DNA from: a candidate division KSB1 bacterium
Lineage (GTDB): Bacteria; Zhuqueibacterota; Zhuqueibacteria; Residuimicrobiales; Krinioviventaceae
Direction: 5' to 3'
Assembly: GCA_034521575.1 (NCBI GenBank)
Contig: JAXHMJ010000005.1
Location: 2,108,001 to 2,172,000 of the forward strand
Length of the DNA stretch: 64,000 nucleotides
Part shown: positions 1 through 64,000 of the stretch, piece by piece
Layout: every line of letters starts with the position of its first letter
How positions within the stretch are numbered: position 1 is the stretch's first letter
Notes under the pieces: model-generated
The model's input: the letters and a program-made list of their open reading frames with translations, nothing else
Database searches by the model: none
What the model was told of the DNA's origin: nothing
Program-made: the position numbers and the translations under genes

Positions 1-321
1 GGGAGCTTTTTCAAGCAGCACAATATCCATGTTCTCATTTTTAATCTCATTATAAATCCGGGCTGCTGCGGAACCGCCAACCGATTCATAGCTGACCCCT
101 CGCAGCAAGAGTTCGCGTTCCAATGCCGGATAATGATCCATGAGAAACGATCCGCCACGGTAATTTAAAAGCCATTCGACATTAATACCTTTTTCAAGTG
201 CAAAATAAGCCGCGCCATACGCTTTAAGATGATCAGACTGTTGAAGGTCCATGTTCACCAGTAATTTTTGAGCATGCAGTGTATTCAGCAAGATGAATAA
301 AAGGATGAGAATTCTTTTCAT
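1..321 (-). CDS. Secreted protein of the family often labelled asparagine synthetase B-like (5' part only)
   Basis: Only the first 107 codons are in the window; the rest lies beyond base 1. The start ATG at 321-319 overlaps the stop of the TPR gene upstream (ATGA), so the two are translationally coupled. Residues 1-18 form a signal peptide. The mature start has the segment MDLQQSDHLKAYG followed by VEWLLNYRGGSF, which I recall from FCB-group secreted proteins that databases often call asparagine synthetase B. No glutaminase or synthetase motif is visible, so I do not assign that enzyme activity. It ends the DUF4159-DUF4175-TPR operon and probably works with it in the envelope. Confidence 0.6.
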   Translation of the reverse strand, partial: MKRILILLFILLNTLHAQKLLVNMDLQQSDHLKAYGAAYFALEKGINVEWLLNYRGGSFLMDHYPALERELLLRGVSYESVGGSAAARIYNEIKNENMDIVLLEKAP

Positions 322-2135
322 GATTTGATCTCCAGGTTCCTCAAACGCTCGCGGACGTTATCCAGATAAATACTCTGAGGATACTCGTATAAAAACTTTT
401 CATACAACTGTAGTGCTTGTTCGGATTCATCCTGTCTGCTATGAATATTCGCCATTTCATACAGAGCTTTGTCTGAATACATTCCTTCTTTGTTGTTATA
501 AACAGCTTTAAGTTTATCGATTGCCTGCTCTTCGCGCTGCAACTGAACCAGGGCATCAGCGGACAATAACAGAATTTCATCCCGAAGCGGTGTACCAGGC
601 ACATTGGATATAAACCGTTCCAAAGTATCGACACAGGCCGAATACTGCAATTGCCGATATAACAACGACGCTTTTCCCAGAACACTCAAACTTGTCGAGT
701 CCTGAACGGTTTTTTGCACCAATAGCTGCATTTCCAGCACGTCGTTAACCAAAGATTGATGACGGTTTAAATCAGATTCTAACAACGCCTGGATATATTC
801 TGACACTTTTCCCGGTTTTTGCCGATAAAAAGCCAATTCCGCCAATTTATACAACGCCCGGGGTTCCGGTTTTTCACTATCATTCAAAGGGATCGATTTG
901 AAATAAGACTCGGCGAGAGGCAAATCTCCCTTTACGACCGCGCATTCTCCGAGTTTGTAGCGGGCCTGCTTGGCCTGATTCTGATCATTGGCATAGCGGA
1001 CGACATTTTTATAGGCTTGCATGGCCTGTTCCAGATCAAAAAGCGCTTTAAAACACAAATCCCCCAGATTCATCATTGCATTGACGGCCTTGCTTGTACC
1101 GCGGTTGTTTTGTGCATATTGTTTGAGCATTTGCACCGCTTTCTCATACCGACCGCTGCCAGAGTAAGCCTTTGCGAGTTGAATGCGGGATTTTTCAGCA
1201 AACGATCCCTTGAAATGATCAATTAGATACTGAAATATTTCGATCGCTTTATCGGTATCACCAGCTGACAATACTGTTGAACCCAGATCATAAAGCTCTG
1301 AACCCAATTGGTAGCGATTCAGAAACGTGACCTGATCAGATTTTTGAGCCAGATTTTCAAAACGAATCAGATGAGAAAACGCTTTTTTGAAATTTCGCAG
1401 CATGGTATTAAAGTCGGCGCACCACAAATGAATGGCCCATTTATCATCAGCGTGTGACTCCAAGACCGTTAATACGGTTTTCTGGTCTTCCGGTGACCTT
1501 GCCGAGTGTTTTAGGTCACTGCGCAAATAATTAATTTGCTGAGGATGCTGTTCAAGATACTGGATATACTCTCGGGTTAATTCTTTAAAATTATCCTGTG
1601 CTTTGTAAATTGATGCCATATTAAACATAAACAAAGTCGGGTCATCAAATCGGCTGCGTCCCTTTTTATAAACTTCAAGAGCTTGATTCAGGAAATGATA
1701 GTCAACCATCGCACGCCCCACAAGCATATACACTTCCTGTCTGTTTGCATGCGATTGCAGCACAGAATTCCAGCTTTGCAGAGCTTTTTCAGGTCCATCC
1801 CGCTCAAATTTCAATGATGCCAGATCAACTTTATACCGGAGACCGGGTTTTTTCTGCTGCAAATAATAGATTAATGATTCAAGCTCCTTATATCGTTCGA
1901 TATGGATCAACGTTCGTTTCGCCCCCTCATAAGCAGCAAGATTGTCAGGGTCGGCCCGGCAGATTCTGACATACAATTCAGCAGCCTGTTCATAGCGATT
2001 TCCGCGTTCGTAAAGTCTCGCCATCCGCTGCCACCGCTGAATTTCCTGTTCTGTAGGAGAGGCGGGTTCAGCCGCAAATACCGACAAACAGCAGAATAGT
2101 AATATGATGAACAAAAACAACCTATTTTTTTTCAT
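318..2135 (-). CDS. Secreted tetratricopeptide-repeat protein
   Basis: A 605-residue protein with an N-terminal signal peptide (residues 1-21, hydrophobic, ending near VFAAEP). Below it lie degenerate 34-residue helical repeats with the TPR spacing of small residues (for example AAELYVRICRADP near 52 and QALQLYEKFLYEYP near the C terminus), covering most of the chain. It is predicted to be a periplasmic or surface scaffold. Its start overlaps the end of the DUF4175 gene by 14 bases and its stop overlaps the next gene by 4. TPR proteins accompany DUF4175 proteins in related genomes. The exact partner cannot be read from the sequence. Confidence 0.8.
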   Translation of the reverse strand: MKKNRLFLFIILLFCCLSVFAAEPASPTEQEIQRWQRMARLYERGNRYEQAAELYVRICRADPDNLAAYEGAKRTLIHIERYKELESLIYYLQQKKPGLRYKVDLASLKFERDGPEKALQSWNSVLQSHANRQEVYMLVGRAMVDYHFLNQALEVYKKGRSRFDDPTLFMFNMASIYKAQDNFKELTREYIQYLEQHPQQINYLRSDLKHSARSPEDQKTVLTVLESHADDKWAIHLWCADFNTMLRNFKKAFSHLIRFENLAQKSDQVTFLNRYQLGSELYDLGSTVLSAGDTDKAIEIFQYLIDHFKGSFAEKSRIQLAKAYSGSGRYEKAVQMLKQYAQNNRGTSKAVNAMMNLGDLCFKALFDLEQAMQAYKNVVRYANDQNQAKQARYKLGECAVVKGDLPLAESYFKSIPLNDSEKPEPRALYKLAELAFYRQKPGKVSEYIQALLESDLNRHQSLVNDVLEMQLLVQKTVQDSTSLSVLGKASLLYRQLQYSACVDTLERFISNVPGTPLRDEILLLSADALVQLQREEQAIDKLKAVYNNKEGMYSDKALYEMANIHSRQDESEQALQLYEKFLYEYPQSIYLDNVRERLRNLEIKS

Positions 2136-5100
2136 TGTGTCGACTTAGCGCTTTGTAATATTGTTCAATCAGTTCAAGATAATCACGGGTATAGCCTTCT
2201 TCCTTGGCACGCAGCAGGTATTGATTTAATTTATTTTTGTCATAAATCGTATTTGGCAAATCTTCGGGGCTTTCGGATGAATAATACGATCCGGTTTCAG
2301 CTTTTCGTTTGCGGCTGTATTCACGTTCACGCACGGATTTTTGAGAATCGAGCATGCGTGACAAAATTCTGTTTTGGCGCTGGATCGTTTCCGGGTCAAT
2401 GTTGTTTTGCAGAAAATCATCTTCGACTTTTTTCATATCATCGGCGATTTTCTCAAGGCTTCCCAAAATCTCGCCGTTATCCGCCATTTGACCTGACAGT
2501 TCCTGCATGGCTTTGCGAAGGCTTTTCTGCTGGGCGGCCAGTCTGGATATAGCTGCCTGCTGCTGCAGGCTCATCTGACCGCTTGACAATGACGGAGTGT
2601 TTTGATTGATCTGCTGCTGGGCATCAGCCATTTTCTGCATCTGCTGCATAAAGGACTGCATGCTCATTCCGCCTTGTCCGCCCTGTTGCATCATATTCTG
2701 CATCATACTTTGAATACCCTGTACCGCTGAGTTGAGCGCGACCATTGCATTTTCCTGATGCTGTGCGGCCGGACGTGCATTTCTCTGCTCCATCTTTTGC
2801 AGTGCATTTTGCATTTCCTGATCAGCCTGACCCAGCGATTCGTTGATCCTCGGACTGACCTGAAGACTCTGGCGAGCGGACTCTATGATAGACTCTATCA
2901 CGCGATTCAGAGCAGAACGCGTCCTCTCCTGCTCGTCGGCCACCTGCGGGAAATCGGGACTGTTTTCGGACAATGATCTTGTTTTTTCGCCAATATTTTC
3001 CTGCGATTTGGACAAATCCAAAAGCTGTCGTGCATTTTTTTGCATGGCCTGCAAAAGTTTACGCATCAGTTCGCCGTTGAGCATCTGTTTGGCCGTTTCA
3101 AGGTCCGAAGCCGCTTTTTGAAAAGATTGGGAAATCTGTTCAGATGATGGCCGCATATCTCCGGACTGCTGCATGATTTTTTGCATATTGGACAAGGCAT
3201 CCTCAAGTGACTGTGCTTCGAGTTCAGAAAGCGCCCGGTTTACCATTTCTTTCGGCGGTTCTGCCTGGTTCTGCATGGATTCCTGTATGTCTTTTAAAAG
3301 ATTTTTTAGTTTTGCGTGGTCACTCTCTATTCTATCCTGCTCCCGCTGCATGCGCTCCATTGAACCCGAGGAATCACCAGCCATTTTTTTCTGGCGTTCG
3401 GCCAAATCCCGCGCCATTCTGGCAGCCTGGTCCAGCTGCTGCTCTGTTTTTAGACGTTTGAGCAGTTCAAGTGTTCGGTCCAGGGATTGATTCAAATCCT
3501 GTTCCTGTTCACGCATTTTTTCCATTGCCTGTTGCAGGTCTTCCCGGCTGAACTGATCCAGTTTTTGCCCCATCTGTTTCATCAATTCTTGCATTTCAGC
3601 GGTTTCAATTTCCCGGTACAGCTCTTGAATCTTTTCGTATTTTTCCAGAGTCTCCGGAGAAAGCAACTGGTCTTTCTGACCCTGATCCAGCATCTTTTGA
3701 ATGTTTTTTTCAATCTCATTCAAATCATTTTGGATTTGCCGATGTTGCTTTACAGTTTCCTCAATCTCTTTTCTCTTTTGCCAATCAATTTTTTGTTCGC
3801 GTTTTAATTCACGCGATAATCGATCCACACGTTTTTGCAAATTTTGTGATTTTTGAAACGTGTCTTTGATTTTATCGGTCGTAGTCTCGCGGGTTTGGGT
3901 AAACGTATCATACATCTCTGCAAGTGACGGAAACCGCGCCCGATATCGGCGCGTTTCAGAAGACTTGGGACCGTTTACCGTATCATTGTCATAAACCCGA
4001 ACAAAATAGACCAGAACATCCGTAGGCAAAAGATGGGTCTCTTCTGTATCCCAGTCGTAATTTGTTTCAATTTGGGTGGTTTTATCCGTTTCCAGGGTTT
4101 TGAATGAAAAACCGGTCGAGTCTACATTGCCGCGTCCTTCGTGCAGAACCTGATAACCCAATTGAACACGCGATATCCCATAATCATCCTGACTGTTCAC
4201 CGCAAGCGGAATGCGCATATCATCACCCAGTTCAATATCCCGTCCCGGAGATGTGATTTCAACAAAAGGATATTGATCTGCCAATGCTTTGACCTGATAT
4301 GAAATCGGATCCGGATTTGATAACGAATCCCGGTCTGTAAGTTGAATTTGATATTTGACATCCCGATACAGGCGGAAAGCCCCATAAATCGTTTCATTTT
4401 GTACATCAAGAGATTGTAATGTCGAATCTGAAAACAGTAAAGCTGCATCATGCAGAGGTTTATTGGCCGTTGCATTCAGATGAACACGAGCGCCCGGTAA
4501 CGCAGTAACATTACCGACATTCTTTTCAACAGACCTGGTTGTTAGTCCGGTATACGCCGGCGGGGTGACCTGTAAAGACAATTCACGGACGACGGGCCGT
4601 TCAAGCACACTTACCGTATATTCCGGTGATTGCTTTGATTGTGCACGTATTCGATACGTGAAAGATTTGCGTATGTTCATCAGGGTTGTTGTAAACACAC
4701 CGGGGGCTTTTTGTTTCAATGCACGTTGGTCTGTGGTGGTTTTGTATTGTACAATCATCTCCGAATGTTTCAGAGTGGAATCGGAAGTCTGAACGCTGAT
4801 TTGCAGGGAATCACCGCTGACAACGGTTGCATCTCCCGGATCGACGGAAAACACCAGGCTCTGCTGATGGGTGTAGTCTGTGAACGGATGTACAAACCGG
4901 TCCCATGAGTGCAGCATCGGTGTGTAAAACAGGACCAATATCATTATCGAGATCAGAGTAACAACACCGGCCTGGCGCAAACTGCGTTTGACGGGCCCAT
5001 GGTCAACAAGTTTTGACAAATCAAAGGATTGGCACTGCTCAATTTCGGCGTCCAAAGCCGCCAGAGCAAGTTCCCGGGAGGTAGAGTGTTTGTCGCGTTC

Positions 5101-5442
5101 AATATGAATAAACACATCGAGCGCATTTCCAAGGCGGTCATGCACAGAATCAATTTTTTCACCCACAGCATAGGCCGTTTGCAGCAGACTTGGAGATGAG
5201 GGACGCAGTAAAAGTCGATACAAAGGAGACCCTGTATAAACCCCGAAAACAGCTATTATATAAATCAGACCCAGCCCGACAGGAACAGCTCGCAGTCCCA
5301 TGGGAAAATGAAAAACAGCCTCGGCGCTGAGCAAAATCACCAAAGCCGGAAGAATCCATACGACCGCTTTAAAACAGCCTGTGGCGAGGGCAGCGAGCTT
5401 TTCTCGATAGCGATAGCGTTTTAATTGTGTCGTAATTTTCAA
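2122..5442 (-). CDS. DUF4175-family membrane protein with long coiled coil
   Basis: A 1106-residue protein. Three hydrophobic segments lie near the N terminus (about residues 20-45, 50-70 and 155-178). They are followed by a beta-rich extracytoplasmic section (about 190-520) and then a long charged, Gln/Glu/Lys/Met-rich region (about 530-1040) with strong coiled-coil character. This layout matches the DUF4175 family of FCB bacteria, whose function is unknown. Its stop overlaps the TPR start, and DUF4159 lies 4 bases upstream, so this is one operon. The family is often found near MoxR/BatA-type envelope systems, but none is visible here. Confidence 0.8.
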   Translation of the reverse strand: MKITTQLKRYRYREKLAALATGCFKAVVWILPALVILLSAEAVFHFPMGLRAVPVGLGLIYIIAVFGVYTGSPLYRLLLRPSSPSLLQTAYAVGEKIDSVHDRLGNALDVFIHIERDKHSTSRELALAALDAEIEQCQSFDLSKLVDHGPVKRSLRQAGVVTLISIMILVLFYTPMLHSWDRFVHPFTDYTHQQSLVFSVDPGDATVVSGDSLQISVQTSDSTLKHSEMIVQYKTTTDQRALKQKAPGVFTTTLMNIRKSFTYRIRAQSKQSPEYTVSVLERPVVRELSLQVTPPAYTGLTTRSVEKNVGNVTALPGARVHLNATANKPLHDAALLFSDSTLQSLDVQNETIYGAFRLYRDVKYQIQLTDRDSLSNPDPISYQVKALADQYPFVEITSPGRDIELGDDMRIPLAVNSQDDYGISRVQLGYQVLHEGRGNVDSTGFSFKTLETDKTTQIETNYDWDTEETHLLPTDVLVYFVRVYDNDTVNGPKSSETRRYRARFPSLAEMYDTFTQTRETTTDKIKDTFQKSQNLQKRVDRLSRELKREQKIDWQKRKEIEETVKQHRQIQNDLNEIEKNIQKMLDQGQKDQLLSPETLEKYEKIQELYREIETAEMQELMKQMGQKLDQFSREDLQQAMEKMREQEQDLNQSLDRTLELLKRLKTEQQLDQAARMARDLAERQKKMAGDSSGSMERMQREQDRIESDHAKLKNLLKDIQESMQNQAEPPKEMVNRALSELEAQSLEDALSNMQKIMQQSGDMRPSSEQISQSFQKAASDLETAKQMLNGELMRKLLQAMQKNARQLLDLSKSQENIGEKTRSLSENSPDFPQVADEQERTRSALNRVIESIIESARQSLQVSPRINESLGQADQEMQNALQKMEQRNARPAAQHQENAMVALNSAVQGIQSMMQNMMQQGGQGGMSMQSFMQQMQKMADAQQQINQNTPSLSSGQMSLQQQAAISRLAAQQKSLRKAMQELSGQMADNGEILGSLEKIADDMKKVEDDFLQNNIDPETIQRQNRILSRMLDSQKSVREREYSRKRKAETGSYYSSESPEDLPNTIYDKNKLNQYLLRAKEEGYTRDYLELIEQYYKALSRHNEKK

Positions 5443-5446
5443 GATA

Positions 5447-6121
5447 TCACCGTGTCAATGCATACATCATAATATTCACACCCATTTGAAGCGCTTGCAG
5501 TCGTACCGCTTCTGGATCATTATGCACGTCCGGATCGGCCCAGCCGTCTGAGATATTCGTGTTTGATGTATAGAACACAATTAGACGGCCTTGGTCAAAG
5601 TAACCGAATGCTTCCGGCGGTCCTCCGTCAAATTCATGTATCTTTGGCAAGCCGTTACTGAACTCGAACGGAAAATGAAAAATTTGATGGGAAAACGGCA
5701 CCTTGTGAAAATCGCGGTCCGGGAACACTTTGTGCATTTCTCGAAAAAAATGTTCCTGCATGCCGTAATCATCATCCGCGTATAAAAACCCGCCATTTGT
5801 CAAATAATCACGCAAATGCTTTACCTCTTCCGGAGAAAAGACCACTCGTCCATGACCGGTCATAAATAAAACAGGATAGGAAAACAAACGATCATCCATA
5901 ATGGATAACTGAACTTCATCCTCCCGCGTTTGGATGATCGTTTGTTTGTCGATAAACTCAAGCAAATTGGGTATAATAGAAGGGTTATTGTACCAATCCC
6001 CGCCGCCACGATAATGAAGCCTCACAACCGTAAAGTCATTCTCAGCTGAATAGAGGGTCCGGCTTGAAATCAGGAGCACAGCCATATAAATGAAGACTAT
6101 ATAAATATTGTTCTTTTTCAT
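5447..6121 (-). CDS. DUF4159 domain secreted protein
   Basis: A 224-residue protein with a signal peptide (residues 1-25) and the DUF4159 signature: the RGGGDWYNNP segment near residue 40, LFMTGHGRVVFS near 85, and GGFLYADDDYGM near 110. The domain resembles class I glutamine-amidotransferase-like folds; its activity is unknown. I chose the ATG at 6121, which reads MKKNN and then the signal peptide. An upstream in-frame ATG (6148) sits inside a terminator hairpin and would add nine unlikely residues. It lies 4 bases before the DUF4175 gene. Confidence 0.85.
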   Translation of the reverse strand: MKKNNIYIVFIYMAVLLISSRTLYSAENDFTVVRLHYRGGGDWYNNPSIIPNLLEFIDKQTIIQTREDEVQLSIMDDRLFSYPVLFMTGHGRVVFSPEEVKHLRDYLTNGGFLYADDDYGMQEHFFREMHKVFPDRDFHKVPFSHQIFHFPFEFSNGLPKIHEFDGGPPEAFGYFDQGRLIVFYTSNTNISDGWADPDVHNDPEAVRLQALQMGVNIMMYALTR

Positions 6122-6139
6122 ATTTATAACAAAACAAAA

Positions 6140-6161
6140 GCAGCCCATAAAAATGGGCTGC
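6140..6161 (-). terminator. Rho-independent terminator after the SurA-like gene
   Basis: A perfect 9-bp stem GCAGCCCAT / ATGGGCTGC with a 4-base loop. On the minus strand it is followed by CTTTTGTTTTG. It lies 25 bases beyond the surA stop and just before the DUF4159 start, so it separates or attenuates transcription between the two halves of the cluster. Confidence 0.75.
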
Positions 6162-6186
6162 AGATTTTTAAGTTGTTTACCAGGCT

Positions 6187-7491
6187 TTATTTAAGAGAAG
6201 AAATTTTATATTCGACATAAACCTGATCGCGTTTTTCATCCAGCCATTCGTCCAAACGTTGCTGCTTTTTATAACTCAGCACCATTTCCTTGATACGATC
6301 ATAATCCTCTTCGAAACTGAGCTGCCGGGCACTAATTCTGTCATGCAATTTCAACACATGAAATCCATACTGGGTTTTGACCGGTTCACTGACCTCACCC
6401 GGCTGGAGGTTGCTTAATACAAAAGTGAACTCTTTTGCCATTTGCTCAAGCTGATCCACTTCGAACTCGCCCAAATAGCCGCCGTCATCAACAGTGGATT
6501 CATCATCCGAATATTCGAGCACAAGGCTGTCAAAATCAGCGCCGTTCTTCAACATTGAATAAATTTCTTTAATCTTCTCCGCCGCCCGCCTCTGATCTTC
6601 TTCAGTGGGTTCAACGGAAACAAGGATATGTTTGGTGTGTATTTTTTCTCCGCGGCGTTCAATGAGCTTGATGATATGAAATCCAAATTGCGATTCCACG
6701 ACCCCGGATATCTCTCCGGGTTTTAGATTAAAGGCCGCTTCGGCATATTCCCGCACAAAATCATCACGTCCCTTGAATCCAAGATCTCCGCCTTGTTTTG
6801 CGGATCCGGGATCATCCGAATGCTTTTGGGCCATTTCGGAGAAATCGGCTCCGTTCATAATATCCTCGCGGAGCTTTTGCGCGGTGTTCATTGCTTTCAT
6901 TTTGGCTTTTTCACCGGGTTCCGGTTCAATAAGTATATGACTGATTTCTATGGTTTCCCGCATTCGGCCCAAAGAATCCTTATTCTCGTTAAAAAATTCA
7001 CGGGCCTGCCGTCGTCCGACCCTAACCGGCAGGAAAATGCTGTCTTTTATCGCATTGGCCCGCAAATCTTTTACAATACGCCGTCGGTAAAGATCCCGAA
7101 TCTGCGACATCATCATGCCCATTCGTTGTTCCAGTTGGTTTTCGCCGCCGGACTGCTGAATCACGTTATCCAATTGCTGTTCAAGATAAGCTTCAACCTG
7201 CTGTTCGTTGGCAATAACGGTATCTTCATCGGCCTGGATCAGCAACAACTCGCGATTGATATAACTTTCCAGCGCCTGTTTCCTCATTTCCTGAAAGCGT
7301 GAGGGATTCTTTTGGGGATCTATGCCTTGTTGCATACTCATCATATAAGCCATTTGAGTGACTTCCGAATCCAGTATAACCTCATTGTCGACAACGGCCG
7401 CCACCTGATCCAAGACGTCCTGGGAAACTCCTGGAGAAACGGCAAAAAAAGCTAAAATCAGTAGTAATTGTATATATTTATTCATTTTCAT
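6187..7491 (-). CDS. surA: SurA-type periplasmic peptidyl-prolyl isomerase / outer-membrane chaperone
   Basis: A 434-residue protein with a signal peptide (1-23), a SurA N-terminal chaperone domain (DQVAAVVDNEVILDSEV near residue 28) and two parvulin domains (about 180-280 and 285-385). Each parvulin domain carries a HILI/HILV opening strand, a GGDLGF or GGYLGE turn and a GFHIIKL or GFHVLKL closing strand. SurA escorts unfolded barrel proteins to the BAM complex. It overlaps the upstream PpiC-like gene by 14 bases and is the last gene before a strong terminator. Confidence 0.9.
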   Translation of the reverse strand: MKMNKYIQLLLILAFFAVSPGVSQDVLDQVAAVVDNEVILDSEVTQMAYMMSMQQGIDPQKNPSRFQEMRKQALESYINRELLLIQADEDTVIANEQQVEAYLEQQLDNVIQQSGGENQLEQRMGMMMSQIRDLYRRRIVKDLRANAIKDSIFLPVRVGRRQAREFFNENKDSLGRMRETIEISHILIEPEPGEKAKMKAMNTAQKLREDIMNGADFSEMAQKHSDDPGSAKQGGDLGFKGRDDFVREYAEAAFNLKPGEISGVVESQFGFHIIKLIERRGEKIHTKHILVSVEPTEEDQRRAAEKIKEIYSMLKNGADFDSLVLEYSDDESTVDDGGYLGEFEVDQLEQMAKEFTFVLSNLQPGEVSEPVKTQYGFHVLKLHDRISARQLSFEEDYDRIKEMVLSYKKQQRLDEWLDEKRDQVYVEYKISSLK

Positions 7492-8347
7492 CCACTTTGT
7501 TTTGATTTAACAATTCAATAGAGTCTAAAACAGTCCAATCGACTTTGACATAAATATTTTCTTTCAGTTCATTGACCAATTGAACATATTTTTCCTCACG
7601 TTTGGCAGCATTGATCATTTGCTTTACGCGGTCCCTGACTTCCTCAAGTGTCTGTGGTTCTCCTTCTTTTCGCAGCCCCGCAAGATACAGTATATAATAT
7701 CCGGCGTCGCTTTTGTACGGTTTGGACGGTTCTTCTACATCCAGATATCTCAACCGGTTTTGAATAAAGTCAGATAGTTTTTCTTTTTCAACCCATCCAT
7801 AATCCCGGTAAACACCTGATACTTGTTTGAACGTACTATCCTCGGCGATTGTTTCAAGCGATTCATTATTCAATAGGCGTCTGCGAATGTCATAAGCGTT
7901 TCGATACGTATCCACCAAAAAATAATGTACATCATAAAGCGTTGCCGGACGAATAAAGCTTTGTTTGTTTTCCTGATAAAATGCCTGGATTTCGTCTTCG
8001 GTAATGACAATGTTAGAATCCAGATATTTATCAAGGTAAAGGGCAACCAGATACTCTTTTTCAAGTTCTTTAAGTTTTTTTTGAACAAATGGATCTTTAT
8101 TCAGATCTTCTTCCAGAGCTTTATTGAATACCAGTTCCCGCTCTACCCAGCGTCGGATGTAATTTCTCACCTGAACATTGGATAGTTCCAGCCCGGATTG
8201 ATCAGGAAGCATGTTTTTCAGCTGATCAAGTGTATACTCACTTTGACCGGCAGTCGCAATAACAGGTGACTTGTCCTGGACCTGTCGGTCACAAGTCAGC
8301 AAAAACAGAAAGAATAAAAGCACACCTATAGCTTTAACCCATCTCAT
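7478..8347 (-). CDS. PpiC/PrsA-type lipoprotein foldase
   Basis: A 289-residue protein with a lipobox (LFLLTC, Cys near residue 19). It has a helical SurA-like chaperone region (about 40-130) and a single diverged parvulin domain (about 135-240, ending GYYILYLAGLR). The usual GG-x-LG turn is weak (DYGWVEKEKL), so isomerase activity may be lost and the protein may act as a holdase. The start overlaps the stop of the upstream paralogue (ATGA) and the end overlaps surA by 14 bases. Confidence 0.8.
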   Translation of the reverse strand: MRWVKAIGVLLFFLFLLTCDRQVQDKSPVIATAGQSEYTLDQLKNMLPDQSGLELSNVQVRNYIRRWVERELVFNKALEEDLNKDPFVQKKLKELEKEYLVALYLDKYLDSNIVITEDEIQAFYQENKQSFIRPATLYDVHYFLVDTYRNAYDIRRRLLNNESLETIAEDSTFKQVSGVYRDYGWVEKEKLSDFIQNRLRYLDVEEPSKPYKSDAGYYILYLAGLRKEGEPQTLEEVRDRVKQMINAAKREEKYVQLVNELKENIYVKVDWTVLDSIELLNQNKVDENE

Positions 8348-10072
8348 TCGTTCTCTCCCGCAAATTCAGCAGCCAAAACATCAGGAAAGGTTGTAATCTG
8401 ACTTTCTGATCGCAGCTCTTTTAGCCAGTTTTCATGCAGATCATCTGTTTTCTTTCTCTTTAAAGCAGCTTTCACAATATCTTCGGCTTGCTCATATGTT
8501 CGGGGTTCGCCAGGCTGGCGCTCAAGAACTTTAATCACCGAATAATGACCGGAATAATAAATAGGCTCACTTACTTCTCCCGGCAGCATTCTGAAAGCTT
8601 TATGGGTGATACCGCGGTGTCTGACAGGACTGATAAATCCGAGAACACCTTGACGATTTACAACCGAATCCCGTTCTGTATATTGTTCAGCCAGCTTTGC
8701 AAAACTCTCACCATTCTGAATTCGATGATACAACCAGTCGGCAAGTTCTTTTCCTTTGACATAAATCTCCTGAACCTTTACCTTGGGGTCTTTTTCGAAT
8801 CGTTGTGCATTTTCGGTAAAATATTGACGGCACTCGTCTTCCGTGGGATTAACTCTGTTGTCAATGTTTCTGCTTTTTTGAATTTTATACATTTCATCTT
8901 CCAGAAAACGGCGAACTTTTTTGGCCACAGGGTTTCTGCTGTCAAAATCATGGTCATAACCATATTTCAAACACAGCTGTTTTGTGGGATCAAGAAATAG
9001 AATCCGATCCCAAGGTTCTTTCATCCCAAGCTCCGGTCGCGCCCCCTGGGGAAGATTTTTCATAACTCGATTTAAAAAATCAAAAACAATAACAGTTTGT
9101 TCTGAGAAAGAGTAAACAGGCATATTCATTTGTCTATTGGTTAATGAATTTATAAACTCATTAAATCCCTGGTTTGTGCGATAGTCATATGAGGTTTTAT
9201 CAAACCAGTGTACCAGAGAATCAACCGTATTTTCATAAAGTGAATAGTTATAGTTTTTCTTCAATTTATCTATAAATCCATAATAAGCTTCATTTACTTT
9301 TTCCGGATGATTGGTATAATAATCACGCCGCAAATAATCCAGTTTTTCCTCGAAAGGTATTTGTTCCCGTTCCCTGATTGTTTTCAACTTTACAATATGC
9401 AGTCCCCTTGAAGAACGGATCACATTTGAAAGTTGTCCTTTTTTCAGTTTATGCAACGCTTCGTAAAAAGATGCCCCATAGCCTTTGTCATGCCATTTTA
9501 AAAATCCAAGCCACCCTCCTTTTCCGGAACTAGTTTTGTCCTGCGAATGCAGACGGGCCATTTCTTCAAAATCGAGCTCCCTTTAGCAATCGATTATGAA
9601 CAGTCTTTAGCTTTTGGCGGGCGTTGCTAATTTCAGTTTTCGGCATTTGGGGGGAAACGGGTATAAAAATATGGCTTATTCCAAACTCCAGACCCTGCTT
9701 TTTGTAGATTTCTCTCATCATTTTTTCCGGCATTACCTCGCTATAGACTTGATCACGGATGACCTGCAGGTACACCATATTTTCTTCCTTTTCTTTCACT
9801 TTATTCTGCAGCGCCGATTGCAAATGGATACTGTCTTTATAAGCGGACTCTATCACCAGCCGTTTATCGATAAAATCGTTCAGTCGTATTTCCGCGGTTT
9901 CAAATATTAAAGATGACTGATCAACCTTTTCAGAACTCAAATAATATTTGAATGCTTCCATCGTGAGAAAACTATTATTCAGACGTGCGACATTCTTCGA
10001 GTCATCGCAGGCGCTGAACAGCAAGATCATACTCATCAAAACAGCAATACCGCCTATCCAACGGTTTTTCAT
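8344..10072 (-). CDS. Two-domain parvulin lipoprotein, frameshifted
   Basis: Two reading frames (9566-10072 and 8344-9561) join into one protein of about 575 residues that aligns end to end with the paralogue at 10414-12136. The N terminus has a lipobox (LFSAC). Parvulin domain 1 spans the break (GISHIFIPV to GLHIVKLK). Domain 2 is near the C terminus (VQEIYVKG to YSVIKVLERQ). The frame changes at about 9575, where GGAGCTCGATTTTGAA carries one base too many compared with the expected Gly-Ala-Asp-Phe-Glu. This is probably a sequencing insertion, but a real mutation in one copy of a duplicated gene is possible. Confidence 0.75.
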
Positions 10073-10413
10073 TTTTCCACTCCCTTTCTAGAGCATCTAT
10101 TTTATGTACCATTCATTAATAAAGTAACACAGAATGCAGTTCTTTTTGGATTTTTTTCGCAGTTTCATGGCAGGATATTTCGGATTTGAATTTCAGTTCA
10201 TATTTTTTTACTCCTGACGCGGTTCTACAAATATAAGAGACATGTTTGTTACCCAGCCCATGCTAAAAATGTTCCCCCATTCTGTAAAGATCGATACTGA
10301 ATTCAGACAGAATTGTGCAAACGTCGAACTTTTAGAACATGAGACAACCACCATCTAAAAAATCAAAAAAGCAACGTGAAGAATCTGGGAATAAATTTAC
10401 AATACAATTTGAG
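10073..10413. other. Intergenic region between the two parvulin paralogues
   Basis: A 341-base gap with no supported gene. Its first 60 bases resemble the leader of the other paralogue (around 12137-12195): both contain CTATTTTAT, an ATTAAT-rich stretch and AAAGTAA, as expected if gene plus leader were duplicated in tandem. No clear terminator or strong sigma-70 promoter was seen. Confidence 0.5.
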
Positions 10414-12136
10414 TTATTTTTCAGCGCTCCTAAATTGATCGTTTAAGACATGTTCAAACATAACAACATTGCATTCTGAACGCAATTCACTAATCCACTC
10501 TTCCCAAAGTTGATCTCTGCGCTGCTTTTTAACAACAGCCATAACTCGCCCTCTCACTCGTCTGAAAGATTGAGGCTCTCCCGGCTGGCGTTCCAGTATT
10601 TTTATAACCGAATACCCGCCGGAAAAATAAACAGGTTCACTGATCTCACCCGGCAGCATGGTCGTGGCTTTACGCCCCATCTCACGGTGACGAACCGGGC
10701 TGACGTATCCCAGAACGCCCTGACGGCTTTTGACAGAGTCGCGTTCAGTATAGCGTTCCGCAAGAGATCCAAAATCCTCACCGTTCTGAATCCGATTGTA
10801 CAACCACTCTGCTTTTTCTTTATCACTTACAAATATCTCCTGCACAACAACCTGTGGATTCCTTTGAAAACGCTCCTTGTGATCGGCATAGTATTTACGG
10901 TAATCCGCCTCTGTAAGATTCAACTGATCGTCAATATTTTTTTTGACTTGAAGATCAACGATTTCTTTTTCTACAAACGTTTTCAGCTGTTTCTGAACAG
11001 TATCTTTTTTGGCATAGTTTTTTTCATATCCGTATTCAAGAAGAAGAAATTTGCCGGAATCCAGAAAAATAAAACGGTCCCAGGTTCGTCTCATCGTAAA
11101 AGGAGGCCGTCCGCCCTGAATCACATTTTTAATAATTTGTTTGAGAAATGTCTCCACGCTAACCGTATCCGAGACATAACTATAAACCGGCATCCGTTTC
11201 TGTTCCGGTGTTAATGAATTGATAAATGCTTCAAACTCGGTATTCATCTGAAAATCATATTCTTCGGTATCAAACCAGACCAGAAGAGAGTCCACAGTAT
11301 CTTCATTCAACTGAAAATCATATTTCTCTCTCAAACGATCGATAAATTCAGAATATCGATTATTGATTTCATCAGAATGGTGTTGAAAATACTGTTTCCG
11401 CAAAGCCTGTATTTTTTCGTCAAACGGCATCTGCTCCCGTTTTCGTACAGCTCTTAATTTTACAATATGAAACCCTTTTGTCGATTTTAATACCTTTGAA
11501 AAATCTCCCTTGTGCATATCCTTTAATGCCATGTAGAAACGATCACCATATCCACGGGCTCCCCATCTCAGAAAACCTATCCATCCACCCTTCCCGGCGG
11601 TTTTTTTATCCTGGGAATAGGTCTGAGCCATTTTATCAAACTCTGCTCCCCGTAGCAACTTTTGATAAACCGTCTCCAGTTTTTCCCTGGCCATGGTCAC
11701 TTCATGAGGTGTCATTTGAGGTGTTACCCGCATAAAAATATGGCTAATCCCAAACTCAAGCCCTTGCCGATCATAGATTTTTCGCAATTTTGAAATGGGT
11801 ATTTCTTCGTTGTAAACTTTTTCGTGTATCACTTGCATATAAACAAGGTTTTCTTTTCGCTCCTTTCGTTTACTGACAACCGTCGAATCTAAATGCAAAC
11901 TATCGCGAAAAGCAGATCGGATTACGAGGCGTTGATCTATCAGATCAGTCAACACTATTTTTGCTGTTTCCATAGTAAGTGAATTTTTATTCACCTTTTC
12001 TTCTTTAAAAACTCTTAAAATCCCCCATATTGATAAAAGAGTTATTAATTCGGGCTAAATTGGCCTGTTTCTCACAGGAAAAAAGTATCATAATCAGCGC
12101 CAATAAAACAAAAGCTCCAGATAAATGTCGTTTCAT
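10414..12136 (-). CDS. Two-domain parvulin lipoprotein, paralogue of 8344-10072, frameshifted near start
   Basis: The long frame begins at a GTG near 11994. The true N terminus is upstream in another frame: ATG at 12136, a signal peptide and a lipobox (ILFSC), then LARINNSFINMGDF, matching the paralogue's ARLNNSFLTMEAF. The frames must switch at the T5 run near 12005-12012 (minus strand AGTTTTTAAAGAA). Parvulin domains lie at the GISHIFMRV to GFHIVKLR and VVQEIFVS to YSVIKILERQ segments. Probable role: envelope protein folding with SurA and the PrsA-like lipoprotein downstream. Confidence 0.75.
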
Positions 12137-12199
12137 ATTCCCTCTTTTATTTTAAAGTATCTATTTTATTTACAATCAATTAAATAAAAAAGTAATATA

Positions 12200-15100
12200 T
12201 TATACAATACTTTGCAAGAACTTTTTCGCAATTTCAATATGAGAGGATCCTGATTCACCGCGCATCGTAAATTTCAACTTGTTTTGAGCCTGATCAAGTT
12301 GAAAAGAGTCTGGAACATGTTCAACCATATCAGCCAACCATTTCTGAAATTGTTCCCCTGTGGGTAAAACCTCATTATTAAACTCTCCATTAATCGCATC
12401 ATTGTCCACACTCAATTTTTCCACTCCGGCTTTGACGGCGTAACGTTTAAGATAGATATAATCCAAGAGATTTTGCGCCGGTTTGGGGAGCGGTCCAAAC
12501 CTGTCCAATATCTCATGATGAATCTGATCGATTTCTTTTATTGATTTTGTTTGAACCAGTCTGCGATACAAATCAACCCGTTCCGACGCCGAATGGACAA
12601 AATCACTGGGAAGATACGCGTTGATCGAAATCTTGATTCTGGCTTCAAATGGATCTTTGCTTTCTTCGGCTTGATCAAATGAATCGATATTCATTTCTTT
12701 GCGGACCTTTCTGATAGATTGTCTGATAATTTTGGTAAATAATTCGAATCCAAGTGCGTTGACAAAACCGGTTTGTTCCGCCCCAAAAATATTTCCGGCA
12801 CCACGTATTTCAAGGTCTCGCATGGCAATTTTATAGCCAGATCCCAGATGTGAATACTCTTGTATCGTTTGCAATCGTTTGATCGCATCCCGGGAGGGTT
12901 TCTTTGATTGTGGAATCAGCAAATAAGCGTAGGCTTGTTGCTGCGACCGCCCCACTCTTCCCCTTAACTGGTATAATTGTGATAACCCGAGTTTATCTGC
13001 ACGATTGACAATTAGCGTGTTGGCTTTGGGCATATCGATCCCGGACTCGATAATCATAGTTGACACCAATACTTGTACCTCGCCGCGCACAAATTTATGC
13101 ATCACAGTTTCCAGTTCATGGCCCTTCATTTGTCCGTGAGCGACGGCAATCGACACTTCCGGCACGATATCGTATAAAGTGGCAGCCATTCCATGAATGG
13201 ATTGAACCCGGTTGTGTACAAAAAACACCTGTCCTCCTCTATCAATTTCTTTCAGCACAGCCTCTCTGATCAGGTCACAATCAAAGCGGCTTACTTCGGT
13301 TTTAACCGGAAGACGGTTGTGAGGAGGTGTGTTAATAATCGACAAATCTTTTGCGCCAATCAGAGACATGTGCATTGTCCTCGGGATCGGAGTGGCCGAA
13401 AGTGTAAGAGTATCAACGGTCTCTTTAAGCAGCTTGAGTTTTTCTTTGTGCATAACCCCAAATTTTTGTTCTTCATCGACAATCAACAGACCCAAATCTT
13501 TAAACTTTATATCCTTTGACAAAAGTCGATGCGTCCCAATTAAAAGATCAATTTTTCCTTCGCCTATGTTTTCAATAATCTCTCTCTGCTGTTTTGCCGA
13601 TTTAAACCGTGATAACAGATCGATAGCCACAGGGAAAACTCTGTATGCGCTCCACAAAAGTCTCGTAATGCTGTTGTGCCAAAATAGTTGTCGGCACCAA
13701 CACACAGACCTGCTTGCCGTCATTAATTGCTTTGAAAGCTGCGCGCACCGCCACCTCGGTTTTCCCGTAACCAACATCTCCACAGATCAAGCGATCCATA
13801 GGTTGATTCTTTTGCATATCCTGTTTTATTTCAGTTACAGCGTTCAACTGGTCATAGGTTTCTTCAAACTGAAATGAGGCTTCAAGTTCCTTTTGCCATA
13901 TTGTATCTTCAGAAAATGTGTACCCCGTGCGTGCTTTTCTGGTGGCATAAAGTTTAATCAATTGTTCCGCAACCTCTTTCATTCGTTTTTTTGTACGCGT
14001 TTTCAGCTTTTCCCATTGCGCCGTTCCCAGTTTATTCAGAACCGGAACCACACCGTCGCGTGAACTGTATTTTTGAACCTGATCCATTTTTTCCAGAGGC
14101 ACATAAAGCTTATCCTGATCCTTGTATTCAACCACCAGACACTCACGCTCTTTTCCGTAAGCCTTGATCATGGTCAACCCCTTGAACAAACCAATACCGT
14201 GCTCTTCATGAACAATATAATCGCCTTTGTTGATCTGAAGCTGTTGTCTTAACGCAATTTGACGTTTGTCAAGTTTATCCGGTTTTGGAAATCGGATGCG
14301 GCTGTATATTTCACGATTGGTATACACATAAACCCCTTCATCCGGCCAATGAAATCCGCGTGCCACATTCAGGGTTTTAAAATCAAGCGGAGGGAACTCT
14401 TCCTGTTCAAAAAGATCCTGCAACCGTTTGCGTTGAGACTCCGATTCACACAACAGCGTAGCAACAATATTCTGATTATAAAGCTTATCCACCAGAGTTT
14501 TAAACAGGGCAAGATTTCCCCCGAAACGGTTATTTTCAAAAAAAGGAAACTGTATCCCTTTATTTGAGATTGAAACCGGTTCTATCTTACAAACAGCATT
14601 TCGTTCTATGTGATGATCCAGCTGTTCAGGCAGCCAGTAATAATCTTCATAATCTACATTTTCATCATGTTCCCGCACCTGCATGTCCCGCACACCTTTC
14701 ACTTCATCAGCCTGTGCACCACACAGCTGCGAATTATGAATAAAAACAAAAGGATCGCAATATTCAAAAAGGGTCGAATCCTGAGGATAATCAAGTAACG
14801 GCATTTCTTCGGGAGGAGTAAAATTTCCGCCGGCAAAGGGCGGTATAATGTAAAGTTCAGAACAGGGTTCAAGAGATTGTTGCGTCTCCACATCAAATTT
14901 ACGCATCGAATCCACTTCATCTCCGAAAAATTCGATACGATAGGGATGTGTGCTTTCAAAAAGGAAAACATCAACAATTCCGCCGCGCACACTCATTTCA
15001 CCCGGGCGGTCCACTCTGTCTTCACGCACAAATCCCATTTTAATCAAATTCTTGATAAAAGAATTAAACGGACGCACTGTATGCAAAGTCAGATGTATAA

Positions 15101-15431
15101 ATTGCTGTTTCACCCATTCCGGCTTGAATATTTTTTCCAACAAAGCATCAGGAGTTGTAATCACAAGACAAGGTTCTCCTGAAACAAGAGCTTTTAAAAC
15201 AGCCAAACGATGTCCCGTAACCGAACCCTGGGGTCCTAATTCTTTCCACATCTGATTACCGATAGCCGGATAATACAATATATTATCATCCGGCAACAGG
15301 ACACTCATATCATCCCGAAACTGAACAGCATCTTGCTCATTATCAAAAATCGACACAAAAACCCGTTTTTCCTCAAGGTAAAGCAGGGTTTGAAGAAAAG
15401 CAAACGAAGAACCGGGCAGCCCCTGAGCCAT
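12200..15431 (-). CDS. mfd: Transcription-repair coupling factor Mfd, frameshifted
   Basis: Two overlapping frames (13602-15431 and 12200-13783) make one Mfd of about 1077 residues, the family's normal length. The first holds the UvrB-like domain, the RNA-polymerase-binding region (GDYIVHEEHGIGLFKG), and Walker A GDVGYGKTEVA. The second holds the DEEQKFG box, GRVGRS and the C-terminal domain. Mfd is the DNA translocase that removes stalled RNA polymerase and recruits UvrA. The frame changes at the GGGAAAA run near 13632-13638, inside the segment expected to read SFPVAIDLLSRF. The frame stays open upstream to about 15521 without an ATG, so the N terminus may start further upstream than 15431. 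Confidence 0.9.
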
Positions 15432-15516
15432 GCACGTTTGGCGCTCCTGAACAGCCGATTTGATTTGATTATAGGCGTCATGCTTTTTTATTTTACTGTA
15501 AAGAACGTCCAGAACG

Positions 15517-16142
15517 TTATCCTTTTTTTATAATCAACAACACCTTTGTTTTGTCCTCAAACACAGCCTGCTTTTTTACAATACATGTTTCAGGCAGACC
15601 CTCAACCTCCCGATCAATCTCTCCGCCCTTTTGCGCCAAAAGAACGCCCGTGGGTTTTAACAAGGGTTCCGACCACATCCACAAAGTTTTCAAATCAGCC
15701 ACAGCCCGTGCAGTTACAACATCGAATTGCCCAGATCGTTCAAAACACAACTTTTCCACACGCGAACAGACAACCTCAACATTTTTAATCTCCATCAATT
15801 CTACGGCTTCCTGAAGAAACAACGTTTTCAAACGCTTTGAATCGACAAGAACAAAAGAACAGTCCGGGCGCAATACAGCCATTGGAATTCCCGGAAACCC
15901 TCCACCGCTGCCAATATCCAAAACAGCCTTAAAATCAACAAACTCGGGCGACATAAATTGAATGGATTCTGAAATATGTTTGGATACTATATTTTCAACA
16001 TCGGCCGATGAAACCAGCTTTGTACGCGCCTGCCACCGCTCAAAAATATTGACAAATTGATACAGTTGATGCTTTTTCTGTAATGTTAAACCTGAACGCC
16101 GGGAAAAATCGTGTAAATCTTTTTATTTTTGTTTTTCATCAT
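15517..16142 (-). CDS. rsmG: 16S rRNA (guanine-527-N7)-methyltransferase RsmG, frameshifted near start
   Basis: The intact frame (15517-15954) holds the methyltransferase core: LDIGSGGGFPGIPMA (SAM binding), LVDSKRLK, and VTARAVADL. The N-terminal helices (FSRRSGLTLQKKHQLYQF to KHISESIQF) are readable in the same frame back to about 16115. The start codons at 16142/16139 are in another frame, so one base is probably miscalled in the T5 runs at 16120-16130. The start lies inside a parS site. The gene follows mnmG, the usual order. Its end reaches close to the possible upstream extension of mfd. Confidence 0.85.
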
Positions 16143-16157
16143 GTTTCACGTGGAACC
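16142..16157. other. parS site (ParB binding), 1 mismatch
   Basis: TGTTTCACGTGGAACC matches the conserved parS palindrome TGTTTCACGTGNAACA at all but the last base. It lies at the rsmG start, 28 bases from a second copy. parS sites cluster near origins and nucleate ParB for chromosome segregation. parA and parB are not in this window. Confidence 0.8.
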
Positions 16158-16166
16158 TCCTCGTCT

Positions 16167-18059
16167 CTATGTTTCACGTGGAACCTTTTTCCTTTGGCTT
16201 AAAAACATCATAAGTACAGAGATATCTGAAGGAGAAACACCCAATATCCTGGAAGCCTGACCCAGTGTTCGCGGATGAATCCGCGATAGCTTTTCTCGTC
16301 CTTCATTGGATATAGATTTAATCTGATTGTAATTAAAATGATCCGGTATTTCGAGATCTTCGAGTTCTTTCATTTTTTCCACCTGGTCCGCCTGTCTTTT
16401 CAAAAAACCTTCGTATTTAATCTCAATCTCAACCTGTTCTCTGACTCGACTCCAGAATCTAGAGGGATTATGAACAAGATCATGATTTAAACACCTTAAA
16501 TGTGTCAGGCGAACTTGTGGCCTTTTTAGGATTTGTGCTGCGGTTTCAACCTCCTTGATCCTTGCAGTATCCAGAGAATCGAGTATAGGATTAATCTCTT
16601 CAGGACGGATTTTTAATTGTTGAAGCATCTCTATATTCTCATTAATTTGTTGCTGACGATATTTCATATCAAGATAGACATCCTGCTCAACAAGACCATA
16701 TCGGTGCCCATATTCTATCAATCTGAGATCTGCATTATCCTGTCTTAAAATCAATCGGTACTCGGCCCGGGATGTAAACATTCTATAAGGTTCTTCCAAG
16801 AGTTTGGTAACAAGGTCATCAACCAGTACACCCATATAAGCCTCGGAGCGTTTCAGTATAAAAGGTTCCATGCCGCGTATTTTTGCAACCGCGTTTATAG
16901 CAGCAACAAGTCCCTGAGCGGCAGCCTCTTCATATCCCGAGGTACCGTTAATTTGTCCGGCAAAGTACAAATTTTTAATGTGTTTGGTTTCAAGCGTGGG
17001 TTTTAATTGAGTGGGGGGGAAATAATCATATTCTATTGCATAACCCAATCTTGTGATTTTCGCACGCTTTAATCCGGGAATAGTGTGAAGGGCGTTGATT
17101 TGAATATCTTCAGGAAGACTGGTGGCAAAACCGTTTAAATAATACTCTCTCGTTTGACGTCCTTCCGGCTCTAAAAACAATTGATGATTTGCTTTATCCT
17201 TAAATCTGACAATCTTGTCTTCAATAGAGGGACAATAACGCGGGCCGACCCCTTTTATAACACCGGAATACAAAGGAGAACGATCCATGCCTGATTCGAG
17301 AATTGCATGCGTTTCCTGATTGGTTCTCGTTAAATAACATGGTATTTGTTCATTATCGACAGACTCATGAGAAAAGGAAAACGGTAGCGGATTTTCATCT
17401 CCGGGCTGTAATTCCATCTCTTCGAAATCAACAGTGTTTCCATCGATTCTTGGCGGTGTTCCGGTTTTTAAACGCCCCACCTTAAATCCGCGATTGGCAA
17501 GTTGTTCACTCAATCCCTTTGAAGCGATTTCTCCGGTACGTCCGCCGTCGTAATGAACCAGTCCAACATGAATCAATCCATTTAAAAAAGTCCCATTGCA
17601 CAAGATCACTGTTCGGGATGTGATTTGGGTTCCAATGCGAGTTACAACGCCGGAAACTTTATCCTGGTGAAACAACAGTTCTTTTACATCATTTTGTCTG
17701 ATTTCAAGATTTTCCTGATTTTCAATAACCTCTCTCATTTTAAGTGAATAGCCCATACGATCGTTTTGAGACCGCAACGACCATACAGAAGGTCCTTTAC
17801 TCTTATTCAGAAGGCGAAATTGAATACCGGTCTCGTCTGCTATTTTCGCCATCTCTCCCCCCATCGCATCGATTTCTCGGACCAGGTGACCTTTCGCCAA
17901 TCCGCCGATAGCCGGATTGCAGGACATCTGTGCAATGGTGAAAATATTTATAGTGATAAGAAGAGTTTTAGCATTCATTCTTGCTGCGGCAAGCGCTGCT
18001 TCACAGCCGGCATGACCAGCGCCAATTACGATCACATCATATTCGTAAGAATTGTTCAT
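16167..18059 (-). CDS. mnmG: tRNA uridine-5-carboxymethylaminomethyl modification enzyme MnmG (GidA)
   Basis: An intact 630-residue protein of normal length. It has the FAD-binding [15 protein letters not shown] (residues 9-23), the [17 protein letters not shown] block, and the [19 protein letters not shown] segment near 370. With MnmE it makes the cmnm5U34 wobble modification of tRNAs in the cytoplasm. A consensus parS site lies 3-18 bases before the start and another is built into its last codons. The order mnmE-mnmG-rsmG is conserved near many origins. Confidence 0.97.
16170..16185. other. parS site inside the mnmG 3' end, 1 mismatch
   Basis: The same 16-mer as the neighbouring copy. It overlaps the last codons of mnmG, encoding the Val-Pro-Arg-Glu-Thr tail. 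Two sites 28 bases apart would give a strong ParB nucleation point. Confidence 0.8.
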
Positions 18060-18061
18060 AG

Positions 18062-18077
18062 TGTTCCACGTGAAACA
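18062..18077. other. parS site, exact consensus, between mnmE and mnmG
   Basis: TGTTCCACGTGAAACA is an exact match to the consensus TGTTNCACGTGAAACA. It fills nearly all of the 18-base gap between the mnmE stop and the mnmG start. Confidence 0.9.
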
Positions 18078-19456
18078 TTATTTTCCGACACAAAAATTTG
18101 AAAAAATATTATTCAAAATATCATCTGATGTTACATATCCAGTTAATTGCCCCATTGAATCGAGGGCCGATCTTAAATCCAACGCAATAAATTCAGATGA
18201 GTAGCCCTGCTCTATACTCTCCCGCGCATGGGTGATAAATTCATAGGATTTGAGAATTGCATTATAATGGCGCGTCTTTGTCAAAATTTCAGTTTCGTGA
18301 ACCGGAAGTTTATTTTCTACATATTCTACAAGAGAAGATTCTAACGAATCTAATCCTTCTTTTGTTTCAGCAGATATAAGCAAGGCATCAGGGTTTTGTG
18401 CCTTTATTCTGGATTTTTCATAATCCGAAACAAGATCGATTTTGTTGTAAACATAATATGTTTTGCTGCCGGGTTTGAGCTTTTTGAAGAAATCGTGTCT
18501 GGCGCTGCTTTCCTGTGACAGGCTGTCAATAATATATAAAACAATATCGGCTTGTGATATCATTTCATAGGTACGCTGGATTCCGGCATTTTCGATTGTA
18601 TTGTTTCTGAGCGATGTAAACCAGCCGTATCTGTGATATAAAAAATAAAACCTCTAATATCCAAGGCTTCCTCTATAGTATCACGGGTTGTTCCTGGAAT
18701 ATCTGTAACAATGGCCCTATCTTGCTGCAAAAGTGTATTCATCAGGCTTGATTTTCCGGCGTTGGGTTTGCCGGAAATAACGAGCTTGACGCCTTCTTTG
18801 ACCAGTTTTCCGTAAGTAAAGGTGTCCAGAAGACTCTTTAATCTGTTTTTGAGAATATCCATTTGATCTGAAATAGTGCTGTAATCAGCCAGCTTAATAT
18901 CTTCATCGCTGAAATCAAGTTCTATTTCAAGCAACGAACATTGCTTGATAAGGGTTTCTTTAATAGCAGATAATTCTTTGGAAAGATCACCGTGTAGTTG
19001 ATGTTGGGATAGTTTAAGACTGGATTCAGATTGCGCATGGATTGTATCTGCAATAGATTCTGCCTGTAACAGATCTATTTTTCCATTTAAAAAAGCCCGC
19101 TTTGTAAACTCACCCGGTTCAGCGGGTTTGGCGCCGTTTAAAATTAACAATCTCAAAATATGCTGAACAACAAAGGCTCCACCGTGACAATGGATTTCTA
19201 TTATATGTTGTCCGGTATAAGAGCAGGGACTTTGGAATTTAAGAATGATCACATTATCGACGCTGTATGATCGCGTTGAATCAATAATAGTTCCGTTATA
19301 GCATTTTCGTTCCACCATATTCTTGACAGAAATATTTCCTGAATAAATTTTTTCAAGAATATCAAAGGCATCCGGACCAGAAAGCCGAACGATAGCAATA
19401 GCGCCTGTCCCCTTTGCGGTGGAAACCGCAGCAATTGTGTCATTCAAAGTATTCAT
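18078..19456 (-). CDS. mnmE: tRNA modification GTPase MnmE, frameshifted
   Basis: Two frames (18560-19456 and 18078-18563) make one MnmE of about 458 residues. The N-terminal formyl-THF-binding domain begins DTIAAVSTAKGTGAIA. The G domain has SGKPNAGKSSLMN (P-loop), GTTRDT and DTAG, and the C terminus ends with the conserved Cys-x-Gly-Lys (FCVGK). The frame is lost just after DTAGLHRSET (about 18595-18606). One missing A in the GAAAC run, or the ACAAT tandem duplicate there, would explain it. MnmE partners MnmG, encoded just downstream. Confidence 0.92.
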
Positions 19457-19460
19457 GAAT

Positions 19461-19492
19461 AAAAATAAAACCCCGCTAAAGAATTAGCAGGG
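19461..19492 (-). terminator. Rho-independent terminator after yidC
   Basis: On the minus strand CCCTGCTAA / TTAGCGGGG forms a 9-bp stem (one G-T pair) with a 4-base loop, followed by TTTTATTTTT. It lies 30 bases beyond the yidC stop and before the mnmE start. Confidence 0.8.
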
Positions 19493-19522
19493 CTTTTTTG
19501 TGTTTGATATTTATCGAAGAAA

Positions 19523-21283
19523 TTAAGCAGCACGTTTTTTCTGATGTTTGGGTACCAAATACTTTTGTTGAATAATTGATAACAGATTGAACAATGCATA
19601 ATACAAATTGAGTCCGGAAGGAAAATGATTGAAAAGCAGAAACAGAAATATGGGCATAAAATAGACCAGCATTTTTTGCTTCGGATCCGTAGAACTCATT
19701 TTCTGTTGAAGAAAGATCGTGACCATCATAAAAATAGGCAATATATTGACATGCTGACCATAAAAGGGAATGCTGAAAGGTAAAGTAAATATAGTATCAG
19801 GGGCGGAAAGATCGTTGATCCACCAAATAAAACCCTCTCCTCTTAATTCTATGGTGGTTCGAAAAATAACAAAAAGACCTATCAGTAATGGCATTTGGAT
19901 GAGCATGGGCAAGCATCCGCCTGCAGGATTAACTCCCTCCTGCTTGTATAAATTCATTGTGGCTTTATTCAGTTTTTGCGGATCATCTTTATGCTTTTCC
20001 TGCAACTCTTTCAGCTTGGGTTGAATCTGCTGCATTTTCTGCATCGATTCGTATGATTTGTGTGTGAGAGGATAAACGACAATTTTGATGACAACTGCAA
20101 AAAACAAAAGAACCACACCATAATTAGGTATAACAGTGTGCATCTTTTTGAAAAGCCAAAGAATAAATTTACTAAAGGGTTTTATAAAACTCCATCCAAA
20201 ATCCATAAAATCTTCAAAGCCTTTATCATACTTTTTGAGAGTATCATACTCCAATGGCCCAAGATACAAGTTGAATGAAGGTTCAGTTGTTCCATCCCCT
20301 AAATATGGCATGCTCATTGTAATTGAATAACGTTTTAAATTTGTATCTTTATTTGCTACGGGGTCTTCAAATCCCTGAATCGTTACGGATTCAGCGGTTT
20401 CCTGTTCCGGTACAATATAAATGGCAAAGTATTTGGTCCTTACAGCAGCCCATTCTATTTGACCGGACTCTTTGTAAACTTTTTCATTCGTTTTATATCC
20501 ATCCTCTATGTTTTCGTTTGAATACACAGCAGCTTTTGCATATTGCATATCTTCTTTGACACGCTGCTCTGTTGACGCCATACCGTTAGGAGCGGATATA
20601 AAATAACGTTTATTAGCCACTAAATCATAAAGTCCACTAAAATTGATTTTATAATCAATCATATACCGTTTATCATGAAAGGTATAGTTTTTCGAAATAG
20701 ACCGACCATTGCCCATGTCTAATGTAAAGGAAATCGTTTTTGAATCATAAACGGTAATATTACCCAATGAACCCGATTCAAATATATAATCGGATGTTGA
20801 AAGGCTGTCGCCGTTTACTGTCAAAAAGGAGAGTGAAAAATTTCCATAGCTATTGGGGCGAAAAAGGTTTACATATTCACTGTCGGGTCCCATGAAATTT
20901 TTTAATTTCCATTGAAGAATGTTACCTCCACGGGTGGTCAAGACCACTTCATACAGAGACGTTTCAACATAAATAAATTCTTCGGTTTTGCCTGATTGCA
21001 AATCCTCAATTTGGGCTACGATTTTGCTCTTTGAAGAGGGTACAAAAGGCTTCTGGGAGGTTTTTTGTGATTCGGATTCAGCGGCGACAGGTTCCTCGAC
21101 TTGCTGCTCAACAGACTCTTGGGATTGTGTCTGTTGAATTGTTTCTGGTTGATTCAATTGCTGCTGTCTTTTATTATACCCTTCAGGATCAACCAGTTTG
21201 AGATAGAAATCTGTTTGCGTAAAAATGATCACAGATATAATTAAAATAAATGCCAGAATTGTATTTTTGCTATCGAAATCCAT
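19523..21283 (-). CDS. yidC: Membrane protein insertase YidC
   Basis: A 586-residue YidC of the Gram-negative type. It has an N-terminal membrane segment (residues 7-25), a Gln/Glu-rich linker (35-75), the large periplasmic beta domain (about 80-345) and the C-terminal insertase core with several membrane helices (about 365-570). Core hallmarks are the VVLLFFAVVIKIVVYPL helix, QKLNKATMNLYKQEGVNPAGGCLPML and a basic tail (KHQKKRAA). It inserts inner-membrane proteins alone or with SecYEG. It follows yidD by 20 bases and is closed by a terminator. Confidence 0.97.
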   Translation of the reverse strand: MDFDSKNTILAFILIISVIIFTQTDFYLKLVDPEGYNKRQQQLNQPETIQQTQSQESVEQQVEEPVAAESESQKTSQKPFVPSSKSKIVAQIEDLQSGKTEEFIYVETSLYEVVLTTRGGNILQWKLKNFMGPDSEYVNLFRPNSYGNFSLSFLTVNGDSLSTSDYIFESGSLGNITVYDSKTISFTLDMGNGRSISKNYTFHDKRYMIDYKINFSGLYDLVANKRYFISAPNGMASTEQRVKEDMQYAKAAVYSNENIEDGYKTNEKVYKESGQIEWAAVRTKYFAIYIVPEQETAESVTIQGFEDPVANKDTNLKRYSITMSMPYLGDGTTEPSFNLYLGPLEYDTLKKYDKGFEDFMDFGWSFIKPFSKFILWLFKKMHTVIPNYGVVLLFFAVVIKIVVYPLTHKSYESMQKMQQIQPKLKELQEKHKDDPQKLNKATMNLYKQEGVNPAGGCLPMLIQMPLLIGLFVIFRTTIELRGEGFIWWINDLSAPDTIFTLPFSIPFYGQHVNILPIFMMVTIFLQQKMSSTDPKQKMLVYFMPIFLFLLFNHFPSGLNLYYALFNLLSIIQQKYLVPKHQKKRAA

Positions 21284-21303
21284 AAGACTCTCTTTATTTT
21301 ATG

Positions 21304-21543
21304 TTACACCGGGTCATAGCCGCCTTTTGAAAATGGGTTGCATCGAATTATTCGATATATGGCTTTGACTACTCCTTTTATAATTCCTTTTTTTTGTATT
21401 GCTTGTATTGCATAAGTAGAACAGGTTGGGTAATATCGGCAGGTGTTGGGCAAAAGCGGAGATACTATTTTTTTATAGACGATAATCAGACTTGTAAGTG
21501 CAACTTCAAGTCCTTTTCTGATATGTAATGTTATATTTTTCAT
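21304..21543 (-). CDS. yidD: Membrane protein insertion efficiency factor YidD
   Basis: A 79-residue protein with the full family signature: an amphipathic N terminus, [20 protein letters not shown] (two conserved Cys) and the C-terminal [16 protein letters not shown]. It sits at the inner membrane and assists YidC insertion. It lies in its usual place between rnpA and yidC, 19 bases after rnpA. Confidence 0.95.
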
Positions 21544-21562
21544 AGCAACGATTCAGCATCGT

Positions 21563-21895
21563 TTATGTAAACCTTTTTCTGATTCTCTCTAATAAATGAT
21601 CCAGTTCATCAGACAAGCATTCAAAATCAATATGTTCCATTTTTTCATTACCCATGAGCACATATTTGGCGACAGGCAAACTTTGAATATGACGGGTTCT
21701 CCAGAGTTCTCTCAATAATCTTTTAATTTTGTTTCGCTTTGGCTTTGTACGTGTACGCTTGACCGCAGTATAACCGACTTTTGTATTCTTGTCTCTTTTT
21801 GCAAAAACATATATAAAAGACCCCTTTTCAGAGAACCCGTTCCTGATCACATCTGCAAATTCTTCATTGGATTTTATAATGAATTCTTTGGACAA
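21563..21895 (-). CDS. rnpA: Ribonuclease P protein component
   Basis: A 110-residue small basic protein with the RNase P motif in the region KPKRNKIKRLLRELWR, preceded by a VGYTAVKR strand. It binds the RNA subunit of RNase P for tRNA 5' maturation. The start appears to be TTG at 21895: an in-frame TGA lies three codons upstream and no ATG is available. It begins 2 bases after the rpmH stop. Confidence 0.93.
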   Translation of the reverse strand: MSKEFIIKSNEEFADVIRNGFSEKGSFIYVFAKRDKNTKVGYTAVKRTRTKPKRNKIKRLLRELWRTRHIQSLPVAKYVLMGNEKMEHIDFECLSDELDHLLERIRKRFT

Positions 21896-21897
21896 TT

Positions 21898-22041
21898 TTA
21901 TTCATCGCTAACAGTCAGTTTTTTTCTGCCTTTGGCCCTTCTTCGCTTCAATACAAGGCGTCCGTTTTTGGTCGCCATTCTTGCGCGAAAACCGTGTTTG
22001 TTTTTTCGCTTTCTATTGCTGGGTTGAAATGTTCTTTTCAT
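21898..22041 (-). CDS. rpmH: Ribosomal protein bL34
   Basis: A 47-residue protein beginning [19 protein letters not shown] and continuing [19 protein letters not shown], the unmistakable bL34 sequence. ATG at 22041 has a GGAG ribosome-binding site 8 bases upstream. It is the first gene of the rpmH-rnpA-yidD-yidC operon. In many bacteria rpmH lies next to dnaA, but here dnaA is about 24.5 kb away. Confidence 0.97.
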
Positions 22042-22083
22042 AGTTGGCTCCGATTTTTGACGTTATATAAATTACAAACTCTT

Positions 22084-22112
22084 ATTTTACTATATTTTCC
22101 GGATAAAATCAA
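22084..22112 (-). promoter_or_regulatory. Sigma-70 promoter of the rpmH operon
   Basis: On the minus strand, TTGATT (22112-22107), a 17-base spacer, then TAAAAT (22089-22084). The start of transcription would lie about 35-40 bases before the rpmH ATG. Confidence 0.75.
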
Positions 22113-22117
22113 GTTTT

Positions 22118-22612
22118 TTATTTAAGAATGCGTCGAAATCCGACAAGTTGACTGATATAAGGTTTTGAGTCCAATTGATCAAGCGTCACCCCCCGGCTCA
22201 CAGAGGCGTGTAAAAACTTTCCCTGTGACAGATAGAGTCCCATATGATTTGGAATAAAACCAGTTTTCGTATTGAAAAATACGAGGTCTCCAAATACTAA
22301 CGAGGAACGAGATACGGGTGTTCCCAGTTTATAGATTTCTCTCGTGCTGTGAGGCAATGAAATATTGGCTGCTTTTTTGTAGAGGGTCAAAACCAAACCG
22401 GAACAATCAACACCGTTAACGGTTGTGCCTCCCCATCGGTACGGTGTGTGTAAAAATTTTAATATCTCACTCGCAAATTTTTCTTTCATCCGCGAATGAG
22501 ATTTTTTGAACTCTGGTTCATTCAACCGATGGCTGTATGGAGCGGGTGAAAAAGGTCCACCACAATTTATAGTTAAAAAGAATATGAATAGAAAAATTAA
22601 AACAGTTTTCAC
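22118..22612 (-). CDS. NlpC/P60-family cell-wall hydrolase lipoprotein
   Basis: A 164-residue protein with a lipobox (FLTINC, Cys about residue 17) and an NlpC/P60 domain. The domain shows YRWGGTTVNGVDCSGL (catalytic Cys), the PNHMGLYL strand (catalytic His) and a third polar site at FLHAS. These enzymes cut peptide bonds in the peptidoglycan stem. It would be anchored in the outer or inner membrane facing the periplasm. It diverges from the NHL gene and sits just upstream of the rpmH promoter. Confidence 0.9.
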   Translation of the reverse strand: MKTVLIFLFIFFLTINCGGPFSPAPYSHRLNEPEFKKSHSRMKEKFASEILKFLHTPYRWGGTTVNGVDCSGLVLTLYKKAANISLPHSTREIYKLGTPVSRSSLVFGDLVFFNTKTGFIPNHMGLYLSQGKFLHASVSRGVTLDQLDSKPYISQLVGFRRILK

Positions 22613-22728
22613 TTGATTTTTCCTTTGATTGCAGTAAATTGGTAAAACAATCGTTGCAAATTATTTGCCGTTGTCTAAAGGGAAACATTTATACTTTTGG
22701 ACGTTATATTTATACAAAAGGATCTGAT

Positions 22729-23634
22729 ATGAAAATATTACTCGTACAATTAATTTTACTCTTTTCATCAGCTGCCTGTCAAACAGTGAATATTGCTCCT
22801 TTGTATACAATTGACAAGCCCGCTGATTCTCTCAATTTCAATCAGCCTCAAGGGCTTTCGATCGATTCAAATGGTCATCTCTACATATCAGATACAAAGA
22901 ATCATAGAATACTCAAAATGGATCAACAGGGGAATATATTATCCAAAGTCGGGGGTATAGGCTGGCTTAAAAATCAATTTCAGAATCCGATGGGCCTTTA
23001 TGTTTTCAATACGATGAACGTTTTTGTAGCAGATCATGACAACCACAGAATTGTCCGTTTTGACAAGAATTTGAATTGGATTACAGAATTATCCCCGGAA
23101 TATCATTGGGACGATCGGTTTTCATTCTCTTTTCCCATGGACATTTTTACAAGTTTTTACGGTGATTATTTTATTATTGATGCTGAAAATCGCGGGATCA
23201 TAAAACTGGATTCCGGGTTTTCGCCTGTATTAACCTTTGGCGGATACGACTGGGGAAAAGGCGCCCTCTCTCGTCCGGTTTCCATTTTTCTTTCGAATAA
23301 TGACAACGTCTTTGTGAGCGATTATAAAGCGGGTCGTATTTTTGTTTATGACTATTATGGTAACTATTTGTACAATTTTGGTAAAAATATTTTAAAGCAT
23401 CCTCTTGGACTGTTTATTGATTCTAATAATAGGATCTATGCAACGGATGAATTTCATCATTCATTATATATTTTTGATGAGGAGGGGCGTATGTTAATCA
23501 AATTTGGAACTCAAGGCAACAAATTAGGCGCCTTTAATGCTCCATCCGATGTGGTGGTTTTTAATAATAAACTCTTTGTTCTGGAATCTCTGAATAATCG
23601 TATCCAGGTTCTGAGTATTGTTTTTTCACAATAA
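22729..23634 (+). CDS. NHL-repeat beta-propeller lipoprotein
   Basis: About 301 residues. The ATG at 22729 was chosen because it has AAAGGA 7 bases upstream and opens a lipoprotein signal (LFSSAACQ). Upstream in-frame sequence has no signal peptide character. The rest is a six-bladed propeller of NHL repeats, recognisable by repeated QGLSIDSNGHLYISDTKNHRI-like units with GNIL or NYLYNFG turns. NHL propellers bind protein or carbohydrate partners. It is followed after 12 bases by the large barrel gene and then Omp85, so a role in outer-membrane assembly or surface structure is plausible but unproven. Confidence 0.8.
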   Translation: MKILLVQLILLFSSAACQTVNIAPLYTIDKPADSLNFNQPQGLSIDSNGHLYISDTKNHRILKMDQQGNILSKVGGIGWLKNQFQNPMGLYVFNTMNVFVADHDNHRIVRFDKNLNWITELSPEYHWDDRFSFSFPMDIFTSFYGDYFIIDAENRGIIKLDSGFSPVLTFGGYDWGKGALSRPVSIFLSNNDNVFVSDYKAGRIFVYDYYGNYLYNFGKNILKHPLGLFIDSNNRIYATDEFHHSLYIFDEEGRMLIKFGTQGNKLGAFNAPSDVVVFNNKLFVLESLNNRIQVLSIVFSQ

Positions 23635-23646
23635 AGGTCTTTTTGA

Positions 23647-26600
23647 TTGTCAAAACCAATAATAATAATTATTTTTGTTTTTACATCCATTCTCTGGTCT
23701 CAAACTGAGGGAAAACTTGGTTCCATTCAGTTGAATGAAAAAACCCTGTTTTTAGAAGGCGAGTCTCGCAAAGGCCCCTATTTTCTTCCCGATTCGTTAA
23801 TCATAATCAATACAGTCGACGTATATATCGATGGTCACATTCAACATCCGGGTTCGTATGTCTTGGATGCGGTAAAGGGTGAAATCCGCTTTAATCGAAT
23901 AATTGAAAACACTTCCCTTATACGTGTCGAGTACAAGATATATCCGTTTGACATTAAGCGTGAATATTATCATCACAAAATGCATAAACGGTTGTTTGCA
24001 ATAGAATCCAAAAACAGAACATCTCAAGAGACATCTTTAGATGATACCCTGAATTATGCTTCACAATTAAGCAAAAGCGGAAGTATAACTCGTGGAATAT
24101 CTGTCGGTAATACTCAGGGATTAAAAGTTAATTCAGCATTAAATATCAATGTGTCCGGTAAAGTTGGAGAAAATATAAAAGTACTGGCCGCTCTCACGGA
24201 CCAATCAACCCCCATTCAACCGGAAGGGACCACTCAAAATTTACAGGAAATAGACAAAGTTTTTATCGAAATAGAATCACCCCATTGGGCTGCAACAATG
24301 GGAGATTTTAATCTCAGGTATTCAGGTACTCAATTTGCTCAATATCAAAGAAAACTTCAGGGTGTGATGGGAGAGACATCCTACAAAAATACATCAGCCA
24401 AACTATCCGGTGCGGTTTCCAGGGGCAAATACCGCTCTCTTAAATTCCAGGGGCAGGAGGGAAATCAAGGTCCTTATCAGTTAAAGGGAGATCGCGGCCA
24501 GGTAAATATTATAGTGTTGGCAGGTACAGAACGTGTTTATATAAATGGTGAAAGAATGACGCGTGGGGAAAGTAATGACTATATTATTGATTATTCATCA
24601 GCTCAGATCACATTTACACGTCGACGCTTGATTACATCTGAATCCAGGATAGTGGTGGATTATCAGTATTCTGATGAACAATATAGACGGAATTTATATT
24701 CAGCCTCTGTAAAAACCGGAATATTTAAAGATCGTCTTTTCTTAAAAACAACATTTTTACATGAGGCTGATGATAAAGACAATCCACTTGATTTCACACT
24801 CGATGATGAAAACAGGAATATACTTTCAGAAGCGGGTGATAATCCACTAAATGCAAGAGTAAGTGGTGCAAAATATATGAAGGACTCTAATGGTAGGTAT
24901 GAACTTACAAAAGACAGTATTTATGTTTATAAAGGCGAGGGGAAAGGAAGTTACAATGTGGTTTTTTCTGATATAGGCGATAATTCCGGAGGCTATACCT
25001 ACAAAGGATCCGGTATATTTAAATATTTGGGTAAGGGACAGGGAAGATATGCGCCTGTAATAATTCTTCCAACACCTTCCAGTCATTCTTTACTTGATTT
25101 TGATATTCAATTTAATCCTTTGAAATCAGTCTCTATACAGAGCGAATATGCTCTAAGCTCTTTTGACAGAAATACGTTCTCCGGTCTTGATGATGAAAAT
25201 AATGAAGGATTGGCTCAAAACCACAGGCTTTCTATCAAACAGGACAGTCTAACCGCTCTTGGCCTGAAATTTGGATCTGTAGAATTTTCAGGAATGTATA
25301 AAAATATAAATAACAGATTTAATTCAATAGACAGATCAACAAAAGTCGAATATGACAGAATATGGGATTTGCCCGATACAATTGAAAATTCGCGCGAAAT
25401 GTTATTCAATTTAATGCATCGTATCTTCCGGTATCTTTTTTAGAATTAAAGGGTGAATATGGTAGAAATGAATCCGGAAACACATTTTCTTCAAAACGCT
25501 GGTCTTTTGAAGAAAAATTCAATTTAGAATCGTTTCCCGCTGTTCATTACAAACTGGAATATATTAACAGCGAACGTTTGCAAAAAAATCAAGCCAATGA
25601 GTGGATACGCCATAATGGTTCTATTGATTATTCGTATGCCTCTGTGCAGCCATTTTTCAGGTATGAGGGTGAAATTAAAAAGGAAAATTGGTCAGATTCT
25701 CTCTTTACAGGGTTTAAATTTAATGATCTAAAAGGTGGTGTAAAAGCATCTGTATTTAAAAATTTGAATACATCCGTATCTTATGCCAGACGAGAAGAAT
25801 ATGATTACAGAGGAAAAGAAATTTTTGAAAAAGAGTCGACTTCCAATACAATAAATACGAGTGCACAATTCAATTCAAAATCATTCTCAGGTACACTTGA
25901 TTTTACTCATAGAATTATGAATTATTTTACAGAGGATAATACGGATAGAAAAACTGATCTGGCGGAATTGCAAATGCAATGGTCCCCTTTTAATCGGGCG
26001 TTGAATTTATCCTATAATTATCAAATATCAAACACAGCAACTGCAAAAATAGAAAGAGTTTATATCAAGGTGAATGAGGGTGAGGGAAATTACAGATTGG
26101 ATAAAGACCTGAATGAATATGTAAATGATCCTCTTGGAAATTATATTTTGCGTATTTTGACAACTGATCAGTTTGAACCCGTCGCTGAACTTAAAACAGT
26201 GGCAAGGGCTCAATTTGAACCTTCCAGATTATATCAAACCGTATCTAATCATGAAAAATCATTGCTACATAAAAGCATTGAAGCGCTTTCTTCTGAAACC
26301 TATTTTACAATTGATGAACGATCTCAGTATCCAGATGTTTATAATATTTATTTTTTAGATTTAAAGAAATTTAAAAATCCCGAGTACACAATTTTGGGAA
26401 CCACTTATTTTAGAGAGGATTTTTATATCCTGCGCAGAAATAGAAAATTTTCTTTGCGCTATCGTTATGAAAACCGCGATGAACTAAACAATCAATATCT
26501 TCAGGGAAGGGAAGAGCGCTATGAAAACCATAATTCACTAAGATTGACATTAAGATTTTTAAATAGGTTTAGTAACCAGACTGAATATATCAACAAGCAT

Positions 26601-27050
26601 ATTACAAGAAAATTTAATTATTCGGGCAGACAGGACCGTAATATTTACTTAAATCAAATTGAATCTGATTTTTCATTTCGTCCGTCTCCGATACTCGAGT
26701 TTTCTTTAAAAGGTCGCTTTTCAAAAGAAAAGGATATAGACTATACAAATCCAACACGTGTGACAGCTTTTGCCATTATTCCTCAATGCAATTATTCAAT
26801 TCGAAACAAAGGCCGTTTTCGCACAGAATTAGAGTGGAGTTTCGTTCAAGCCAGACCATCAGATCGCCTTATTCCTTATGAAATGGCATTGGGAAGAAGC
26901 TTGGGACGTTCATTGCGTTGGGATATTCGCTTTGATTATCGAATTTCAGATGTTATCATGGCAACTTTTTCTTATAATGGCCGGAATGAACCGCGACGGG
27001 ATCGTTTAATTCACGCAGGTCGGGCTCAAATAACAGCATCTTTTAGATAA
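23647..27050 (+). CDS. Large putative outer-membrane barrel protein of unknown function, frameshifted
   Basis: The frames 23647-25443 and about 25410-27050 join into roughly 1134 residues. The break is near 25405-25415 (ATTTAATGCATC), after which the other frame continues NASYLPVSFLELKGEYG. It starts with TTG, with AAGGT 8 bases before it, and has a short signal peptide ending near WSQ. Two copies of a similar beta unit are visible (about residues 35-100 and 275-345: GPY-L, a VYI-G strand, then an I-V-x-Y strand). The C-terminal 600 residues are alternating aromatic/charged strands ending in Phe-Arg, typical of outer-membrane barrels. It abuts an Omp85 gene. I recognise no named family. Confidence 0.65.
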
Positions 27051-27051
27051 A

Positions 27052-28806
27052 ATGAAAAAATTTCTTTACACAATTATAGTTTTGTGGGCGGCGAATAGTG
27101 CATTATCAGATAATGCTCGGGAGTATTATATTCGCAATTCAGAATTTCACAATCTTGATATGATCACTCAAAAGCAGGCCGGCAAAATTTCGGGACTGGA
27201 AACCGGGAATCGAATTTCAATCGATGATATATATTTACAGGGCGCCTCTTTGCTCTCATTTTTAGAAAAAAAAGGATATGTGTATGCATCAATTGATTCA
27301 ATTACTTATTCAATAAATTCCAATCAGGACAGCGTTTCAATTTCTGTATATCTGAATAATAATAATCCCGCTACAGTTAGTCAAATAATTGTAAATGGAC
27401 CAGATACGCAGCAAATTCAAAAATATTATAATCCATTAAATAACATCGAGATACAGAAACTAAAAATTGAATTGTTAGCTGAACAAATCATCCATTATTA
27501 TGAAGAAAAAGGAAGGCCGTTTGCTTCTTTAAATTTTGATTCTGTTCGAGTTGATAAAGCAGATGGAAAATATGCTCATATACTTTATTTTACCAACAAT
27601 CCGGGACCCAAACTTGTAATTGAGGATATAAATATAACAGGTAATGAATTTACAAATGATAATGTTATACGCCGGGAAACTCGCATCAAAAAAGGAAAAA
27701 TTTACAATCACCAAAAGATAGAATTAATTGAATCAAGATTAATGCGACTTGGATATTTTAAAAAGGTATATCCTCCGGATGTCTTTATCTCAAATAAAAA
27801 TAAAGGGGGTATTTCAATCCATGTAAACGAGGGAAAAACCAGCAAATTTGATGGCGTGGTGGGTTATACACCCGCCACTGAATTTGAAAAAGGGTATTTC
27901 ACAGGACTTGTGGACATTGAAATGGGTAATCTTTTTGGAACCGGAAGATCAGTTAAAATACACTGGCAGAAAAGAGATCAAAATTCTCAAGACCTGGAGA
28001 TCTATTACCGTGAACCCTGGGTAGCTGGATATCCTTTGCATATTGGATCCGGTTTTAATCAGTTAATTCAGGACAGTACATATATTGAACGTGAATTCAT
28101 GGCAGATTTTGAATGGCCGCTTATCGAATCATTTTCAATTGTATCCTCTTTGACCAGATCGCTGATCATTCCCGACTCTATAGGGAGTTATAGTCTTGGC
28201 ATTCCGCAAAGCAATTCATTGAGTGCTTCTATAGGAATTAAATATGATTCGAGAAATAATTTAATCAATCCTACAAACGGAATTTATTATTTTACAAATA
28301 TAGAAATTGGCAGTAAAAAAAATAAAGGCCCTGCTGAAATATTAACTCGTTATTCTTATAAAAAAGAAATTTCTAACAAAAAAATTCGTCTGGATTTTGA
28401 TTCCTATTTCTCAATTTTTACCAGACAAATTTTAGCAATTTCCTTCAATGGTCGAAGAATAACAAGTAATGAGTCTGAAATACCATTACCCGACCAATAT
28501 AGACTGGGTGGCACAAGATCATTACGCGGCTATCGTGAAGATCAGTTTAGAGGAACCACTATAGCCTGGACAAATTTTGAATATAGATATTTATTCGGAC
28601 CTCTTTCACGCGCATTTGTCTTTTTTGATGCTGGTTATTATTCTCCGAACAATATTTCTGATAATTTTAAAATGGGATATGGATTCGGAGTAAGATTAGA
28701 AACGGGTTTGGGTATTATGGGTATCGATTATGGTCTTCCGATTGCTGAAAAGACAGAAGGGGTATTGGGAGGGATGATTCACGTGGGTCTGATCAATAAT
28801 TTCTAA
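27052..28806 (+). CDS. Omp85-family outer-membrane assembly protein (BamA/TamA-like)
   Basis: A 584-residue protein with a signal peptide (1-19) and about three POTRA-like units (residues 45-330, with VIRRETRIKKGKIYNH and IEDINITGNEF). A C-terminal 16-strand-type barrel carries the Omp85 hallmark RLGGTRSLRGYREDQFRG (LRGY) near residue 485 and ends in a barrel strand finishing NNF. It is shorter than BamA (about 750-850 residues) and closer to TamA in size. The start lies 1 base after the stop of the large barrel gene, so the two are coupled. It may be a dedicated assembly factor for that protein. Confidence 0.85.
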   Translation: MKKFLYTIIVLWAANSALSDNAREYYIRNSEFHNLDMITQKQAGKISGLETGNRISIDDIYLQGASLLSFLEKKGYVYASIDSITYSINSNQDSVSISVYLNNNNPATVSQIIVNGPDTQQIQKYYNPLNNIEIQKLKIELLAEQIIHYYEEKGRPFASLNFDSVRVDKADGKYAHILYFTNNPGPKLVIEDINITGNEFTNDNVIRRETRIKKGKIYNHQKIELIESRLMRLGYFKKVYPPDVFISNKNKGGISIHVNEGKTSKFDGVVGYTPATEFEKGYFTGLVDIEMGNLFGTGRSVKIHWQKRDQNSQDLEIYYREPWVAGYPLHIGSGFNQLIQDSTYIEREFMADFEWPLIESFSIVSSLTRSLIIPDSIGSYSLGIPQSNSLSASIGIKYDSRNNLINPTNGIYYFTNIEIGSKKNKGPAEILTRYSYKKEISNKKIRLDFDSYFSIFTRQILAISFNGRRITSNESEIPLPDQYRLGGTRSLRGYREDQFRGTTIAWTNFEYRYLFGPLSRAFVFFDAGYYSPNNISDNFKMGYGFGVRLETGLGIMGIDYGLPIAEKTEGVLGGMIHVGLINNF

Positions 28807-28807
28807 A

Positions 28808-29395
28808 TTAATTTGCTCTATAATATAAAATCTGAGAGATCAAAAGAACAAAAACAGCAATCACAGCAAACAAAAATGAAAATTCTGCATAAAGGATGGC
28901 AAACCCAAGGGCAAAAGAATCCAGAACCATAACAACCAAAGCAGATAAAAAATAAATACTGTCATACTTTTCCTGAAAAGTATGTTTTATGGCATCCTGT
29001 GTCCATAAAAAAATATTTTCACTGGAATCCAGCTGCTGAGTATAAACATCCTTTATTTTATTCATGATATGATTACAATTCCACCAGACCCGTCTTAATC
29101 TTGAAAGTTTTAATATATTGATAACTCCAATAAAAAAAAGAAGAGTTAAAATAGTATATATGATACTTTTACTTGTAGTATTTGAAAAAGCCTGGGATGA
29201 TAAAATAATCTGATAAATAAAGAAAATAGCGGCATACAGGGCCGCATTTAATATAATATAAATATTTACAAGCTTTTGTTGTTCAACCATAAGATGTTCT
29301 GCTGTTTTTTGAGCAAAATCATATTCAGAAGTAATATAGCCCTGCAAATCCAGGTGAAATGATTTATCTTTTTTTGTTTCTTTTTCGTTTGTCAT
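28808..29395 (-). CDS. Four-helix membrane protein of unknown function
   Basis: About 195 residues from the ATG at 29395. A TTG eight codons further upstream is also in frame. Charged N-terminal 35 residues are followed by two membrane segments (about 45-66 and 78-98), a polar helical loop with a Trp-rich RRVWWNCNHIMNKI, then two more membrane segments (about 143-168 and 172-192). The arrangement recalls small effector-type membrane proteins but no family motif is clear, so no function is assigned. It converges on the Omp85 gene with 1 base between stops. The 29.4-29.7 kb AT-rich region is upstream. Confidence 0.6.
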   Translation of the reverse strand: MTNEKETKKDKSFHLDLQGYITSEYDFAQKTAEHLMVEQQKLVNIYIILNAALYAAIFFIYQIILSSQAFSNTTSKSIIYTILTLLFFIGVINILKLSRLRRVWWNCNHIMNKIKDVYTQQLDSSENIFLWTQDAIKHTFQEKYDSIYFLSALVVMVLDSFALGFAILYAEFSFLFAVIAVFVLLISQILYYRAN

Positions 29396-29429
29396 TTTTA
29401 ATCCAAATACGGATAACAAGAATAGATTT

Positions 29430-29720
29430 TTAAATACTAATCCACATGCATGATGGATAACCTGATGAAATTACTGTATAACTTGTCTATAAAGTGTGGA
29501 TAATTTTGCTAAACTTAAATATGTTAACAACAGATACCAACACGTGATGTTAATAAAAATCTATTCACATTTTAGCAACAGTGTGTTGTTGAAAAAATAA
29601 ATTTATTTACAGTGTTTTTAATGGCTTTGCGGATATGTTGTTGATATTATCAACATATCCACAGAGCCTATTATAATATATATTATATATAATATTATAT
29701 ATATATAATATATCAAAATA
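29430..29720. other. Second origin-like region: DnaA-box-like sites plus AT-rich stretch
   Basis: No gene. Contains an exact DnaA box TGTGGATAA (29495-29503), one-mismatch boxes TAATCCACA (29438-29446), TTATCAACA (29647-29655) and ATATCCACA (29655-29663), and TGTCTATAA (29484-29492), which is also found at 48109 beside a DnaA box. A perfect 10-bp inverted repeat GGATATGTTG / CAACATATCC (29631-29660) abuts a stretch of about 45 bases made only of A and T (29669-29713), like a DNA-unwinding element. It could be a second part of the origin, the true origin, or simply AT-rich intergenic DNA. Confidence 0.5.
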
Positions 29721-29731
29721 AATTACAATAT

Positions 29732-29914
29732 TTATTCTTTTCTTGTTGAAATTTTGAATGGTACATACAAAGGACACCATTTTAATAATACAGTTAGTAA
29801 AGGAATAAAGCCAATTAATCCCCACCAGGTTTTTAAATAGACGCCAAGACCCAATAACGCAAGACCAAGAATAACTCTTATAATTGTGTCAATTTTGCCA
29901 ATATTTTTTTTCAT
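29732..29914 (-). CDS. DUF2892 small membrane protein
   Basis: A 60-residue protein starting at the ATG at 29914, which has an ideal AGGAG 8 bases upstream (a longer in-frame start at 29944 lacks one). It reads MKKNIGKIDTIIRVILG, then two hydrophobic segments, then the LKWCPLYVPF motif, which is the DUF2892 (YgaP membrane-domain-like) signature. Function unknown; often found near rhodanese or sulfur genes, but not here. Confidence 0.85.
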   Translation of the reverse strand: MKKNIGKIDTIIRVILGLALLGLGVYLKTWWGLIGFIPLLTVLLKWCPLYVPFKISTRKE

Positions 29915-30251
29915 ACTTTTCTCCTTTTTTGTTTTTAATAACATTAATTGTTTAAAATAATTCCTTGATTTTTCTTTCCTTTTGAATTTTTATTGATTTT
30001 TATAAATGCTTTCAATATCTTGATGCATTATATTTCTGCTACTGGCGCTGATTATTAAATTTTTTTAATATCTCGGAAACGGAATATTCGTCTTTTATAT
30101 AGTGTTTTACTTGCGTTAAAATTAAACCTACATTCCATTTTTTATTTTTGCTTTGACTTTATATTATATTAACATTGATTTATTAAAATATAAAGAATTA
30201 CAAGCCATGTTTTTATGTAAAATAAATCATTCATTAGCTATGGAGGAACAA
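29915..30251. other. Intergenic region upstream of the TonB receptor
   Basis: A 337-base AT-rich gap between divergent genes. It must hold both promoters. A TTGACT hexamer at 30153 lacks a well-spaced -10. The ribosome-binding site GGAGG at 30242-30246 decides the receptor start. No terminator, repeat or RNA gene was recognised. Confidence 0.5.
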
Positions 30252-33005
30252 ATGAAGTTACTTAAGGTATGGTTACTTTTTTTTGTTATTGTTTTCCTGC
30301 CGTTTAGTGTTTTTGCGGCCGGAAGCATCGTAGGTACCGTTGTTGACGCAGAATCCGGAACACCGCTTCCGGGCGCCAATGTTATGGTAGAAGATACAAA
30401 GTATGGGGCAGCTTCCAATCTCAATGGAGCGTTCAAAATCTCAAATATGCCGGTCGGTGAATATACACTGGTTGTGGATTATATGGGATATGAACGCAGT
30501 CAAACATCTGTGCAGGTATCCGAAGGGGAACAGGCGCAGGTGACCATCGAACTTGAAGAAAAAATTCTTTCAACCCGGCAAATTGCTATTTTAGCCGATC
30601 GGGTCAAAGAACGCAAGACTCCGGTTGCCTATTCGAACGTAAGAAAAGAAGAGATGTCTGTGCGACTTGGATCCCGTGACATTCCTCTGGTTTTGAATAC
30701 CACTCCCAGTGTGTATTCAACTCAACAGGGTGGTGGTGCCGGTGATGCACGGATTAATGTGCGCGGTTTTAATCAGCGCAATGTTGCCATCATGATCAAT
30801 GGTGTGCCGGTCAATGATATGGAAAACGGCTGGGTGTACTGGTCGAATTGGGATGGTGTGGGCGATGCCACATCTTCGATACAGATGCAGCGCGGTTTGA
30901 GCGCTGTTAATCTGGCTACCCCTTCCATAGGCGGTACGATGAACATCATTACGGATCCAACTCAGCAGCAAGCCGGTGCCATGTACAAACAGGAATTTGG
31001 CAATGACAGATTTCTGAAATCGACCGTGTTTGCCAATTCCGGATTAATTAACGGCAAGTATGCAGTCAGCGCCGGTTTGGTGCGCAAAACCGGTGATGGT
31101 GTGATCGATAAAACCTGGACCGATGCCTGGGCTTATTATCTGGGCGCTGCCTATAATGTCAATAAAAAGAACCGTATTGAACTTTACGCATTGGGTGCGC
31201 CGCAGCGGCATGGTCAGAATCTCTACAAACAGAACATCGGCGCCTACAGCCATGATTATGCCAAAGATATGGACACCTATGACGAAGCGGCTCTGGATAA
31301 ATTCAAAGAACAGGGACAGACGTTCAATCAAAACTGGTCGCCGATCGGCGATTATTTCGGCACACCTTTGCAAGCCTGGAACGGTAAAAAGACACAACGC
31401 TACAGCAGAAATTTCATAAACGAACGTGAAAATTTTTATCACAAACCCCAGGTTAATTTAAACTGGTACTCTGAACTGACGGACCAACTGAATCTTTACA
31501 CCACGGTCTATTATTCCGGCGGACAGGGTGGTGGTACCGGAACGATCGGTGATGTCTACCGCAATGATGCAAATGGCGATCTGGGTAAAGATAACCCCTT
31601 TTATTATGGTCCCTCTCCCTGGACCTGGAACTGGGATTCAACCATGGCTGTTAATAAAGCCGGCGCAGGGACGTATATGATTGATGGTGATGAAGTCTCG
31701 AAAGCGGATGGTCAGGCAGTTGGTATTTTAAGGAACAGCCGCAACAATCAATGGACCATTGGCGCGATTTCCAAAGCCTACTATCAGGTGAATGAAAATC
31801 TGACCACGGTGGTGGGTGTTGACTGGCGGACTGCAGAAATTGAACACTATCGCGAAGTCCGGGATCTGCTGGGCGCTTCATACTGGTTGAAAACAAGAGA
31901 TCAATTCAATCCCAATGAAAAAGTTGGTTTGGGCGAAAAGATTGATTATAATTTCACCAACACTGTCGATTGGCTCGGTGGTTTTGCCCAGGCCGAGTAC
32001 TCTGTTGGACAATTGACAACTTATGGAATGGCCGGTTATTCCACCATCAAATACACCTATACCAATCACTTTACCATGGATGAAGCCGGTAATGAATTAA
32101 CGGCTGAAACTGATATGATCGGCGGCTATCAGATCAAGGGAGGCGCCAATTATATTCTAACTCCTGATCTGAATGTGTTCGGTAATGTGGGTTACGTCTC
32201 CAAGGTACCCATCTTTGACGCCGTCATTGATGATCGTGACGCCACAAAAGCCGAAGATCCTGAAAATGAAAAATTCACCTCTTTTGAAATTGGTGGTCAG
32301 TATCTGGCGCTGAATGGTAAACTTCAGGTTAAAGCCAACTATTACTACACCATGTGGCAGGATCGTACTCAGAACAGAGGAATCACCCGCCAGGATGGAA
32401 CCGAAGGTTATGTGTTTATCACAGGTATGGATCAGCTGCATCAGGGTGTGGAGTTTGAAGCCGCTTATCAACCGGTTCGTATGTTCCGTCTCGATCTGGC
32501 CGGTTCCTATGGCATGTGGGAATATACGGATGATGTAACCGGAACCTATAAGGATTATGAAGGTGATGAAGAGTCTACCGTGCCATATAACTATTACGTG
32601 GCAGGTATTATGGTGGGTGATGCTCCCCAAACTCAATTGGCTGTTGCCGGATCTGTTTTTCCGATTCCCGGACTTCAAATTCAGGGTGTGTACAGATACT
32701 ATGACCGTTACTGGGCGGACTGGGATCCCTTTACCAGAGAAGATGCCGGTGAAGCGGAACCCTGGCAGGTTCCCGCTTATGGTGTTCTGGATGCCCACTT
32801 GATGTATGATCTCCCGGTGAATCTGGGCGGTGTGAAATTCCAGATATTTGCACATGTGTTCAATGCATTGGATGAACTGTACGTGCAGGATGCTGTTGAT
32901 AACAGTGCATATAATGCGTTCGACGGTGATCATGATGCGGATGACGCAGAAGTGTTTATGGGACTTCCCAGAACCTTTACTGTCGGATTTCAGATTAACT
33001 ACTAA
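30252..33005 (+). CDS. TonB-dependent outer-membrane receptor with carboxypeptidase-like regulatory domain
   Basis: 917 residues from the ATG at 30252 (GGAGG 6 bases upstream; an ATG 12 bases earlier overlaps the ribosome-binding site). A signal peptide (1-21) is followed by a carboxypeptidase-regulatory-like beta domain (about 22-108, VGTVVDAESGTPLPGANV to VTIELEE), a TonB plug (about 125-240, with VRGFNQRNVAIMINGVPVND and GGTMNI) and a 22-strand-type barrel to the C terminus. It imports an unknown substrate using TonB energy. No SusD partner follows, which argues against a glycan-utilisation locus. It has its own terminator. Confidence 0.93.
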   Translation: MKLLKVWLLFFVIVFLPFSVFAAGSIVGTVVDAESGTPLPGANVMVEDTKYGAASNLNGAFKISNMPVGEYTLVVDYMGYERSQTSVQVSEGEQAQVTIELEEKILSTRQIAILADRVKERKTPVAYSNVRKEEMSVRLGSRDIPLVLNTTPSVYSTQQGGGAGDARINVRGFNQRNVAIMINGVPVNDMENGWVYWSNWDGVGDATSSIQMQRGLSAVNLATPSIGGTMNIITDPTQQQAGAMYKQEFGNDRFLKSTVFANSGLINGKYAVSAGLVRKTGDGVIDKTWTDAWAYYLGAAYNVNKKNRIELYALGAPQRHGQNLYKQNIGAYSHDYAKDMDTYDEAALDKFKEQGQTFNQNWSPIGDYFGTPLQAWNGKKTQRYSRNFINERENFYHKPQVNLNWYSELTDQLNLYTTVYYSGGQGGGTGTIGDVYRNDANGDLGKDNPFYYGPSPWTWNWDSTMAVNKAGAGTYMIDGDEVSKADGQAVGILRNSRNNQWTIGAISKAYYQVNENLTTVVGVDWRTAEIEHYREVRDLLGASYWLKTRDQFNPNEKVGLGEKIDYNFTNTVDWLGGFAQAEYSVGQLTTYGMAGYSTIKYTYTNHFTMDEAGNELTAETDMIGGYQIKGGANYILTPDLNVFGNVGYVSKVPIFDAVIDDRDATKAEDPENEKFTSFEIGGQYLALNGKLQVKANYYYTMWQDRTQNRGITRQDGTEGYVFITGMDQLHQGVEFEAAYQPVRMFRLDLAGSYGMWEYTDDVTGTYKDYEGDEESTVPYNYYVAGIMVGDAPQTQLAVAGSVFPIPGLQIQGVYRYYDRYWADWDPFTREDAGEAEPWQVPAYGVLDAHLMYDLPVNLGGVKFQIFAHVFNALDELYVQDAVDNSAYNAFDGDHDADDAEVFMGLPRTFTVGFQINY

Positions 33006-33013
33006 TTTTTTTC

Positions 33014-33041
33014 AAGGCGGCTCTTGACGAGCCGCCTTTTT
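33014..33041 (+). terminator. Rho-independent terminator of the TonB receptor gene
   Basis: A 10-bp stem AAGGCGGCTC / GAGCCGCCTT with a 5-base loop, followed by a T run. It starts 9 bases after the receptor stop. Confidence 0.9.
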
Positions 33042-33045
33042 ATTT

Positions 33046-33668
33046 ATGAAATCATTAATTTTAGTGTTTTTGCTGGCGTACTCATCTCATCTGTTTTCTT
33101 CTGTTACTCTACTTTATTTCAATGATGCTCACGACATTCAGCCGGTTGTCGATGCTTTTGGCGAACGCGGTGGATTGGCGCGCCTGAAAACATGTATCGA
33201 TTCTGTAAAGTCTGAATACCCCAATGCATGGGTTCTGTTCGGCGGCGATTGCGCAGGGGGTACTTTATTCGGAGCCCTCTATCAGGGAAAGCCGATCGTT
33301 CGCGCGATGAATGAAAAACCGGTTTTCAATAAAATCTGATTCAATAATTGCTGTGCTTTCAACGGATTTGCCCCATGCTCATACGGTTGCCAATGAAACG
33401 GTGCTGGCAAATTTCATTACCGATTCGTTCGGGCATTATTTTAATTCGGATTTTGCCTTTATGCATTCGGGTGGAATTCGCGCCGCTTTATCCAAAGGTT
33501 CTGTTTCATTTAATGATATTCTTGCTGTGCTGCCGTTCGGGAATTCGGTTGTTCACGTTTCCATGAGAGGAAAAATATCACAGATATGATTAAACAGGGA
33601 CTATCGGATATAGAAACATCGAATAGCCGGGTGTTACAGATATCCAGAGGACTATTACATCAAAATTA
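33046..33668 (+). pseudogene. Degraded 5'-nucleotidase (UshA-like)
   Basis: Three readable pieces. The first (33046-33339) has a signal peptide and the metallophosphatase opening LLYFNDAHDIQPV, GGLARLK and VLFGGDCAGG. The second (33311-33589) has the C-terminal 5'-nucleotidase domain (NFITDSF, MHSGGIRAAL, DILAVLPFGN). A third frame continues ITDMIKQGL to RVLQISRG and stops at 33668. Some 300 residues between the N-terminal and C-terminal domains are missing, as is the end, compared with normal enzymes of about 500 residues. Unlike other broken genes here, this cannot be cured by single-base corrections. Confidence 0.8.
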
Positions 33669-34124
33669 AAGGATTTCCTTCAATAAAGCGGCAATTTGTT
33701 CGAGGAATGTTTGATCTGTTTCATCGAATGCCGCCAATTTATCACTATCCACATCCAACACCGCTTTGATCTCACCTGATGCGGTGTAAAGCGGCACCAC
33801 AATTTCGGATTTGGACCGTGAATCGCAGGCAATATGACCCGGAAATTGTTCAACATCCCGCACAAGGACTGTTCCTTTTTGTTTCACGCTTTCCGCGCAT
33901 ACTCCTTTGTCGATTGATAATATAACACAGGCGGGCGGTCCCTGAAACGGTCCCAACAGCAGATGATCACCCCTGTAATAATAAATACCTACCCAAAAAT
34001 AATCTGATAAAAATTCTTTTAGAATCGCGCATGTGTTAGCCAGCGTTGCTGTTTCATCCTGATGCCGTAAAACCTGCGCCCGGATGCGTTTAATCGCCCA
34101 CTTGTAAGCCTCGGTTTTATTCAT
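33666..34124 (-). CDS. msrC: Free methionine-(R)-sulfoxide reductase (GAF domain)
   Basis: About 152 residues from the ATG at 34124, which has GGGAG upstream. The single GAF domain carries the three conserved Cys of the fRMsr family: ACVILSIDKGVCAESV and GHIACDSRSKSEIVVPL. These reduce free methionine-(R)-sulfoxide with thioredoxin, in the cytoplasm. It starts 11 bases after the upstream gene's stop and forms a group with the unknown protein and the DNA glycosylase, together hinting at oxidative-damage repair. Confidence 0.9.
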   Translation of the reverse strand: MNKTEAYKWAIKRIRAQVLRHQDETATLANTCAILKEFLSDYFWVGIYYYRGDHLLLGPFQGPPACVILSIDKGVCAESVKQKGTVLVRDVEQFPGHIACDSRSKSEIVVPLYTASGEIKAVLDVDSDKLAAFDETDQTFLEQIAALLKEIL

Positions 34125-34135
34125 AATGCTCCCGT

Positions 34136-34672
34136 TCAATTCAAATGTATCAGTTTTTCGATGGAATCCGCGGTTACCACCCGATAAGCTGGTTTGTTCA
34201 TCTTTCGATATGCCTCGCTATGATGGCGAGGCGGATAATTGTCCTTACGTGCCTGTCTAAAGTATTGCCTGAGTGAACCGGAATGAAAGAGTCTGCGGTT
34301 TCGGCAGATTTGAAGCGTGCCGTCTAATACGGCTTCAAACTGTTCTGCAGAGCCTTTGATTGTGTGGGCAGACCTGTACAAAGCCGCCCAGAGTTTATCA
34401 ATATCAATACCGGCCAGTTTTGCCGGAAACAAATTAACACGCACAATTGTTTTATCAATCGATACCGGTTCTATTAAAAATTCATTTTGGGTTTTAGGCA
34501 GAGCCGCCCATTCCTTTTTTAAAACACTCTCCGCATGGCCGGGTTCATCCAGTAGATGTGAAGGTCCAAATACACCCTGGTATAATAGTTTATAAAGGTC
34601 AGGCGGCATGACACAGGAATGCATGCGCATGTGGATATCTATTATATCGAACAAACGTCGCTGATCAACCAT
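34136..34672 (-). CDS. Conserved-looking protein of unknown function
   Basis: A 178-residue soluble protein with no signal peptide or membrane segment. It contains the segments YQGVFGPSHLL and VSIDKTIVRVNLFPAKLAG, which suggest a compact enzyme-like or binding domain, but I do not recognise the family. The C-terminal 40 residues are basic (YFRQARKDNYPPRHHSEAY). The start overlaps the end of the DNA glycosylase gene by 8 bases and msrC follows, so it is co-transcribed with them. Confidence 0.65.
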   Translation of the reverse strand: MVDQRRLFDIIDIHMRMHSCVMPPDLYKLLYQGVFGPSHLLDEPGHAESVLKKEWAALPKTQNEFLIEPVSIDKTIVRVNLFPAKLAGIDIDKLWAALYRSAHTIKGSAEQFEAVLDGTLQICRNRRLFHSGSLRQYFRQARKDNYPPRHHSEAYRKMNKPAYRVVTADSIEKLIHLN

Positions 34673-35560
34673 TCGTTGCGCTCCAACCGTTATTAATGAT
34701 CATTTCCATCCAGTAGGCGAGATAACGCCAGGACCCGAATGGGGCATAATAGTCCTGAACTTCGGCAGCGGTCGGTTTGTATCCAAAATGCACTTTTTGC
34801 ATATATGATAACACAAAACTGTCTACCGCAATGTCCTGAAACGATCCGTACAAGGCCAATAAATAATTTGCTGTGACAGGTCCGATTCCGCTGAAACTGG
34901 TAAAGTAAGAACGCAGTTCATCACTGCTTAATAATCCCTTTTCTGCCTGTTTTGCCTGAACTTGTCCATTGACAAAACGCTGACAGCAGTCCATTATATA
35001 TCTGCTTCTGTATCCCACCCGACCGGTTTCTCTGAGAAAGGATTCTCCCTTTTCAAGCAGGGTTCGGGGTGATGGAAAAGCATGAAATGAATTCTCGACA
35101 ACAGGACCGGCCGATGCGATGTTATTGATCATTTTGACCGCTTGCGTCCATTGTACATTCGTGCCGCATAGACTTTTAATAATGTCCTCATACAGCGATT
35201 CAGACCGCAGCAGATGCCCTAACCCCAGTTTTCTAACAGGTTTCAATACGTTATGTGACTCACATTGTGAATAAAATGCGGAAAAGTCCAGTTTGAGGTT
35301 GAATATGTATTCAAACTTTCCACGAATACAGTTTTTCTCATCTGTGGAGAGATTTCTATTAACTGAAAATTTCAGGACTGTCGTAGATACCTCCCTGCTG
35401 ATTTGACGGATATCAATTTTAACAGGTGAATCCAGAAAAGTGACCCAGGAAAATAGTTTTAAAGAGTCATCCCAATAATGCAGATCAGCTGATACCAGCC
35501 ATGCGATTTGAGAGTGTTTTCCAGGTCAAATGGTTTTAGAATACGGTGTTCAAAGGTCAT
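34665..35560 (-). CDS. HhH-GPD DNA glycosylase (OGG/AlkA-like), frameshifted near start
   Basis: The C-terminal part holds the helix-hairpin-helix FSGIGPVTANYLLALYG and the catalytic Asp (IAVDSFVL). The open frame continues upstream past 35246 through LHYWDDSLKLFSW. The natural start is in another frame: ATG 35560, reading RILKPFDLENTLKSHGWYQL, the opening of OGG-type N-terminal domains. The switch is near 35483-35495. Joined length is about 298 residues. It would excise oxidised or alkylated bases in base-excision repair. It diverges from osmC across a 67-base promoter gap. Confidence 0.8.
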
Positions 35561-35627
35561 CAGAGTGTTTGAATCTTTTTCGGTGGTCGTGCATCTAAAT
35601 TATGACATTAAATATAAGGAGAACAGA

Positions 35628-35999
35628 ATGAATCTCAAAGTAAAATTTCCGGGCGGTCTCAAAGTTGATGCAGACTATGGCCCGTTTACTATAGAAACCG
35701 ACCAAAAAGGCAGTGCGCCGCCTCCGTTTGCTCTGTTTTTGGCATCAATTGGGACTTGTGCCGGTATTTATGTGTTAAATTTCTGTAAAAGCCGAAAATT
35801 ATCCATTGAAGGACTTGAAATCGATCAAAGTATGCAAACAGACCCTGTTACTCGTCTGATTAAAACTGTAACACTGGATATTAAACTTCCCAAAGAATTT
35901 CCGGAAAAATATAAATCTGCAATCATACGTTCTGCTGAACAATGTGCGGTTAAAAAACATCTTGTAACTCCTCCGCAATTCAACATTGTAACCTCTTGA
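35628..35999 (+). CDS. OsmC-family peroxidase-like protein
   Basis: 123 residues from the ATG at 35628 (AAGGAG 8 bases upstream). The two conserved Cys are at LASIGTCAG (near 45) and SAEQCAVKKHL (near 105), the redox pair of OsmC/Ohr/YhfA proteins that reduce organic peroxides. The shorter YhfA-like length makes the substrate uncertain. It diverges from the DNA glycosylase and ends at a strong terminator. Confidence 0.85.
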   Translation: MNLKVKFPGGLKVDADYGPFTIETDQKGSAPPPFALFLASIGTCAGIYVLNFCKSRKLSIEGLEIDQSMQTDPVTRLIKTVTLDIKLPKEFPEKYKSAIIRSAEQCAVKKHLVTPPQFNIVTS

Positions 36000-36002
36000 T
36001 TA

Positions 36003-36058
36003 AAAAACAGATGATGCACGGCATCCATTGATCGGCAACATTGGCATCATCTGTTTTT
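36003..36058 (+). terminator. Rho-independent terminator after osmC
   Basis: A 14-bp perfect stem AAAACAGATGATGC / GCATCATCTGTTTT with a 27-base loop, followed by a T run. The A run on the other side makes it potentially bidirectional. Confidence 0.75.
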
Positions 36059-36138
36059 CTTCTTTGACTTGTCTTTTCGGTTGACAATATCTTCTGTTTT
36101 GCTTATTTTTAGAAAAAATAATATGTTTCGAGATATTG

Positions 36139-37318
36139 ATGACGGAAAAACATCCCCTTATTGTACAAAAATACGGCGGCAGTTCACTGGCAACCTCTGA
36201 TCATGTCATGCGCGTGGCCCGGCATATTGTGGAACGCAAGAAAGCCGGATGTGATCTGGTTGTGGTTGCGTCTGCAATGGGAAAAACCACGGATAACCTG
36301 ATCAAGCTGGCGCATGAGATGAACCCAAACCCGGATTTGCGCGAGATGGATATGTTGCTTTCCGTGGGTGAACAAATTTCAATATCCGCATTGTCTTTGG
36401 CGGTACAGTATTTGGGTTACAAGGCCAAAAGTTTTACAGGTTCCCAGATCGGTATTTATACAGATGCCCGTCACAGCCGGGGGAGAATTCAAAGTATCAA
36501 TCCAGAAAAAATTAAAACGGCGCTGTCTGATGATTATATTGTAATTGTCGCCGGCTTTCAGGGGTGTACACAAGAAGGTGAAATCACCACACTGGGACGA
36601 GGCGGTTCGGATACCACAGCCGTTGCCCTCGCTGCAGTGCTTGATGCTGAATATTGCGAAATCATGTCCGATATTGATGGGATCTACAATGCAGACCCCA
36701 AAAAGGTAATGGCCGCCAGGCGGATGGACCGGATCGATTATGATCAGGCGCTGGAGATGGCCTCAGCTGGTGCCAAAATGCTGCATAAACATTCCGTTGA
36801 GTTTGCCAAAGAACATGGAATCAAGTTATCGCTGGGTTCTTCCCGATCCGGCAGGATCGGAACCATCGTCAGTGATACTGGACTGGCCCAGGGCAGTATT
36901 ACAGGTGTGGTATCGGACGACGATATTGCCTTGATCCGTTTTGCCCTGAACCGCAATGATGCTCTCGAACTGCCCGCCTTTTTTTCAAAGGAACGGATTT
37001 TATTGAAACTGTGGCAGTCTGTTCAGGGACTCGGAATGATCGGCGTCAGTCGGGGAGACACCAATTTGGTGGTTCGCGCGATTCAGGAAAAAACCACGAA
37101 TGTCGGTGTTGAAGAAAACTGGGCGCTCTTATCCCTTGTCGGAATCCGGAATTGGCGCCGGATCCCCAAACGCGGAACAGTTTTTTAATGTGCTACAGGA
37201 GCTGAATATTGATTATTGTGCTGTCGTTTCTTCTGAATTGTCACTCAAAGTGCTGTGTCCGCTGGACCGTATCAAAGTAGCTGTTCAAAAAATACATTAT
37301 TCACTTTGTCAATCATGA
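36139..37318 (+). CDS. lysC: Aspartate kinase, frameshifted near the ACT domain
   Basis: Frames 36136-37188 and 37100-37318 join into about 392 residues, normal for a monofunctional aspartokinase. The kinase domain has VQKYGGSSLA, LSVGEQIS, and GRGGSDTTAVALAA; the ACT domains follow from about residue 265. The frame is lost near 37140-37155 (LLSLVGIGIGAGSPNAEQFF expected). It phosphorylates aspartate at the head of the Lys/Thr/Met pathway, normally under feedback control through the ACT domains. The phosphohexomutase follows after 7 bases. Confidence 0.92.
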
Positions 37319-37325
37319 GGTTGTC

Positions 37326-38687
37326 TTGAAAAATTTAATGATATCTGTGTCCGGTGTCCGTGGTATTGTGGGTGAAGGTTTGACACCGGAGGTGGCGTTG
37401 CGATTTTCCCAGGCCTATGCAAGTGAGTTTGGCCCGGGAAAAATAGTGGTGGCTCGCGATTCCCGGGTAACCGGCCCTATGCTCATGCATGCAGTCTGGT
37501 CAGGATTAATGGCTGTGGGATGTGATGTGGTAGATATTGGACTTGCCACAACCCCGACCGCCGAGCTGGTCGTGGAGCGGCCGGATATGGCCGGCGGTTT
37601 AATCCTGACGGCCAGTCATAATCCCCGCCAATGGAATGCGCTCAAAATGCTTGGATCAGACGGGATGTTTATATCCGCTGAAAAAGGCGAAAAAATTGTC
37701 CAGCGTATTCAGGATAACTCGTATGATTTTGCGGACTGGGATAAAATGGGTCATTTGATTCCGTTTAACACTGCCGCACAAGACCATATCAGTTCTATTC
37801 TCGACCTGTCGCTGGTTGACACGAAAAAAATAAAAGAAAAAAAATTTAAACTGGTGGTGGACTGCTGCAATGGAGCGGGCGGAGTCATATTGCCTGAATT
37901 TCTGCACACCCTGGGATGCGATGTTGTTTTTTTAAACCGGGAGCCAAACGGCTGGTTTCCGCGTGAGCCTGAACCGGTTCCTGCGAATCTTGGAGATCTT
38001 TGCCAGGCTGTGAAGAAACACCAGGCTGATCTGGGATGTGCTGTGGATCCCGATGTGGACCGGCTTGCTTTGGTCTCCGAAGAGGGGGTGCCGTTGGGTG
38101 AAGAGTATACCCTGGCTCTGGTCTCGGCATTTGTTATGAGCCGCCAAAAAGGCGATGTGGTCGTAAATGCATCCACCACCCGGGCTATTGATGATGTGGT
38201 CAAAGAATACGGCGGACGCGTGCACCGCACACCGGTAGGGGAATATCACGTGGCCACTAAAGCCAAACAAATCGGCGCTGTTCTTGCCGGTGAAGGTAAC
38301 GGGGGTGTCATGCTGCCCGAACTGCATCTCGGACGCGATGCTCTGGTGGGTATTGCTCTCATACTGCAGTATCTGGCTGATCAAAACAAGCCGGTATCTG
38401 AATTAAGCCAGGCCATCCCTCAATATGCCATGGTTAAAGACAAGTTAACCCTGGACTTTGAAGTCGATGCTAAAGCTATTGTCAGCTTGTTTGATAAAGC
38501 GCATAGCAAAGACGAGAAAACAACCATAGACGGAGTCAAACTGTTATTCCGCGATTCCTGGGTTCATGTGCGGGCGTCCAATACCGAGCCGATTATTCGG
38601 GTGATTGCCGAAGCGCCATCCGAAGACCAGGCGCGCGATATTGTTAATGATATGAAAAAAGAGATGCAAATGTTATCCAAACAATGA
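37326..38687 (+). CDS. Phosphoglucosamine mutase / phosphomannomutase family
   Basis: A 453-residue alpha-D-phosphohexomutase starting at TTG. All four active-site motifs are present: the phosphoserine loop LTASHNP (near 100), the metal loop DPDVDR (near 240), the sugar-binding GEGNGG (near 325) and the phosphate loop RASNTEPIIR (near 420). It interconverts hexose 6- and 1-phosphates for cell-wall or polysaccharide precursors. GlmM and ManB cannot be separated by eye. It probably shares a transcript with lysC and deoC. Confidence 0.9.
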   Translation: MKNLMISVSGVRGIVGEGLTPEVALRFSQAYASEFGPGKIVVARDSRVTGPMLMHAVWSGLMAVGCDVVDIGLATTPTAELVVERPDMAGGLILTASHNPRQWNALKMLGSDGMFISAEKGEKIVQRIQDNSYDFADWDKMGHLIPFNTAAQDHISSILDLSLVDTKKIKEKKFKLVVDCCNGAGGVILPEFLHTLGCDVVFLNREPNGWFPREPEPVPANLGDLCQAVKKHQADLGCAVDPDVDRLALVSEEGVPLGEEYTLALVSAFVMSRQKGDVVVNASTTRAIDDVVKEYGGRVHRTPVGEYHVATKAKQIGAVLAGEGNGGVMLPELHLGRDALVGIALILQYLADQNKPVSELSQAIPQYAMVKDKLTLDFEVDAKAIVSLFDKAHSKDEKTTIDGVKLLFRDSWVHVRASNTEPIIRVIAEAPSEDQARDIVNDMKKEMQMLSKQ

Positions 38688-38722
38688 TGCCATAATACAA
38701 TCGACAGAGTCAAGAGGCCAAA

Positions 38723-39465
38723 ATGGAACCGTTTAAAAGAGCCATAGACACAGCGTGGCACGAATATAAAACATCGGAACAATTGTTTGTTGAATTTGAT
38801 GATCAGGTGACCTCAGAACAGCTGGCACCTATGATTGATCATACCCTGTTAAAGCCGTACTCGGTCAGATCAGAGATTGAAAAACTGTGCCGGGAAGCGG
38901 CAGAGTATAAATTCGCGTCTGTATGTGTTAATCCTTACTGGGTTTCTTTTTGCGCCTCAAAACTGACAGGCTCGGGCCTTCCGGTCTGTTCGGTCGTTGG
39001 GTTCCCGCTGGGAGCAAATACAACCGAGACCAAAAGCCGCGAAGCCCAGCAGGCTGTTCTGGATGGCGCAGAAGAAATCGATACGGTTATGAATATTGGC
39101 GCTTTCAAGGAGGGGCTGTATAGTGTGGTTCATGATGATATAGCCCAGGTTGTTGACGCTTCAGAACCTGCGCATGTCAAGGTCATTATAGAAACATGTT
39201 TTCTTTCGGATTATGAAAAGGTAGCGGCGTGTGTGCTGGCCCAGACAGCCGGGGCGCATTTTGTCAAAACGTCCACCGGTTTCGGTGAAAAAGGCGCGGT
39301 CGCTCATGATGTGGCGTTGATGCGCCGGGTGGTGGGGCATCAACTGGGCGTTAAAGCTGCAGGCGGTATCCGCTCCTATCAGGATGCCGTGGACATGATA
39401 CAGGCCGGCGCCAACCGACTCGGCGCCAGCGCCGGTATTGAGATTGTTTCCGGCGCTGTTTCGCG

Positions 39466-39469
<4 letters not shown>
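38723..39469 (+). CDS. deoC: Deoxyribose-phosphate aldolase
   Basis: A 248-residue TIM-barrel enzyme. It has MIDHTLLKP, the KVIIETCFL strand, the Schiff-base Lys in FVKTSTGFG, and a C-terminal KAAGGIRSYQDA phosphate site. It splits deoxyribose 5-phosphate to glyceraldehyde 3-phosphate and acetaldehyde in deoxynucleoside salvage. Its stop overlaps the stop of the converging gyrA by 4 bases, leaving no room for an intergenic terminator. Confidence 0.95.
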
Positions 39470-43858
<4,389 letters not shown>

Positions 43859-43870
43859 GTTTTACTCAAG

Positions 43871-44158
43871 TTAGTGAAAGCGAATATCCTTGATTATTCC
43901 ATTGCCGTATTTCTCATTGATGCGTTTTAAAATCGTGTGTTTCTGAAACAGCAATTCTGTTCTCCAGGTTGTACTCTTGACCCGTACGTATAAAATCGAG
44001 TTATCAATCCGTTCTGCCTGGGTCACATTGGACACGGACTGACCGACAATGTCCGGCCAGTCCTGTATGATGCGATGCTGTTTGATCTTGCTGTCCATGC
44101 CCATGTCTTTGAACATGCTTTCCAGCGTCTCGCCAATGTGTTTCGGCCCTTTTTTCAT
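43871..44158 (-). CDS. dciA: DciA/DUF721 helicase-loader-type protein
   Basis: A 95-residue DUF721 protein (IGETLESMFKDMGMDSKI, IQDWPDIVGQSVSNVT, and VKSTTWRTELLFQKHTIL). DciA is the ancestral helicase operator that helps load DnaB at the origin in bacteria without DnaC/DnaI. Its start overlaps the recF stop (ATGA) and gyrB follows after 12 bases, the common dnaN-recF-dciA-gyrB order. Confidence 0.88.
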   Translation of the reverse strand: MKKGPKHIGETLESMFKDMGMDSKIKQHRIIQDWPDIVGQSVSNVTQAERIDNSILYVRVKSTTWRTELLFQKHTILKRINEKYGNGIIKDIRFH

Positions 44159-45272
44159 TGCTTTGACACCACACCGTTTTCAACAAAGTAAACGCCCGAC
44201 TCTTCTGCTTCGGACGATGTAAACAGTTTTTTGTAATCCAGGGATGTGCCGGTTACAAACACCTGGCTTTTGTCCTTAAAAAGACTCATCACCTGTCCCG
44301 CCCGGTCGTTATCCAGCTCGGCGTACAGATCATCCAGGAGTATGATCGGAGGCGTGCCGGACGCTCTATGCAAAAAACGGCTTTCCGCCGCCTTTAAACT
44401 TACCAGGACACTCTTGTGTTCACCCCGGGATCCGTATCGCCGGATGTCCCGTGATCCGATGTAAAATACAAATTCATCCCGATGGGGACCGGCAAGCGAT
44501 GTCCCGCGCCACTTTTCCTTGCCTGAAATATCGGCAAGTTTTTGTTCAAGACAAATTTTTGCTGTTTCCGGAGCATCGCAGGCGACATTGGGCATATATT
44601 CGATACGTAAAGGATCGGGTTGACTGCTGACTTGGGTATAATTCGCTTTCAATATTTCGTTCATATCGTTGACCATGGCCCATCTGGCCTGCATTAGTTT
44701 TGCTCCCCATTGTATCAGCTGTGTATTCCAGGCCTCAAGCTGAGTCTGGTTTTTCGTATTGCCTACGGCAATTTCACTGAGAATTAAAGTCACTGGACAG
44801 AACCCGTTCGTATTGTTTTAAATCATCGAGATACCGGGTTGAACTCTGGGAGAGCAATATATTGAAATAACGCCGCCGGAACGAGGGAGAACCGTCGGTA
44901 ATGGTATAATCATCCACGTTCAAAATAACAATCGGAAATTGCCGAATCGTTTGAAACGGGTTAATCCGTTTTCGTCCAATTTTGCTTGTGTTTTCCTTCT
45001 TGTTTATGATAACGAATGCCAATATGGTGAGACAAATTGGTCTTTCGCACAAAGTCACCCTCTACAAAGTATTCAGTCCCCTCGAAAGGTACACACTCGT
45101 AATCTTCCTTGGTGCGAAAACTTTTTGTAAAACACAGCAAGTAGATCGTTTCGATCAGATTTGTCTTTCCTTGTGCATTGTCTCCAAAAATAAAGTTCCG
45201 GGTCGGATGAATGTCAAGCCGGGTTTCCCGTAAATTACGGAAATTGTGAATCTTTAGAGAGCGAAGAAGCAT
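44155..45272 (-). CDS. recF: Recombination mediator RecF, frameshifted twice
   Basis: Three frames (44961-45272, 44774-45058, 44155-44793) make a RecF of about 370 residues. They hold Walker A GDNAQGKTNLIE (residues 31-42), the IVILNVDDYTITDGSPSFRRR block, the signature GPHRDEF...SRGEHK and Walker B IILLDDLYAELD. The breaks lie near 44965-44980 and 44775-44800. It loads RecA at gaps with RecO and RecR. It lies between dnaN and dciA. Confidence 0.92.
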
Positions 45273-45290
45273 TTTACATTATACCGGAAC

Positions 45291-46438
45291 CTATTCGGTT
45301 TCTTCGGGTTCCTGTTCATTGATGCGGATCGGCATCAGCAACATCGTGATATCCTCTTCATCTGAAACATCCGCAGGTCTCAGGATCCCGGCGCTGCCAC
45401 TATCTTTGAGTTCAAACACGATCTCTTTGGTGTCAATATGCCGCAAAACATCCATCAAATAGGCTGAATTGTACGCGATCTGAAGCCAATCCGAATTAAA
45501 TTGCGATGGCATCACTTCTTTTCCTTCAGCGCCGATTTCAATATCTTCGGAATGAATGGTCACCTGGTCATTGGTGATGGATAAACGCACCTGATTGGTT
45601 AGAGAGTTGGTAAAGATAGAAATACGTCGCAAAGTTGAGATCAGCAAATCGCGGTCAACCTGGAGGTACTTGTCATTATTCTGCGGAAGCACCCGTTCGT
45701 AATTGGGATAGGTTCCGTTGATGAGTTTTGAGTGAATGACCGCATTCGTCAACTTAAATACAATATGATCCTCACCGATTTGAACCGCAACATCCTCTTC
45801 GCTGTTGAGGTTGCGTGTCATCAGATTGAGTGCTTTGGTCGGAACAATGACTTTGACCTGGGTGTCATCCGGAGCCTGAAATTTTTTATAAACGACTTTG
45901 GACATTCGGTGGCCATCTGTACCCACAAAGGTAATATCCATCGAGTCGATTCTCGACATTGATACCGGGTGAGCGCAGGACGAAGTTCATCAGTCGAGAA
46001 CAGCAAAAAATGGTCTTTTGCAGTCAGCCTGTTGAGAATATTGCCGTTGATCTTGAACTCTTGCTCGCTTTCTTCAATGTTAATATGCGGAAAATCTTCT
46101 TTTGGCTGTGTCGATATTTTGTACTCACCCATTTCCGTTTTAAGGAGAATTTTTTCGCCGTCAATGGAGGACACGTTGATCGGTATATCCGGGAGTTCCT
46201 TGACAATTTCCTGAAGCATTTTGGCTGGTATGGCCACAACGCCGCCTTCTTCAGCATCGACCTGCAGCGTATGGGTTACAGATATCTCAAGATCAGTTCC
46301 TGCTGCAACTCGGTTTTGTCCTCTTTCCCAGTCCGTTAATATACAAGTTAAAATCCCAATTGTGGTTTTTTGCGGAACCACTCCGACCACTTTATGCAGA
46401 GCATTATTCAGGTCGGTTCTGGAGATTGTAAAATTCAT
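45291..46438 (-). CDS. dnaN: DNA polymerase III sliding clamp (beta), frameshifted
   Basis: Frames beginning at ATG 46438 (GAGGAGGAG just upstream) and ending at 45291 give about 380 residues, normal for DnaN. N-terminal MNFTISRTDLNNAL, the DELRPALT segment and the second-domain VGTDGHRMSKV are typical. The C terminus, where clamps usually end MPMR(L), reads LLMPIRINEQEPEETE, an acidic extension of about nine residues past the canonical end. The frame changes near 45955-45975. Confidence 0.92.
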
Positions 46439-46565
46439 ATTCTCCTCCTCAACAGTTACAAGCGATGCTGCGGGGTTGAGCAGCATAAAATTTAATATAA
46501 AAAATAGGAAAAACTTTTAAATATTTCAAGTATTTACTCACATTAAAATCACTTTTTCAAAATAA

Positions 46566-47906
46566 TTACAACTGTGATATTTCTATTTTATTTTTGATAT
46601 TTTCCACGTGTTCGCGAATGGTTCTGTCCTCATTGATCAGTTTTTCCATCGCATTAACCGCGTGAATAACCGTGCTGTGATCCCGGCCGCCAAAGTGCAG
46701 TCCAATTGTCTTTAGAGAATTATCGGTCATGGTTTTGCAAAGGTACATAGCCATCTGCCGCGCCTGAGCAATTTCCTTTTTGCGCGTTTTGGCGCGCAGC
46801 ATATCGTCGGGAAAATCAAAATACTCTGCAATCATTTTCTGGATGTACTCCACACTGATGGCCTTGGCTTTGGGAATACACACGTCCTTGAGCAGCCGTT
46901 TGGCCAATTCCAGAGAAATATCCTCATCATTCAGGGACGAGTAGGCCAAAAGCCGGATCAAAGCCCCTTCCAGTTCACGGATGTTCGATGTAATGTGGGT
47001 TGCAATGAACTGATAAATATCCGGAGGAAGATCCAGCCCGTTCTCTTCTGCTTTTTTCTGAAGAATTGCCTGACGTGTTTCAAGATCGGGCTGCTGGATA
47101 TCAACAACCAATCCCCATTGAAAACGCGAATACTGAACGCTCTCAATCCCTTTAAGTTCCTTGTAATGATCCGAAGATAATACAATTTGTTTGCCTTTCT
47201 GGTGCAGTGTATTGAAGGTGTGAAAGAATTCTTCCTGGGTACGCTCCTTGTTGCTGAAAAACTGAATATCATCGACAATCAAAAGGTCAACGTTGCGATA
47301 CAGACCACTGAATTCGGTGGTTTTGTTTTTTTGGATCGAGTTGATAAAATCCATAGTAAACCGTTCGCTGTCCGCATACATTACACGTTTGACCGCACCA
47401 TTCTGGTTGCTGAGGTTGCCGATGGCATGAATCAAATGCGTTTTGCCCAGTCCTACGCCTCCATAAATAACCAACGGATTAAATGTGGTTTTGCCCGGCG
47501 AATCTCCCACGGTCATGGCGGCTGCCTTTGCAAATTTATTGCATTCCCCCTCGACAAAATTATCAAATATAAACCGGTTGTTGAGATTTGTCTGGTCCTG
47601 GTTCTGCACGTTTTGATTTTTTTTCAAAGAGGGCAGCTGCACATTCTGTGTCGCCGAGTCCATGATGACGGAATAGACAAGCTTTGCATCGGGGCCAATG
47701 GTTGCCTGAAGCGCTTCGTTGATCTCTTTGTTGTAATGTGATTCCAGCCATTCGAAAAACTGACTGGGAACCTGGATGGTGATCGTGTTGCCTTCTACTC
47801 TGGCGGCCTTGATCGGCTTGAACCATGTAGCATAGGCATTGGCGCTTATCTTTTCCTTGATCATTGAAAGTATATTTTCCCATATTTGTTCTGTTTCTAC
47901 CTGCAT
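46566..47906 (-). CDS. dnaA: Chromosomal replication initiator DnaA
   Basis: An intact 446-residue DnaA. Domain I (1-85) is followed by a short linker, the AAA+ domain with Walker A GGVGLGKTHLIHAIGN (near 148) and Walker B LLIVDDIQFF, and domain IV ending in the DNA-binding signature GGRDHSTVIHA. It binds DnaA boxes to open the origin. Three perfect boxes lie upstream of its start. It is first in the order dnaA-dnaN-recF-dciA-gyrB-gyrA, all on this strand. Confidence 0.98.
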   Translation of the reverse strand: MQVETEQIWENILSMIKEKISANAYATWFKPIKAARVEGNTITIQVPSQFFEWLESHYNKEINEALQATIGPDAKLVYSVIMDSATQNVQLPSLKKNQNVQNQDQTNLNNRFIFDNFVEGECNKFAKAAAMTVGDSPGKTTFNPLVIYGGVGLGKTHLIHAIGNLSNQNGAVKRVMYADSERFTMDFINSIQKNKTTEFSGLYRNVDLLIVDDIQFFSNKERTQEEFFHTFNTLHQKGKQIVLSSDHYKELKGIESVQYSRFQWGLVVDIQQPDLETRQAILQKKAEENGLDLPPDIYQFIATHITSNIRELEGALIRLLAYSSLNDEDISLELAKRLLKDVCIPKAKAISVEYIQKMIAEYFDFPDDMLRAKTRKKEIAQARQMAMYLCKTMTDNSLKTIGLHFGGRDHSTVIHAVNAMEKLINEDRTIREHVENIKNKIEISQL

Positions 47907-48282
47907 AAATACCTTTCACAGTTTATAAAATACTTTCGTTCCCCCGAAAAACGGGACTTTTTTTTATTGTTATCAACATATAGTGTGTAGCGTTGGGTGA
48001 ATACTAAAAAGCTGAGAAGCTAAAGTTATCCACAATTTAAACAGCGTTTTTATATGTAATACGGAAAAATTTTTTGTTTTAATTGCAATAAAAACAATGT
48101 TTAAAAAGTGTCTATAATAAAGTTATCCACATCCCGGTGTTTACCGGGAAGAAAGTTATCTGAACCTGTATTAAGGATTTTTTGCTTATCCACAAGTTCT
48201 TGTTTAGCGTTCCTCCTGTACTAATTTAATAAAGGCTTTTCAAATTTCAAGGTATAAAAACAAAAATATCAAAAAAAATTTT
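47907..48282. other. Probable oriC upstream of dnaA
   Basis: A gene-free 376-base region with three exact DnaA boxes TTATCCACA at 48026-48034, 48123-48131 and 48186-48194, all in the same orientation. There is a one-mismatch TTATCAACA at 47970-47978 and TGTCTATAA at 48109-48117. AT-rich runs lie at 48070-48120. Two GC hairpins (CCCG/CGGG near 47943 and CCCGGT/ACCGGG at 48134-48149) interrupt it. The dnaA promoter must also lie here. Confidence 0.8.
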
Positions 48283-48933
48283 CTACCCTTTCAACATGAC
48301 CAGAATGAAATATAGCAGCTGTGACAGATAGACGTGAATAATAATTTGCGAGTTGTTTGCTTCAACGGCTTTGATTTTTTTCCCAAAAAGCATTAACAAA
48401 TAACCGATCAGGAACCAGGCCGCATAATTTTGTATTGGGATGCCGTTTTCCCAGACCCAATAGTTGAGTTGTCCGGCCGGGGATTCCATAAAGAAATCAA
48501 ACACCACCATAAATATCGCTGTCAATATCGGGTACCATCGTGCCTTGTCCGTCACACGCTGGGCCAGCACGAGGGAGCTCAATTCCATATTCAACCAGGC
48601 AAATCCAATGGCAATAGGCACCCCTCCGATTTGCGGTTTTAATGTGGTCCCGTATTGATACTCACCAAATATCCATCCTGTGTTGACTCCCACCCATTCT
48701 ATAAAAATACCGGTTGCTATAATTGCCAGAGACCAGATTGCGATACGAAGCTTGTTGGAGCTGTGACGCCAATATTCATAAAATACGATGATCGACAACA
48801 AGATCAGCAGAGGTGAAGCCATCAGACGCATCTCGTTTTGAAAGCGTCCGAGGATATTCCATATGCCTCCGGTGATCATGAGAAAATAGATCGCAAGAAT
48901 GATGATCCATGTATACCTTTTTTGTTTTGTCAT
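48283..48933 (-). CDS. cruF: CruF-like carotenoid 1',2'-hydratase (DUF422 family)
   Basis: A 216-residue integral membrane protein with about seven hydrophobic segments and the DUF422/carotenoid-biosynthesis-protein motifs: EWVGVNTGWIFGEYQY, IGGVPIAIGFAWLNM and FDFFMESPAGQLNYWVW. Family members hydrate the end double bond of acyclic carotenoid ends, giving the hydroxyl or neighbouring position used for glycosylation. Its start overlaps the glycosyltransferase stop (ATGA). It is the last gene of the carotenoid operon. Confidence 0.85.
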   Translation of the reverse strand: MTKQKRYTWIIILAIYFLMITGGIWNILGRFQNEMRLMASPLLILLSIIVFYEYWRHSSNKLRIAIWSLAIIATGIFIEWVGVNTGWIFGEYQYGTTLKPQIGGVPIAIGFAWLNMELSSLVLAQRVTDKARWYPILTAIFMVVFDFFMESPAGQLNYWVWENGIPIQNYAAWFLIGYLLMLFGKKIKAVEANNSQIIIHVYLSQLLYFILVMLKG

Positions 48934-50051
48934 GACTGATCCTTTGAAAATTCAACAGTCCGTCCCTTCCATTGAATACTGCCGGTATGATAACGTATAC
49001 ATGAATGAACGGCAATGGCCATGACCGAGACAATTCCCAGCGGATTCAAAAGAGTGCTGGCGCCGAAGGGATGTTTAAATTTTAATGCAAGCACGCCTCG
49101 CTGCAGTATAGCTATCCCAATAGCTGACAGAGCCAAAAGATAAAAATCCTGAAACCACACCAGAATCCAGGGGGCGAGGTACACGCTGAACAGCAGGACT
49201 AAAAACAGGATCAACCCTGCAAAATGATACCCCATCAGTCCGTACACATTTTTTGAAAACCCAAGCCACACTTCCTGCCAGGAATGATACATGTGTCCAT
49301 ACACAGCGCCGCTACCGGCGGCGGTCAGTATTTTTTCTCCTTTCTGTTTGGCACGGCGCGCCAGTTCTGTATCTTCCACAATGTGTGATTTCACTGTAAT
49401 ATGCCCGCCGATGCGCTCATATCCCCGGCGCGAAAACGCCAGCCATTGACCGTTTGCCGCCGCCATTGAAGTAAAATCCAATAGATACGTAAATCTCAGA
49501 ACAAGAAAACTGTAAACAAACATATCGATGACCGGTATGACCAGCTTTTCTCCCAGAGTTTGCGTCGTTTGCTGGGGAAAAGCAGAGAACAAACTCAATT
49601 GCAGCCGCTGCATCCAGCCCAGCGTACGGCTGACGGCAAACGACTCGTAAAAGTTATCCGCATCTGTAAAGATAAAAAACTCACCGTTGGCCTGTTTTGA
49701 CAGCTGATGACACGCCCAGTTTTTCCCGGTCCAGCCGACGGGCAAATCTTTTCCCGGAATGACCGTAATGCTCGGATGCGCGATCTTGTATATCTCTTCA
49801 AGCGTGCCATCTGTAGAATGGTCATTCAGTACAAGAATTTCCAGATTCGGATAATCCTGCTGAACCAGGGATAACAGGCAGCGCCCGATGTTGTCGCGTT
49901 CGTTGCGAACCGGGATGCATATGGACACCAGTGGTTTGGCCGGGGGAGCCGGTCCCCGTCGGACCAGGGGGGCGGTGAGCACATTGATCAGTGTAATCAA
50001 AACAAAGAATGAAAGCATGGCGAGGATGATATAAAGATAGATTGTGATCAT
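48930..50051 (-). CDS. GT2 glycosyltransferase, probable carotenoid glycosyltransferase (CruG/CrtQ-like)
   Basis: A 373-residue membrane glycosyltransferase. An N-terminal membrane segment is followed by the GT2 domain (VSICIPVRNERDNIG, LNDHSTDGT, the FTDADNF metal site and SHIVEDTELARRAKQKG) and then two or three C-terminal membrane segments (about 275-340). CruF/CruG pairs of this type make glycosylated hydroxy-carotenoids in cyanobacteria, and CrtQ does the glycosylation in staphyloxanthin synthesis. The sugar is unknown. It lies 2 bases after the CrtB-PlsC gene. Confidence 0.82.
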   Translation of the reverse strand: MITIYLYIILAMLSFFVLITLINVLTAPLVRRGPAPPAKPLVSICIPVRNERDNIGRCLLSLVQQDYPNLEILVLNDHSTDGTLEEIYKIAHPSITVIPGKDLPVGWTGKNWACHQLSKQANGEFFIFTDADNFYESFAVSRTLGWMQRLQLSLFSAFPQQTTQTLGEKLVIPVIDMFVYSFLVLRFTYLLDFTSMAAANGQWLAFSRRGYERIGGHITVKSHIVEDTELARRAKQKGEKILTAAGSGAVYGHMYHSWQEVWLGFSKNVYGLMGYHFAGLILFLVLLFSVYLAPWILVWFQDFYLLALSAIGIAILQRGVLALKFKHPFGASTLLNPLGIVSVMAIAVHSCIRYHTGSIQWKGRTVEFSKDQS

Positions 50052-50053
50052 CG

Positions 50054-51676
50054 CTAATTCCTTTGACGCGATCCTGAATGCCGTTCGTTAATGGATGGCT
50101 TGCCGTGGATCAGGATATGATTTTGTATCCCCGATTCGATTTTATGCTGCATTCGGTTTAACAATTCGCAATGCTGTGTTTGAAGGTCAGACAATGCCGG
50201 AAAAGAGCCGGCTGTGATTGAAAAGGGGGCTCCAAACTCTATAAAAACATCCGGATATTGATGTTGTGTAAACTCGCACCGGATCCCGCATTGACAAATC
50301 TGCAACGGTCGGTTCAGTTTTTTTAGCAGCAGCTGAATACCGCGTTTGTACGTCAGGTCTTGAGATGACCAGGGCAGCAGCTCGCCCTGGGGGAAAATGC
50401 AGACCATCGGCGGCTCTGATAAATTAAGCAGTGACAGAGTATATTTTATCGACTGCAGTGTCCCGGTAACACGTTCCGGATTGATTGAATAAGCTCCGAC
50501 ATGCTTGAAAAACGGATTTTCGCAAAGCTGGGATTCCAGCATCATGACATAAAGCATACGGTTGTACAGATGCTGATTTAAAAGGTAGATAAAAAAACCG
50601 TCCCACCAGGTGCTGTGATTGGGAAGCACAAGCACAGGCTGATCCTTTTGAAAAACAGGAGCTGTGTTCAGCAGCTGCATACTGTGAAAATGTTTGCAAA
50701 ACAGGCGGTTCAGATAATACTTAAAGATCAGATGAGCCTGCCTGCGAGTGTTCTCGTTTTGATCATATTCGATTTGCGGTTTATGTCGTTCGGTCATGAG
50801 ACGATAGGGGGTTTTAAGCTTTTCACAAAGCAATATCCAGAGTTTCTTACGAAGCGATACATAGACCCGTTCTGTAAACGGATTGAACTGGTTTTCTTGT
50901 ATTTTTGACAAGATACCTCTGTATATTTCAGCTGCTGCATAAATAGCAAATCTTGAAGACCGATGCAGCATCGGGATACCGGCTTTAGATTGTTCATAAT
51001 ATTGATGCGCCCGTTTCACCTGAAATTGCATCAAACGCTGCATTGAATCATTCATATCTTCCTGGATGATGGTTTCATCCGTGAGCCCGAACGCCTTGAG
51101 CTCCTCCTGTGGCAGGTATATACGTCCCAGTTCTTTATCTTCCTTGATGTCGCGCAGAATATTGGTCAGCTGCAGGGCAATGCCGAGTTTTTCCGCATAA
51201 TGAAATGCGGAATCAGTGTTGTACCCAAGCACAAAAGTCATCATGATCCCCACAACACCGGCCACGCGGTAGCAGTATTCATATAAATCATCAAATGTTG
51301 CATACCGGGTATGGGATATATCCATGGATATGCCGTCCAACAGACTGAGCGGATATTCTTTGGGAATTCCGAAATGCCTGGCCACGATGATGTAGGCGGA
51401 AACAGCGGGGTGTTCCGATTGCCCCGTACGGTAGGCAAGGTTCACTTCATCGTACAGGTGATTAATTTCATTGAGGATTTCATGTTTTTCCCGGTATCTG
51501 ATGCGGTCACTCAGATTATCCGCGTATCGGCAGAATCCGTACAGACCAAATGTTGCCCATTGCACGCGTCGCGGCAGCATGCGGGTGGATAAATAAAAGC
51601 TTTTTGAATGCTCCCGCGTCATCACCTTGGTGTAAACAAAAGACGAGCGGCTATGTCTGTCTATGGCAAGTTTCAT
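50054..51676 (-). CDS. crtB: Phytoene/squalene synthase fused to a PlsC-type acyltransferase
   Basis: A 540-residue fusion. Residues about 15-280 are a phytoene synthase: first Asp motif CRYADNLSD (49-57) and second DIKEDKELGRIYLP (176-189). After a linker, residues about 335-520 form a lysophosphatidate-acyltransferase-type domain with the HX4D box NHSTWWD (353-359) and FPQGE near 427. The first half should condense two GGPP to phytoene. The second half probably acylates, and in this operon a carotenoid glycoside is the likely acceptor (like CruD/CrtO roles). No frame break lies between the halves. Confidence 0.88.
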   Translation of the reverse strand: MKLAIDRHSRSSFVYTKVMTREHSKSFYLSTRMLPRRVQWATFGLYGFCRYADNLSDRIRYREKHEILNEINHLYDEVNLAYRTGQSEHPAVSAYIIVARHFGIPKEYPLSLLDGISMDISHTRYATFDDLYEYCYRVAGVVGIMMTFVLGYNTDSAFHYAEKLGIALQLTNILRDIKEDKELGRIYLPQEELKAFGLTDETIIQEDMNDSMQRLMQFQVKRAHQYYEQSKAGIPMLHRSSRFAIYAAAEIYRGILSKIQENQFNPFTERVYVSLRKKLWILLCEKLKTPYRLMTERHKPQIEYDQNENTRRQAHLIFKYYLNRLFCKHFHSMQLLNTAPVFQKDQPVLVLPNHSTWWDGFFIYLLNQHLYNRMLYVMMLESQLCENPFFKHVGAYSINPERVTGTLQSIKYTLSLLNLSEPPMVCIFPQGELLPWSSQDLTYKRGIQLLLKKLNRPLQICQCGIRCEFTQHQYPDVFIEFGAPFSITAGSFPALSDLQTQHCELLNRMQHKIESGIQNHILIHGKPSINERHSGSRQRN

Positions 51677-53154
51677 ATATTCAAATCCTGAACAATGAGA
51701 CTTTCTGTTGTTTCAGCTGTCATCATCACACCGGGAAGACCGGCCCCCGGATGCGTGCTCGCCCCCACCAGATATAGCCGATCCACATCTTCGCTGCGGT
51801 TGTGCGGACGGAAAATGGCAGTTTGCATGAGCCTGGGCTCCACTTCCCAGGCGCTGCCGTACGTATTATTGTTCTTTTGTTCAAAATCTCTGGGGGTGAA
51901 TACCCGGCTTGTCTCTATATTGGATCTGAAATCGGTTAACCCGAATGATTCTTCAAGATATTTCAAAATACTGTTTTTATACAATTCCGCCTGCTGCGAC
52001 CAGTCAATATCCGCCTGTAAATTGGCAACCGGACTCAGTATATACATACTCTCACAACCCTCGGGCGCCATACTGTCATCAGTGCGTGAAGGCACGTAAA
52101 GGTACAGGGAAAAATCATCCGGCAATATCTTTCGGTCAAAAATATCACGCACCAGTTCCTTGTAGCGATGTGAAAGAACCAAAGTATGATGTTTGAGTTT
52201 ATCGTACTTTTTGCGCACACCTAAAAAAATCAAAAAGGCGCTCATGGAATAGTCGATGCGGTCTAAACGTTTATTATTCCATTTTCGTCGATATTGGGGG
52301 GCGATCAGTGTCCGGTAAGTGTGAATAAAGTCGGCGTTCGAGACCACGGCATCGGTTTCAAAGACATTCCCCTGAACCTGAACCCCCGCCGCCGCTCCGT
52401 TTTTGACGACAATCTGTTCGACCGGGGACTGCACATGAATCTCTCCTCCCAGATCGCTAAAGAGATCCCGAAGCGCTGATATAAACGTATACATTCCTCC
52501 TTTTGTATACCAGACACCGCCGGTTTTTTCCAGATAGGGGATCATTTGGTACACGGCCGGCGCCCGGAACGGGCTGCCGCCGATGAATAGGGGGTGAAAT
52601 GAAAAAGTAAATCGGCTGTTCTGATGATGAAAATAACGTTTGGTGAATGAAAAAGACGGTAAAAGGGCGCCCAGTTTCAAAGCGCGCGGCGCAAATCCCA
52701 TCATCGAGCTCCAGTTCATAAACGGTTTGGAACCCAATTTTTCACCAATCACGGCATCATGAATTTTTTTCGAAGCCAACATAAATCGATCATACGCTTC
52801 GGCATCACGCGTATCAAATTGGGCGAGTTGTTGTTTCATTTTTTCATGATCGGAGGTATAGTCAAGGTGGCGGCCGTCATGGAAATAGATCCTGTAAAAC
52901 GGATCCAGTGCAATTAAATCCAGATAATCCCGCATGTCCCGGCCAGCTGCTTTATAAAGGTCCCGGATCATTTCTGGGGCGGTGATCAGGGTCGGGCCCA
53001 TGTCGAATGTATATCCGTTTTCTTTGAACGGATAGGCATGACCGCCTACCTGTTCGTTCTTTTCAAAAAGTTTTACCTGAAATCCTTTGGCCTGCAATCG
53101 AATACCCAGTGACAAACCTGCGATTCCGGATCCGATAATTGCGATTGTTTTCAT
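51673..53154 (-). CDS. crtI: Phytoene desaturase (CrtI family)
   Basis: A 493-residue FAD enzyme. It has the N-terminal dinucleotide fold IIGSGIAGLSLGIRLQAKG, then GPTLITAPEM, and the C-terminal CrtI signature LYLVGASTHPGAGLPGVMM. It converts phytoene stepwise towards lycopene at the membrane. The stop overlaps the CrtB-PlsC start by 4 bases (ATGA). A second CrtI relative lies 7 bases upstream, so each probably does a different step. Which is the phytoene desaturase is inferred from its close coupling to the phytoene synthase. Confidence 0.88.
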   Translation of the reverse strand: MKTIAIIGSGIAGLSLGIRLQAKGFQVKLFEKNEQVGGHAYPFKENGYTFDMGPTLITAPEMIRDLYKAAGRDMRDYLDLIALDPFYRIYFHDGRHLDYTSDHEKMKQQLAQFDTRDAEAYDRFMLASKKIHDAVIGEKLGSKPFMNWSSMMGFAPRALKLGALLPSFSFTKRYFHHQNSRFTFSFHPLFIGGSPFRAPAVYQMIPYLEKTGGVWYTKGGMYTFISALRDLFSDLGGEIHVQSPVEQIVVKNGAAAGVQVQGNVFETDAVVSNADFIHTYRTLIAPQYRRKWNNKRLDRIDYSMSAFLIFLGVRKKYDKLKHHTLVLSHRYKELVRDIFDRKILPDDFSLYLYVPSRTDDSMAPEGCESMYILSPVANLQADIDWSQQAELYKNSILKYLEESFGLTDFRSNIETSRVFTPRDFEQKNNNTYGSAWEVEPRLMQTAIFRPHNRSEDVDRLYLVGASTHPGAGLPGVMMTAETTESLIVQDLNI

Positions 53155-53161
53155 TCTTTCC

Positions 53162-54628
53162 TCAATTGTGCGAATGTCTTATCAGCAGGTCGGCGGCGTG
53201 TTTACCGGAGAGCAGCGCCAGGGGGACACCGCCGCCGGGATGTGTAGAGGCTCCGGCAAAGTAGAGTCCCTTGACCTGACGGCTTTTATTCGGAGGCCGC
53301 TTGAACGCCATATTTCGGTCGTTGGACGAAATGCCGTATATACTGCCCTTGTTGCTTCCGTATCTACTGTAAAAATCCAGTGGTGTAAACATCTGTTCGA
53401 ATTTTATTTGATGCTTGATATCAAACCCATGCTTTGCAAGTTTTTGCAAGGTAACGCGGCGCATTCGGTTGATTTGTTCGGGCCAGTCCTGTCCGGCCAG
53501 AAACGGCATGTTCAGCAGCACGAACCAATTTTCATAACCGTCCGGAGCATGTGATTTATTCCGCTTACTGGTCATGGCTACGTAAATCGTTGGATCGTCC
53601 GGCGCATGCCCGGCAGAAAGCGTCTGAAATTCCTGTTGATAGTTTTTTGAAAAAAAGATATTATGATGCCCAAGCTCTTGATGCTGACCGCGTACGCCCC
53701 AGAAAAAGACCAGTCCGGAGGTAGACGGCTCAAACGATTCGAGCTTTTTGGTATATTTTATTTCCGAATCGAGTAATGTTTGATGCGCCGTCACCACATC
53801 AGCATTGCAGATAATATGGTCTGCATTAATCGTTTCTCCATTGACTTTGATGCCCTGAACGTGTTTTTGATGCAGAATTTGTTCCACCGGAGCATTTTTC
53901 ACAATGTCTACACCCAGCGAGTCTGCCAGTGTTTCCAGCGCTTCGATGAGTTTGTACAAGCCGCCTTTGATGTAATAACCTCCCAGACCGTATTCAACAT
54001 AGGGAATAATGTTCAAAGTGGCCGGAGCCTGATACGGATCACTGCCGTTATACGTACAGTATCGGTCAAAGAGTTGTATGATACGCGAATCCTTGAAAAA
54101 CGAAGAGACGCGTTCATGAACAGTGTGAAACGCATCCAGTTTGCCGAGTTTGAACAGCATCGGCAGATTTTTCAATTTCAAGGTTTCGGACGGTTCGTGA
54201 ATGGGAGTAAATAAAAAGATGTCAGCCGTCAGATCATAAAGCTGTTTGCTGTACTCGAGAAACGATTCGAACTGATCCGCGTCCCGTTCACAAAGCGGGG
54301 CCATGGAACGGTGCATGGCCGCCGGCTGAGTGAAGGCATCCAGCACGGCTCCGTCCGAGAAAAAATAGCGGCAAAGGGGATCTATGGGTTCGAACTCGAT
54401 AAAATCCGCTGCATCGGCTCTGCAATACCGGAACAGGTCTTTGATGACAAACGGCATGGTGATCAGGGACGGCCCGGTATCGAACGTATATCCATTGGCT
54501 CTCAGTCGGTTCATCTTGCCGCCGAGAGATTCGGTTTTCTCAAACAGCTGTACGCTGTAACCGGAGGCCGCCAGACGCAGAGCAGCCGCAAGTCCGCCCA
54601 ATCCGCCGCCAATAACGACAACTTTCAT
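53162..54628 (-). CDS. Second CrtI-family oxidoreductase, probably CrtD-like hydroxycarotenoid desaturase
   Basis: A 488-residue FAD protein with VIGGGLGGLAAALRLAASG, the FDTGPSLITMP segment, and C-terminal LYFAGASTHPGGGVPLALLSGKH. It resembles CrtD-type 1-hydroxycarotenoid 3,4-desaturases in the YNGSDPYQAPATLNIIPYVE block. That would fit a hydroxy-carotenoid made by the CruF-like enzyme. A ketolase or a second desaturase remains possible. It is 45 bases after phr and 7 before crtI. Confidence 0.8.
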   Translation of the reverse strand: MKVVVIGGGLGGLAAALRLAASGYSVQLFEKTESLGGKMNRLRANGYTFDTGPSLITMPFVIKDLFRYCRADAADFIEFEPIDPLCRYFFSDGAVLDAFTQPAAMHRSMAPLCERDADQFESFLEYSKQLYDLTADIFLFTPIHEPSETLKLKNLPMLFKLGKLDAFHTVHERVSSFFKDSRIIQLFDRYCTYNGSDPYQAPATLNIIPYVEYGLGGYYIKGGLYKLIEALETLADSLGVDIVKNAPVEQILHQKHVQGIKVNGETINADHIICNADVVTAHQTLLDSEIKYTKKLESFEPSTSGLVFFWGVRGQHQELGHHNIFFSKNYQQEFQTLSAGHAPDDPTIYVAMTSKRNKSHAPDGYENWFVLLNMPFLAGQDWPEQINRMRRVTLQKLAKHGFDIKHQIKFEQMFTPLDFYSRYGSNKGSIYGISSNDRNMAFKRPPNKSRQVKGLYFAGASTHPGGGVPLALLSGKHAADLLIRHSHN

Positions 54629-54673
54629 TTTATTAAAATGCTCGTTTTTTTAAAAAAATGTAAAACTGTATGC

Positions 54674-55993
54674 TTAGCTTTGTGCTGCTTTTTTATAAAC
54701 GCGCAAGGCTCGCTCCCGGCAGGTTCGCAAATCCACCATAGGTTGGGGATAATGCGGCGCTCCGTACTCGCCGACCCAGCGTTTGATATATTCCAGCTTT
54801 TTGTCGTATTTGCGCATCTGGGTGATGGGATTAAATATCCGGAAATACGGAGCAGCATCGCAGCCGGTGCCGGCGGCCCATTGCCAGTTGCCGTTATTGG
54901 CTGCAAGGTCGTAATCCAGCAGCTTTTCTGCGAAATATCGTTCTCCCCAGCGCCAGTCGATGAGCAAAGTCTTGGTGAGAAAACCGGCGGCAATCATTCG
55001 GACCCGGTTGTGCATAAATCCGGTTTCGTTTAATTCCCGCATGCCCGCATCTACAATGGGAAACCCGGTTTCACCACGGCACCATGTCTCAAACTCTTCC
55101 GGATCATTGTTCCATTCAATGGTTTCGTACTTGCTGCGAAACGGTTGTGTTTCAACCCTCGGATAATGATGCAGGATCATCATATAGAATTCGCGCCAAA
55201 TCAATTCATCGAACCAGATTTCATTGAGATGAAATCCGTCCTGCATGGCCCGGCGGATACTCTGAGAGCCGAAGCGCAAATGCGGACCCAGCTTGGAAGT
55301 TCCCTGCATTGCGGGAAAATCGCGTCTGTTGTGATAATGCCGGATGATCTCGTGCGGAATCTCTGGTGTTGAAAACGCTGTTTGAGTGGATTCGAAACCG
55401 ATTTGTTCAAGCTGCGGAAATGCAAGGGGATTTGTTTTGATAAACTGGCTGAAATGAGATGCGGTGTCAAATACGTGACCAAGGAGCTTTTGGCCTATCC
55501 ATTCCTGTTTCCAGCGGTTCTTGTAGGGGGTATATACCCTGTAAGGCGTCCCGTCTTTTTTGAGAATCTCGTCTTTTTCAAATATAACCTGGTCTTTGTA
55601 GGAGTGGAAGGGAATCCCGCGAGATTTTAAATACTCTGACACCGCCTGATCGCGTTTGATGGCATAGGGTTCATAATCTGTGTTTGTATAAACCGCCTTG
55701 ACTGAAAATTCCGAACACAGGGTTTGGAACAGCTGCACCGGATCTCCGCGTCGAACCCAGAGCGAGCTGTTCATATCGGACAAGCGGTTATACAGATCTT
55801 GTAAAAGAGTGTGAATAAAATCGACGCGCAGATCATACGGATCCGGCAAATCCGCCAGAATATGATCATCAAACAAAAATACCGGCAGTACGGGATATCC
55901 GCTGGTCAATGCCTGCGTCAGTCCTGCATTGTCTTCGAGCCGAAGATCTCGCCGAAACCAAAATACTGCAATGTCTTGATCGACTGTCATCAT
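54674..55993 (-). CDS. phr: Deoxyribodipyrimidine photolyase
   Basis: A 439-residue class I CPD-photolyase-type protein. The N-terminal antenna domain opens IAVFWFRRDLRLEDN. The FAD domain has the LGPHLRFGSQSIRRA, WREFYMMIL, GFPIVDAGMREL and WRWGERYF / NNGNWQWAAGTGCDAAPYFRIFNP segments that bind FAD and hold the electron-transfer Trps. It reverses UV-made thymine dimers using blue light. It is the first gene of the carotenoid operon, a pairing that points to light-stress control. Confidence 0.94.
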   Translation of the reverse strand: MMTVDQDIAVFWFRRDLRLEDNAGLTQALTSGYPVLPVFLFDDHILADLPDPYDLRVDFIHTLLQDLYNRLSDMNSSLWVRRGDPVQLFQTLCSEFSVKAVYTNTDYEPYAIKRDQAVSEYLKSRGIPFHSYKDQVIFEKDEILKKDGTPYRVYTPYKNRWKQEWIGQKLLGHVFDTASHFSQFIKTNPLAFPQLEQIGFESTQTAFSTPEIPHEIIRHYHNRRDFPAMQGTSKLGPHLRFGSQSIRRAMQDGFHLNEIWFDELIWREFYMMILHHYPRVETQPFRSKYETIEWNNDPEEFETWCRGETGFPIVDAGMRELNETGFMHNRVRMIAAGFLTKTLLIDWRWGERYFAEKLLDYDLAANNGNWQWAAGTGCDAAPYFRIFNPITQMRKYDKKLEYIKRWVGEYGAPHYPQPMVDLRTCRERALRVYKKAAQS

Positions 55994-56054
55994 ATTGTAC
56001 TGATATTTGTGAACACTCCACCCTATTGATTCTCAAAGGTGTATTTTTATCCCA

Positions 56055-56065
56055 TTACAATGTAA
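56055..56065. promoter_or_regulatory. Palindrome upstream of the photolyase/carotenoid operon
   Basis: The perfect dyad TTACA-A-TGTAA lies about 62-72 bases before the phr start, in the only gap that can hold the operon promoter. It could be an operator for a light- or stress-responsive regulator; no regulator is encoded nearby. Confidence 0.35.
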
Positions 56066-56110
56066 AAGAAATAATTCAGGAATGCAATAGAAGAATTTCG
56101 CTGACCGGGA

Positions 56111-56542
56111 CTATCTTGTGATCTGATCCAGACTGTTTTTCAGGGCGTTCCAGGCCAGTAGAGCGCATTTGATCCGGGTGGGATATTCGGATACACCCTG
56201 AAATGCGGCCAGTTCGCTCTCCGGGTCAATTTCTCCAAAGGCACCCCCATCTTTAATCATACTGGAAAATGCTTGCAGGGTTTTTTCCGCCTGCTCCAGG
56301 GTGGAACCTTTCACGGCTTTGGTCATCACAGATGCCGATGCCTGACTGATGGCGCAGCCGGAGCCCTCAAATCGGATATCCTCGATGAGATCCCCCTTAA
56401 TTTTTACCGAGACCTGAATTTCATCTCCGCACATTGGATTTCTGCCCTCTGAACGGGCATCCGCTGCCTGCAATTGTCCTTTATTGTGCGGCTCTTTGTA
56501 ATGCTCCAATATAATTTCCTGATACAAATCATTTAAATTCAT
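56111..56542 (-). CDS. sufU: SufU/IscU-type Fe-S scaffold or sulfur-transfer protein
   Basis: A 143-residue protein with the three conserved Cys of the family: NPMCGDEI (near 38), GSGCAISQAS (near 63) and RIKCALLAW (near 127), plus the insertion typical of SufU. SufU takes sulfur from SufS and passes it to the SufBCD assembly. It overlaps the sufS stop by 4 bases (ATGA) and is the last gene of the suf operon. Confidence 0.92.
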   Translation of the reverse strand: MNLNDLYQEIILEHYKEPHNKGQLQAADARSEGRNPMCGDEIQVSVKIKGDLIEDIRFEGSGCAISQASASVMTKAVKGSTLEQAEKTLQAFSSMIKDGGAFGEIDPESELAAFQGVSEYPTRIKCALLAWNALKNSLDQITR

Positions 56543-57771
56543 TGAAAAAAGTTCCTTGTTTCTTCCACTGTTTGTAAAAATCGTTCAACATCATCTGCTG
56601 TGTTGTAAATATAAAAACTGGCACGCGCCATAGCGGATACGCCAAAATGCTTCATAATTAGGCTGGCACAGTGCTGTCCGGAACGTATGGCCATTTTCTT
56701 GCTGTCAAAAAACGTGGCCGCATCATGGGAATGCACGCCGTCAATGTTGAACGACAGAATGGGCAGCCGGTTGTCGCGCGGTCCGTAAACCTCTATACCT
56801 TTCATATGAACCAATTTATCAAACGCCTGGCGGACCAGGCCCGCAATATATTTTTCAATCTCTCTTCGTCCGAGGGATTCAATATAATCGATAGCTGCAT
56901 TCAAACCAATCACCGCAGGAATATTTTGTGTTCCAGCCTCGAATTTCCACGGCGGATCGGCCCAGGTCGATTGTGTGTAATCCACAGAGTGGATCATAGA
57001 GCCGCCGAAATACACCGGATCCATCTCTTCCAGCAGGTGCTGTTTTGCATAAAGAATCCCGATTCCCATCGGCCCCATCATTTTGTGCCCGGAAAATGCA
57101 TAAAAATCAACATCCAGCTCCCGAACATTCACAGCGGCATGCGGTACATACTGACAACCGTCTACAACCACTAACGCCCCCACGCTGTGCGCGGCCTCGA
57201 TGATCGGTTCCAGGTCCACTAGGGCAGCGGTGACATTGCTGCCCTGGGTCACGGCCACCAATCTGGTTTTCGGAGTCAACTGTTGATAAAACGACTGCAT
57301 ATCCAGCTCGCCCTGCGGGGTCATTCCCGCAAGTTTTAGTGTCGCTCCGGTTCGCTGTGCTGCCACCTGCCAGGGCACCAGATTGCTGTGATGTTCCAGT
57401 GTGGTTGTCAGGATTCCATCCCCCGGTTTAAGAAATTTATGCGCCCATCCGTAGGCCACCATGTTCAGGGATTCCGTGGCGCCACGTGTGAACACAATCT
57501 CGGACTGATCCGCGCCGATGAATTGGGCGGCCCGCAGTCTGGCGCATTCGTATCCGGCTGTGGCTTTTTCCGCCAGCCGATAGGCGCTGCGGTGAATATT
57601 TGAATTGTATTCTTCATTGAACCGGTCCGTCGCTTCCAACACCATGTGCGGTCGCTGAGCGGTTGATGCACTGTCCAGATACACCAGCCCCTCGTTTTCC
57701 GGATGGTCAAATACCCGAAAATCTTTTTTTACTTTTTTGAGATCAACTGTAGGAGGCGTTTCAATAATCAT
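56539..57771 (-). CDS. sufS: Cysteine desulfurase SufS
   Basis: A 410-residue PLP enzyme, normal length. It has the RGATESLNMVAYGWA segment, the PLP-binding Lys in YAFSGHKMMGPMGIG (near 230) and the catalytic Cys in IRSGQHCASLIMKHF (near 365). It removes sulfur from cysteine for Fe-S cluster building, activated by SufU, whose gene overlaps its stop. It lies 33 bases after the sufT-like gene. Confidence 0.95.
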   Translation of the reverse strand: MIIETPPTVDLKKVKKDFRVFDHPENEGLVYLDSASTAQRPHMVLEATDRFNEEYNSNIHRSAYRLAEKATAGYECARLRAAQFIGADQSEIVFTRGATESLNMVAYGWAHKFLKPGDGILTTTLEHHSNLVPWQVAAQRTGATLKLAGMTPQGELDMQSFYQQLTPKTRLVAVTQGSNVTAALVDLEPIIEAAHSVGALVVVDGCQYVPHAAVNVRELDVDFYAFSGHKMMGPMGIGILYAKQHLLEEMDPVYFGGSMIHSVDYTQSTWADPPWKFEAGTQNIPAVIGLNAAIDYIESLGRREIEKYIAGLVRQAFDKLVHMKGIEVYGPRDNRLPILSFNIDGVHSHDAATFFDSKKMAIRSGQHCASLIMKHFGVSAMARASFYIYNTADDVERFLQTVEETRNFFQ

Positions 57772-57804
57772 AGGTCCTTTGTGTTGTTATGTTTACAAAT
57801 TGGC

Positions 57805-58122
57805 TCATAATAAATTGAGTTTTAGTTTGGCTTCGTCAGACATCAGATCCGGCGACCAGGGCGGATCCCAGACCACTTGAACATCCACATCCGTTACACC
57901 TTTTATTTCCCGGAGATTCTTTTCTACTTCAACCGGCAGAGACTCTGCAACCGGACACATGGGTGATGTCAAGGTCATTTCCAGACCGGCACGGCCCTGC
58001 TCGTCGACCTGGATATCATAAATCAATCCGAGGTCATATATATTAACCGGTATTTCCGGATCAAAGATGGTTTTCAATGATTCAATGATTTCTTCCCGTA
58101 TATCTTCCGGGGTTAGTTTCAT
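57805..58122 (-). CDS. sufT: SufT-like MIP18/DUF59 protein
   Basis: A 105-residue DUF59 protein (IFDPEIPVNIYDLGLIYDI, LTSPMCPVAESLP, and VVWDPPWSPDLMS). The conserved Cys in MCP and the DPPW motif are typical of SufT, which assists Fe-S cluster maturation or delivery. It overlaps the sufD stop by 4 bases. Confidence 0.9.
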   Translation of the reverse strand: MKLTPEDIREEIIESLKTIFDPEIPVNIYDLGLIYDIQVDEQGRAGLEMTLTSPMCPVAESLPVEVEKNLREIKGVTDVDVQVVWDPPWSPDLMSDEAKLKLNLL

Positions 58123-59444
58123 TGCAAGTGTCCTTTTGATAATTTTGAATCAACCAGCCGCTCCAGCGCCTGGCGTTCCTGATTATTCTGGATTTGTTCT
58201 GTAATCTCTCCGGCAAACGCCCGGATCATCAAATTGCGCGCCGCGGCCAAAGACAATCCTCTGGAACGCAGGTAGAACAGCCCGTCTTTGTCCATTTGTC
58301 CGACCGTGCTGCCGTGAGTACAACGGACATCATCCGCAAAAATTTCAAGTTGCGGCTTGGTATCCACCACGGCGTTTTGGGATAAAAGCAGGTTTTCATT
58401 TGACTGCTTGGCATCCGTCTTTTGTGCCTGCTGACGCACATGTATTTTGCCGCTAAAAACGGCTTTTGCTTTGCCGTCCAGAATACCTTTATAAAGCTCG
58501 CGGCTGCTGCTGTGCGCAGCAGCATGATCAATCAGCGTGTGATGGTCAACCAAAGACCGGCCGCTGCTTAAAGACAGTCCGTTTAATACCGTCTCCGCGC
58601 CTTCTCCGTTCAGCTGCGCCTGGATATCGCTGCGCGCCAGACGGCTTCCAAAAGAAAATACATGCGATTTGTACACACTGTTGCGCTGCTGTTGTACGTG
58701 GGTCAGTTCTGTATGATAAGCTGATGCGCTTTCGTGCTGAATCTTGACATGATTTAATAGAGAACTCTGATCCTGATAAATTTCACTGACCGAATTATTA
58801 AAGTACCGGTGCTCGTCCGAGCTTACATAATGTTCCACAACCGTAGCCTGCGCATGACGGCCGAGAATAATCAGATTTCGGGGAAACACGGCTGCCTGAC
58901 CGTCCACTTTGGTGGAATAATAAACCACATAAAGCGGCGAATCCATCACTACGGAATCGGCAATATCAATAAAAGCGCCGTCGTACATAAAGGCGGTATT
59001 CAAAGCCACGAACCCGTTGAGGGTGACCGGGGCGAGTTGAGCCGCATACGCCTCCAGCCGTTCCGGATGTTCACCAGTCGCCCTCAGCAGGTTTTTTACG
59101 GTGATACCGCTGTTTTGGGGAAGCTGCGACAGGTCTTCGCGAAAATGACCATTTTCAAAAACCAGACGCGGATGTTTTTCGTCAGCCACAAGATTGCGAA
59201 CGGTATTCTTGTCAAGAGCGCCCTGATCGGCGCGCGCCACATTTCGGAATTGCGCGCGCGCAATGGGGGAGACGTCGGTGAAACGCCAGTCTTCCTGTCC
59301 GGTTGACGGAAAACCGGTCTGAGCAAACTCTTTAATACCTTCAATCCGCCGTTCATGCAGCGGACCGCGGCCTTTACCGTTTAACCCGGATTCGAATTCC
59401 TGGAACAGCTTTAAATAATCTGTGTTGATATGGGGACCGCGCAT
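58119..59444 (-). CDS. sufD: Fe-S cluster assembly protein SufD
   Basis: 441 residues from the ATG at 59444, which has GGAGGTG 7 bases upstream and lies 1 base after the sufC stop. A 38-residue N-terminal extension in the same frame overlaps sufC and is rejected. It shows the SufB/D beta-helix fold, with the C-terminal IFADDVRCTHGSTVGQMDKDGLFYLRSRGL segment split by conserved Cys and His. With SufB and SufC it forms the scaffold complex. Confidence 0.94.
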   Translation of the reverse strand: MRGPHINTDYLKLFQEFESGLNGKGRGPLHERRIEGIKEFAQTGFPSTGQEDWRFTDVSPIARAQFRNVARADQGALDKNTVRNLVADEKHPRLVFENGHFREDLSQLPQNSGITVKNLLRATGEHPERLEAYAAQLAPVTLNGFVALNTAFMYDGAFIDIADSVVMDSPLYVVYYSTKVDGQAAVFPRNLIILGRHAQATVVEHYVSSDEHRYFNNSVSEIYQDQSSLLNHVKIQHESASAYHTELTHVQQQRNSVYKSHVFSFGSRLARSDIQAQLNGEGAETVLNGLSLSSGRSLVDHHTLIDHAAAHSSSRELYKGILDGKAKAVFSGKIHVRQQAQKTDAKQSNENLLLSQNAVVDTKPQLEIFADDVRCTHGSTVGQMDKDGLFYLRSRGLSLAAARNLMIRAFAGEITEQIQNNQERQALERLVDSKLSKGHLQ

Positions 59445-59445
59445 A

Positions 59446-60207
59446 TTACACCTCCGCTGTCTGTGCCGCTTGTTTGATGTGGTCGTATCCCATTTTTTCC
59501 AGGTCCATGGCCAGGTTTTTATCACCGGATTGAACGATGCGGCCCTGATACAGGACATGAACCTGATCAGGAATCACATAATCGAGCAGCCTCTGGTAAT
59601 GGGTCACCAGAATAAACGCATTGTCTGAATTTCGAAGCGCATTCACGCCGTTGGCCACGATTTTCAAAGCGTCAATATCCAGACCGGAATCCGTTTCATC
59701 CAAAATGGACAAGTACGGCTGTAGCACGGCCATTTGCAGAATTTCATTACGCTTTTTTTCTCCTCCGGAAAATCCGACGTTTACCGACCGTTTTAAAAAC
59801 GCTTCATCCATGTCCACCAGCTGCATTTTTTCCCGGATCAGCTTTATAAACTGCATCGCTCCGACTTTGGTCTCACCTCGTGCCTCGCGGATTTCATTGA
59901 GCGCTGTGCGTAAAAAATAACTGGTGTTCACGCCTGGTATCTCCACCGGGTATTGAAACGCCATGAATAATCCGGCGTGTGCCCGTTGTTCAGGGGGCAT
60001 GTTTAAAAGATCCTGATCCATAAATCTAATTTCACCTTCTGTTGTTGTATATTCTTCCCGGCCCGCAATGATATTGGCCAATGTGCTTTTCCCTGAACCG
60101 TTGGGGCCCATGATTGCATGGATTTCACCCGCGTTCACCGTCAAATCGATTCCTTTTAATATTTCATGACCCTCAACCGAGGCATGTAAGTTTTTTACAG
60201 TTAACAT
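59446..60207 (-). CDS. sufC: Fe-S cluster assembly ATPase SufC
   Basis: A 253-residue ABC-type ATPase. Walker A is [14 protein letters not shown] (near 33), the signature is [15 protein letters not shown], Walker B is [16 protein letters not shown], and a switch His follows in VTHYQRLL. It powers SufBCD cluster assembly in the cytoplasm. The 45-base gap after sufB contains no terminator. Confidence 0.96.
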
Positions 60208-60252
60208 AAATGCTCTCCAAACATATTAAATATCATAATCTGAAAATTTGTT

Positions 60253-61702
60253 TTATCCGACACTGCCTTCCAGGCTGATGCCCAGCAGTTTTTGAGCTTC
60301 CACGGCAAATTCCATCGGCAGTTCAGCGAACACCTCTTTGCAGAATCCATTCACAATCATCGATACAGCGTTTTCAGGGGTAATGCCGCGTTGATTGCAG
60401 TAAAAAATCTGGTCTTCTCCGATTTTCGAAGTGGTGGCTTCATGCTCCATGGTGGCTGTGCTGTTTTTAACCTCGATATAAGGAAACGTATGCGCGCCGC
60501 ACTGGTCGCCGATCAACAGAGAGTCACATTGGGAAAAATTGCGAGCGTTTTCTGCGTTTTTTGTAATTTTTACCTGTCCGCGGTAGCTGTTCTGGCTGTG
60601 ACCGGCCGAAATTCCTTTGGATACAATGGTACTGCTGGTGTTTTTGCCGATATGGATCATCTTGGTGCCCGTGTCCGCCTGCTGATAATTATGGGTCATC
60701 GCCACAGAGTAAAATTCACCAATCGAGTTGTCACCTTCCAGCACACAGCCGGGGTATTTCCAGGTAATGGCTGAGCCGGTCTCCACCTGAGTCCAGGAGA
60801 TCTTTGGAGTTTACCCCCCGACAATGTCCGCGTTTGGTAACAAAATTGTAGATACCACCCTTTCCGGTTTCATCTCCGGGATACCAGTTCTGAACCGTTG
60901 AGTATTTAATGCGTGCATTATTCATGGCAATCAGCTCGACCACGGCTGCATGCAGCTGATTCTCATCCCGCCGTGGGGCGGTACAGCCTTCCAGATAGCT
61001 GACATAGGCGTCATCTTCGGCAATGATCAAAGTGCGTTCAAACTGTCCGGTGAACTGTGCATTGATCCTGAAATACGTGGACAGTTCCATGGGACACTTT
61101 ACACCTTTGGGAATATAAGCAAACGATCCGTCACTGAATACGGCTGAATTCAAGGCGGCAAAATAATTGTCATCAGGCGGCACCACCATGCCCAGATACT
61201 GTTTGACCAGATCCGGATGGTTCTGCACAGCTTCCGAAAAGGAACTGAATATAATACCCAGGTCCGCAAGCTTTTCGCGAAACGTAGTGGCCACGGACAC
61301 GCTGTCCAAAACCGCATCGACAGCCACGCCGGTGAGCACTTTTTGCTCTTCGAGCGGAATGCCCAGCTTGTTATAAGTTTCCAGTATGGCCGGATCCACA
61401 TCCTCAAGACTCTTGGGTCCTTTTTTGTGTTTCTTGGGCGAAGAGTAATAGACAATATCCTGATAATTAATCGGAGCAATAGACAGGTTGGCCCAGTCAG
61501 GCTGTTCCATGTTCAACCACTTGCGATAGGCGTTCAAACGCCATTCCAGCAGCCAGTCCGGCTCGTGTTTCTTGGCTGAAATCAAACGAATCACGTCCTC
61601 GTTCAGCCCCCTGCCGACGTCTTCGCTGTCTATTTCGGAAACAAATCCGTATTTGTATTTTTGTTGTGTGATATCCTTCAAAGTGTCTATTTCATGAGGC
61701 AT
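60253..61702 (-). CDS. sufB: Fe-S cluster assembly protein SufB, frameshifted
   Basis: Frames 60731-61702 and 60253-60786 join into about 482 residues, normal for SufB. It shows [53 protein letters not shown] and the C-terminal [12 protein letters not shown]. The frame is lost near 60785-60800, where GVNSK should continue into [19 protein letters not shown]. It follows the Rrf2 regulator by 14 bases. SufB is the scaffold where clusters form. Confidence 0.94.
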
Positions 61703-61716
61703 AGAACAACTCCTTT

Positions 61717-62121
61717 TTATAAACTCTGCATATCTGCAAGGCTGACCTGACCAAGATAGTCACGGAAATGCTTCTGCAGAGATAAAAATCCGGGTTTTAA
61801 ACGGCACTGATCCACACGTTTGCATACATGTTGATGATCAGCGCAGTCGACCAGTGTGATCGGGCCTTCCAATGCTTCAACCACCTGGGCGATAGAAATA
61901 TCACCCGCCGGAACCTGCAGTTGATACCCGCCGCGCGCACCCTGCACCGATTGTATGAGCTTGTGTTTTGACAGATTCTGACAAATTTTAGCCAAAAGCG
62001 GCTGAGAAATATTATAAATTTCAGACATCTCGCGCACGGTTGCGGACTCGCCGTCCTCCAGTTCGATGAGATGCTGCAGAGCCAGTAAACCGTAGACTGT
62101 CTTTTTCGATAGTTTAAACAT
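61717..62121 (-). CDS. Rrf2-family Fe-S regulator of the suf operon (IscR/SufR-like)
   Basis: A 134-residue winged-helix protein opening [18 protein letters not shown]. It has the recognition region [19 protein letters not shown] and three Cys in [16 protein letters not shown] (near 93-108) that could hold a [2Fe-2S] cluster, as in IscR. It heads the suf operon and a palindromic box lies between its promoter and start, so autorepression in response to cluster supply is likely. Confidence 0.9.
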
Positions 62122-62126
62122 ATTAA

Positions 62127-62147
62127 ATAGGACTAAATTGGTCTTAT
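62127..62147. promoter_or_regulatory. Rrf2/IscR-type operator of the suf operon
   Basis: ATAGGAC-TAAATTG-GTCTTAT is a dyad with matching ATA-x-GAC and GTC-x-TAT arms, close to the IscR type 1 box ATAnnnGACT...AGTCnnnTAT. It lies downstream of the predicted transcription start and 6 bases before the regulator's ATG, so bound protein would block transcription. Confidence 0.7.
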
Positions 62148-62159
62148 ATATTGAACACT

Positions 62160-62188
62160 AAAATAAGGATATTATTCCTGCTTGTCAA
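62160..62188 (-). promoter_or_regulatory. Sigma-70 promoter of the suf operon
   Basis: On the minus strand TTGACA (62188-62183), a 17-base spacer, and TATTTT (62165-62160). The transcript would start about 7 bases on, just upstream of the operator. Confidence 0.75.
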
Positions 62189-62479
62189 TAAAAACATTGA
62201 AATGTCGTGCACGTTTACGCCGATTTCTCTCTTTTATCTGTTTGTCGGTCGTGGGGTTTGGGTGAAAAAATTCGACAATTTGTTGCGTTATCGCAATGAA
62301 ATGAGTATTTTCAGATAGGAGTATTACCAACGGTTAACAAGTTTACCAAAGCCAACGGAATAATACTTTACCACCTAAAGTGGAGCACATAGATTCTCTT
62401 ACAAGACTCTGTAAAAAAAACAGTTCTTTGGCATAAAATATCAATTATATTTTTATATTTTTAAAATGAAACCAGATTA
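62189..62479. other. Gap between the suf promoter and istB; probable IS21 end
   Basis: No gene is supported. It contains three TTACCA copies (62324, 62343, 62368), a direct repeat CCAACGG (62327 and 62352) and an inverted pair AGTATTA (62320) / TAATACT (62361). These may be transposase-binding repeats at the element's end. The exact IS boundary and the target duplication cannot be fixed. Confidence 0.4.
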
Positions 62480-63220
62480 CTATTTATTTTTCTGTCGATA
62501 AGATGGTCCTTCCATCAGTATAATCTCCGAGTTTTAACGAGCCGGTCTGCGATGGCTTGAGCGATTACAGCACTTTGAAAGATCTCTCCCCAGCGGCCAA
62601 AGGGCAGATTGGTGGTCACGATTGTACTCGACACGTTCATGCCTGGCACTGAGCACCTGGAAAAAAAGATTTGATGACTGTTCGTCAAGCGAAAGAAAAC
62701 CCAACTCGTCACAAACAAGCAGACTTGGAGTTTGATAAAATTTTAGTTTTTTTAACAACGACTGATCAGCTTGAGCGGCAATGAGGTGATTAATCATATC
62801 AATAGCTGTTGTGAAGAGTACACGTTCATTTTTCAAACAGGCTTGATAAGCTATGGTTTTTGCTAATCGGGTTTTTCCGGTTCCGGGGGCGCCAATAAAG
62901 ATCACGTCTTGTTTTTTATGAATAAAATCACATTCGGACAAACGCAAAACAAGGGATCGGTTCTGTTGTCGGGAGACATGGAATTTAAAATCAAAGTCAC
63001 TTGGCAAGCATTTATCAATCAAATGCGACGCTTTGATTCTGTTTTCAACAGAGCGTTTCCAGCGTGATTCGTTTTCCAGGTCAAGCAAATAATCGAGCAG
63101 CCACAGAAAGCCGTTGTTCTGCTCTTTTTCTTTTTCAAAGGCATCTTCGAGATATTCGGCCATGGTATTGAGTCGCAACTGCTGCAATTTGTGGATTGTA
63201 TTTTCAATTTTTGTCATCAT
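62480..63220 (-). CDS. istB: IS21-family helper ATPase IstB, frameshifted twice
   Basis: About 246 residues when joined across two breaks. The main frame (62534-63220) has Walker A IFIGAPGTGKTRLAKTIAY and the LLVCDELGFLSLDEQSSN Walker B region. A second frame gives STIVTTNLPFGRWGEIF to IADRLVK, and a third ends EIILMEGPSYR. Breaks lie near 62640 and 62527. IstB is the AAA+ helper that selects IS21 targets with the transposase IstA. It overlaps istA by 17 bases. Confidence 0.88.
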
Positions 63221-64000
63221 TGTTCCTGCTTTTTTTCAAAGTAATGGCATCATAGATTAACAGATCGGGTTCCTGTAATTGTAACTGATTGAGCGTTTCA
63301 TCTTTGAGGGTAACTTTGGGGTAATATGTTTTAATATGCATTTTTTGATGCAGGATATTCTCAACATAATCGACGCCATAGGCTTTGTATTTGAGGGTTA
63401 TTTCAACGGCCTCCACAACTGCTTTGGCTCCATATTGTTCTCTTAATTCCAGGAGATGACTGGATGCCCGGGAAAGGCTTTTCCCGGCCTTGGCCAAATT
63501 TTCGATGAATAGTTTGATGGGTTCACCCATTGAAAACAAGAGTTGTTCTTGTCTGGTTAACCTTGCCTTTTTACGTGTTTTCAAAAGTTCTGAAATATGG
63601 TTCGGATTTTCAATAACAGCCCGGCGTTTCCAGCTTCGCGTGTGTACAGCAACAATTTTGTTTTTATGGCCTGCCCAAATTGTATGGTTATCCGCTTTGA
63701 CACTGACTGTTTTACCGGCCATCCACCAAGGCGCTGAATAATAATTTGCATCAAATTTAAACCGGCAATCGGAATGGACTTTAGCTTCTGAATGATCTCT
63801 GGTATCCGGCAATACATCCGGCAATGGACGCAGGGCTTTCGGCTGAAAACGTTCAACCGGTTTTTCATTCGTTGTTGCGTGAATACGTGTATTTGCAATG
63901 TGATCGCGCCATTTGCAGGCTTGCACATTTACATCATCCAGATCGGCAAAGGTGCGGCACGGCCAAAAGTTATAGCGAACGTAATGAACACCGCCTTTTT
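63204..64000 (-). CDS. istA: IS21-family transposase IstA, C-terminal part
   Basis: Open from the window end to a stop at 63204 (265 codons), so the N terminus and catalytic Asp residues lie beyond 64000. Visible are HYVRYNFWPCRTFADLDDVN, ERFQPKALRPLPD, the small beta domain (YYSAPWWMAGKTVSVKADN) and a C-terminal helix region typical of IstA after the integrase core. It is the DDE transposase for IS21 elements. Confidence 0.88.
   Translation of the reverse strand, partial: KGGVHYVRYNFWPCRTFADLDDVNVQACKWRDHIANTRIHATTNEKPVERFQPKALRPLPDVLPDTRDHSEAKVHSDCRFKFDANYYSAPWWMAGKTVSVKADNHTIWAGHKNKIVAVHTRSWKRRAVIENPNHISELLKTRKKARLTRQEQLLFSMGEPIKLFIENLAKAGKSLSRASSHLLELREQYGAKAVVEAVEITLKYKAYGVDYVENILHQKMHIKTYYPKVTLKDETLNQLQLQEPDLLIYDAITLKKSRNNDDKN

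Follow-up and report, generated by a model that had tools for sequence, protein, structure and literature searches.

An open frame joining phytoene synthase and acyltransferase domains in a KSB1 bacterium is very probably two operon genes merged by assembly errors

Introduction

The window analysed here, a stretch of 64,000 nucleotides from a candidate division KSB1 genome assembly, contains an ATG-initiated single open frame of 540 codons (50054–51676, reverse strand) in which a CrtB-type domain is followed by a PlsC-type acyltransferase domain (AT). The locus raises the question of whether one protein in this lineage carries both the first and the last steps of a carotenoid glycoside-ester pathway, as a preliminary description of the sequence had proposed, or whether two genes have been run together. 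The uninterrupted frame, taken from the frame listing of the window, is true of the sequence text. Its status as one gene was not confirmed, and a real fusion is very improbable.

Gene content of the operon

The frame lies among carotenoid genes, all on the reverse strand, which are listed here with crtB and AT as separate features.

48283–48933, reverse strand: CruF-type carotenoid 1,2-hydratase (PF04240, E 6e-29; TIGR03460 below cutoff)
48930–50051, reverse strand: GT2 glycosyltransferase, CruC/CruG/HpnB-like (PF00535; NCBIfam HpnB and CruG matches below cutoff)
50054–50766, reverse strand: PlsC-type acyltransferase AT (PF01553, alignment A2, AlphaFold model; a separate gene in all relatives)
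50765–51676, reverse strand: crtB, SQS_PSY family, phytoene/dehydrosqualene-synthase type (PF00494; natural end expected near residues 301–308)
51673–53154, reverse strand: CrtI-type phytoene desaturase (TIGR02734, 541 bits, above cutoff)
53162–54628, reverse strand: CrtD-like 3,4-desaturase of the CrtI family (NF042421, 408 bits, below cutoff; TIGR02734, 377 bits, above cutoff)

Overlaps of 4 nt join crtI to the start of crtB and GT2 to cruF. The carotenoid setting suggested earlier was borne out, with CrtI, CrtD, CruF and GT2 as neighbours and an association of AT, GT2 and CruF that is kept across several phyla. Given these neighbours, and since no lycopene cyclase was recognised in the operon of the window, its product is most likely an acylated glycoside of an acyclic hydroxy-carotenoid, as judged from gene context. 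A gene of the DNA photolyase/cryptochrome type (54674–55993) adjoins the carotenoid operon and also occurs near the operon in three of the loci from relatives; photolyase and carotenoid genes possibly form a light-linked gene set.

The two halves of the frame

Both domains were recovered from the same frame by Pfam, and the catalytic motifs of both halves are intact at the positions first noted. SQS_PSY (PF00494) matched residues 21–276 with an E value of 4e-76, which places most of the CrtB half in this family, and both Asp-rich motifs are present (DNLSD, residues 53–57; DIKED, residues 176–180). Relatives of this half in the PDB include phytoene synthase 5iys and CrtM. The NCBIfam equivalog models CrtB, HpnC and HpnD all scored below cutoff. 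The real crtB product is most likely a stand-alone CrtB, which would presumably make phytoene.

In the second half, the acyltransferase family PF01553 matched residues 342–434 (E 3e-8, above cutoff), and the motifs, in the numbering of the fused frame, are HX4D (HSTWWD, residues 354–359) and FPQGE (residues 428–432). The H and D of the HX4D motif are invariant in all 54 sequences of AT alignment A2. A search of PDB sequences with the AT profile gave nothing useful, and structural relatives came from a fold search. The AT half modelled alone with AlphaFold had a mean pLDDT of 95.6, and the top Foldseek matches of this model were PlsC (5kym, E 1e-6) and GPAT. VIA-align superposed the model on GPAT 8e4y (Z 16.2, rmsd 2.9, 201 aligned), on GPAT 1iuq (Z 15.2) and on PlsC of Thermotoga maritima, 5kym (Z 13.8, rmsd 3.6, 191 aligned). 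The model gives the AT half the LPLAT fold, and by its motifs and PF01553 match this half is of the PlsC type. It shares HX4D and FPxGE-type motifs and the predicted fold with PlsC/GPAT acyltransferases but differs from them in its low identity (12–15 %) and in its place in a carotenoid operon, and this place makes a glycosyl carotenoid the probable acceptor. The real AT is most likely a stand-alone enzyme acylating the sugar placed by GT2 on a CruF-hydrated acyclic carotenoid, the substrate being suggested by context.

Gene arrangement in relatives

Contigs of other genomes were scanned with an alignment of AT sequences (A1), giving 80 AT loci from KSB1, Poribacteria, Calditrichota, Ignavibacteria, Kapabacteria and a few other groups. 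AT occupied its own frame, of approximately 180–340 codons from stop to stop, in every one of these 80 loci, and in none was it joined to crtB in one frame. At all 20 of the relatives' junctions that were inspected, AT was its own gene. A search of relatives with the whole protein likewise found the two halves as adjacent but distinct genes. The cross-genome search for the domain pair that had been called for returned no uninterrupted pair: there was no other continuous match over both halves in a search of the whole phylum (82 genomes), and none in a second phylum (40 genomes). Two loci with seemingly long frames over both halves were rejected on finding stops between the genes, and five matches that spanned both halves contained internal stops, being separate genes in the same frame. 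A literature search for a CrtB-acyltransferase fusion found none, which is weak evidence given the limited literature covered.

The commonest gene order was crtD-crtI-crtB-AT-GT2-CruF (36 of 80 loci), and AT adjoined GT2 and CruF in most loci. Many loci retained AT-GT2-CruF without an adjacent crtB, and several had AT and GT2 without an adjacent crtB. In the carotenoid operons of seven loci, crtI was followed directly by AT, and within the fetched stretch no crtB was recognised between the two. Where crtB and AT were neighbours they lay on the same strand and were tightly packed, the distance from the crtB stop to the AT start being −8 or −4 nt in 30 of 50 measured pairs. With overlaps of only 4–8 nt, slips of one or two bases suffice to merge the two frames.

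An acyltransferase start in another frame

The region in which the two frames meet was compared with the N-termini of AT proteins encoded by separate genes. Two features were located.

50752–50766, reverse strand: out-of-frame AT start ATGATCAAAACGAGA (MIKTR), +1 relative to the fused frame
50720–50785, reverse strand: junction joining the crtB and AT frames, with 38 nt, not 36, from the AT ATG to the 'IF' codons

Among 88 distinct separate AT proteins, the typical N-terminus reads M-I-x-A, position 2 being I in 84 proteins and position 4 being A in 79. The spacing M-x11-[ILVFA][FL]-xx-Y is exact in 85 of the 88, in which the initial M precedes the conserved 'IF' by exactly 12 codons. In the window, a start encoding MIKTR begins at 50766 on the reverse strand and lies 38 nt upstream of ATC TTT, the 'IF' codons, against a family spacing of 36. 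When AT was begun at this position and a frame shift was allowed, the profile was matched from its position 1 with 287.5 bits, against 277–280. The MIKTR site ranked 21 among 127,964 positions scored on both strands, and the chance of an equally good AT start within approximately 3 nt of the expected site is roughly 1e-3; by itself the match is not overwhelming. The ATG falls at residue 304 of the fused frame, and CrtB proteins end mostly at window-equivalent residues 301–308 in 79 relatives.

We claim that the frame relation is disturbed at the junction, and make no claim as to which bases are wrong. A single net indel downstream of the MIKTR start codon would give a crtB/AT overlap of approximately 44 nt, against the 4–8 nt measured in relatives; a second small indel, a few codons upstream, is required to recover the usual ATGA overlap.

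Frameshifts in the assembly

The DNA next to the operon contains a block of essential genes in pieces.

39466–46486, reverse strand: gyrA, gyrB, recF and dnaN, split genes whose profile-consecutive pieces lie in different frames

Profile matches placed at least two breaks in gyrA and showed dnaN, recF and gyrB to be split as well. Elsewhere in the window, mfd, mnmE and sufB were likewise divided into pieces of one profile in different frames, the frameshift regions in essential genes being 39466–46486, 12200–15431, 18078–19456 and 60253–61702. Beyond the window, one contig carries rpoB with one break and rpoC with two, and each of these genes is a single open frame in relatives with a complete copy. 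Breaks in so many essential single-copy genes cannot all be genuine, so indel errors must be numerous in this assembly. Long-read assemblies are known to suffer from indels that break genes (PMC12007338), and from its five contigs and the error pattern we infer that this assembly is of that kind. Novelty claims based on frames or stops in this window need care. At the right end of the window (62534–63926), two frames resemble, by eye, an IS21-type transposase and its helper ATPase.

Discussion

We consider it about 85 % probable that the apparent fusion is two neighbouring operon genes merged by small assembly indel errors, with the junction at approximately 50720–50785, where tightly packed crtB and AT would have been run into one frame. 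This reading is favoured because no relative examined has the fusion, a family-like AT start is visible in another frame and the assembly is rich in frameshifts. Counting against it, the other operon genes (crtD, crtI, GT2, cruF and phr) are unbroken, and a single indel leaves the atypically long overlap of approximately 44 nt. A genuine fusion established in the lineage, in which a bifunctional protein tethers AT to phytoene synthase and so perhaps keeps the pathway at the membrane, would agree with a frame that is open in the assembly and has both domains complete, with genes whose adjacency on one strand in relatives is the usual route to fusion, and with the existence of a fusion of AT to a CruF-type hydroxylase in Thermomicrobium roseum (PMC2615216). 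It is nonetheless very improbable, as none was found in any relative, the assembly is frameshift-rich and an out-of-frame AT start should decay in an old fusion. That start would be explained as well by a real but very recent frameshift as by a sequencing error, the frames having then been fused in the organism with a product that may or may not work; but essential genes nearby and elsewhere carry like frameshifts that are necessarily errors, which makes error the cheaper cause and a recent mutation less probable still. The indel at the junction is thus inferred to be a sequencing error. A true bifunctional CrtB-acyltransferase in this one KSB1-type lineage, physically coupling pathway entry to final acylation, is unlikely, and the proposal that one protein performs the first and last steps was left unsupported by the two-gene arrangement of relatives, the AT start and the state of the assembly.

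With the merger of two genes as the preferred reading, the locus shows clearly how false fusions of tightly packed operon genes can arise in a contiguous assembly through indel errors. A cheap check is to seek the start codon of the partner gene in other frames and to tally the essential genes that are split in the vicinity. The operon itself is real: it is conserved, is of the acyclic-carotenoid glycoside-ester type and has its own acyltransferase. It is common to KSB1, Poribacteria, Calditrichota and others, and points to acylated carotenoid glycosides in little-studied phyla.

Comparison with known systems

The CruF-CruC-CruD pathway of Salinibacter and Chlorobaculum resembles the operon in having a CruF-type hydratase, a GT2 and a separate acyltransferase, together with CrtB and CrtI. 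It differs in that the operon of the window has two CrtI-family desaturases and no recognised lycopene cyclase. By its operon context, AT may correspond to CruD. In Salinibacter, CruF is not fused to CruD (PMC2615216), and acyl glucosyl carotenoids are produced by Rhodothermus marinus (PMC5822342). The earlier statement that these enzymes are separate in known pathways held for the pair CrtB and AT in every relative seen; it failed for AT and the hydroxylase, since trd_1162 of T. roseum is a 1,1′ hydroxylase (CruF-type) with a C-terminal acyltransferase domain (PMC2615216). Like the frame studied here, trd_1162 joins an acyltransferase to another enzyme of the carotenoid glycoside ester pathway, but its partner is a CruF-type hydroxylase and not CrtB, and it was published from a complete genome. 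Given this precedent, a CrtB-AT fusion, if true, would be a variant of acyltransferase fusion, not a new kind.
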